Source of the DNA: a virus
IMG/VR virus record: IMGVR_UViG_3300006865_000393
Span: 1 to 31,330 of that record
Length of the DNA stretch: 31,330 nt
Strand: one strand, 5' to 3'
The translations under genes and the position numbers were made by a program. Below are positions 1 to 31,330 of this stretch, piece by piece (positions within the stretch are counted from its first letter, which is position 1; every line of letters begins with the position of its first letter). Under the pieces are notes generated by a model that saw only the letters and a program-made list of their open reading frames with translations, did no database searches and had not been told where the DNA came from.

Positions 1-252
1 ATGGCTAACGCACTCAATCGTACCATCCAACCCGGCGAAATCGTCGTCATGTCTGCCGCCTACTACAAAGGCAACACCCCCAAAGATCGAGCCTTCATCT
101 GCCAAAGCGGCTTTGGCCTCGATACCTTCACCTTCGGCGGCAAAATCTTTGGCCGCTGGGCCGACGGCAGCGGCAATGACGAAGTCAGCGGGTACGAAAT
201 TGACCCCGCTGAAACCCGCAAGTTTCAACAAGCCACCAGGAGCAGCCGCTAA
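1..252 (+). CDS. hypothetical phage protein, 83 aa
   Basis: The reading frame opens with ATG at the first base of the window, so its ribosome-binding site is not visible and a longer upstream form cannot be excluded. The 83-residue product is soluble and has no signal peptide or membrane segment. It is rich in Gly and aromatic residues in the middle (GFGLDTFTFGGKIFGRW) and has an acidic DGSGNDEVSGYEIDP stretch near residues 55-70, suggesting a small beta-rich fold. It is followed with no gap by the next reading frame at 253. I do not recognise a family and assign no function. Confidence 0.7.
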   Translation: MANALNRTIQPGEIVVMSAAYYKGNTPKDRAFICQSGFGLDTFTFGGKIFGRWADGSGNDEVSGYEIDPAETRKFQQATRSSR

Positions 253-633
253 ATGAAACCACAACCCACCAAACTCACCCTCGAAGGCGAAGCCGGCCAG
301 GTCGAAGCCATCACCGCCCGCCTGCGCCAATACTTCAGTTGGAATAGACAGGAAGCTCGAAGGAGCATTAAGTCAACGCCAAATTCGATAGCCAATTCAT
401 CCCCCCCGCCTGGCCCATCGAGTGGGCCTGCGCCAAAGACCTCGCCAACCAAATCCTCGGCAAAGCCAACTGGTGGGAAATCCGGGAGAACCCCCTCCTC
501 GGCGGCAGCCTCCCCGCCCGCCTCCACCAGCTTGGCCTGCCCCCCGGCCCGGCCCACACCGCCGCCGGCGACTGTCTCTCCACCCTCCGCCTCGTCCGCC
601 ACCTGGCCGGAATTACCGCGCCAGTTGAATTAA
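253..633 (+). CDS. doubtful ORF; only the N-terminal part looks coding
   Basis: ATG follows the stop of the preceding gene directly. The first 30 or so residues (MKPQPTKLTLEGEAGQVEAI and on to about residue 30) look like a genuine small alpha/beta start. From about residue 33 the product becomes a Ser/Pro-rich string typical of a high-GC gene read out of frame. The real coding signal there is in another frame (372-641). The simplest reading is that a short gene start has been joined by deletion or frameshift to the C-terminal half of an exonuclease gene, so the 126-residue product is probably not functional. Confidence 0.3.
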   Translation: MKPQPTKLTLEGEAGQVEAITARLRQYFSWNRQEARRSIKSTPNSIANSSPPPGPSSGPAPKTSPTKSSAKPTGGKSGRTPSSAAASPPASTSLACPPARPTPPPATVSPPSASSATWPELPRQLN

Positions 634-641
634 GTTACTAA
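372..641 (+). pseudogene. remnant of a DnaQ-like (DEDDh) 3'-5' exonuclease, C-terminal half
   Basis: Reading from base 372, just after an in-frame TAA at 369-371, the translation begins VNAKFDSQFIPPAWPIEWAC and continues through KDLANQILGKANWWEIRENP to PGPAHTAAGDCLSTLRLVRH near its end, stopping at TAA 639-641. NAKFD matches the Exo II motif of DnaQ-type exonucleases (N-x-x-F-D), and HTAAGDCLSTL matches Exo III (H-x(4)-D). The Exo I part (D-x-E) and any start codon are missing, and no N-terminal half is seen in another frame immediately upstream. The family normally proofreads DNA or trims 3' ends; without Exo I this copy should be inactive. The stop overlaps an ATG at 641 (TAATG), showing it once belonged to the same operon as the next gene. 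Confidence 0.6.
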
Positions 642-670
642 TGTCGGGCAACCCAGAAAGGAGCTTTATC

Positions 671-1303
671 ATGCCCACCCAAACCCAAAACCTGGAAACT
701 CTCATTACCAACGGCTTCAACCAAATCAACACTCGCCTTGACAACCTCGATGCGCGAGTGACCACCCTGGAACAGCAGGGACCAGTCCTAAAAACTCGTA
801 TGGTCGGATTGAACGGCGGCAACGGCCATACTTCGCCTCAGCCTCAGCCTCAGCCTAAACCAAAAGCCATCCCCCGTGATCAAATCATCCCCCGCCACGA
901 CGACGACGAAGCCGAAGACGAAGCCATCGCCAGCGGCCAGTGGGCCAAGCACATCAAGAGAAGTCGCTGTAATCGTGTCTCCCTCACCAAAACCCGCAAA
1001 CGAGACGCCTGGAAACTGCTGCTGAAAATGCCCGGCGAGCGCCGGCCTGCCGTGTTTACCGGCTGGAATGGTACCCAGGAGATCATTGATTTCTTCGCCG
1101 ATGTTATGCCCGAGATGTCCCTCGAAGACTTTGACGAACCCACCTGGGCCAAACTGGATAAAGGGCAGGAACCCCCCATTATGACCCAATGGGATGTCAA
1201 CTTCACCGTCGAGTGGTTCAAAACCGCCCCGGTCATTTTTAATGGCAAACTCTGCACCTTCATCAATGTCGAGTCCGTTTACCCCCTCTACGAGGAGGAC
1301 TAA
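671..1303 (+). CDS. hypothetical protein with N-terminal coiled coil, 210 aa
   Basis: I chose the ATG at 671 because an AAAGGAG ribosome-binding site lies just upstream; an in-frame ATG at 641 would add ten residues. Residues 1-45 (LETLITNGFNQINTRLDNLD and following) have heptad-like spacing of hydrophobic residues and probably form a coiled coil. A Gln-Pro repeat follows (PQPQPQPKPK), encoded by a tandem 6-bp CCTCAG repeat at about 838-858, and then a very acidic linker (HDDDEAEDEA). The C-terminal 130 residues form a Trp-rich globular region with no motif I recognise. The gene sits upstream of the replication ATPase, so a replication accessory role is possible but unsupported. Confidence 0.75.
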   Translation: MPTQTQNLETLITNGFNQINTRLDNLDARVTTLEQQGPVLKTRMVGLNGGNGHTSPQPQPQPKPKAIPRDQIIPRHDDDEAEDEAIASGQWAKHIKRSRCNRVSLTKTRKRDAWKLLLKMPGERRPAVFTGWNGTQEIIDFFADVMPEMSLEDFDEPTWAKLDKGQEPPIMTQWDVNFTVEWFKTAPVIFNGKLCTFINVESVYPLYEED

Positions 1304-1304
1304 C

Positions 1305-1622
1305 ATGACCACCCCAATCGTAAATCGTAAATCAGAAATCGTAAATCGCTGCGCCTACTGCCCCGCCGCCACCGCCGCCACCCTGGCCGAAAATGAACAG
1401 GCCCGCCAGCGCATCCGCAACCTGGAACTGACAATAACCCGCCTCCAGAACCGCCTGGACCGCCTAACCGCCGCCGCCAGAGAACTCTGCTTCTGCTGGG
1501 ACAGGGCCGGCGACTCCTGCGAACCCAAAACCGACAAGGCCGCCATCGCCATGCTTGAATACCAGGAGGCCCTGCGCGCCCTGGCCGAGCAGATTGACTA
1601 CCCCGGCTGGTACCAACTGTAA
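1305..1622 (+). CDS. hypothetical coiled-coil protein with cysteines, 105 aa
   Basis: ATG at 1305 is one base after the previous stop and follows a strong GAGGAGG site that lies inside the end of the upstream gene, so the two are translationally linked. The first 15 residues (TTPIVNRKSEIVNR) are encoded by a 7-bp tandem repeat (GTAAATC units), a repeat colonising the start of the gene. Residues 25-65 contain a long helix (ENEQARQRIRNLELTITRLQ and on) predicted to be a coiled coil. CAYC near the N-terminus and CFC and C further on could bind a metal, but the spacing matches no zinc finger I know. Function unknown. Confidence 0.7.
   Translation: MTTPIVNRKSEIVNRCAYCPAATAATLAENEQARQRIRNLELTITRLQNRLDRLTAAARELCFCWDRAGDSCEPKTDKAAIAMLEYQEALRALAEQIDYPGWYQL
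1318..1346 (+). repeat. 7-bp tandem repeat (GTAAATC units) inside a gene
   Basis: Four near-identical heptamers in a row, one carrying changes. They are translated as the N-terminal residues of the 1305-1622 gene. This is one member of the heptameric tandem-repeat class scattered through the window. Confidence 0.7.
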
Positions 1623-1626
1623 CTAC

Positions 1627-1677
1627 TCCCCCCCTCCCCCCTGCCGAGTGACAGCCCGGCGGGGAGAGGGGCCGGGT
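1627..1677 (+). repeat. GC-rich palindromic element, intergenic
   Basis: C-rich arm, GC-rich centre, then GGGGAGAGGGGCCGGG on the + strand. It lies between the 1305-1622 gene and the leader ORF of the replication gene. It is a divergent member of the same-orientation palindrome family seen throughout the window and has no T-tract. Confidence 0.6.
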
Positions 1678-1709
1678 TAACCATTAGCAACCAGAAAGGA
1701 GACAGTTCT

Positions 1710-1757
1710 ATGACCAACAACACGCAATTCTCAACCACCTTGGAGGGAGTATGCTAA
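1710..1757 (+). CDS. 15-codon leader ORF overlapping the replication gene start
   Basis: An ATG preceded by AAAGGAG opens a 15-codon frame (MTNNTQFSTTLEGVC) whose TAA stop at 1755-1757 lies inside the first codons of the replication ATPase gene (ATG at 1751). The ribosome-binding site of the ATPase gene (GGAGGGAGT) is embedded in this short frame. The arrangement is what one expects for translational coupling or leader-peptide control of a replication initiator. There is no proof that the peptide itself matters. Confidence 0.45.
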   Translation: MTNNTQFSTTLEGVC

Positions 1758-2998
1758 CCGACGAACTCAACTGGCAGGAAACCCTCAACCTGCTCCAAAA
1801 CTCCATGTCCAGGGCCACCTTCAACACCTGGCTCCTCAACACCACCGCCACCCTGCGCGATGGCCGGCTCATCATCTACACCCCCTCCATCTACGCCCTC
1901 GAAACCCTCAAAAGCCGCCTGCGCAAAACCATTCAAACCGCCGTGCAAACCATCTACCAGGCCCCCCTGGAACTGGAATTTGCCCTCCGTACCGCCGAAC
2001 CTCCCCCCGCTCCAACCCTCCCCCCTCAAAGGGGGGAGCTAGAGGGGGGTGAGGCAGACGAACTCGACCTCCTCACCGCCAATGAAATCCTCACCACCGA
2101 CTGGCCCGAACCCATCTGGGCCATCCCCGGCCTCCTCCCCGTCGGCCTCACCATCCTGGCCGGCAAGCCCAAAATGGGCAAAAGCTGGCTCATCCTCCAG
2201 CTCGCCAAAACCATCGCTGCCGGCAGCCAAATCTTCGGCAGCGCCGTTGAACCGGGCCGCGTCCTCTACCTGGCCCTGGAGGACCCGCCCCGCCGCCTCC
2301 GCGAACGCATGCGCATGCAGCGCTGGCCCACTGACCTGCCCGTAGATTTTATGGTCATGGGCCAATTCATCCACCAAATTGGAGACCTTAGCAACGAAGG
2401 CGGCCAGCGCCTGGCCCGCCAGATCCAAAACCGCCAGTACCGCCTCGTCGCCATAGATACCCTCTCCCGCAGCGTAGAAGGCGATCAAAACGATGTCGAA
2501 ATCATGACCCGCGCCCTCATCCCCATCCACGAAATGGCCCACGCCAAAAACTGCGCCGTCCTCCTCTGTGACCATCACAACAAAGCCTCCGGCGTCAACC
2601 CCGACGCCATCGCCGACATCCTCGGCTCCACCGCCAAAGGCGCCCTCTGCGATACCGCCTGGGGCCTCTACCGCCAGCGCGGCCAAAACGACGCCCGCCT
2701 CTCTGTCGTCGGCCGCGAAGTCATCGAACGCACCCTGGCCATGTCCATCAACTGGGAAACCGGCCTCTGGCAAGACCACGGCGACGCCGCCAAACTAACC
2801 GACCGCCACCAGGAAATTCTCGACGTCCTGGAGTATCTCGACCGGCCCACCCTCAACAACATTAGCCGTGTTCTCAACCAGGACCCCAGCAACACCTACA
2901 AGCGCCTCAAGGCCATGCTCAACGGGGGCCTGCTCAAAAAAGATATCCAGAAAAGAGAAATCCTCTATCACTTAAACGGCCACGACCCGGAAGAGTAA
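1751..2998 (+). CDS. RepA-like replicative ATPase with DnaA domain I-like N-terminus
   Basis: The 415-residue product has three parts. Residues 5-78 resemble DnaA domain I (W-x(3)-L-x(6)-M-x(4)-F-x-T-W, then a strand DGRLIIYTPS and a helix ending in YQAPLELEF), the module that contacts DnaB or other partners. Residues 108-320 are a RecA/AAA_25-type ATPase with Walker A GKPKMGKS (138-145), a strand GRVLYLALEDP, Walker B RLVAIDT (231-237) and DHHNK further on, as in plasmid RepA hexameric helicases. The last 65 residues (from about DRHQEILDVLEYL) look like a winged helix for DNA binding. The linker at about residues 90-103 (PPQRGELEGG) is encoded by an inserted GC-rich palindrome. Start: ATG with GGAGG upstream, inside a short leader ORF. 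An iteron-like array follows immediately, so this is the probable origin-binding or helicase protein. Its exact role, initiator or helicase, cannot be told from sequence. Confidence 0.85.
   Translation: MLTDELNWQETLNLLQNSMSRATFNTWLLNTTATLRDGRLIIYTPSIYALETLKSRLRKTIQTAVQTIYQAPLELEFALRTAEPPPAPTLPPQRGELEGGEADELDLLTANEILTTDWPEPIWAIPGLLPVGLTILAGKPKMGKSWLILQLAKTIAAGSQIFGSAVEPGRVLYLALEDPPRRLRERMRMQRWPTDLPVDFMVMGQFIHQIGDLSNEGGQRLARQIQNRQYRLVAIDTLSRSVEGDQNDVEIMTRALIPIHEMAHAKNCAVLLCDHHNKASGVNPDAIADILGSTAKGALCDTAWGLYRQRGQNDARLSVVGREVIERTLAMSINWETGLWQDHGDAAKLTDRHQEILDVLEYLDRPTLNNISRVLNQDPSNTYKRLKAMLNGGLLKKDIQKREILYHLNGHDPEE
2018..2054 (+). repeat. GC-rich palindromic element in frame inside the replication ATPase gene
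   Basis: CTCCCCCCTCAAAGGGGGGAG followed by a GGGGGGTGAGG tail. It is translated as the low-complexity linker between the DnaA-like and ATPase domains, where an insertion is tolerated. Confidence 0.75.
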
Positions 2999-3000
2999 GT

Positions 3001-3179
3001 TACCATGACCATTACCTAGATAAACATAGTACCTACATGGTACATGGTAACATGGTAGGTAAATCATCACACAATGATTTCCTTACCATGCTACCATGTA
3101 CCATGACCCATATACATTCATCTATATGTTAGCCTATTATTTTACATAATAAACGAAGTAACCTAAAGAAAGCATGGTA
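3001..3179. other. candidate replication origin: palindromic array of TACCATG/CATGGTA iterons
   Basis: Eight exact copies of a 7-mer: TACCATG at 3001, 3084, 3092 and 3099, and its reverse complement CATGGTA at 3036, 3043, 3051 and 3173. The central six form a 22-bp inverted repeat (3036-3057 against 3084-3105, one mismatch). Between the arms is a second inverted repeat, AAATCAT (3061-3067) / ATGATTT (3074-3080). The stretch from 3107 to 3170 is strongly AT-rich in an otherwise GC-rich genome. The array begins right after the stop of the replication ATPase gene. Clustered iterons plus an AT-rich unwinding region beside the initiator gene is the classical layout of plasmid and phage origins. 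It could instead be an operator for a dimeric regulator. Confidence 0.65.
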
Positions 3180-3191
3180 GGAGAAACGCCA

Positions 3192-3461
3192 ATGCCCCAA
3201 AAAAACACCCGCTGGCTCAAAATCATTCGCCTCAGCCAGGCCCACCTCGCCCCCGGCATGTCCCTGCACCGCTGGCAAACCATCCTGGCCGCCCACGGCC
3301 TCTTACTCCCCTCTCCTGGCAGGAGAGGGGAAGGGGGTGAGGTTGATCCCTGGCCCACCGTTACCGACGACGCCCTCGACGCCCTGGTTGCCGAAATCAG
3401 CGCCATTGTCCGCGCCGCCCAACAGGAGGTAAAACATTGTTATCAACGAGCAGTTAATTAA
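3192..3461 (+). CDS. hypothetical protein, 89 aa, with palindrome-encoded insert
   Basis: I chose the ATG at 3192 because TAGGAG at 3178-3183 is well spaced; an upstream in-frame ATG at 3174 lies within the last iteron copy. The first 38 residues are basic (MPQKNTRWLKIIRLSQAHLA and on). Residues 39-51 (LPSPGRRGEGGEV) are encoded by a GC-rich palindromic element. The last 35 residues (DDALDALVAEISAIVRAAQQ and following) form an acidic amphipathic helix. No family recognised. Position just after the putative origin suggests a replication accessory gene, but nothing else supports that. Confidence 0.6.
   Translation: MPQKNTRWLKIIRLSQAHLAPGMSLHRWQTILAAHGLLLPSPGRRGEGGEVDPWPTVTDDALDALVAEISAIVRAAQQEVKHCYQRAVN
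3306..3342 (+). repeat. GC-rich palindromic element in frame inside a small gene
   Basis: CTCCCCTCTCCTGGCAGGAG hairpin followed by AGGGGGTGAGG. Typical member of the family; encodes LPSPGRRGEGGEV in the 3192-3461 gene. Confidence 0.8.
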
Positions 3462-3462
3462 C

Positions 3463-3495
3463 CATTCATAATTCACTATTCACAATTCATAATTA
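3463..3495 (+). repeat. AT-rich 7-bp tandem repeat (ATTCATA/ATTCACA units)
   Basis: Four to five degenerate heptamers between two small genes, just upstream of the AGAAAGGA ribosome-binding site of the 3510 gene. Confidence 0.65.
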
Positions 3496-3509
3496 GAAAG
3501 GACAAACCC

Positions 3510-3620
3510 ATGAAAACAGACTTTACCCAAATCATCTTTGACTTCCGCCGCCGCATGCAGCACGGCGACGACGTTCACACCTGGATCGCCCACACCTCCC
3601 CCGCCGCGGGGGAGGGTTAG
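3510..3620 (+). CDS. small hypothetical protein, 36 aa, C-terminus from a palindrome
   Basis: ATG at 3510 follows AGAAAGGACAAACCC, a good ribosome-binding site. The product begins MKTDFTQIIFDFRRRMQHGD and ends in HTSPAAGEG, the last nine residues coming from a GC-rich palindromic element that supplies the stop. The original gene may therefore have been longer and been cut short by the element. No function assigned. Confidence 0.5.
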   Translation: MKTDFTQIIFDFRRRMQHGDDVHTWIAHTSPAAGEG

Positions 3621-3634
3621 GGAGGGGGTCAGGG
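3596..3634 (+). repeat. GC-rich palindromic element supplying a stop codon and a Shine-Dalgarno
   Basis: CTCCCCCGCCGCGGGGGAG hairpin with a GGGAGGGGGTCAGGGG tail. The left part ends the 36-residue gene (TAG at 3618) and the tail supplies the ribosome-binding site of the gene starting at 3636. Confidence 0.7.
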
Positions 3635-3635
3635 G

Positions 3636-4331
3636 ATGAAAAAAACACAACTAAAAGCAACTCCGGCGAAAATCAAAACAATCACACTGCAACCAATAGC
3701 CATGATCACACCCAACCAGCAGGGCATCTACGCCCCCAGCCGGTTGGAGCAGCCAAAAACCATTGATTATAAGCAATTTCTAAAAAAATACGCCGACCAT
3801 CCCCGGCCAATTAAAGTCAGTTTTGAACCTGACGGAAAATCACTCCCCCAAGTTATCACCGCCTACGGCTTTGGCCTGGATTGTTGGTACATCGTATCAA
3901 AAAACAAAAAAGCCGGCGGGGACCAGCCCGTTCATCCACTACAGTTAAGAAAGGAAAGACCTATGGAGGACCAACTCACCTTCACCAATATCCTCACCGG
4001 CGAAACCGTTGTGCCCAATGACTGGAAGCGCCGCCTCAAACCAGGCGACTACTACGCCATCGAACCCCCCACCACCGCCACCGGCGAGATGACCCAAGGA
4101 AAGATCAACTGGACCACCTTCGACGACCTCCCCACCGTCTACGGCCACATCGAAAGCGACGAAGATTGCGAGCCCGGCTTCTTCTGGGTGCGCGGCTACT
4201 CCCAATGGTGCCCCGACGGCGAACTCGGCCTCCTCAACATCTGCGAACCCACCCGCCAACTCACCGCAGAGGAGTTCAACCAGGCCCAGGCCGCCGGCTG
4301 GCCGTCGCCAGCAGGGACCGGAAGGGGCTAG
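3636..4331 (+). CDS. hypothetical protein, 231 aa, likely in-frame fusion of two small genes
   Basis: The first half (residues 1-90) is a basic small protein ending IVSKN. The second half starts at an internal ATG (3963) that has its own AGAAAGGAAAG ribosome-binding site and gives a 122-residue acidic, Trp- and Pro-rich protein (MEDQLTFTNILTGETVVPND and on). The joining segment KKAGGDQPVHPL is encoded at 3906-3930 by a 25-base sequence identical to the terminator-like hairpin region at 4472-4496. This suggests that the stop and intergenic hairpin between two once-separate genes have become translated. Either one fused protein or, from the internal start, the second protein alone may be made. 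No family recognised. Confidence 0.6.
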   Translation: MKKTQLKATPAKIKTITLQPIAMITPNQQGIYAPSRLEQPKTIDYKQFLKKYADHPRPIKVSFEPDGKSLPQVITAYGFGLDCWYIVSKNKKAGGDQPVHPLQLRKERPMEDQLTFTNILTGETVVPNDWKRRLKPGDYYAIEPPTTATGEMTQGKINWTTFDDLPTVYGHIESDEDCEPGFFWVRGYSQWCPDGELGLLNICEPTRQLTAEEFNQAQAAGWPSPAGTGRG

Positions 4332-4334
4332 ACA

Positions 4335-4472
4335 ATGCTTTCCAAACTCCGCGCCCTCTGGCGCTGGCTGAACGAACCTAACCATACCTGGCTGGCGCTG
4401 CTGGCCGCCCTGCTGGGCCTGTTCTGTCTATTGAACCTGATTTGTCATATAGCAACGCTGCTGCCCCAATAA
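4335..4472 (+). CDS. small single-pass membrane protein, 45 aa
   Basis: ATG at 4335 is four bases after the previous stop, with GGAAGGGG overlapping the end of the upstream gene. The product starts with a basic aromatic segment (MLSKLRALWRWLNEP) followed by one hydrophobic helix at residues about 19-42 (WLALLAALLGLFCLLNLICH), giving an N-in inner-membrane topology. Its stop runs into the A-tract of a hairpin. Small size and single helix would allow a holin- or inhibitor-like role, but nothing links it to lysis. Confidence 0.6.
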   Translation: MLSKLRALWRWLNEPNHTWLALLAALLGLFCLLNLICHIATLLPQ

Positions 4473-4501
4473 AAAAAGCCGGCGGGGACCAGCCCGCCGG
4501 C
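4471..4501 (-). terminator. hairpin with T-tract on the - strand
   Basis: GCCGGCGGG / CCCGCCGGC, a 9-bp stem with a short loop, preceded by seven A on the + strand, so that - strand transcripts would end in a U-tract. No - strand gene lies immediately to the right, so it may block antisense transcription. Twenty-five bases of it recur inside the coding region at 3906-3930. Confidence 0.5.
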
Positions 4502-4536
4502 TCACGCTCAGCCCACAACCCACCAAGGAGTGAACC

Positions 4537-5136
4537 ATGAACGATAGCTCTATTATAACCCAACTTGACCCAAAAAATCAATCCCCCCTCCCCCGCACCC
4601 GCGAATGGTACCAGCAAATCGGCCGGCGCGGCGGCCAGGCCCGCGCCGCCATGCCCAACTTCCGCCAGCACCAATCCAACGCCGGCAAACGCAGCGCCCA
4701 GGTCAACGACATGGCCGCCCTTGGCTCGCTCGGCGCCAAAGCCTTCATCCGCAAATACGGCTACATCAAATTCTTCCACCTCTGGCGCAACTGGAAATTA
4801 ACCAACCCCTCCCGCCACGAGCGCCAGGTGGCCGCCATCCTGGACGAACTGGGCTACACCTACCAACGCGAAGCCATGCTCCTGGGCGACGATATCCCCC
4901 TGGCCGTTGACTTCTACCTCCCCGACGCCAACGACGCCGTTATCGAAGTCCTGGGCCGCGTCCACTACGATCCACGCTTCAACCACCCAAACTACCCCCA
5001 AACCCGCCGCGACAACGACCTGGCCCGCCTGCGCCGCCTGGAACGCGCCGGCTTCAGAGTGTTAGAAATTGACTACCGCCTGCTGCAAAACCTGGCCGCC
5101 GCCAAAATTAAAATTATCGGCTTTTTAATCAACTAA
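4537..5136 (+). CDS. DUF559/Vsr-like PD-(D/E)xK nuclease
   Basis: The 199-residue product has a basic N-terminus with GRRGGQARAA (residues 29-38), then from residue 91 a nuclease-like core: RHERQVAAILDELGYTYQRE (E95), AVDFYLPD (D125), IEVLGRVHYDP (E137, H143) and TRRDNDLARLRRLERAGFRV near residues 157-174. This order, with a D on one strand, an E-x-x-G-x-x-H strand, and a basic helix before a final VLEID strand, is that of DUF559 and very-short-patch-repair-like endonucleases. They cut DNA in repair, restriction or homing. The usual Lys after the Glu is replaced, as in many DUF559 proteins. Start: ATG at 4537 with AAGGAG upstream. It lies in the early replication module, so DNA processing or a free-standing homing-type activity is plausible. 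Confidence 0.7.
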   Translation: MNDSSIITQLDPKNQSPLPRTREWYQQIGRRGGQARAAMPNFRQHQSNAGKRSAQVNDMAALGSLGAKAFIRKYGYIKFFHLWRNWKLTNPSRHERQVAAILDELGYTYQREAMLLGDDIPLAVDFYLPDANDAVIEVLGRVHYDPRFNHPNYPQTRRDNDLARLRRLERAGFRVLEIDYRLLQNLAAAKIKIIGFLIN

Positions 5137-5148
5137 TAAGGAGGCCCT

Positions 5149-5553
5149 ATGATCCGACCCATCTACCGCAAAAAATTTGAATTTTCCATTTTGTGCGACT
5201 TTGATGACCTGCTAGCCCTGGCCCAGAAATTGAATTACCACATCTGCCGCTCGCTCTACGACTACACCGATCGCCAAAAATACATCCCCATTCCCCCGGC
5301 CGAACTGGCCGCCATGTGGCAAAGGCTCAAAACCTCCCCTCATAGCTTTGAGAGCGCAAAAATTTGGGACGCCTCTTACCTGGTCGCCCAACCCGGCCAC
5401 CACCACACCAAAACCGAACTGGCCGCCGTCATCACCCCGCAATGGTTCCACCTGGATCGTTGGTCTTTCCATCTCGGCCTCAACTGGCGCAGCCGCCTAC
5501 CCAACGCCGCGCTGGAATTAATCAAAATTACCTTCAAGGAGAACAAACAATGA
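5149..5553 (+). CDS. hypothetical protein, 134 aa
   Basis: ATG at 5149 follows AAGGAGG, the strongest ribosome-binding site of this operon. The product is aromatic- and His-rich (HHHTKTEL, WFHLDRWSFHLGLNW) with no membrane helix. Its TGA overlaps the next start as ATGA (5550-5553), so the two are translationally coupled. No family recognised. Confidence 0.7.
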   Translation: MIRPIYRKKFEFSILCDFDDLLALAQKLNYHICRSLYDYTDRQKYIPIPPAELAAMWQRLKTSPHSFESAKIWDASYLVAQPGHHHTKTELAAVITPQWFHLDRWSFHLGLNWRSRLPNAALELIKITFKENKQ

Positions 5554-6125
5554 ACACCCAACCCGACCATGCCCTCTTAGACGAATACGGCCTCAACCAG
5601 GTCACCTACCGCCTCCTGGCCGCCGTCGCCACCCCTCCCCCCCTCTCCGAAGCGGAGAGGGGGCCGGGGGGTGAGGTCTCCTGGCCCGCCCTCAAAACCA
5701 TCGCCCTCCAGCAAAAAATCACCGGCAACCCCGCCCCGGCGCTGCGCAAGCTCGTAGAGCGCGGTCTGCTCACCGGCCCCGCCCGCAATGAGGATATCCA
5801 CGCCCGCTCCTTCGCCCTCACCTCCCAGGGCCATGATATCCTCGTCCGCATCCAGCTTGGTTGGCACAAACCGCAGTGGCTCACCGTCAGCCGCGTTAAT
5901 GCCCTCAAAACCCTAATCAAAGGAAACGGCTCCCTGCTCTACAGCCCCAAAATCCACGGGCGCAAATTCAACCGGAGCGTCCTCGATACCCTGGTCAAAC
6001 ACGGCTACCTGAGCAGAGATTTTGAAACCTACCGCCTCACCCTCCTGGGCCGCGCCGCCTGGGCCGAATACCAGCAGCTTTCCCCCTCTCCCTCCGGGAG
6101 AGAGAAAGGGGATGAGGGCCAATGA
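5550..6125 (+). CDS. probable winged-helix protein with two palindrome-encoded inserts, 191 aa
   Basis: The start at 5550 is set by ATGA overlap with the upstream gene and by CAAGGAG. Two segments read like winged helices: WPALKTIALQQKITGNPAPA followed by LRKLVERGLL..ARSFALTSQGHDIL, and a similar VLDTLVKHGYLSRDFETYRLTLLGRAAW near the C-terminus. This suggests a two-domain DNA-binding protein. Residues 29-41 (PPPLSEAERGPGG) and the C-terminal PSPSGREKGDEG are encoded by GC-rich palindromes. Its TGA overlaps the next ATG (ATGA, 6122-6125). A regulator or replication accessory protein is possible; the family assignment rests only on helix/wing pattern. Confidence 0.6.
   Translation: MNTQPDHALLDEYGLNQVTYRLLAAVATPPPLSEAERGPGGEVSWPALKTIALQQKITGNPAPALRKLVERGLLTGPARNEDIHARSFALTSQGHDILVRIQLGWHKPQWLTVSRVNALKTLIKGNGSLLYSPKIHGRKFNRSVLDTLVKHGYLSRDFETYRLTLLGRAAWAEYQQLSPSPSGREKGDEGQ
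5632..5676 (+). repeat. GC-rich palindromic element in frame
   Basis: CCCTCTCCGAAGCGGAGAGGG with a GGGGGGTGAGG tail; encodes a low-complexity insert in the 5550-6125 gene. Confidence 0.8.
6081..6118 (+). repeat. GC-rich palindromic element at a gene's 3' end
   Basis: CCCCTCTCCCTCCGGGAGAG followed by GGGGATGAGGG; forms the C-terminal codons of the 5550-6125 gene. Confidence 0.75.
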
Positions 6126-6730
6126 CCAACCCGCAAAAAAAACGCCGCATCTATCAAGCCAGGGCCAGGCGCATCGCCTTCACCCTGGCCGTCGCCATCG
6201 CCATTGCCGCCCTCCTTGGCCTGGTCCTCTACCTCACCTTCAAACAGGTACAGGCCGGAGCCTGGTGGTTAGTCTCGGCGGGCCTTACCGTTTCCGTCGT
6301 CATGCTCTCCGTCTTTGGCCTCGCCCTGCGCGAAGCAGAGCACGCCATCCAGCGCCGCGGCTACGCCCGGCCCATCAGCACCACCGGCGGCTTTAACCGC
6401 CTCGTCAAAAGCATCCTCCCCCCACCCGAACCAGACGTAGCCCACCCCGCCCACTACCAGCGCAGCCTCAAGCGCGTCTTGTTTGACGATGCCTCCCACT
6501 ACGACGTTGACCTGGGCCTGCTCTACATCATCCTCCTCCGCGAAACCCAGTACAGCAACGTGCTCCCCTGGCAAAGGAGTGTTATAGAGGAGGGCATGGA
6601 CAAAAAAGCCTGGGCCGCCTACCGCAAACTGCTGCTCGACGCCGGCGTTGTAGACGAAGACGGACGCGGTGCGCTCCATCTCAACTGCACCCCCTGGCCC
6701 GCCATTGAAGCCATCAAAGCCCGGCTATAG
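6122..6730 (+). CDS. two-helix membrane protein with cytoplasmic C-terminal domain, 202 aa
   Basis: Start ATG overlaps the upstream stop (ATGA). A very basic N-terminus (PQKKRRIYQARARR) precedes two hydrophobic helices at about residues 19-40 and 47-68, giving N-in/C-in topology. The remaining 130 residues are soluble. They contain FDDASHYDVDLGLLYIILLR and QRSVIEEGMDKKAWAAYRKL segments that look helical. The last 35 residues (LLLDAGVVDEDGRGALHLNC) resemble the end of a winged-helix domain, as in small replication or regulatory proteins of similar elements. It is the last gene of the + strand run before an intergenic operator-like region. Function unknown. Confidence 0.65.
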   Translation: MTNPQKKRRIYQARARRIAFTLAVAIAIAALLGLVLYLTFKQVQAGAWWLVSAGLTVSVVMLSVFGLALREAEHAIQRRGYARPISTTGGFNRLVKSILPPPEPDVAHPAHYQRSLKRVLFDDASHYDVDLGLLYIILLRETQYSNVLPWQRSVIEEGMDKKAWAAYRKLLLDAGVVDEDGRGALHLNCTPWPAIEAIKARL

Positions 6731-6771
6731 CAGTTTCAAACCTTGTCGGCCCCAATTTGGCCCCTAGTACG

Positions 6772-6840
6772 ATTGGTTGTGATCTTTACAATTGGGTTGT
6801 AATTGGTTGTGATCTTTACAATTGGGTTGTGATTCTGTTG
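6772..6840 (+). promoter_or_regulatory. operator-like tandem 30-bp repeat
   Basis: Two 30-bp direct repeats, 6772-6801 and 6802-6831, differ only in the last base; a degenerate third half follows. Each unit holds GGTTGTGATC, and TTACAA-N5-TTGTAA forms a dyad at 6786-6802. The region is AT-rich relative to its surroundings and lies directly upstream of the 6879-7810 membrane operon, so it probably binds a regulator of that operon. Confidence 0.5.
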
Positions 6841-6878
6841 TGATCGGTTGCAATCCTGAAAGCGAGCAAAGTCGCCAA

Positions 6879-7055
6879 ATGACAAATAAAAAAGTCAACG
6901 CCAAAATCAGAAACGATGGCAGCATCATCATCAACCTCGAAGACCCGCCCGGCTGCCTGGCGGTTGCGCTGCAAAAGGCGCAAGTTGCCCTCGGCTACAT
7001 CTTTGTGTTTGGTCTTGGCGTTTTAGTTGGATTATTAATAGGAGGCATCTCATGA
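6879..7055 (+). CDS. small single-pass membrane protein, 58 aa
   Basis: I chose ATG at 6879; a TTG further upstream (6822) would put the start inside the tandem repeats. The soluble N-terminus (MTNKKVNAKIRNDGSIIINL) is followed by one helix at residues 36-56 (VALGYIFVFGLGVLVGLLIG). No clear Shine-Dalgarno precedes it. The TGA overlaps the next ATG (7052-7055), so it is coupled to the following four-helix protein and may work with it in the membrane. Confidence 0.65.
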   Translation: MTNKKVNAKIRNDGSIIINLEDPPGCLAVALQKAQVALGYIFVFGLGVLVGLLIGGIS

Positions 7056-7810
7056 AAACAAAAAAACAAAAATGGACCACCTCTCAAAAATTGCAATTCG
7101 CCGCCTTCCTCGTCTCGGCCACCCGCTTTATGAGCATGGGCGCCATGGCCCTGGGCGTTGATTTGGTCAGGCAATATTGGCCCTTCTTCTGGCTAGAACT
7201 GTTATCCTGGTTAGGCTTTGCCATCCTCGAAGGCTTTGCCATCCCCTACATCAGCAAGGGCAGCCGTAAATTTGCCGCCGGCACAGTTGAGCGACGGCAG
7301 CTAACCCTCTATCGCCTCATCCTGCTGTTAGCCATTCCGCTGCTCGGCGCGCCCTACTATGTCGCCGTCTCAAACCAACTGCTCTTAAAAGATGTGCTCT
7401 GGCCGCTCGCCTACTGGCTGTGGGCCTTCCTCTTTGCCGGCGTCGGGGCGCTCATCATCGACGCCGTTGGCACGGTAGAAGAAGCCAACGAACCCGAAAA
7501 CAAACCCCAACAACAGGAAAGCCAGCAGCCCACCGACCAACGCGCCGCCGTATTATCCATCCTGGCCACCCACGGCCCGCTCGACCCCGGCGCCCTGGCC
7601 GAATTAGCCAACGTGCCCGTTGAGGTTGCCGCCAGAGAACTCAACAGCCTGGCTAACACTTTTGGAGTAAATGGCAAAACTGCCTGGCGCAGCGCCAACG
7701 GCATCCGCGGCCGCCGCCCCGATCCTTCCCCATCGCTCCCCTCTCCCAGAGGGAGAGGGGTTGGGGGTGAGGGCAACAACGGCCACAATCCCGAAGAAGG
7801 TGTAATATAA
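7052..7810 (+). CDS. four-helix membrane protein with C-terminal winged-helix-like domain, 252 aa
   Basis: Coupled to the upstream gene by ATGA overlap, with GGAGG nearby. Hydrophobic helices lie at about residues 15-36, 43-66, 87-106 and 115-138, giving N-in/C-in topology. A Gln/Glu-rich linker (ANEPENKPQQQESQQPTDQ) leads to a cytoplasmic helix-turn-helix-like unit at about 163-205 (RAAVLSILATHGPLDPGALA, then ELANVPVEVAARELNSL). The C-terminal residues from about 224 (PSPSLPSPRGRGVGGEG) come from a GC-rich palindrome. Membrane domain plus winged-helix-like domain suggests a membrane-anchored DNA-binding or sensor protein. The family is not recognised. The gene ends at the strong convergent terminator. 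Confidence 0.65.
   Translation: MKTKKQKWTTSQKLQFAAFLVSATRFMSMGAMALGVDLVRQYWPFFWLELLSWLGFAILEGFAIPYISKGSRKFAAGTVERRQLTLYRLILLLAIPLLGAPYYVAVSNQLLLKDVLWPLAYWLWAFLFAGVGALIIDAVGTVEEANEPENKPQQQESQQPTDQRAAVLSILATHGPLDPGALAELANVPVEVAARELNSLANTFGVNGKTAWRSANGIRGRRPDPSPSLPSPRGRGVGGEGNNGHNPEEGVI
7737..7773 (+). repeat. GC-rich palindromic element at a gene's 3' end
   Basis: TCCCCTCTCCCAGAGGGAGA followed by GGGGTTGGGGGTGAGGG; encodes the C-terminal PSPRGRGVGGEG of the 7052-7810 gene. Textbook member of the family. Confidence 0.85.
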
Positions 7811-7824
7811 CTCCCCCCCCAAAC

Positions 7825-7863
7825 AAAACACCCGGCTCTCTCTAAAAGAGAGCCGGGTGTTTT
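7825..7863. terminator. strong bidirectional terminator between convergent genes
   Basis: A perfect 17-bp stem, AAAACACCCGGCTCTCT (7825-7841) against AGAGAGCCGGGTGTTTT (7847-7863), with a 5-nt loop. The A/T ends give a U-tract in both directions. It separates the + strand early module from the - strand run, one base after the stop side of the 7864-8121 gene. Confidence 0.9.
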
Positions 7864-8121
7864 CTATCCCCGCTCCGCGTGAGCTTGTCCAAGGGCCTCC
7901 GCAATCGCCCGCCGGATCGCCGCCGTCCGGTCCTTGGCATAACCCTGCCCCACCAGCGCCTCCAGCCCCGCCAAATCCGCCTCATACAAGCGAAACGTCA
8001 CCGGCTGCGCCTTCTGGGTCTCATCTTTATAGGCCCCCACCGCCACCCCCGGCTTGCGACCCCTGGGAGTACCCGCAGGGGTGCGTCCCTGGCCCCGGCC
8101 CGGCCCCCCTCTTGCTTTCAT
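7864..8121 (-). CDS. small basic DNA-binding-like protein, 85 aa
   Basis: Start ATG overlaps the stop of the upstream gene (ATGA, 8118-8121). The N-terminus is Gly/Arg-rich (KARGGPGRGQGRTPAGTPRG), followed by PVTFRLYEADLAGLEALVGQ and DRTAAIRRAIAEAL. A strand then two helices, with the TAAIRRAI ending, is typical of ribbon-helix-helix (Arc/MetJ or CopG-like) proteins. This makes it a candidate small repressor. It is the last gene of the - strand run and abuts the bidirectional terminator. Confidence 0.65.
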   Translation of the reverse strand: MKARGGPGRGQGRTPAGTPRGRKPGVAVGAYKDETQKAQPVTFRLYEADLAGLEALVGQGYAKDRTAAIRRAIAEALGQAHAERG

Positions 8122-8405
8122 ACCGCCACCTCCTCTCTCATCGCCTCAAACATCTTCCGTAAGCCATCCTCCCGCGCCGCCGTAAGCTGGGCAATCTCCC
8201 GCTCCAGGTCCGCCCGCGTCGCCGGCAGTATCGCCCCCGGCGCCACCTCCACCTCAATCAACTCCGGCCCATACCCCCGCAGCACATTCCGCGCCGTTTG
8301 CACCTTCAGCACCGTTCCCCCGGCCTCACTCCTAAACACCTTCAGCACCACCCCGTGCCACCACTGCATCTTGATAATGTCCCCGACTTCTGGTTGATAA
8401 GCCAT
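8118..8405 (-). CDS. hypothetical protein, 95 aa
   Basis: Start ATG at 8405 follows AGGAGG. The N-terminal half (YQPEVGDIIKMQWWHGVVLK and following) reads as a small beta barrel. The C-terminal half (ATRADLEREIAQLTAAREDG) is a charged helix, likely a coiled coil. Translationally coupled to the ribbon-helix-helix-like gene downstream. No family recognised. Confidence 0.65.
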   Translation of the reverse strand: MAYQPEVGDIIKMQWWHGVVLKVFRSEAGGTVLKVQTARNVLRGYGPELIEVEVAPGAILPATRADLEREIAQLTAAREDGLRKMFEAMREEVAV

Positions 8406-8429
8406 TTGTAATCCTCCTATCGTTAAAGT

Positions 8430-8454
8430 AGGGGGAGGGGTCTCCCCTCCCCCT
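8430..8454. repeat. perfect 11-bp GC hairpin in intergenic space
   Basis: AGGGGGAGGGG and CCCCTCCCCCT separated by TCT, between two - strand genes. On the - strand the T-run precedes the stem rather than following it, so it is not a standard terminator. It may be a shortened relative of the GC-rich palindromes. Confidence 0.6.
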
Positions 8455-8465
8455 AAAAAATTATT

Positions 8466-8684
8466 TTATGGATTGAGTTCCAGCCAGCGAATGATGACCC
8501 GTTCTGCCGTCTCAAACGCCTCCTGAAACGAACTGACCGGAAAACCCTTCTGGCCCAGCAACCCAATCAAAATCCAATGCTCGCCCGACCCGTGGTCCGT
8601 TTCCATCGCCGCGTCATACTGCGCTTGAATGGCGTGTACGTCATCCCGGCTCAACCGCCGCACCTGCTCATCAAAACTTACCAT
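8466..8684 (-). CDS. hypothetical protein, 72 aa
   Basis: I chose the ATG at 8684 because AAAGGA lies 8 bases upstream; an ATG at 8714 would read through that site. The product (MVSFDEQVRRLSRDDVHAIQ and on) is acidic and helical with a Trp-containing WILIGLLGQKGFPVSSF centre. No motif recognised. It stands alone behind an AT-rich intergenic region (8685-8800) that may hold its promoter. Confidence 0.6.
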   Translation of the reverse strand: MVSFDEQVRRLSRDDVHAIQAQYDAAMETDHGSGEHWILIGLLGQKGFPVSSFQEAFETAERVIIRWLELNP

Positions 8685-8800
8685 ACCATGTCCTTTTTGA
8701 AATAGAGAAGTCAAAAATAATTAAATTGTAAATACATTTTAATCTGCTTTATTTAATTTGTCAATACACTTATATCAATTTCAAGGTTATTATGCCAAAA

Positions 8801-8836
8801 AAAAAAGCCCAACCTTGCCATTCGCAAAGTTGGGCC
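8801..8836 (-). terminator. terminator at the end of the late operon
   Basis: Stem GCCCAACCTTGC (8807-8818) / GCAAAGTTGGGC (8824-8835) with one mismatch and a 5-nt loop. On the - strand it is followed by ten T. It lies just downstream of the last gene of the tail operon (8867-9370). Confidence 0.85.
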
Positions 8837-8866
8837 GGCTCAATCCCCAATTCGGTTCTCCGCCAA

Positions 8867-9370
8867 TCAGTCCTTAAGCGTCGTCTCAAACAAACTCTCC
8901 CACGCCTTCAACGGGTCCCCGCCCTCGGCCCCGTCCTGAGCTTGGGTAGACCGCTCCATCACCTCCCACAACGCCGCCAACAGCGCCCCCTTCACCACCA
9001 GCGGATCATGCAGCGGATCAATCCCCACCGTCAGCCGGTTCCCATCCAAAAAAACAGCCACCTTCGCCTGGCCAGAGGTAAACCGGGGCCGGGCCTGGCC
9101 CTTCACAAAATAGCCAAACATACTGTACATCGTCTGCGCCAGCAGCCCCAGGGCCTGGATGCCGTCCAGCTTCTCCGTTTTCCACTCCATCTGGCCGGTC
9201 AGCGCATTATGCTTAATCGTAATCCGCTGCTCCAGCTCCTCGGCGGCCACCTCCGTTGGTTGCAGCCCCCACGCCTCCCACTGCTTAAAAAGCGCCTGGC
9301 TATCCGGTGTGGTCAGAACCGCAGGGGTGCGGGGGGGCAGGGGTGCGGGGGAGAAATTTTCATCCTTCAT
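8867..9370 (-). CDS. hypothetical protein downstream of tail fibre, 167 aa
   Basis: I chose ATG at 9370, preceded by GGAGGAAGG; an ATG at 9391 overlaps the upstream gene. Both lie in a TTCATCC heptamer array. The first residues (MKDENFSPAPLPPRTPAVL) are repeat-derived. The remainder starts with a helical region (SQALFKQWEAWGLQPTEVAA) and has a beta-rich centre (AKVAVFLDGNRLTVGIDPLH). It is the last gene before the operon terminator. No family recognised; its position suggests a tail-associated or assembly role. Confidence 0.65.
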   Translation of the reverse strand: MKDENFSPAPLPPRTPAVLTTPDSQALFKQWEAWGLQPTEVAAEELEQRITIKHNALTGQMEWKTEKLDGIQALGLLAQTMYSMFGYFVKGQARPRFTSGQAKVAVFLDGNRLTVGIDPLHDPLVVKGALLAALWEVMERSTQAQDGAEGGDPLKAWESLFETTLKD

Positions 9371-9391
9371 CCTTCCTCCTTCATCCTTCAT
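9357..9391 (+). repeat. 7-bp tandem repeat (TTCATCC units)
   Basis: Five degenerate heptamers spanning the junction of two - strand genes. On the - strand they create stacked ATGAAGG units that supply alternative start codons and Shine-Dalgarno sequences. Confidence 0.75.
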
Positions 9392-9722
9392 ACGTCCGCA
9401 CCACCCCGCTGGGCAGCTGCTCCGCCGGCTCGCCTTCCAGCGCCTCCGGCGGCAAAAAGCCCTCCTGCACCTTAAACAGCGTCGTCGCCCGCTCAATTAT
9501 TTGCTGCAAAATTTCCGCAATATAAGGGTGAATGTGCTGCTCTGCCGGCAGCCCAGAATTTGGCCCAAACCGCGACACCCCCTTGCGGATAACCGGATTC
9601 TCGTTCTCGTCGAGCAAGATGTAATCAATGGTAATCTGCACGTAGGGCAGCCCCTCCGCCGGCCGCACCATCTCCACTCTCGCTTCCTTTATACTCAAAT
9701 CGTTAATCGTAATCGTTGGCAT
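9381..9722 (-). CDS. hypothetical protein downstream of tail fibre, 113 aa
   Basis: I chose ATG at 9722, which follows GAGGAGG; an earlier in-frame ATG at 9737 would precede the site. The product (MPTITINDLSIKEARVEMVR and on) begins with a strand-rich segment ending in ITIDYILLDENENPVIRKGV. A helical part follows (IAEILQQIIERATTLFKVQE). This looks like a small structural protein. Co-transcribed with the tail-fibre gene. Confidence 0.65.
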   Translation of the reverse strand: MPTITINDLSIKEARVEMVRPAEGLPYVQITIDYILLDENENPVIRKGVSRFGPNSGLPAEQHIHPYIAEILQQIIERATTLFKVQEGFLPPEALEGEPAEQLPSGVVRTYEG

Positions 9723-9740
9723 AAAAACCCTCCTCAATGG

Positions 9741-9804
9741 GAGTAAGAAGTAGGCAGTAGGGAGTAAGGGAGATTTTTCCTCCCTACTCCTTACTCCTTA
9801 CTAT
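9741..9804. repeat. 7-bp tandem repeats forming an inverted repeat
   Basis: AGTAGGCAGTAGGGAGTAAG on the left and CTCCCTACTCCTTACTCCTT on the right flank a T-rich loop, so the pair can fold into a hairpin. It lies between the tail-fibre gene and the next gene. Same class as 12294-12362, 17140-17206 and 20290-20338. Confidence 0.75.
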
Positions 9805-10640
9805 GACTTTTTAATCGCTAACAACTGAATGTACGGCATCATGTGGTTCGTGGCCTGGGTGCTGGGCGAAACCACACCTTCGTACTCTGTATAAGCGGTC
9901 CATGGCCCGCCGGTGTTGCCCGACCCCGCCGGGGGGGCGCCCGCAGGTGTGTTGGCGCGCACGGTAATTGCGTGGCGGTGCTGGGGTACATCCGTATAAA
10001 CGTGCGTGTGCGTCCGGTTCTCCAGGTTGCTCAGCGCCGTGCCCACCGTGCCGGCCACCGTGCCCCCGCTGGGCAAGCCCACAATCATCCGCCCGCGCGC
10101 CGCGGTGTACTCTGTATACCCGGCCGGCACGCTGCTGTCGGTGGTGTAAAACACCCCATTTTTGGGCACCGCCCCGCCGCTGCCCGGCAGCAGCAGCGCG
10201 TAAACCGTGCCCGCCCCGCCCCCGCTGTAACTGGTCAGCGCCCTGGCAAAGGTGGCGCTAGCTCGCAGCGTTCCCCCGTCGGCGGCTCGCCCGGCAGTGG
10301 TAGATGTAACCAAAAAATTACCGCGGGTCACATTGCCCTGCACCTTCACCACCACAATCCCGGCCATGGCTATCCGGCCCGTCTCTAGGTTCGCCAGGCT
10401 CTCTCGCACCACCCCAATCACCCCTTCATCGCTGGCCGTCGTGGTCGTCTTAAACGAATTATCGTTATTCGGGTCGGCAATCACCACATCGCCTTCCTCT
10501 ACTGCCCCGCCGCTGCGGTTGGTCAAATCCGGCTCCACCGCCCCAATTAAATAAACCAGGTTGTCAATGATGTCTGTATTATAAATGCTTTGGGTAATCA
10601 ACTCACCCGTACTGCGCTGCGTTGGGTCTGTCCAAGCCAT
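9801..10640 (-). CDS. tail fibre / tail collar-like receptor-binding protein, 279 aa
   Basis: The N-terminus (MAWTDPTQRSTGELITQSIY and following) would attach to the tail. The middle is Gly/Thr/Ala-rich beta structure. The C-terminal region has the tail-collar pattern: VFYTTDSSVPAGYTEYTAAR near the start, then RGRMIVGLPSGGT, then THTHVYTDVPQHRHAITV with clustered His, and the terminal MMPYIQLLAIKKS. M/V-PYIQLLAI is a hallmark of phage fibre C-termini, and HTH-x-HRH is typical of metal-coordinating fibre tips. Start ATG at 10640 with AAAGGAG. Downstream of the hub gene, as expected for a distal tail protein that binds the host surface. Confidence 0.8.
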   Translation of the reverse strand: MAWTDPTQRSTGELITQSIYNTDIIDNLVYLIGAVEPDLTNRSGGAVEEGDVVIADPNNDNSFKTTTTASDEGVIGVVRESLANLETGRIAMAGIVVVKVQGNVTRGNFLVTSTTAGRAADGGTLRASATFARALTSYSGGGAGTVYALLLPGSGGAVPKNGVFYTTDSSVPAGYTEYTAARGRMIVGLPSGGTVAGTVGTALSNLENRTHTHVYTDVPQHRHAITVRANTPAGAPPAGSGNTGGPWTAYTEYEGVVSPSTQATNHMMPYIQLLAIKKS

Positions 10641-10722
10641 AAAATCTCCTTTGCAGGGGTGCGGAGGAGCAGGGGAGTGGGGGAGAAATTTTTACCCCTG
10701 CGCCCCTGCGCCCCTGCGACTA

Positions 10723-12288
10723 TTACGCCAAAATTGTGGTTTCTCCCACCTCGCCATAGCCGGCGGTGGCAAAAATCCAATAGCTGCTCACCGCCGCCGG
10801 CTCAAGCTGCCACACCACCCGGTAATCCCCATTCGGGGTCAGCCGGTGGCTCTCGCCAATGATAAAATAAGCCGCGTTAATGTCTGTCTGCTCCTCAATC
10901 ACCACAATCCGGTCGCCTATCGTCCGGGCCAGGGCCTGGCTCAGCAGCGCGTCGCTGCTGTAGGCCGCCAGTTCCAGCGCCTTCACCCGGCCGCGCGGCC
11001 CCTGCCGGTTCTGCAACAAAAACGCGGCCAGGTTGTCCGCCTCGGCCACACTGTCTAACACAAAGGGGTAGGTATAGGGCCGCAGGCCAAATTTCAGCAC
11101 CGACATACTGTTTTCTCGTTCCGTATCCACCTCGCCAAAATCGGTAATCTTGATCCCCCGGATCACCGCGCCCGGCTGGAGCCACACGTCCACCCCGGCG
11201 GCGTTGGTGTAGCGCACCTTGCAGCGCGTTCCGCTCTCCTCCACAATGGCCGCCGTCACACTGCTGGTGTAATTGGTCCCGCTGCCATCCTCCATGCTGT
11301 TGGCCGTAAAATCGGTCGTCTGCACCGGGGCCACCGCATTTTTGCCGGCCACCGTGGCCCCGCTGTTGACCGTATCCGCATAGCGGAAGCTGATCTCCTT
11401 GCTTTCGCCAGCCGGGATCTTGGTCGCCTTATTCAGCACCCCCAGCGTCTCATTACTCGTCCCCACGGCGCGCGGCCTGGCCCGCACCGTGGCCTTATTG
11501 ATAAACAAATCCCCAAATTCGTACTCAACCTGGGTCATCGCATTATCAAAGGTGGCCTGTACCGTCGTCGTCAAGGGCAGATGGTTACGGTTCCAAAAAA
11601 TAATCTTGCCCTGGCGGTCCACAAACAAGCGCCCGCCCTCGCGCCCCACGGCATCCCGCAGCGCCCCGTACACCGTCACCCCATCGCTCCACTGATCACC
11701 AATGATACTAAAGGTGCTAATCCCCGTTTCCGCCTGTAGGTAATCCGTTATCTCGCCCAGGGTCGTGTTCTGCCCCAGCTCACCCTTGGTCGCCACCCCC
11801 AGCGTCCAGCGCCCAAAAAAGCCGGGCGGAAACACCGCCGCTCGACGCAGCACCGCATCAATCACCTGGTCGGCCGTTTTGCCCTCCTGCACCGGAACAA
11901 ACGCCTCATAATCCTGGGCCTTCAGCAAAAAACCGCTGGCCCGCACCACCGTTTGCCTGGCGCCATACTTCCCCGGCGTCGGGTCAATCGAGTCAATCCA
12001 GCCAATAAAATGCTGCCGGGTCACACTGTTGTATGTCGAGCGCACCCGCACCAACCGGCCATGCGTAAAATTTGGGTAAAACGGGCTGCGGCTGTACTCC
12101 GGCGAGTAACGCTTATCCGTATTGCGCAGCGTCAGCGTCAGTTGGCTATCCTTGGCCACCGGCTCATACGGCCCGGCAAAGCCCAAGGACCAGGTGCAGC
12201 TCAACACATCCTCCGTAATCAGGTCTGCCCCGCTGAACTCATTATCCTGTTCAAAATCAATTGCAATTTCCCAGGTTGGTTTTGGCAT
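10723..12288 (-). CDS. baseplate hub / tail-tip protein, 521 aa
   Basis: Lies between the tape-measure and fibre genes, the position of the hub (Tal or gpD-like) proteins of siphoviruses. The N-terminal 120 residues (ITEDVLSCTWSLGFAGPYEP, LTLTLRNTDKRYSP, GRLVRVRSTYN, GWIDSIDPTPGKYG) have the strand pattern of a hub/gp27-like beta barrel. The next part, around residues 140-210 (TADQVIDAVLRRAAVFPPGF and on), resembles the helical insert that follows. The rest is beta-rich and ends in a fibronectin-like VWQLEPAAVSSYWIFATAGY. No catalytic motif is visible. Start ATG at 12288, weak ribosome-binding site. Confidence 0.7.
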   Translation of the reverse strand: MPKPTWEIAIDFEQDNEFSGADLITEDVLSCTWSLGFAGPYEPVAKDSQLTLTLRNTDKRYSPEYSRSPFYPNFTHGRLVRVRSTYNSVTRQHFIGWIDSIDPTPGKYGARQTVVRASGFLLKAQDYEAFVPVQEGKTADQVIDAVLRRAAVFPPGFFGRWTLGVATKGELGQNTTLGEITDYLQAETGISTFSIIGDQWSDGVTVYGALRDAVGREGGRLFVDRQGKIIFWNRNHLPLTTTVQATFDNAMTQVEYEFGDLFINKATVRARPRAVGTSNETLGVLNKATKIPAGESKEISFRYADTVNSGATVAGKNAVAPVQTTDFTANSMEDGSGTNYTSSVTAAIVEESGTRCKVRYTNAAGVDVWLQPGAVIRGIKITDFGEVDTERENSMSVLKFGLRPYTYPFVLDSVAEADNLAAFLLQNRQGPRGRVKALELAAYSSDALLSQALARTIGDRIVVIEEQTDINAAYFIIGESHRLTPNGDYRVVWQLEPAAVSSYWIFATAGYGEVGETTILA

Positions 12289-12293
12289 GGTCA

Positions 12294-12362
12294 GGGAGTA
12301 AGGAGTAAGGAGTAAGGAGTAAGGGAAGCCCCCTTACTACCTACTACCTACTACCTACTGCT
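12294..12362. repeat. 7-bp tandem repeats (AGGAGTA / CTACCTA units) facing each other
   Basis: About four AGGAGTA units followed by four CTACCTA units around AGCCCCC. They fill the gap between the tape-measure and hub genes and can form a hairpin. Confidence 0.8.
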
Positions 12363-12367
12363 TCTCC

Positions 12368-15163
12368 TTAATTCACCATCGCAAACTGCAAGCCCCGCGC
12401 CTTCGCTTCTCTTTGCAGCGCCTCAAAAAAGCGGCTCGGATCCTGCACCTCAAACAAATTCACATTCTGGATCAGCAAGGTATTTCCCCCCTGCCCCCCT
12501 GTGTTCCCGGAAGGCTGTAAATTCATCCTTCCGCCTTCCGCCTTCATCCTTTCACCCGCCGGCTGCACAAACACCCGCTCCCCACTGGTCAAACCCACCA
12601 TAAAGCTGTCGTTGGGGTAGCCCGGCGGCACCACAAACCCCCCGGCCGGCGTGCCGCTGGCAAAGTTTACCTTATTCCCCAGGGCGTTAGCGTTGTCCTG
12701 GGCCTTGTCCGCCCCGCCCCCGCCCTGGGCCTTGAGCGAGTTCAACAGCGACAAAAATTCGCGCAGATGACCTATCGCCTCTTTGGTAGACTCCGAAAAA
12801 TCCTGCATCCGGCTGTTAGCCCTTTTCACCGCCGCACTAATGGCATTACCGGCCGCCACCCCGGCCGCCTGCCAGCCGGCCATATCGCTTTTCATCTGGG
12901 CCGCCGTGGCGCCGTGCCCCTTTTGCAGCGCCGGCAGCGTGGTAGTGTAAATGGCCTGAAATCTCTTGTCGGCATCGTGCGTGGCCGTTTGCACATTGGC
13001 CAGGCCGGTCTGCATCTCCCCGGTCATCTCCTGGCCGGCCAGCTGTGTTGCCGCCAGGCTCTCCGGCAAATGGTTGCCCAAAAGTGTGTTTTGGGCCTCC
13101 AGGCTAGACAGCGTGCCCTCGTAAGCCTCCTTGAGCAAAGCCTGGTTTTCCTGGGCGGTCATAGCCACCGCGCTGTCCTGGCTCTGCAAACCGGCCAGCG
13201 TCTCCTGGATCGCCAGCCCCATCTCCTGCGTCACCGGCAGCACCCCGGCGTTGATCAGCTCCACCGCCTCGCCCGCCTTCAAGCCCACCAGTCCGGTCAG
13301 TTGCTCCAACTGGCCGGTCGTTTCCAGCAGGCTCATGGCCGTTTTCAGCTTTAGCTCATTCAGGTGGGCCTCATACTCCGCCTGCTCCCTGGCCCTGGCC
13401 GCCGCCGCCGCATTCTCCCGCTTCTGGTACTCCGTCTCTATGCCCGCCGTAATCTCCTGGTTCTTGGCAATGGCCTCGTTTTTGAGCTGGTCATAGTGCG
13501 CGTTCCAATACCCCAGGGCCTCATCATTTTCTTGCTGCGTCCGGGCATGCGCCCCGCTCAGCACCCACTGAATTTTATCCTGCCGCTCCTGCTCAAGCTG
13601 GGCCAGCGTCTCGGTCAGGCTGGCCGCAGCTTCGGCCTGCCTGGAGGCCGCCTCCTCCCGGATCGAAGCCAGCTGCCCCTGAAAGGCCGCCTCCCGATCC
13701 GCCTGGCCCTGCTGCAATTCGCCTATGCTGTTGTAATAATCCGCCATCCCGCTCAGCAGCCCCTGCATCATCTCCTGCCGCTGCTGCTCGGCCGCCGCCG
13801 CCTCCCGCTGCGCCTCGGCATACGCTTTGGCCTGCTCCGCCGTCAGGGTGTGGCCCTGGGCCAGCGCATCAAGCTGCTGCTTATTGGTTTCGGCCAGGCC
13901 AGCCCAGCGCTCCATTTCGGCGTTTTGACCCCGCTGCGCCTCGGTTTGCAAATAAGCCATATTCGCCGCCGCCTGCTGCAACATCACCGCCTCTTGCTGC
14001 GCCGCCGCCTGCTGCTGAATGGCCGCCGCGGCCTCAGTCGCCGCCCCCTTCAACTGCTGGTACTCATCCGCGCCCATAGCCAGGGTCGCAATCAGGCTGC
14101 CCAGGCCGGCCCGGTTTTCCTCCTCCATGCGGGCCAGCTTATCCAGCACCGCATTGTACTCTTCCACACTGTCCGTGCTCGCCACCAGCCCGGCCCGCAC
14201 CTGGTCATAATCGTGGATCGTCCCGCTCAGGGCCTGCTTTACCTCATCCAGGCTCTTGGCCAGGGCCAGCCCCTTGCCCACCGCCTGGTCGCTGGCCTGG
14301 TTATGGGCCTCAATGGCCGGCAAAGCCTCGCGGAACACATAGGCATACGCCTTGGCCCCCGCCGTCATCTGCTGCAAGCCGCTGGTCACCAGGCCCGTCA
14401 GCCCCGTCGCCTGGTCCAGCTGCACCAGCAGCCCGCCAAAGGCCGCCTGAAAATCGGCAAAGGCCGCGCTGGCCTGCTGCGCCGCCACCGTCTCCTCAGA
14501 AATGCTCCCGGCCAGGGCCAGCCCCTTCTCCAGCGCCAGCTGCCGCACCGCCGCCAGCCGCGCTTCCTTCTCGCTCAGCCCCTCGGTTGCCATAATTTCC
14601 TGCTGCCGGGCCTGCACCATGCTGCCGGTGATGTTGAAATTGTTGAGCAGCATGTCGCTGCCCTCATCCAGCAGCATCAAAAACTTCTCAAAGCTGGCCG
14701 TCTCGCCCAGGGCCGCGTTCAGCGCCTTACCCGCCTGCACGTATTTGGCCGCCTCCGTGGCGCTTTTGGCAATGCCATTATCCAGCAAGCCAAAGGCCGC
14801 CCGCGCCGCCTCCGTCTCCGAGATCGTCCCATTCGTGGCCGCCTTGATCTGGCCCATGGCCTGCTGGTACGCCTCGGTCGAGCCAAGCAGCTGCGTCAGC
14901 GCATTAGCCGCATCCTTCTGGCTGCGGGCCGCCTCCAGCGAAGCCGCCCCAAACTCCTTCAGCATGCCCGCCGCGTTCTGCACCAGGCTAAAACCGGCCA
15001 CCGCCGTTACCACCTGGCCCACGCTCAGGCCAAAGCCCTTATTGCCCTTCTCCGCCTCGCCGGTCTCCTTGGCAAAATCCTTCACCGACACCCCGGCCTG
15101 CTTGAGCGAGCTAATCAACTGGCGGGCATCGCCGCTAATGATTATTTCTATCTTTTCAGCCAT
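12368..15163 (-). CDS. tail tape measure protein, 931 aa
   Basis: By far the longest gene, as expected for the protein that sets tail length. The N-terminus (IEIIISGDARQLISSLKQAG) is typical of tape measure proteins, and a hydrophobic stretch follows at about residues 50-75. Residues 90-330 are Ala-rich helices resembling the TMP minor-tail domain (LTQLLGSTEAYQQAMGQIKA). A very long Gln/Glu/Ala-rich helical region (about 340-650) follows. The C-terminal third has a Gly-rich turn and ends FEALQREAKARGLQFAMVN. Near the C-terminus MKAEGGRMNLQPSG is encoded by a TTCATCC/TTCCGCC heptamer repeat. Start ATG at 15163. The gene abuts the divergent promoter of the toxin-antitoxin cassette. Confidence 0.9.
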   Translation of the reverse strand: MAEKIEIIISGDARQLISSLKQAGVSVKDFAKETGEAEKGNKGFGLSVGQVVTAVAGFSLVQNAAGMLKEFGAASLEAARSQKDAANALTQLLGSTEAYQQAMGQIKAATNGTISETEAARAAFGLLDNGIAKSATEAAKYVQAGKALNAALGETASFEKFLMLLDEGSDMLLNNFNITGSMVQARQQEIMATEGLSEKEARLAAVRQLALEKGLALAGSISEETVAAQQASAAFADFQAAFGGLLVQLDQATGLTGLVTSGLQQMTAGAKAYAYVFREALPAIEAHNQASDQAVGKGLALAKSLDEVKQALSGTIHDYDQVRAGLVASTDSVEEYNAVLDKLARMEEENRAGLGSLIATLAMGADEYQQLKGAATEAAAAIQQQAAAQQEAVMLQQAAANMAYLQTEAQRGQNAEMERWAGLAETNKQQLDALAQGHTLTAEQAKAYAEAQREAAAAEQQRQEMMQGLLSGMADYYNSIGELQQGQADREAAFQGQLASIREEAASRQAEAAASLTETLAQLEQERQDKIQWVLSGAHARTQQENDEALGYWNAHYDQLKNEAIAKNQEITAGIETEYQKRENAAAAARAREQAEYEAHLNELKLKTAMSLLETTGQLEQLTGLVGLKAGEAVELINAGVLPVTQEMGLAIQETLAGLQSQDSAVAMTAQENQALLKEAYEGTLSSLEAQNTLLGNHLPESLAATQLAGQEMTGEMQTGLANVQTATHDADKRFQAIYTTTLPALQKGHGATAAQMKSDMAGWQAAGVAAGNAISAAVKRANSRMQDFSESTKEAIGHLREFLSLLNSLKAQGGGGADKAQDNANALGNKVNFASGTPAGGFVVPPGYPNDSFMVGLTSGERVFVQPAGERMKAEGGRMNLQPSGNTGGQGGNTLLIQNVNLFEVQDPSRFFEALQREAKARGLQFAMVN

Positions 15164-15167
15164 TGTC

Positions 15168-15196
15168 TTGCCAAAAGCCCTTTACCATTGTACAAT
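15168..15196 (+). promoter_or_regulatory. sigma-70-type promoter for the toxin-antitoxin cassette
   Basis: TTGCCA (15168-15173) and TACAAT (15191-15196) with a 17-bp spacer, each one base from consensus. Transcription would start near 15203, only about 8 bases before the ATG at 15211, so the first gene would be nearly leaderless. It reads away from the tape-measure gene. Confidence 0.65.
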
Positions 15197-15210
15197 ATCC
15201 CCGTACAACT

Positions 15211-15372
15211 ATGGATGGTATCACCGCCCTCTATTTCTTCCTGCTCCGGCTGGCCGCCGCCCCGTTTCGTCCCCAGCCCGGCAGCCTCATCTTTTCCCGC
15301 GCCGGCAGCCTCATTATCTGGGGCCTGCTGCTTCTGCTTCTGGCCCTACTGTGTTGGAGCGGTCCAAAATAA
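15211..15372 (+). CDS. small membrane protein, first gene of the toxin-antitoxin cassette, 53 aa
   Basis: ATG at 15211 is about 8 bases from the predicted transcription start and has no Shine-Dalgarno; an ATG at 15163 would be antisense to the tape-measure start and lies upstream of the promoter. The product has a short hydrophobic N-terminal segment (ITALYFFLLRLAA) and a second, strong helix at residues 31-49 (LIIWGLLLLLLALLCW). It ends 10 bases before the antitoxin start. It could be a membrane partner of the cassette or a separate toxin-like peptide; neither is shown. Confidence 0.5.
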   Translation: MDGITALYFFLLRLAAAPFRPQPGSLIFSRAGSLIIWGLLLLLLALLCWSGPK

Positions 15373-15382
15373 AAGGAGAACT

Positions 15383-15670
15383 ATGACTATTCAAACCACC
15401 TACTCCCAGGCCCGCGCCGGCCTGGCTAAACTTCTGGATCGCGTCGCCGCCGACCGCGAAGTCGTCATTATCGAACGGCGCAAAGGCGAAGCCGTCGCCC
15501 TCATCGCCGCCGCTGAACTGGCCGGCCTCCTGGAAACCGCCCACCTCTTGCGCTCCCCGGCCAACGCCCGCCGTCTGCTCACTGCCCTGGCCCGTGTGCC
15601 GGAGCAAACAGTCCCCCCGCAAACCATCGCCGAGCTGCGCCGCGAGGTGGCCCTTGACGACGCCGGGTAA
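15383..15670 (+). CDS. Phd/YefM-family antitoxin, 95 aa
   Basis: ATG at 15383 follows AAAGGAG. The N-terminal 50 residues (TTYSQARAGLAKLLDRVAAD, then REVVIIERRKGEAVALIAA) match the PhdYefM antitoxin fold: a helix-containing dimerisation domain and the E-R-R-K-G-E-A-V-A-L-I strand, which also bind the operator. The C-terminal region (residues about 52-95) would cover the toxin. The toxin start overlaps its 3' end, so the pair is translationally coupled. Antitoxins of this family usually repress their own promoter, here probably 15168-15196. Confidence 0.85.
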   Translation: MTIQTTYSQARAGLAKLLDRVAADREVVIIERRKGEAVALIAAAELAGLLETAHLLRSPANARRLLTALARVPEQTVPPQTIAELRREVALDDAG

Positions 15671-15935
15671 ACCTGAACGCGCCGCCGTCTTTCATCCTGA
15701 ATTTCGTGAAGATTTACGCTTCTGGGTAGAAACCGACCGGAAAACCGCTCTGCGCATCTTCACCCTCATCGAAGCCGTTATGCGCGACCCCTTCACCGGC
15801 ATGGGCAAACCCGAACCACTCAAATATTTGGGATCAGGCGTCTGGTCGCGCCGCATCACTCAGGAACACCGCCTGGTCTATGTCGTCGCTTCTGAGCGCA
15901 TTGATTTCATCCAGGCCCGCTACCACTACGAGTAA
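15654..15935 (+). CDS. yoeB: YoeB/Txe-family mRNA endonuclease toxin, 93 aa
   Basis: The match starts at FHPEFREDLRFWVETDRKTA and runs through GKPEPLKYLGSGVWSRRITQ and EHRLVYVV to the terminal RYHYE. The known catalytic residues of E. coli YoeB (E46, R65, H83, Y84) align with E54, R73, H91 and Y92 here, so it should be active as a ribosome-dependent RNase. I chose a TTG start at 15654 (GCGAGG upstream), 17 bases before the antitoxin stop; a GTG at 15594 would add 20 residues of poor composition. The last 10 bases overlap the end of the convergent chaperone frame. Confidence 0.85.
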   Translation: MTTPGKPERAAVFHPEFREDLRFWVETDRKTALRIFTLIEAVMRDPFTGMGKPEPLKYLGSGVWSRRITQEHRLVYVVASERIDFIQARYHYE

Positions 15936-16219
15936 TCCGCTTCGCCTCGCCACTGCTCCACCTCCGCGCACAGCGCCGCCCACTGTGGGTACTCCTCACT
16001 CCACTCAAACAGCTTCTTGGCCCTGGCCGCCGCCGCCCGGCTGCTAAACGCCTGCCACACCGCCAGCGCCGCCTCCGCCTCGCGCATCACCCGCAGCGGC
16101 TGCTCAAAATAGCCGCCGGCGTAAGGCAAGCCCCACTTCTCAAACTTCCAGGCCAGCGCCAGGCTGTGGGGCGGCTCTTTCACCCGCCCCAGAGCGTAAT
16201 CGGCGCTGGCCGTTAAGAG
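15926..16219 (-). CDS. tail assembly chaperone T-like segment, expressed as a -1 frameshift extension
   Basis: Open frame of 97 codons in the -1 frame relative to the upstream G-like gene. It begins at the slippery site (LLTASADYALGRVKEPPHSL and on) and stops at TAG 15926-15928. It has no ATG; a GTG at 16183 would give an 85-residue free protein but has no convincing ribosome-binding site. The sequence is Trp/Ala/Glu-rich and helical, as in the T domains that recruit the tape-measure protein. Location between tail-tube and tape-measure genes fits exactly. The frameshifted product would have about 110 + 97 residues. Confidence 0.75.
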   Translation of the reverse strand, partial: LLTASADYALGRVKEPPHSLALAWKFEKWGLPYAGGYFEQPLRVMREAEAALAVWQAFSSRAAAARAKKLFEWSEEYPQWAALCAEVEQWRGEADYS

Positions 16220-16548
16220 TTTTTTACCGTAGGAGGGTTCAGCGCCTTCTCCAGGCCGTCATAATAAACCGTCTTCAGCAGCCAGTTATACACCTGCAGC
16301 GGCCACTCTCCAACCCCCCCTTTTTCCCCCCCGTTTACGGGGGGGGTAGGGGGGGTGAGGGCCGGCAGCCCTTCAATCTTTTCGCACACCGCAATGCAGC
16401 CATACAGTAAGCCGGTGTTGTGGCTCACCTTATCCCCCGCCTCGCGGTAGGCCGCCCAAAACGCCTCATTGTGCTTAATCAACCACTCGCTGGGGAAGGT
16501 AATCTTCACCTGCTCAAAGCCCTTCACCGGGCAAATCTCCGTCCTCAT
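16213..16548 (-). CDS. tail assembly chaperone (lambda G-like), 111 aa
   Basis: Lies directly upstream of the tape-measure region and downstream of the tail-tube genes, the position of gpG-type chaperones that coat the tape measure during tail assembly. I chose ATG at 16548 behind GGAG; an in-frame TTG at 16551 is adjacent. The product is MRTEICPVKGFEQVKITFPS at the start and has two helical regions. Residues 65-81 (TPPTPPVNGGEKGGVG) come from a GC-rich palindrome inserted in frame. The last codons are GTA AAA AAC TCT TAA, which contain the slippery heptamer A AAA AAC just before the stop. Confidence 0.8.
   Translation of the reverse strand: MRTEICPVKGFEQVKITFPSEWLIKHNEAFWAAYREAGDKVSHNTGLLYGCIAVCEKIEGLPALTPPTPPVNGGEKGGVGEWPLQVYNWLLKTVYYDGLEKALNPPTVKNS
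16219..16225 (-). promoter_or_regulatory. programmed -1 ribosomal frameshift site, A AAA AAC
   Basis: Zero-frame codons AAA AAC preceded by A, two codons before the TAA of the G-like gene. Slipping back one base puts the ribosome in the T-like frame, which is open for 97 codons. The sequence is the canonical X XXY YYZ heptamer used by lambda-type G/GT genes (their version is G GGA AAG). A GGGGCGG/CCGCCCC hairpin (16190-16168) lies 28 bases downstream, further than a usual stimulator. Confidence 0.8.
16314..16360 (+). repeat. GC-rich palindromic element in frame inside the chaperone gene
   Basis: CCCCCCGTTTACGGGGGGGG hairpin and a GGGGGGGTGAGG tail on the + strand, although the gene is on the - strand. 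Encodes a Pro/Gly insert in the G-like protein. Confidence 0.8.
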
Positions 16549-16564
16549 CAAAACTCCAAATTAA

Positions 16565-16683
16565 GTAGTTGGAAAAAGTCAAGCCAGAGCATGATAGTCA
16601 GAATATAAGGATCAAAATCCTTCAATTCTGCCGATCTTGCTCTAAACTTTTGGCAGTCTGACTACTGAACTCTGGCTAACTAC
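16565..16683 (-). ncRNA. candidate branched structured RNA between tail-tube and chaperone genes
   Basis: Nested inverted repeats: GTAGTT (16565-16570) / AACTAC (16678-16683); GCCAGAG (16583-16589) / CTCTGGC (16670-16676); TAGTCAGA (16595-16602) / TCTGACTA (16657-16664). Inside the closed loop are two further hairpins: AAGGAT (16607-16612) / ATCCTT (16617-16622) and CTGCC (16628-16632) / GGCAG (16652-16656). The result is a three-way junction on a long interrupted stem. It has no T-tract, so it is not a simple terminator. It starts at the tail-tube stop codon and ends before the chaperone ribosome-binding site. Possible roles are mRNA stabilisation or dosage control between the highly expressed tube gene and the chaperone gene; a small insertion element is the alternative. 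Confidence 0.5.
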
Positions 16684-17117
16684 GCTACTGTCCCATACGC
16701 CGGCAGCGATTGCCCGGCGGCGATGGCCAATTTGACCTCAAACATCTGCTTGCCATCCAACTCCGCCGTCACCTTGTATGCTGTGGTCACATACTCCCCG
16801 CTGATCTTGGGGTCGCCGGTCGTGGGCGCGGCGTTGTTGCCATATTGAAACTCAACCGTTTTCACGTGGGTATCATCCCCCACCGCGTTTTTGAACATAT
16901 TATGAATGGTCGCGCTCCAGCTTCCCTTCAACGTTACCGGCGCATCCGCCCGCCCCGAAACGTAGCTCTTAACCTGGTTGTTAAAGCCGCCCACCTCAAT
17001 CTCATCAAACTGCAGCGGGATGCCTTCCGTCTCGGTGATCTGAGCCGAAATATCGGTCGCCACCAGCGACTCGTTATCCACGATGACTTTAGTAAAAAGA
17101 CCTTTTCTTGCTGACAT
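16680..17117 (-). CDS. major tail (tube) protein, 145 aa
   Basis: Start ATG at 17117 behind AAAGGAG. The 145-residue beta-rich product (MSARKGLFTKVIVDNESLVA and on) contains LQFDEIEVGGFNNQVKSYVSGRADAPVTLKG and VKTVEFQYGNNAAP, typical of small siphovirus tube proteins that stack around the tape measure. It lies between tail-completion genes and chaperones. It is clearly related to the gene immediately upstream (MSARKGL start; DEIE, FNN/YNN, VK and YGNNA/PP in the same order). Confidence 0.8.
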   Translation of the reverse strand: MSARKGLFTKVIVDNESLVATDISAQITETEGIPLQFDEIEVGGFNNQVKSYVSGRADAPVTLKGSWSATIHNMFKNAVGDDTHVKTVEFQYGNNAAPTTGDPKISGEYVTTAYKVTAELDGKQMFEVKLAIAAGQSLPAYGTVA

Positions 17118-17139
17118 TGTTTCTCCTTTAAATATGGAG

Positions 17140-17206
17140 TAAGCAGTAGGGAGTAGGGAGTAGGGTTTTCTTCCCCTTACTCCTTACTCCTTACTCCCTA
17201 CTTCCT
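17140..17206. repeat. 7-bp tandem repeats forming an inverted repeat
   Basis: GGAGTAGGGAGTAGGG and CTTACTCCTTACTCCTTACT arms around a TTTTCTT centre between the two tail-tube genes. Confidence 0.75.
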
Positions 17207-17917
17207 GCTAAAAATCACGGCAAAATCAAAACTGACCGCCGTGCCCGTTACATCATATAAAACCCGGACATAGCGATCTACTGACCCGCCGACGGCTTGC
17301 CGTTCAGCCCCAACCGCCGCGCCATCCAGGCTGAAGGTGATCAAATCAGCCCAGACCGCATTATCCGGCGAGTGCTGAATTTTGACCGAAATCGTATCCC
17401 CGGCGCTCACCCCGGTTAAAAACAGATAGCCCACCGCCCCATTCGTCGAGGCCGCCAGGTTATCCACGCTGGCCGTCTGCCCATCGGCGCTCACCCCGGC
17501 CAGGTTAGCCAGCAGCACGCCCCACTCCAGCGGCGTGCCAATACTCTTCAAACTGGCCTTGCTCACAATCGCCGCATCCAGGCTGCTGTTAACCGCATAA
17601 TTGCTTTGGTGCACCGGCATCGCACAGGCAATGTCGCCCACCGCCGGCGGAGCATTGTTGCCGTAAGCCACCCCGGCCACCTTATTCACCCCCACCGTCT
17701 TTAACGCCTGGTGGCTGCCGCCCTCGGCCTTATTAAAAAAGCCCTCAAACTCAAGGCTGCCCTCGCCCCGGCCACACAAGTAGCCCTTCACCGGGTTGTT
17801 ATAAGCCCCGGCCTCAATCTCATCATAGGCCGCCCCCGCCTCCACATTGCTGCTGTACGGCGTCAGGTGATAGCCATCCAACCAAAATTGCAAATATAAC
17901 CCTTTTCGTGCGCTCAT
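17198..17917 (-). CDS. second tail tube-like protein with extra C-terminal domain, 239 aa
   Basis: The first 110 residues are homologous to the downstream tube protein (MSARKGLYLQFWLDGYHLTP; YDEIEAGAYNNPVKGYLCGR; VAGVAYGNNAPP). The last 80 residues add a domain (SVDNLAASTNGAVGYLFLTG, ISVKIQHSPDNAVWADLITF, DRYVRVLYDVTGTAVSFDFA). Its beta strands and I-x-H-S-x-D-x-x-x-W pattern resemble discoidin/jelly-roll-like decoration domains of phage tail tubes. Two tube subunits or a tube plus decoration protein are both possible. Start ATG at 17917 behind GGAAAG. Confidence 0.75.
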   Translation of the reverse strand: MSARKGLYLQFWLDGYHLTPYSSNVEAGAAYDEIEAGAYNNPVKGYLCGRGEGSLEFEGFFNKAEGGSHQALKTVGVNKVAGVAYGNNAPPAVGDIACAMPVHQSNYAVNSSLDAAIVSKASLKSIGTPLEWGVLLANLAGVSADGQTASVDNLAASTNGAVGYLFLTGVSAGDTISVKIQHSPDNAVWADLITFSLDGAAVGAERQAVGGSVDRYVRVLYDVTGTAVSFDFAVIFSRK

Positions 17918-17927
17918 GCTTTCCTTT

Positions 17928-17964
17928 CCCCCCTCTCCTCTCCGGAGAGGGGCCGGAGGTGAGG
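17928..17964 (+). repeat. GC-rich palindromic element, intergenic
   Basis: CCCCTCTCCTCTCCGGAGAG followed by GGGCCGGAGGTGAGG, between two - strand tail genes, in the common + orientation. Confidence 0.8.
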
Positions 17965-17965
17965 T

Positions 17966-18415
17966 TTAATCCTCCACCTCCACTTTCACCGGGATCAGCT
18001 CAATTAGATAATCGCTACCACCCAGGTTGCCCTCAATAATCTGCGATGGCCCGTTGTAATCAATCGAAAACCAGGCCCCGGCATAACTCTTGTTGGCGGC
18101 CAGCACGTCGGCAATAGCCTTTTCAAGCAAGTCTATACAATCTTCGGCGTCGGCTTCGCTCCACCCTGCCCCCGGATCGGCGTACAACACCCACGTCTGA
18201 ACCAACAAACTAAATTCATTTTCATAGGCGGTGGTGTAACCGGCATGCTTCCGGCCCGACCCGGCGCTGGTCACCAGCACTACCGGACTTTGCCCCTCAA
18301 AATCACCCACCTTATGGTCATACACCGCCTGCGCCGGCTTCCCCGCCCCAGTCAACTCGGTGGTGAACAACTCAGCCAGCGCCTTCCGCACTGTCGCCCT
18401 ATTTGTTGCTGCCAT
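17966..18415 (-). CDS. tail terminator / neck protein, 149 aa
   Basis: Follows the gp10-like gene and precedes the tube genes, where tail-terminator (gpU-like) proteins lie. The 149-residue product (MAATNRATVRKALAELFTTE) has the expected alpha/beta plan. The strand SPVVLVTSAGSGRKHAGYTT leads into the strand ENEFSLLVQTWVLYADPG, a helix follows (ADAEDCIDLLEKAIADVLAA), and the C-terminal strand is YLIELIPVKVEVED. Start ATG at 18415 behind AAGGA. The function is inferred mainly from gene order and fold-like pattern. Confidence 0.65.
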   Translation of the reverse strand: MAATNRATVRKALAELFTTELTGAGKPAQAVYDHKVGDFEGQSPVVLVTSAGSGRKHAGYTTAYENEFSLLVQTWVLYADPGAGWSEADAEDCIDLLEKAIADVLAANKSYAGAWFSIDYNGPSQIIEGNLGGSDYLIELIPVKVEVED

Positions 18416-18426
18416 TAATCCTTCTT

Positions 18427-18467
18427 CCTCCCCTCTCCTCGCGTTAAAAGAGGGGTTGGGGGTGAGG
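18427..18467 (+). repeat. GC-rich palindromic element, intergenic
   Basis: CTCCCCTCTCCTCGCGTTAA with an AGAGGGGTTGGGGGTGAGG right side between two - strand neck genes; one arm is imperfect. Confidence 0.75.
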
Positions 18468-18468
18468 T

Positions 18469-18852
18469 CTACTCCGCCACTTCCTGCGCCATCTGCCGCA
18501 CCAGGTTACGATAATGCACCTCAGCCCGCTGCCGGGCGATGCGATAAAAGGCATGCCCCCCGCCGCGAGCGTGTTCAACCTGGCCGTACTCAGCCGGCCG
18601 CGCCCTGGTCCGCGGGTTCACCGAACCGGGATCAATAAAGACCAGCCCTCGTACCCCGGTCACCGTCATGCGATGGCTGGCTCGCAGCGCCCCCGTATCC
18701 ACGTGGGTCTGTTTCACTGCCTCAGCATGGGTAAAGATGGTCACCTCTTTGATGATCCGCCCAAACACCCCATCTGGCTCAAGCATCGCTATCCGCTCAT
18801 TGTTGCGAGCCAGCGCCTCCTGGATACCCCGGATCGTCAAATCAATCGTCAT
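18469..18852 (-). CDS. HK97 gp10-like head-tail joining protein, 127 aa
   Basis: Contains HVDTGALRASHRM at residues 50-62, the D-T-G-x-L-R-x-S signature of HK97 gp10-like proteins. A strand VTGVRGLVFIDPGS and YGQVEHARGGGHAFYRIA follow, as in that family. A start overlap ATGA (18849-18852) couples it to the upstream head-closure gene. Expected role: connector between head and tail. Confidence 0.8.
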   Translation of the reverse strand: MTIDLTIRGIQEALARNNERIAMLEPDGVFGRIIKEVTIFTHAEAVKQTHVDTGALRASHRMTVTGVRGLVFIDPGSVNPRTRARPAEYGQVEHARGGGHAFYRIARQRAEVHYRNLVRQMAQEVAE

Positions 18853-19193
18853 CGCTTCAGGTCCTCGACCACTAGATGAAGAAACTTGCCTTGTCCTGAG
18901 TCTGTCGAAGGGTCAAAGGTCCACTCAGCCACACTCTTGATGGGATATTCCTTCGTTCCTACCACCAGCACATCACCCTCAACAATATCCAGAGGGCCAT
19001 CCACAAAGCTTTGCAAGACCTCGTGTGGCGTCTTTAGTTGCATCCGCTGTTGAATTTCTGCGCTCACCGGGTCCAGCGGCGTGCATTTAAGCGAGGCAAT
19101 ATAGGTCATCGGCGCGCCCTTTTTACCCGCCACCATCGTCGCCCGTTTGGTACTGGCCGTCACCGTCGCCAGCCGGCTAAAGCTAGCGCTCAT
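18849..19193 (-). CDS. head closure / neck protein, 114 aa
   Basis: Starts at ATG 19193 inside the 3' end of the connector gene and ends overlapping the gp10-like gene. The product is beta-rich: the strand APMTYIASLKCTPLDP comes first, and the centre is FVDGPLDIVEGDVLVVGTKE, the pattern of phage head-closure (gp16/gp9-like) proteins. The near-C-terminal FDPSTDSGQGKF is encoded at 18889-18914 by a common repeat of the form CTTGTCCTGAGTCTGTCGAA, found widely in bacterial genomes, so the original ending was probably altered. Confidence 0.65.
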   Translation of the reverse strand: MSASFSRLATVTASTKRATMVAGKKGAPMTYIASLKCTPLDPVSAEIQQRMQLKTPHEVLQSFVDGPLDIVEGDVLVVGTKEYPIKSVAEWTFDPSTDSGQGKFLHLVVEDLKR

Positions 19194-20004
19194 AGTGCAG
19201 CTTCCTAACCACGATTTTGCCGCTGCCCATCCCGCCGCTTTGTTTGTCGCCGGTCCCCGTCAACTTCGACAAAGCCTGGTTGACCTGGCTCAAACTCTCC
19301 CGCCGCGGCCCAATCTGCACATCCACCTCCACCGCATAATCGCGTTGCAGCCGCTCCAGCATCTCCTTCTCAATCGCATCGAGCGCCGTATCCAGCAAAT
19401 TGGCCTCCAGCCAGCGCACATCCGGCGTATCCGTCTCCGGGTCAATCGCCCCCACCGTCCGCAGACCTGCATCCACGGCGTAGGTATAGCTGCCCTCCGT
19501 CAATGTCCCGCTTGGCGTCGTACTCAAGCCGCTCGCCAATCGGCCCAGCTTGGCATGGACCTCGGCGGCCAATTGCGCCCGCGTCTTGGGCGCCCACCAC
19601 AACCACACATCATCCACCTTGATCTCAGCGGCGGCGCTCACATTGCTGATCCTGAGCGTGTAAGTGGTTCCTGGAGCCAGCCCCAGGGTAAACGTCAGCT
19701 CCGTCCAGGTATCAGCCGCGCCGCTTAAATCTTTAGTGGCCACCAGGTCCCCATCGCCGTCGCTGATCTGGGCCTGGGCCTGGCCAGGCGACAAATCCGC
19801 CGTGACAGGCTTCACCGCCAGGTGCAGCGAATAGCCCCGCGCTTGCGGCACAGCAAAAGCCCGCTCAACAAAAGCCCCCACCGGCAGCACCACCACACCG
19901 TAATGCTCGTCGCCGTCGCCGGCGTTGTACGTTGCCCCGCTCGATGTCCAGCCGTTTAGATTATGGAGAAAGCGGCCATTAATCAGCCGGTTGCGTTCGT
20001 CCAT
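19183..20004 (-). CDS. neck connector with an N-terminal carbohydrate-binding-like domain, 273 aa
   Basis: Residues 1-140 read as a jelly-roll domain: MDERNRLINGRFLHNLNGWT (the N-G-x-F-x-x-x-L-x-G-W signature of CBM4/9-like domains), then YSLHLAVKPVTADLS, GAADTWTELTFTLGLAPGTT, and ISNVSAAAEIKVDDVWLWWA. Residues 150-245 look like a gp6-type connector (AQLAAEVHAKLGRLASGLST; LDTALDAIEKEMLERLQRDY). Fusion of a glycan-binding-like domain to a neck protein is unusual. The domain could decorate the capsid-tail collar. The gene lies after the capsid gene, at the connector position. Confidence 0.6.
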   Translation of the reverse strand: MDERNRLINGRFLHNLNGWTSSGATYNAGDGDEHYGVVVLPVGAFVERAFAVPQARGYSLHLAVKPVTADLSPGQAQAQISDGDGDLVATKDLSGAADTWTELTFTLGLAPGTTYTLRISNVSAAAEIKVDDVWLWWAPKTRAQLAAEVHAKLGRLASGLSTTPSGTLTEGSYTYAVDAGLRTVGAIDPETDTPDVRWLEANLLDTALDAIEKEMLERLQRDYAVEVDVQIGPRRESLSQVNQALSKLTGTGDKQSGGMGSGKIVVRKLHYER

Positions 20005-20019
20005 CCATGGTTCCCTTAC

Positions 20020-20265
20020 TTAGTCCGCCGCAGCCGGCAGTTCAATCGCTTCGGGTTCTTCGGTATACGGCCTGGCAATAGGTTTTTCAGCCACTTGCAC
20101 TGCCGTATTCAGATAAGCCTCAACCTCATGTTTCTCGGCCATCCGAAAACCCTTCTTCTGACCCAACCGCCACCTGGCATGCTCGTAATCCACCTCATGC
20201 ACCGCCCCGGCCGGGTTCACAATGAAGTAGCGTTTGACCGTCTTCGCTTCTGTTTTGCTTGCCAT
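20020..20265 (-). CDS. small hypothetical protein between capsid and connector, 81 aa
   Basis: Start ATG at 20265 with AAAAGGAG. Contains a compact VKRYFIVNPAGAVHEVDYEH strand-rich region and WRLGQKKGFRMAEKHEVEAY, then an acidic Pro-rich tail ending EPEAIELPAAAD. Similar small proteins often follow the major capsid gene in phages, sometimes as head decoration or fibrous accessory proteins, but this sequence is not a recognised family. Confidence 0.65.
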   Translation of the reverse strand: MASKTEAKTVKRYFIVNPAGAVHEVDYEHARWRLGQKKGFRMAEKHEVEAYLNTAVQVAEKPIARPYTEEPEAIELPAAAD

Positions 20266-20289
20266 AAAAAAAATCTCCTTTTAGACTTC

Positions 20290-20338
20290 AGGAGGAGTAG
20301 AAAGTAGTCCCCTACTCCCTACTCCTTACTCCCTACAT
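20290..20338. repeat. 7-bp tandem repeat between capsid gene and 3' neighbour
   Basis: GGAGTAGAAAGTAGT followed by CCCTACTCCCTACTCCTTAC. Same family as the other CTACTCC arrays. A possible weak hairpin. Confidence 0.7.
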
Positions 20339-20339
20339 C

Positions 20340-21245
20340 TTATATCTCGCTGGTGCGCACCACTACCGCGTGATCGTCACGCAGTTCGGCCACGCCATAC
20401 AGCACATCAATCGTCACCTGCACCCCCAGGTGATCCGGGTTGTAGCTCAGGGTAACGCGCAGACCGATGCCATCCTCATCCAGCACCGTCTGGATAACCC
20501 CGGCGTTGGCCGGAGCCGGCGGCAGGGGTCGCGTCGCAAACACAGCCGCATTTTTATGGAAGAACAGGTTCTTGCACTCGCCCGTAGCAACCGCAATTTT
20601 CTGATCCATCAGCACATTGAAGCCCATAAAATAGCCGCTGGCCCCCTCAATCTTGGCCCCGCCCAGAGCCTCGGTGTAGTCGCGGTTAGTCGCCTCGGTA
20701 ATGTTGACAAAAGCGCTCTCGGCGTCCTCATGCAGCACCGCGTACCGCTCGCTCAAAGGCGCCTTGGCCGCATTGAGCAGCCGGCGGGCTTCCCGGAAAT
20801 CGGCCTTGTCCAGCGGACCGTTGGCCCCGGTCGCGTCAATAGATTGGCTAAAGCCGGAGTACAGAGCCGCGATATCGCCGTCAATCTGCTCGGCCAGGCG
20901 GGCCATGCCATCCCCGGCATACGTGGTCAGCCAGTCGGCCCGCGCAAACGCCTTGGCGATATCCTCAATCAGAAAGCTGACTTCCTTGTGCTTATTCAGG
21001 GTCAAGCTTTTCTTGGTCGCCGTCGGCGTCTGCAACGTTACCACCGTGTTGGCCGCCTTGTCATTTACGCTCAACGCCCCGCTGAACGGAATGTCAATCG
21101 TCTGGCCAAAGGTCGCCACTTCATTTTCCCAATCCCGGTTGACCAGACGAGCCAGCACCGTGTTGGCCTTCAAATACCCCAACGCCTGGGCCGCTACAAT
21201 CGTCGCAATATTGACCGAAAGTTCGGTCGAAGTAATATTTGCCAT
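20340..21245 (-). CDS. major capsid protein (HK97-fold, P22 coat-like), 301 aa
   Basis: Follows a scaffold-like gene and precedes the neck genes. Start ATG at 21245 behind GAGGAG. The sequence begins MANITSTELSVNIATIVAAQ, with LVNRDWENEVATFGQTIDIPF at residues 34-54, SFLIEDIAKAFARADWLTTY at about 90-110, and a C-terminal VTIDVLYGVAELRDDHAVVV. The R-D-x-x-x-x-x-A-T-x-G-Q-T-I-D-I-P pattern is found in P22 coat-type and related capsid proteins. About 300 residues is a normal size. No N-terminal protease target is visible, which fits a separate scaffold protein. Confidence 0.85.
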   Translation of the reverse strand: MANITSTELSVNIATIVAAQALGYLKANTVLARLVNRDWENEVATFGQTIDIPFSGALSVNDKAANTVVTLQTPTATKKSLTLNKHKEVSFLIEDIAKAFARADWLTTYAGDGMARLAEQIDGDIAALYSGFSQSIDATGANGPLDKADFREARRLLNAAKAPLSERYAVLHEDAESAFVNITEATNRDYTEALGGAKIEGASGYFMGFNVLMDQKIAVATGECKNLFFHKNAAVFATRPLPPAPANAGVIQTVLDEDGIGLRVTLSYNPDHLGVQVTIDVLYGVAELRDDHAVVVRTSEI

Positions 21246-21255
21246 GAGTTAATCT

Positions 21256-21284
21256 CCTCGTTTCTTAATTCTTAATTCTTAATT
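21256..21284. repeat. 7-bp tandem repeat (TTCTTAA units) upstream of capsid gene
   Basis: Three exact TTCTTAA heptamers, in the 5' untranslated part of the major capsid gene on the - strand. The rest of the gap, 21285-21355, holds no gene I can see. Confidence 0.8.
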
Positions 21285-21355
21285 TCCACGCCCCACTTCG
21301 AGTTTCACGTGCAACGCCACGAGGAGCAATCTCGGCCTCAGCCTTCGCCTCAGCC

Positions 21356-21883
21356 TTACTTCACCAGTTCCCCGACCGCCTTACCCTTAGCCTTCTCCCG
21401 GATCTCCGCCGCGGACATCTTGCTAAAATCCAACGGCGCCGGGCTGCTGCCCTTGCCCGCCGGCGGCACACCCGGCCCGCTCGCCGGCTTCAAAAATTGC
21501 AGGATCGCCTCGGCATCTTTTTCCATATCCTCGGCCGTCTCGCCTTGCAGCCGGCCCGCCAGGTCTACCGGCAGCCCCTTTTTGCTGGCCACCTCCAGCC
21601 GCAGCCGGGCTTGTTTTTCAGCTTTCAACTCGGCTTCTCGCTGTCTGGCCAGCTCCTCCCACTTCTTCTCGTCGGCCAATTTTTGATCCGCCGCCGTTCT
21701 TTGAGCCTGCTGAAGCTGCGTCAATTGCTCCTTAACGGTCTTCAATTCATCGTTGACCTGCCTGAACCGCTCATACGGCACCGGTCCAGGTGAGCCATTG
21801 CCGCCCCTCTGCTCACCCGCTTCTCCGCTCCCCTGCCCAGAAACCTGCTGCAGGTTGTTGTTTTGATCGTTCTGATCAGCCAT
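21356..21883 (-). CDS. capsid scaffold protein, 175 aa
   Basis: I chose ATG at 21883 behind AAGGAG; an upstream ATG at 21913 adds ten residues. The product is typical of phage scaffolds: Gln/Gly-rich N-terminus, a long coiled coil at about residues 41-95 (RQVNDELKTVKEQLTQLQQA; ADQKLADEKKWEELARQREA), then an acidic helix (LQGETAEDMEKDAEAILQFL) and a basic C-terminal tail (AEIREKAKGKAVGELVK). It is immediately upstream of the capsid gene. Confidence 0.85.
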   Translation of the reverse strand: MADQNDQNNNLQQVSGQGSGEAGEQRGGNGSPGPVPYERFRQVNDELKTVKEQLTQLQQAQRTAADQKLADEKKWEELARQREAELKAEKQARLRLEVASKKGLPVDLAGRLQGETAEDMEKDAEAILQFLKPASGPGVPPAGKGSSPAPLDFSKMSAAEIREKAKGKAVGELVK

Positions 21884-21944
21884 CTCAATTTCTCCTTCGT
21901 TTTTAACGGGCAACGCCCCGATGATCTATTTCTTAGCCTCAGCC

Positions 21945-22889
21945 TTAGCCTCGCCTACTCACTGCATTAGCCGGATGGATCTCCACCCGTGTCCCGGTTC
22001 GCTCCCTGGCCTCCAGTTCCGCCCTGGCCGCGTCCCGCATCTCCCTGGTCGTAATCCCCACCGTCTCAAAAACTTCCAGGTGCAGCGCCTCCGCCGTCCG
22101 GCAAAAATCGTGGAAAGGCGCGTGCTGCTTATAATCCGCGTAACGCGGCGTCCCGGTCAAGTGAAAAGGCGCGTCCAAATCCTGAATTTGCCCATGCACC
22201 CGCAGGCAACAATTCGTTGTTCTCTCGTCAATCGCGGCCACCGCCTGCTTCCGCCACCTCTGCTCGCTCTGGCTCTGGCCGGCCTCATAATACGTCTGGC
22301 CCAGGGCTGTGGCCGCCGTCCACAAATCCCGCTGGCTGTTCGCAGCCATCGTATTGCCCGCGTGCCGCCACACACTGGCCCGCCCATCGGCAATCTCCTC
22401 AGCCAGCAGCCGGTCCGCCGCCGCTTTTTCATCTTCCCCACCGGTGCGCAGCCTGATCAACTCCGCCTGCAATCGCGCCTGTAAATTATCCAGCCAATCG
22501 GTGAGGCTTTCTACCATATTCGCCAGGATGCCTCGCCGTTTGCCGGCAGTGCTTTGCTGCGCCTGGCTAAACAAACTCCCTCTTCCTGTAAGGGGGGAGT
22601 TAGAGGGGGTTAGGGCCTCGACCAACTTAAACTGTTGGCCCGCAAACACCGCCACAATCTCATCCAACCGGTCTGCGCGCAGCCTGGCAATCCCGCTAAC
22701 TATCCGCCCCAGCTGATCCAACTCCCGCCGCCAGACCAACGGCAAATTGTAGGAATTTACCCCATCGCGCAACAGCGCCTCCAGCATCACCAGCCGGCTG
22801 GGACCCATCGCCTCCCGGACCGCCTGCACATACACCCGCTCCAGGCCCAGCATCTCCCGGTTAAATCGTTCAACCGGACGTAAATCCAT
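21945..22889 (-). CDS. head morphogenesis / minor capsid protein (SPP1 gp7-like), 314 aa
   Basis: Follows the portal gene with a 3-base gap. The C-terminal region contains WRKQAVAAIDERTTNCCLRVHG, then DAPFHLTGTPRYADYKQHAP and FHDFCRTAE. This is the D-E-R-T-x-x-x-C ... H-x-x-C-R pattern of the phage head morphogenesis (Mu F / SPP1 gp7) domain. The N-terminal 200 residues are helical. Near residue 93 NSPLTGRG is encoded by a GC-rich palindrome. The protein probably joins the portal to the procapsid. Confidence 0.8.
   Translation of the reverse strand: MDLRPVERFNREMLGLERVYVQAVREAMGPSRLVMLEALLRDGVNSYNLPLVWRRELDQLGRIVSGIARLRADRLDEIVAVFAGQQFKLVEALTPSNSPLTGRGSLFSQAQQSTAGKRRGILANMVESLTDWLDNLQARLQAELIRLRTGGEDEKAAADRLLAEEIADGRASVWRHAGNTMAANSQRDLWTAATALGQTYYEAGQSQSEQRWRKQAVAAIDERTTNCCLRVHGQIQDLDAPFHLTGTPRYADYKQHAPFHDFCRTAEALHLEVFETVGITTREMRDAARAELEARERTGTRVEIHPANAVSRRG
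22576..22615 (+). repeat. GC-rich palindromic element in frame inside head-morphogenesis gene
   Basis: ACTCCCTCTTCCTGTAAGGG with a GGGGAGTTAGAGGGGGTTAGGG tail. Oriented like all other copies although the gene is on the - strand. Confidence 0.75.
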
Positions 22890-22892
22890 CGC

Positions 22893-24275
22893 CTATTCCC
22901 CGCTCCCGCCTGCCCCCGCTTTTTGGGGGTTAAGGGAGGGGTCAGGGGTGGGGGCGTCTTCCCGATCCGGCTCAGTATCGCCTCCTCGCCTCCTCGCCTC
23001 CTCCGCTCCTGCGCGGCCTTCCCCGGCGTCCATTGACTTCTCCCGTTCCAGGCTGAGCGCCATCATCTCTAGCCGCATTTCAGTCTCGCGGTCAAGCGGC
23101 AAAACCGGCCGTTTAGCATCAAACGCCAGGGCCTCATCATCCAAAACCGCCAGGTCCCGCAGCCCCATGCTCGCCCCGGCTCGCCCGGCCAGGCGTAAAG
23201 CATCCGCTAATCCGTGATCGTAATTAGGCCGGCAGCGCTTGATCTTCAGCACCAACTCCATCAACTGCAGCTCAAGCGTTGCCGTCGCAATCTGTGTCTT
23301 TTGTTTCAATTCGTCGAAGGCTAACTCTGGCAGCGCGCCATGCACCTGGTCTCTGACCTCACGTACAAACTCCAGCACCCCGGCAATGTCCACCTTGGGC
23401 GCCAGCGCCTCAACCTTGCCGTTGCCCGGAATGAACCAGACATTATCCCCGGATTTCACCAGGTCGCTGCCCTCCGCGCCGGTGACCACCCACTGCGGCT
23501 CCGCGTTTTTCTTGATGATGTCGGCCAGGTAGCTGGCCAGCTCATTGACCTCATCCAGAAGAGGGATCGCCTTTTGATAAGTGCTCTCGCCCCAGCGTTC
23601 ACCCGTCTTGATGTGCTCAACTTCAATATAGGGCACAAAGCCCAGCTCGTTTTTATACTCCCCGTCGCGTCCGCCAAACTTCTCCGGCTGGCCATCCTTG
23701 AAAGTACGAATAGCCTCGGTGGTGATCACCTCGGCATATTCATACTCCTTACCGGTCCGGTCCATCCGGCAGTCCACGTAAATCGCCATCTGCGGCGTGT
23801 CATCGTAATCCCCCTGCTCAATCAGCAGCAGACACGTCGGCTTGACCGGCTTGATCTGCACCATCCCCTGCTCGCGCAGGTCAGACATTTTCAGGCCAGA
23901 TACCCCGTACTGAGCGCCATAATGCACATACAGCACCCCGTCGCGGTCCCAGTCCGACCAATCTAGCACCTGGTTCAGCGCCGGCAGCCAGGCTTTATTA
24001 AACGGCTGCTCCGTCGAGCCGTCGGGCAAGGCCCAATCGCCGGGCACAATACCGGCGTCCACGTCCACCGCCCGGCTGAGCGGCAGATATAAGGGTTTAA
24101 TTCCTCGATACAGCCGCGGCCACATCCAGCCAAACTGCTCCCGCAGCCTCTTGTAAATCGAGCCATCGTAATAACTCTTACGCCGCGATAGCTCCCTCAT
24201 CCGTTCATCCCAGCGGGCTTTGAACGGTTTAAACTCATCCGTATCCCAAAGGCTCGAAACTTTTTTACTCGCCAT
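22893..24275 (-). CDS. portal protein, 460 aa
   Basis: Immediately downstream of the large terminase with an 11-base overlap, the standard position. Size and sequence fit: a helical N-terminus (KARWDERMRELSRRKSYYDG), the conserved PLYLPLSRAVDVDAGIVPGD, then VLYVHYGAQYGVSGLKMSDL and IPLLDEVNELASYLADIIKK. The helical C-terminal clip/crown part has QTQIATATLELQLMELVLKI, a motif like those of SPP1-type portals. The C-terminal tail (EREDAPTPDPSLNPQKAGAG) is partly from a GC-rich palindrome. It forms the dodecameric DNA channel. Confidence 0.9.
   Translation of the reverse strand: MASKKVSSLWDTDEFKPFKARWDERMRELSRRKSYYDGSIYKRLREQFGWMWPRLYRGIKPLYLPLSRAVDVDAGIVPGDWALPDGSTEQPFNKAWLPALNQVLDWSDWDRDGVLYVHYGAQYGVSGLKMSDLREQGMVQIKPVKPTCLLLIEQGDYDDTPQMAIYVDCRMDRTGKEYEYAEVITTEAIRTFKDGQPEKFGGRDGEYKNELGFVPYIEVEHIKTGERWGESTYQKAIPLLDEVNELASYLADIIKKNAEPQWVVTGAEGSDLVKSGDNVWFIPGNGKVEALAPKVDIAGVLEFVREVRDQVHGALPELAFDELKQKTQIATATLELQLMELVLKIKRCRPNYDHGLADALRLAGRAGASMGLRDLAVLDDEALAFDAKRPVLPLDRETEMRLEMMALSLEREKSMDAGEGRAGAEEARRRGGDTEPDREDAPTPDPSLNPQKAGAGGSGE
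22912..22954 (+). repeat. GC-rich palindromic element in frame at the portal C-terminus
   Basis: CCCCCGCTTTTTGGGGG hairpin with a GGGAGGGGTCAGGGGTGGGGG tail; encodes the Pro/Gly-rich end of the portal protein. Confidence 0.75.
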
Positions 24276-25737
24276 ACTCGCTCAATATCCGCTCGATCTC
24301 ATCATCCGACCTGGCCGGCTGCGGTCCCCGGCCCGCGGTCTGCGGTCGCCCATACCAATCCACCTGGGCGCTGCTCATCTTGGGTCGCCAGGCGGCCATC
24401 ACCCCATAACGAGCACAATCCGCGGCGTCATCCCCCCCGATCCCGTCATCATCCACGTCCACCTTTAACACATCTTCCGGGCGGTTGGGGTCATGCTCCA
24501 ACATCGGCAGCGTCTCGATCAGCCGCTCGCAGGTATTGAAGATGAACCAGCGCGGCTCAATTTTTGCTTCTACATCGCCCAACCTGGCCAACATTTCTGC
24601 CCAACCGTTGATCCGGTCGGTGTTCGCCGTTTTTAGCCTGATACCCAATTTTTTGTACTTCTCGGCAATGGTCGGACCATCATCCTTTCTGGCAAACACA
24701 TCCGCCCCGGCCACAAAGGTCCACAATCGCTCCAGCGTCACATCCCAGCGCGCCAGCATCGCCTTGATCGCCTCCACGTGCTGGGCCACTTGCCATCGCC
24801 GCGCCGCGTGCTCATCCACGTGGTAAAGGTTGCCATCGTCGTCCTGGGCCAACAGGTGAACCACCGTGTAGTGGACAAACCCATAATCCATCGCGCACCA
24901 CACTCGCCAGGCCGATGGAATTTTGAACGGCTCCCGCACGTGGACATCGTTTCTAAATGTCGTAAAGAACTGCCCGGCGGCAATGTCCCAATCGCCGTAC
25001 CGCCAGGCCCTCAACAACCAGCCCGTGAGCTGGTCCAGCTTGCCCTTGTATTCCGGGTTGACAAAACTGTTGTCATCAACCGTGGCCTGGATGAAGCGCG
25101 TCTCTGCTTCTATCTGTGTTCGTGCTGGCTTCACAAAGCGATTCTTATACCAGGCGTGCCCTACACCCCCCGGATTGGTGGTGGTGTATATCCTGGGCCG
25201 CCAGCCCGGCTTGCTGGTCCGGTTCACGCTCTGGATGGCCTGGTACTTGCGCCACGAAAGCGTGGTCGCTTCCTCCACCCCAATCACGTCATATTCCAGG
25301 CCCAGGTACTTATCAATGTCTCCCTCGTCCCGGAAGTTTCCTAGCAAAATTCGGCTGCTGTTGGGAAAGATCAACGTGTTGCGCGTCGGCACCCACTCGT
25401 GGGCTACCCGGCCCAATAACCTGGGCCGCAAATCCTCAAACGCTTCCTTAACCGACTTGCCGACTTTTCTCAGCAGCAGGCACTTCAGCCCGGCATAGCG
25501 CTGGCAGTCATCTACCGCCATTTGCGCCAGCATCCAGTGGCTCTTGCCCCCACCTCTGGCCCCGCCATAACCGAGTTCAACCGGGCCGCCAGAGATATCC
25601 ATCTGTCTGGCCGTTGCGCTGGCCAGCAGTTGCTTCGGTTGTAAAACAACCCCGGCCCGTAAAAATCGCTCTATCTGATCACGAGGACAGCCGGCAGCGT
25701 GGGCGTCACGAACAAAGCGTTCAATTGTCGCCTCCAT
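24265..25737 (-). CDS. terL: terminase large subunit, 490 aa
   Basis: The ATPase domain has Walker A GGARGGGKS (about residues 58-66), a motif WMLAQMAVDDCQ after it, and a Walker B YDVIGVEEAT (about 149-157) with TTNPGG as the coupling motif. The C-terminal RNase H-like nuclease starts with CAMDYGF and has an Asp-rich VDVDDDGIGGDDAADCARYG near the end. The protein packages DNA into the procapsid through the portal. I chose ATG at 25737 behind AGAAGG; a TTG at 25755 is an alternative. The start overlaps the small terminase gene. Confidence 0.92.
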   Translation of the reverse strand: MEATIERFVRDAHAAGCPRDQIERFLRAGVVLQPKQLLASATARQMDISGGPVELGYGGARGGGKSHWMLAQMAVDDCQRYAGLKCLLLRKVGKSVKEAFEDLRPRLLGRVAHEWVPTRNTLIFPNSSRILLGNFRDEGDIDKYLGLEYDVIGVEEATTLSWRKYQAIQSVNRTSKPGWRPRIYTTTNPGGVGHAWYKNRFVKPARTQIEAETRFIQATVDDNSFVNPEYKGKLDQLTGWLLRAWRYGDWDIAAGQFFTTFRNDVHVREPFKIPSAWRVWCAMDYGFVHYTVVHLLAQDDDGNLYHVDEHAARRWQVAQHVEAIKAMLARWDVTLERLWTFVAGADVFARKDDGPTIAEKYKKLGIRLKTANTDRINGWAEMLARLGDVEAKIEPRWFIFNTCERLIETLPMLEHDPNRPEDVLKVDVDDDGIGGDDAADCARYGVMAAWRPKMSSAQVDWYGRPQTAGRGPQPARSDDEIERILSEYGE

Positions 25738-26215
25738 CCCCGTAAACCTTCTCAATCAACTGCTTCAGCACCTCCGGCAACGGCGCCAGATCGGGCGTCT
25801 CTACCTCGTGCTTCTGCGTAAACAACTTATAATGCTGCCCAAGCAGCTTCAGTGCATCCTGGCTGTCGTACAACTCAATCTGCAAACCGCCCTCAGCCGT
25901 CAGCGAAACCTTCCTCACCAGATGCAGCTTATCCGCTTTAGCCAGGCTGATCCTGATCTGGCCGTCCTCAGTTACCTGGATAAAATCGGCCATACTGCCG
26001 CGGGCCTGGTCCGCCAGGCGCACCAGCACCTCGTCAGCCGACATCTTCAACTCGTTCAGCCGGGCCTGGATGGCCTGTTGGATGCTAACATTTGCCAACA
26101 GGCGTGGGCCAACCACGTTGGCCTTACCCTTAAAGCCGGCCTTACGAGCCGCTTCCGAGGCGTTCCAACATTTCAGATACTCCTCAAGGAAAACTTGCTG
26201 CCTTTTGGAAGTCAC
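25721..26215 (-). CDS. terS: terminase small subunit, 164 aa
   Basis: MTSKRQQVFLEEYLKCWNAS followed by AARKAGFKGKANVVGPRLLAN is the Terminase_2 (PF03592)-type HTH that recognises the packaging site. The middle SADEVLVRLADQARGSMADF and RISLAKADKLHLVRKVSLTA are typical of this family. It ends LIEKVYGDGGDN and overlaps the large subunit by 17 bases. Confidence 0.88.
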   Translation of the reverse strand: MTSKRQQVFLEEYLKCWNASEAARKAGFKGKANVVGPRLLANVSIQQAIQARLNELKMSADEVLVRLADQARGSMADFIQVTEDGQIRISLAKADKLHLVRKVSLTAEGGLQIELYDSQDALKLLGQHYKLFTQKHEVETPDLAPLPEVLKQLIEKVYGDGGDN

Positions 26216-26222
26216 GTTAACC

Positions 26223-26528
26223 CTACCGAAACAAGATCACCGCCAGCGTCGCCAGGCTGGTAATGCTGGTCATAGCCATACTCAGCAGCATCACCCGCTG
26301 CGCCAGCGCCGGCCGCCGCTCGATCTCCTTGATGCGATTCAGCAGGCCGGGAATGGCGATATCGTCGTCGCCGACGACAATTTGCCAGAGCTTATCCAAC
26401 TCGGTGCGGATACCCTGGTCGCGGTTTTTTAATTCGGCTAAATCAGCGCGCAGCACAGTCATAGCCCGCTCCAGGTCTTGGATGCGTTTGGTTTGGAGTG
26501 TTTTGTGTTCGGAAAATTCGTCGTTCAC
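26223..26528 (-). CDS. coiled-coil, C-terminally anchored membrane protein, 101 aa
   Basis: Residues 10-50 are a charged coiled coil (QTKRIQDLERAMTVLRADLA). Residues 79-100 form one membrane helix (VMLLSMAMTSITSLATLAVI) at the extreme C-terminus, so it is tail-anchored. Similar small proteins are common beside terminase genes and are sometimes annotated holin-like; nothing here proves a lysis role. It ends 7 bases before the small terminase start. Confidence 0.65.
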   Translation of the reverse strand: MNDEFSEHKTLQTKRIQDLERAMTVLRADLAELKNRDQGIRTELDKLWQIVVGDDDIAIPGLLNRIKEIERRPALAQRVMLLSMAMTSITSLATLAVILFR

Positions 26529-26658
26529 CCACCCTCAACCTCTTCTAAATAAACGGCCTCAGAAAAGCCCCTGGCTCAACGGTTACACTTAGCTTACCGT
26601 CTTGCAACACGACTTCGCCCCGGTATGTAGTTGAGCAGCTTCGCCAGGCGGCATCTCG

Positions 26659-26814
26659 CTACTGGTCGCCATTAGCGGCTTTTTGCCACTTCTGGGCCAG
26701 CTTGGGAGCCAGCTTCACAATTTCCGTCCACAAAGAAGCCGTTAATTTGGCCGCGTGCCAGATCTCGCCCCAATACTCCTTAAAAAATTCAACCGTCACA
26801 ATCACGTACTTCAT
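26659..26814 (-). CDS. small hypothetical protein, 51 aa, possibly extended by stop readthrough
   Basis: I chose the ATG at 26814 preceded by GAAGCGG; an earlier ATG would add 33 residues that look out-of-frame. The product is amphipathic and aromatic: MKYVIVTVEFFKEYWGEIWH then AAKLTASLWTEIVKLAPKLA. The stop is TAG (26659-26661). In the same frame 37 more sense codons follow to TAG at 26545. It overlaps the 3' end of the upstream gene by 26 bases. Confidence 0.5.
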   Translation of the reverse strand: MKYVIVTVEFFKEYWGEIWHAAKLTASLWTEIVKLAPKLAQKWQKAANGDQ

Positions 26815-27112
26815 TCCGCTTCCCTTCCACGCGCTGAGCGTTAACGATAACGGCGCAAATCTCAATAAACGCTTGCCGGGCCGTGATCCCGCAGGCCGGC
26901 CCGTCCTCGCCAAAAGCCCGGCTTAGCAGCCGATCTCTGGCGTCAATGATTGCTTGTCGTAAATCCTGGAGGTCGACCCGGTGCAGCCCATGCCCGTCGC
27001 AAAATTGAACGGCCATCGGCGTCGCCTGCCCCCAGAAATGAAACGGCCCTTTCAGAGCCTCCAGCCGCTGGTCCGCCGCGGCAAACCAGGCGTTGACCTG
27101 CTCCGCCGTCAT
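26789..27112 (-). CDS. hypothetical protein, 107 aa
   Basis: Start ATGA overlap with the upstream gene (27109-27112). Contains VNAWFAAADQRLEALKGPFH, MAVQFCDGHGLHRVDLQDLR and RQAFIEICAVIVNAQR, mixed helix with two Cys and several His. Not a recognised family. Coupled with the 27109-27489 gene. Confidence 0.6.
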   Translation of the reverse strand: MTAEQVNAWFAAADQRLEALKGPFHFWGQATPMAVQFCDGHGLHRVDLQDLRQAIIDARDRLLSRAFGEDGPACGITARQAFIEICAVIVNAQRVEGKRNEVRDCDG

Positions 27113-27489
27113 TTCAGCGGCCTCACGTGCAGGCTGACCACCTGGGTTTTCTCCGCCTCAAACAAAAGGCGCTCCCGATCCGGCTCGCTGATCAGGCCCG
27201 CCTTCACAAACCCTTTCAGCACATCGTTCGGCACGCTCTCTTTTTTGACAATCACCTTCTCCGCCAGCGGCCCCAGCACATCCCTGGCCAGCGCCGGCGA
27301 AACGGTCACCCGCTCCGAAATAGAAATGAAGACCCGCCCCCGGTCCGTTACCATTTCGGTGTAACCGAGTTCTTGCAGCCCATCCTTCAGCAGCGCCTCC
27401 ACTTCCTTATACCGCTCCACCGCCGCTTGCAGATCAAGCAGTTCTTCCGTCAGCGCCCGCAGACTTTTTGTTGTTACTTTCTTGGCCAT
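27109..27489 (-). CDS. hypothetical protein, 126 aa, N-terminal coiled coil
   Basis: Starts MAKKVTTKSLRALTEELLDLQ, a basic then acidic helix; residues 10-40 look like a coiled coil. The middle (GYTEMVTDRGRVFISISERV) is strand-like and the C-terminal half (PNDVLKGFVKAGLISEPDRE) helical. This arrangement resembles small phage recombination or DNA-protection proteins such as Gam-like factors, but the similarity is too weak to name it. Overlaps the next gene by ATGA. Confidence 0.6.
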   Translation of the reverse strand: MAKKVTTKSLRALTEELLDLQAAVERYKEVEALLKDGLQELGYTEMVTDRGRVFISISERVTVSPALARDVLGPLAEKVIVKKESVPNDVLKGFVKAGLISEPDRERLLFEAEKTQVVSLHVRPLK

Positions 27490-27509
27490 CCTGTTACCTT
27501 GCTACCCTG

Positions 27510-28088
27510 CTAAATCCTGTCTACCGCTGCCCGCCGCTTGGCCGTGGAGCAGTGGAGATAAATTGAAGTCGTCTCAATCGAGTCGTGGCCCAGCAAATCG
27601 CGGATCGTCTCTAAATCCACATTTGCCTCTAGCAAGGCCACCGCAAAACTGTGCCTGAGCGCGTGGGGGTGCAAATCCTTCCGCAGCCCCGCCTGTAGGC
27701 CCAGGCTCTTAATCAGCGTCCGCAGTCTCTGATTGCTAATCCGTTGGTTGCGATTACTCAAAAATACCGGCCCAGAGTGCCGGCCAGCCAGGTGAGCCTC
27801 CAACGCAGCCAAAGCTTCGGTGTGCAACGGAACAAGCCTCTGTTTCGACCGCTTCCCGAACCGCACATAAACCGACATCGCCTCAAAATCTAAATCGGCC
27901 ACGTCCAACATCCTCAGTTCGTTGGATCGCAGCCCGGCGTACAAAAACAAGGTTACAATCGCCCGGTCACGGGCAGACATATTCAGGGTGAGCAGCCGCT
28001 TACGTTCCGGCTCAGTCAGCCAGGTCGGTAAGCGCAGTCGGGTCCGCCGTGCCCCATCAGGCCGTCTATTGGTCATAGCACTTCGCAT
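27510..28088 (-). CDS. short tyrosine recombinase lacking the N-terminal domain, 192 aa
   Basis: The catalytic domain is complete: R54 in AGLRSNEL, K79 or K82 in the KRSKQR hairpin, H142-x-x-R145 in HPHALRHSF, H168 in LLGHDS, and nucleophile Y177 in TTSIYLH. It starts only 30 residues before the catalytic domain, so the usual N-terminal arm/core-binding (SAM-like) domain is absent. Small stand-alone catalytic-domain recombinases of this kind occur in phages and plasmids and may resolve multimers. Start ATG at 28088, with 28076 as an alternative. It overlaps the small gene upstream by 16 bases. This is the second recombinase of the window and differs from the one at 30425. Confidence 0.8.
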   Translation of the reverse strand: MRSAMTNRRPDGARRTRLRLPTWLTEPERKRLLTLNMSARDRAIVTLFLYAGLRSNELRMLDVADLDFEAMSVYVRFGKRSKQRLVPLHTEALAALEAHLAGRHSGPVFLSNRNQRISNQRLRTLIKSLGLQAGLRKDLHPHALRHSFAVALLEANVDLETIRDLLGHDSIETTSIYLHCSTAKRRAAVDRI

Positions 28089-28222
28089 CCCCCTGGGGGA
28101 ATGAACGAAAATCCCTCTTTTCGTTTATTTTGAGAGGTCCGCTCACACTTCCGCACCACCGCCACCCAGAAAATCACCAGCAGAACGTTGAAAAAAATGC
28201 TAAATGTCGCGTCGCCCATGCC
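28073..28222 (-). CDS. small membrane protein, 49 aa
   Basis: I chose the ATG at 28222. Residues 6-22 form one helix (FSIFFNVLLVIFWVAVV), followed by a basic tail RKCERTSQNKRKEGFSF and ending GGCEVL. It is partly overlapped in another frame by the 28174-28293 ORF. Small single-helix protein of unknown function. Confidence 0.5.
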   Translation of the reverse strand, partial: GMGDATFSIFFNVLLVIFWVAVVRKCERTSQNKRKEGFSFIPPGGCEVL

Positions 28223-28293
28223 ACCACCGCCGGCGCGCCGGCCCCGGCCAGTACAGACAAAACCAGCGCCGCCGCCACAATCACCCTTTTCAC
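28174..28293 (-). CDS. signal-peptide-like ORF overlapping another gene, 39 aa
   Basis: A GTG at 28293 overlaps the TGA of the upstream gene (GTGA) and follows GAGGG. The product MKRVIVAAALVLSVLAGAGA plus PAVVAWATRHLAFFSTFCW begins like a signal peptide or membrane anchor. It overlaps the 28073-28222 gene by 49 bases in a different frame. Nested small membrane ORFs recall Rz/Rz1-type pairs, but no lipobox Cys is present and no lysin gene is near. Confidence 0.35.
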   Translation of the reverse strand: MKRVIVAAALVLSVLAGAGAPAVVAWATRHLAFFSTFCW

Positions 28294-28610
28294 CAGCCCT
28301 CGTCAAAAAACGCGCCCGTCGCCGCGGCCAGCTCATACCCGGCGGCCACCACCCGCTTGCGGGTGGCATACGGCGTGCTGTCTTCAGCCGCCAGCCACTT
28401 CTTACCTCGCCCGGTCCAGACCAGGCGATACTGCTTGCCGGCAGCCGTCACAAACTTCTCCGCCGCCAAAATCAACCCACCCGGCGCCTGCGGCCAGGGC
28501 TTCACCTGGTTCAGCGGCTTGCCAAAAACCGCCAGCGCAAATTCATCCACCGTGCCACGGGGAATAGGCTGGCCGTTAATCATCTCGGTTTTCTGAGGTT
28601 CTAATTTCAT
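28290..28610 (-). CDS. hypothetical protein, 106 aa
   Basis: I chose ATG at 28610 (MKLEPQKTEMINGQPIPRGT); an ATG at 28625 adds five residues. The product is soluble with a Gly-rich KQYRLVWTGRGKKWLAAEDS centre and a helical ATRKRVVAAGYELAAATGAF end. Common in size for phage early genes; no recognised family. Confidence 0.6.
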   Translation of the reverse strand: MKLEPQKTEMINGQPIPRGTVDEFALAVFGKPLNQVKPWPQAPGGLILAAEKFVTAAGKQYRLVWTGRGKKWLAAEDSTPYATRKRVVAAGYELAAATGAFFDEGW

Positions 28611-28682
28611 AAAAGCGCCCACCATCCACCCCCCGGCCCTTATGGCTAAGCCCGCCGGTCGCCTAAAAAAAGCCCTTTTCCA

Positions 28683-28718
28683 CCCCTCGCCCTCCGGGAG
28701 AGGGGCCGGGGTGAGGGC
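28683..28718 (+). repeat. GC-rich palindromic element at a gene's 3' end
   Basis: CCCTCGCCCTCCGGGAGAGG followed by GGCCGGGGTGAGGG. It lies just past the stop of the LuxR-like gene, in the common + orientation. Confidence 0.85.
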
Positions 28719-28984
28719 TAAACCGTATCAAATTGAATAAGCTGCCTGGCCAGCGCGATAGCCACCGCGTTGGCCCGGTTCTTGGCTCCCAGCTTGCTGT
28801 AAGCGTTGTTCAGATACAGCCGCACCGCTCGCGGCGTCAGGCACAGCCAGCGCCCAATCTCCTCATCGGTGCAGCCCTGGGCCGCCAGAGTTAGAGCCTG
28901 GATTTCTCTACGAGATAATTTTGGAAAAAAAGAAAGGGGCAGCCCGTTATCACGGACTGCCCCGGCTTTCGCTCTGTCGGGCAT
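28718..28984 (-). CDS. LuxR-type helix-turn-helix regulator, 88 aa
   Basis: Residues 24-80 match a GerE/LuxR HTH: LSRREIQALTLAAQGCTDEE, then IGRWLCLTPRAVRLYLNNAYSKLGAKNRANAVAIA. The conserved S-x-R-E, G-x-x-x-x-E-I, L-x-x-T-x-x-x-V, Y-x-K-L and R-x-x-A-V positions are in place. There is no receiver or sensor domain, so it is a stand-alone DNA-binding unit and the best candidate transcription regulator of the phage. I chose ATG at 28984. A terminator-like hairpin lies within its first 20 codons (28926-28968), which could instead mean a later start. Confidence 0.75.
   Translation of the reverse strand: MPDRAKAGAVRDNGLPLSFFPKLSRREIQALTLAAQGCTDEEIGRWLCLTPRAVRLYLNNAYSKLGAKNRANAVAIALARQLIQFDTV
28926..28968 (-). 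terminator. terminator-like hairpin inside the start of the LuxR-type gene
   Basis: On the - strand, GGGGCAGTCCGT and ACGGGCTGCCCC form a 12-bp stem with one mismatch around GATA, followed by TTTCTTTTTTT. It lies between the ATG at 28984 and the HTH part, so it may be an attenuator or mark the true end of an upstream transcript. Confidence 0.5.
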
Positions 28985-29017
28985 TTCTATTTTCTTTTCC
29001 CCTCTCCCCCTCTTGTT

Positions 29018-29053
29018 CCCCTCGCCCTCTGGGCGAGGGATTAGGGGTGAGGG
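29018..29053 (+). repeat. GC-rich palindromic element, intergenic
   Basis: CCCTCGCCCTCTGGGCGAGG followed by GATTAGGGGTGAGGG between two - strand genes. Confidence 0.85.
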
Positions 29054-29066
29054 CTTAGGGCGAGGG

Positions 29067-29273
29067 CTACAACTCGGTCGGGCTAAATTTCTCCAGCAGG
29101 ATCGGCTTGCCAATCCTGACCGGCTTGCCGGCGCGAATAACGATAGGCAGATACACCTCGTCGCCGGTGGCCTCGGTGTAGACGCACAAGCTGCGGATTT
29201 TAGCATCCAGGTCTATCACCTGGCGGGTTGTGAGTTGGCTTAGGCCCGGCATAGGCTGCACCAAAGCACTCAT
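29067..29273 (-). CDS. hypothetical protein, 68 aa
   Basis: ATG at 29273. The product (MSALVQPMPGLSQLTTRQVI and on) has a beta-rich centre ATGDEVYLPIVIRAGKPVRI and ends FSPTEL. The start has no strong ribosome-binding site. No family recognised. Upstream lies a 400-base region without genes that probably holds its promoter. Confidence 0.55.
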   Translation of the reverse strand: MSALVQPMPGLSQLTTRQVIDLDAKIRSLCVYTEATGDEVYLPIVIRAGKPVRIGKPILLEKFSPTEL

Positions 29274-29346
29274 AATGGTTTTACTCTATCACACAACTCT
29301 CAAACGCAATATGTCATTTACGGAAGAATTTTTAACCGTAGCAAAG

Positions 29347-29406
29347 GCATCCCCATGCCTTTGCGGGCATCCCCATGCCTTTGCGGGCATCCCCATGCCT
29401 TTGCGG
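29347..29406 (+). repeat. three tandem 20-bp palindromic repeats
   Basis: Three exact copies of GCATCCCCATGCCTTTGCGG, each with a GGCAT-CCCC-ATGCC dyad, preceded by a partial copy. It lies in the gene-free interval 29274-29672. Units are too alike and too short for a CRISPR array. Confidence 0.85.
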
Positions 29407-29420
29407 GCATAAATGAAAAA

Positions 29421-29480
29421 GCGCGGAGGTCCTCCCTAACCTCTCCTTTTAGGAGAGGTTAGGGGTGAGGTCCTCCGCGC
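29421..29480 (-). terminator. long hairpin built around a GC-rich palindromic element
   Basis: GCGCGGAGG at 29421 and CCTCCGCGC at 29472 enclose CCTAACCTCTCC / GGAGAGGTTAGG, giving a stem of about 25 bp with a small bulge. The + strand A-run just before it gives a U-run on the - strand. It probably ends transcription of the 29673-30165 genes. It also contains one copy of the palindrome family (GGTTAGGGGTGAGG). Confidence 0.7.
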
Positions 29481-29597
29481 GTCTTTCGCCCTGGAGCTAG
29501 TACTGATCAAACCGGTCCTGATCGAAGTAATTTTTAATTAGCTAAATTATACCCCGCTTGCCCGGCAATTTCCACCCCAAAAATTAGGGATTTTTGA

Positions 29598-29671
29598 AAG
29601 GATGAAGGCGGAAGGATGAAGGATGAAAAATTTTCTTCCTTTCATCCTTCATCCCTCATCCCTCATCCTTT
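29598..29671. repeat. 7-bp tandem repeats (AGGATGA / TTCATCC) forming an inverted repeat
   Basis: AAGGATGAAGGCGGAAGGAT on the left and CTTTCATCCTTCATCCCTCA on the right surround ATTTTCTT. The interval 29481-29597 has no gene and is AT-rich. Confidence 0.75.
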
Positions 29672-29672
29672 C

Positions 29673-29984
29673 TTACGCCGCCCGCCGGCGCAGCTCCGCC
29701 AGGCGCGCCGGCGGAAGCTCGCTCGTTTTGCCCGTCACCTTCAGCAGGTAGGGCGCTTTATCCTTCGTCTCGATGGCGATATCCACCGTCGCCCGCTCCT
29801 CCGGGGTCAGATTTTCCAGATAGCGCAGCAGCCGGCTCTTGGCCTCGGCCTGACTCTCGCCCGGCTGTTGCAACCGAAACGTCTCCGTCACCTGGCGGTG
29901 CTGCCCATCCCAGCGCAGCGAACCATACGCCGGCAGCCGGTCCTGCCGGATCCTCTCCAGCAGCGCCTCAAACGCCTCGTCCAT
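29673..29984 (-). CDS. hypothetical protein, 103 aa
   Basis: I chose ATG at 29984; the frame extends upstream but only through the end of the previous gene. Contains MDEAFEALLERIRQDRLPAY and RLLRYLENLTPEERATVDIA, acidic helices, and a basic C-terminus PPARLAELRRRAA. It overlaps the upstream gene by 17 bases, so the two are coupled. Unknown function. Confidence 0.6.
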   Translation of the reverse strand: MDEAFEALLERIRQDRLPAYGSLRWDGQHRQVTETFRLQQPGESQAEAKSRLLRYLENLTPEERATVDIAIETKDKAPYLLKVTGKTSELPPARLAELRRRAA

Positions 29985-30165
29985 AGGCAGCGCCTCCCAT
30001 CTGCTCGGCCAGAACGTCCGCCACCTGCATCGCCAGGTCAAACCACGCCTTCCGCTCCGGCAGAAAATCAGGCGTCCGCTTCATCTTCTCCGTCAGCAGC
30101 TCCAGCAGCAGCGCCGCGTAATAGGCGCTGGTGCTAAGCTGCAAGGTTACAGGCGTCCTGCTCAA
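29968..30165 (-). CDS. hypothetical protein, 65 aa
   Basis: Start is a TTG at 30165 behind GGAGG. The product (MSRTPVTLQLSTSAYYAALL) is helical with two Leu-rich segments (LLELLTEKMKR; FDLAMQVADVLAEQM). First gene of the - strand run; its promoter should lie in 30166-30300. No family recognised. Confidence 0.55.
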   Translation of the reverse strand: MSRTPVTLQLSTSAYYAALLLELLTEKMKRTPDFLPERKAWFDLAMQVADVLAEQMGGAAYGRGV

Positions 30166-30300
30166 AATTACCTCCGTTTAAAAACAAAGCCCAACCAATC
30201 TACCTGGCCGGGCGATAACCACTCACTGGAGACATTTTACCACAACTTTCCTGCTCCAGGTAGTAATATTTGTCATTTTTTGGCCGCCCCAAGGTACTAT

Positions 30301-30400
30301 TAAGGCCCTACCCAAAAACCCGTAGGCTTGCATCCCTATGCCAGCCGAGGACGCATAGGGATGCGTCACTACGGGGTTATTCGGATAGGCTCTAAGGCCC
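30301..30400. mobile_element. MITE-like palindrome flanked by 8-bp direct repeats
   Basis: TAAGGCCC at 30301-30308 and 30393-30400 flank an 84-bp palindrome. Its arms are CCTACCCA..AACCCGTAG (to 30325) and CTACGGGGTT..GGATAGG (from 30369), with an inner exact stem GCATCCCTATGC (30330-30341) / GCATAGGGATGC (30353-30364). Direct repeats outside terminal inverted repeats are what target-site duplication leaves. No transposase is encoded. It lies between the divergent 30165 and 30425 genes and may affect the integrase promoter. Confidence 0.55.
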
Positions 30401-30424
30401 AAAATCCCTTTCAGGAGGAAACCC

Positions 30425-31330
30425 GTGTCACACCTAAGCTCTACAATTGAATACTACCTATCTTTCAACTACACCCTGGCCGGCCGCACCCAAAAAATCT
30501 ACCGTGAACACCTCGGCCGGCTCTGCCGCTTCCTCAACGACCCCCCGCTCGACCAAATTACACCGCGCCGCCTGGCCGAGTTTATGGCCGGCCTGCGCCA
30601 AACCAACGGCCGGCCCTACTCCCCCGGCTACCAGAGCCAAATCTTTCGCGCCCTCTACGCCTTCTTCAACTTCTGCGTTGCCGAAGGTCTCTACCCCGCC
30701 AACCCCATGGCCCGCCTCAAACGGCCCAAAATCATTACCGGCCCCAAGCCCCGCCTCAGCCTCAAACAAATCCAGCGCCTCCTCGATGCCGTCAAACAAA
30801 CCGGCCTGGCCGAACGCAACCTGGCCATCGTCCTACTCATGGTTGATTGCGGCCTGCGCCGCAGCGAAGTGGTAGCCCTGCAAATTGGCTACATAGATTT
30901 TGACGACCGCAGCATGCGCATCTACGAACCCAAGAAAAATAAATTTCGTGAAGTCCCCCTCAGTGATATGGCCCACCTGGCCCTCACCGCCTACCTCAAA
31001 AAACGCCGCCCCGTAAAAAACCCGGCCGAGCATGTCTTCCTCATCGAGCGCGGCCCCAACAAAGGCCAACCCCTCACCATCAAATCCATCGAAGAACTCA
31101 TGAAACGCCTCAAACGCAAGCTTGGCTTCAAAATCTACGCCCACCTCCTCCGCCACACCTTTGGCAACCACTACATCCGCATGGGCGGCCTGCGCTACCT
31201 CCAAAAAATCCTGGGCCACAGCCGCATTGATACCACCGCCGCCTACTACACCGACCCCGACTTTGCCGACCTGCAAGCCGAACATCGCCGCGCCGCGCCA
31301 ACGGCCCAACTCAGCAAACTAAATAACTAA
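30425..31330 (+). CDS. tyrosine recombinase / phage integrase, 301 aa
   Basis: Full-length XerC/D-like integrase. An N-terminal core-binding domain (residues 1-95; IYREHLGRLCRFLNDPPLDQ, FRALYAFFNFCVAEG) precedes the catalytic domain with R145 in CGLRRSEV, K171-K173 in PKKNKFREV, H240-x-x-R243 in AHLLRHTF, H265 in LGHSRIDTT and nucleophile Y274. It would insert or excise the phage at an att site. Start is GTG at 30425 behind AGGAGG. It is transcribed away from the - strand run, and its stop is the last base of the window. No arm-binding domain is visible, as in Xer-type integrases. Confidence 0.9.
   Translation: MSHLSSTIEYYLSFNYTLAGRTQKIYREHLGRLCRFLNDPPLDQITPRRLAEFMAGLRQTNGRPYSPGYQSQIFRALYAFFNFCVAEGLYPANPMARLKRPKIITGPKPRLSLKQIQRLLDAVKQTGLAERNLAIVLLMVDCGLRRSEVVALQIGYIDFDDRSMRIYEPKKNKFREVPLSDMAHLALTAYLKKRRPVKNPAEHVFLIERGPNKGQPLTIKSIEELMKRLKRKLGFKIYAHLLRHTFGNHYIRMGGLRYLQKILGHSRIDTTAAYYTDPDFADLQAEHRRAAPTAQLSKLNN

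Follow-up and report, generated by a model that had tools for sequence, protein, structure and literature searches.

In a tailed phage we describe an array of short inverted repeats (3001-3179) that most probably acts in cis as the replication origin, with the RepA-like ATPase gene directly before it (1751-2998, plus strand) encoding its putative initiator. This reading, drawn from sequence comparison, is supported by divergent relatives that often carry inverted arrays of their own motifs at the 3' end of the ATPase gene, as in the origins of PICI and SaPI elements. The window analysed here is the whole linear virus record IMGVR_UViG_3300006865_000393 (31,330 nt). Terminase, portal, major capsid and scaffold matches lie on its minus strand and an early region on its plus strand, and by this gene content it is a contig of an uncultured tailed phage with its own portal, capsid and terminase. 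The scan of early ORFs recognised neither a polymerase nor a primase, as would fit use of the host replisome, although most of these ORFs have no match at all. With this assignment, a phage represented by sequence alone gains a probable origin and a probable initiator.

Structure of the iteron array

The array consists of eight exact copies of TACCATG or its complement, starting at 3001, 3036, 3043, 3051, 3084, 3092, 3099 and 3173 in the order + --- +++ -. The left outer iteron (3001-3007, plus) begins 3 bases past the ATPase stop codon. It is followed by a left inner block of three iterons (3036-3057, minus), a 26-bp central spacer (3058-3083, about 65% AT) with its own dyad AAATCAT CACACA ATGATTT, and a right inner block of three (3084-3105, plus). 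Beyond the blocks lie an AT-rich stretch (3106-3172, about 77% AT), which may serve as a melting region, and the right outer iteron (3173-3179, minus). The initial annotation had reported the eight copies, the central dyad and the AT-rich stretch, and all three hold; the 60-mer 3112-3171 (77% AT, against 41% overall) is the second most AT-rich of the window. It had also described six copies as the arms of a 22-nt inverted repeat. These arms are complementary at 21 of 22 positions, and the full repeat proved larger: the palindrome 3036-3105 has 32-nt arms (3036-3067 and 3074-3105, 91% complementary) around a 6-nt loop, and is the best inverted repeat of the window.

The concentration of the motif at this place is pronounced. 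TACCATG occurs nine times in the 31,330 bases (mean 1.85 and maximum 6 in shuffled sequences), with a single copy, at 8684, outside the array. When all 7-mers were scanned, the TACCATG cluster ranked first in the window with a -log10 Poisson tail of about 17 per motif, against 9.1 for the runner-up. Folded as single-stranded DNA, the array region reaches -30.1 kcal/mol, compared with -14.2 +/- 3.0 in shuffles (z -5.25).

Such a hairpin could recall other intergenic elements of the window, namely purine-rich heptamer hairpins (AGTAAGG, AGTAGGG, GGATGAA) at 9742-9802, 12297-12338, 17138-17209 and 29596-29672, several of them beside T runs. In form they are similar to short tandemly repeated elements, and a role as terminators is possible; a literature search on heptamer repeats in Chloroflexi returned nothing usable. 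The TACCATG array shares with them the 7-nt unit and the hairpin habit, and might likewise be a transcription terminator or a passive mobile repeat. We regard this as highly improbable. Where those elements consist of purine-rich units (AGTAAGG, GGATGAA) and in several cases adjoin T runs, the array is of mixed sequence, has no T run after its hairpin, possesses outlying single copies and is matched in relatives by arrays at the end of the same gene. Additionally, no terminator-like site was found on the plus strand, and the region has no Rfam match as an RNA element.

The preceding gene encodes a RepA-like ATPase

The protein encoded at 1751-2998 matches Pfam DnaA_N (residues 8-66, E 4e-7) and AAA_25, a RecA-fold ATPase family (residues 108-280, E 2e-31). 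Among solved structures the closest by sequence is that of the RSF1010 helicase RepA (PDB 1g8y), with an E-value of 2.7e-6 alone and 3e-18 with the family profile. RSF1010 RepA is a hexameric 5'-3' helicase. The P-loop residues P140, K141, G143, K144 and S145 are invariant in 24 relatives. An AlphaFold model built from 24 aligned sequences has a confident core, and a fold search with it retrieved RadA, RepA and DnaB, with a TM-score of 0.70 by target length for RepA; a two-sequence structure prediction (mean pLDDT 42.5) was left out. Sequence, fold and Walker A/B residues together place the protein among the RSF1010 RepA-like (SF4, RecA-fold) helicases. At its C-terminus (about 351-408) the model has an H-H-H-E-E arrangement, and these three helices and two strands are confidently predicted to form a winged helix; relatives give HTH profile matches. 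A domain scan found no primase domain in the protein. An AAA_25/RepA-like protein of a Lactococcus phage is a 5'-3' helicase (PMC8965321), and by analogy 5'-3' helicase activity is expected, as a prediction, for the ATPase of the window.

DnaA_N also occurs in initiator-like proteins without AAA_25, encoded by phages with related capsids (L083, L084, L085 and G012, the last at G012:1395-1571). In some of these phages repeats lie after or inside the gene of the DnaA_N protein; in L085 they fall within the gene, between HTH_36 and DnaA_N, an arrangement reminiscent of lambda O. The presence of DnaA_N in such different initiator-like proteins makes it look like a portable recruitment part.

Arrays recur at the ATPase gene end of relatives

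Searches with three query proteins (those of the window, L009 and L082) gave 26 loci; with the window added, 25 non-redundant loci were scored for whether the strongest 7-mer cluster of the locus falls within -150 to +350 of the ATPase stop codon. It does so in 18 of the 25 loci, where 1.6 are expected (p about 1e-13), and in 15 of 22 once the window and the two loci that had suggested the rule are set aside. A further scan found 171 ATPase relatives, of which 80 were kept and 39 loci were scorable. Here the cluster lies at the gene end in 19 of 39 (2.8 expected), or 18 of 38 without L152, the latter being the fair second-set figure since L152 is the contig of the first-set locus L140, the one pair for which identity between the sets was checked. 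When the major capsid gene was scored in the same way as a control, 1 of 34 loci had the cluster there (1.9 expected), which ties the association to the ATPase gene. By this test an array at the ATPase gene end is lacking in roughly one third to one half of the relatives; in four loci (L195, L203, L226, L230) the array sits slightly further upstream, inside the gene.

The motifs themselves differ. No two of the 20 listed for the first set are identical, although those of L122 and L131 are similar. Both orientations are present in 19 of these 20 arrays, so the mixture of direct and inverted iterons that the initial annotation had singled out as unusual is instead the rule among relatives. What is unusual in the window is the tightness of the fold, with its 6-nt loop. 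The nearest relative by ATPase, L009 (40% identity), has its iterons in a single orientation: five GTAAACA copies inside the 3' end of the gene. In L082, from a phage whose capsid protein is 70% identical, an array of AAATTCA/TTTCATGAA forms inverted blocks right after the RepA-like stop codon. Many divergent loci have a very similar layout after a RepA-like gene, and at least one of these loci belongs to a phage that encodes its own capsid; the rule that arrays lie at this gene end would allow origins to be found computationally in uncultured phages.

The inner array of the window was not found in a scan of other viral contigs, and scans of the genome collection returned no relatives of the ATPase. 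Across 50 records, nearly all of them capsid-related, TACCATG occurs as scattered copies and forms no array, which is expected if motifs are private to each phage.

These comparisons bear on whether the folded single strand, rather than the iterons, is the working element. Under that explanation the array would be a single-strand initiation or primase site, comparable to ssi of RSF1010 or the stem-loop of pRN1, with the iterons incidental to pairing. The long hairpin with its 6-nt loop is indeed strongly favoured as single-stranded DNA, and the essential stem-loop of pRN1 and the proposed one of BIP-1 lie just 3' of a replication gene (PMC4234260). However, a hairpin needs neither direct repeats within its arms nor outer copies, and the inverted blocks are far apart in most relatives, with loops of up to 117 nt, so that the compact hairpin is not the conserved element. 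A single-strand site is therefore a very unlikely explanation.

Several second-set contigs of 10-12 kb may be satellites, as judged by size only. Separately, L207 and L213-L219, of about 9-12 kb and several with isolate-style record names, are possibly a family of phage satellites; most share an AACTACC array (+ -- ++) after a RepA-like gene. In the relative with GTAAACA iterons at the ATPase gene, five further GTAAACA copies of opposite orientation occur about 10.5 kb away (L100 3296-3337; G001).

Layout is kept while motif and recognition helix change

Eight related loci (L162, L163, L165, L168, L170, L171, L175, L179) retain the outer/inner/inner/outer layout at similar offsets while the motif changes. 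A close match to the window (> <<< >>> < at +3, +38/45/53, +86/94/101 and +175 from the stop codon) is L163 (> <<< >> < at +12, +35/45/57, +121/130 and +163), and L142 has the same copy order as the window. Outer single copies are also present in L142, L163, L165, L170, L175 and L179.

Within the eight loci, a pattern noticed after looking at the data links the motif to residues of the predicted recognition helix: Asp-Gln-Arg-Leu goes with TAAGA-type motifs (L162, L168, L171, L175), x-Asn-Leu with AAACTT-type motifs (L163, L165, L179) and Val-Gln-Leu with TCTTTCA (L170). The helicase core of L163 is 84-85% identical to those of L162 and L171 and 75-77% identical to those of L165 and L179, yet its recognition helix and motif side with L165 and L179. 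That the motif tracks the recognition helix over core identity suggests that the winged helix reads the iteron array, a prediction supported indirectly by this one small, related group. Across the first set as a whole, similarity of the winged helix correlates weakly with that of the motif (rho 0.13, p 0.07). The coupling makes initiator-origin specificity directly testable.

Surroundings of the array and a possible operator role

Downstream of the array is a small plus-strand ORF of 89 aa without a family match (3192-3461, start ATG at 3192), and the last iteron overlaps its Shine-Dalgarno-like GGTAGGAG. This overlap, the position of the array before the next ORF and a weak sigma-70-like site at 3111-3140 would suit a transcriptional operator, at which the initiator or another phage regulator binds to control the operon from 3192 and no origin is present. 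We consider this unlikely, if less so than the two explanations above. The promoter-like site is at chance level (one found, 0.6 expected), and the arrays of relatives follow the initiator gene and may even fall within its 3' end (L009, L129, L135). Autorepression, which the initial annotation had offered as an alternative to an origin, does not fit either, since the array follows the gene, and the DNA upstream of the gene has no exact TACCATG; the origin half of that proposal is favoured by the relatives' arrays at the 3' end of the ATPase gene. Many initiators also regulate, and a dual role as origin and operator is thus possible.

GC skew, suggested earlier as a check, lends no support to an origin at this place, as there is no switch at 3 kb and the skew is negative along 1-31330. 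It does not follow the flip of coding strand near 9.8 kb, where plus-strand early genes give way to minus-strand late genes. Replication that is unidirectional, or concatemeric at a late stage, might account for the uniformly negative skew, as might composition. No DnaA box was found in the window.

Comparison with known replication systems

The nearest parallel to the proposed origin is found in PICI and SaPI elements. In PICIs the origin directly follows the 3' end of rep and has an AT-rich region between two sets of iterons (PMC6092414), and SaPI Rep and SCCmec Cch2 each use the C-terminal domain to bind sites located shortly after the gene that encodes the protein (PMC7581432). The window likewise has its array immediately 3' of the initiator gene and shares with these elements short iterons in two sets together with AT-rich DNA (PMC6092414, PMC7581432), as well as an initiator composed of an ATPase core and a C-terminal DNA-binding domain, which here is predicted from the modelled winged helix. 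In contrast, its most AT-rich stretch (3106-3172) is between the right block and the outer copy and not in the spacer, and its inner blocks join in a single tight hairpin. The SaPI Rep proteins have ATPases of the DUF927 or D5/Primase_Cterm type, whereas that of the window has an AAA_25/RepA-like RecA fold with DnaA_N. Furthermore, the window encodes terminase, portal and major capsid protein, unlike a helper-dependent satellite. The origin layout is known from PICI and SaPI elements; what sets the window apart is the RecA-fold ATPase, the DnaA_N domain, the full phage context and the merging of iterons with a stem-loop.

Other systems share single elements. The ATPase matches RSF1010 RepA by sequence and fold and both origins have iterons, but RSF1010 binds its iterons with a separate protein, RepC, whereas here the predicted winged helix is fused to the RepA-like ATPase. 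In archaeal pRN1 and phage BIP-1 a stem-loop lies directly downstream of a helicase gene ending in a winged helix, as in the window (PMC4234260); these systems have an archaeo-eukaryotic primase with an SF3 helicase and no iterons, whereas the window has iterons and no primase domain was found in its ATPase. The SCCmec helicase Cch2 uses its C-terminal domain to bind repeats lying shortly after its own gene (PMC7581432), as is predicted here; it is a 3'-5' helicase of a D5-like family, and the RepA-like ATPase of the window is expected to be 5'-3' (PMC8965321). In a lambda O-type origin the iterons are within the initiator coding sequence, unlike the array of the window, which starts after the stop codon.

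Proposed mechanism

From these features we infer how the array might work in iteron binding, melting, helicase loading, recruitment of host DnaB and replication direction. The C-terminal winged helix of the ATPase would bind the TACCATG iterons, and the two inverted blocks of three with their single outer copies would place ATPase subunits symmetrically, nucleating one or two ATPase rings. ATP-driven assembly could then open AT-rich DNA beside or within the palindrome. The ATPase may act as a ring helicase itself, or its DnaA domain-I-like N-terminus may draw in host DnaB, or both; in DnaA, domain I contacts DnaB. We place no weight on the six inner iterons equalling the subunits of one hexamer, because other arrays have other counts.

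A broader and more tentative proposal, to which we give somewhat less than even weight, is that these loci represent an as yet unnamed class of origins, widespread among phages and satellites. A RepA-like (SF4, RecA-fold) ATPase fused to a winged helix would recognise an inverted array directly after its own gene and load itself, one protein standing in for RepA and RepC of RSF1010, and the motif would drift with a few recognition-helix residues as a readable specificity code. If the ATPases do self-load, they would be SF4-type initiator helicases.

Other features of the window

The AT maximum of the window is at 8670-8780 (85% AT over 60 bases), with the remaining exact TACCATG (8684) at its edge in TTACCATACCATG; this region is predicted as a possible second site for the ATPase protein. 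In the early region, the ORF at 4537-5136 matches phage HNH/homing-endonuclease families (PHROGs 559 and 9084). Three tandem 20-bp units (GGCATCCCCATGCCTTTGCG) are present at 29346-29410, and a near-exact 30-bp tandem duplication at 6772-6831.
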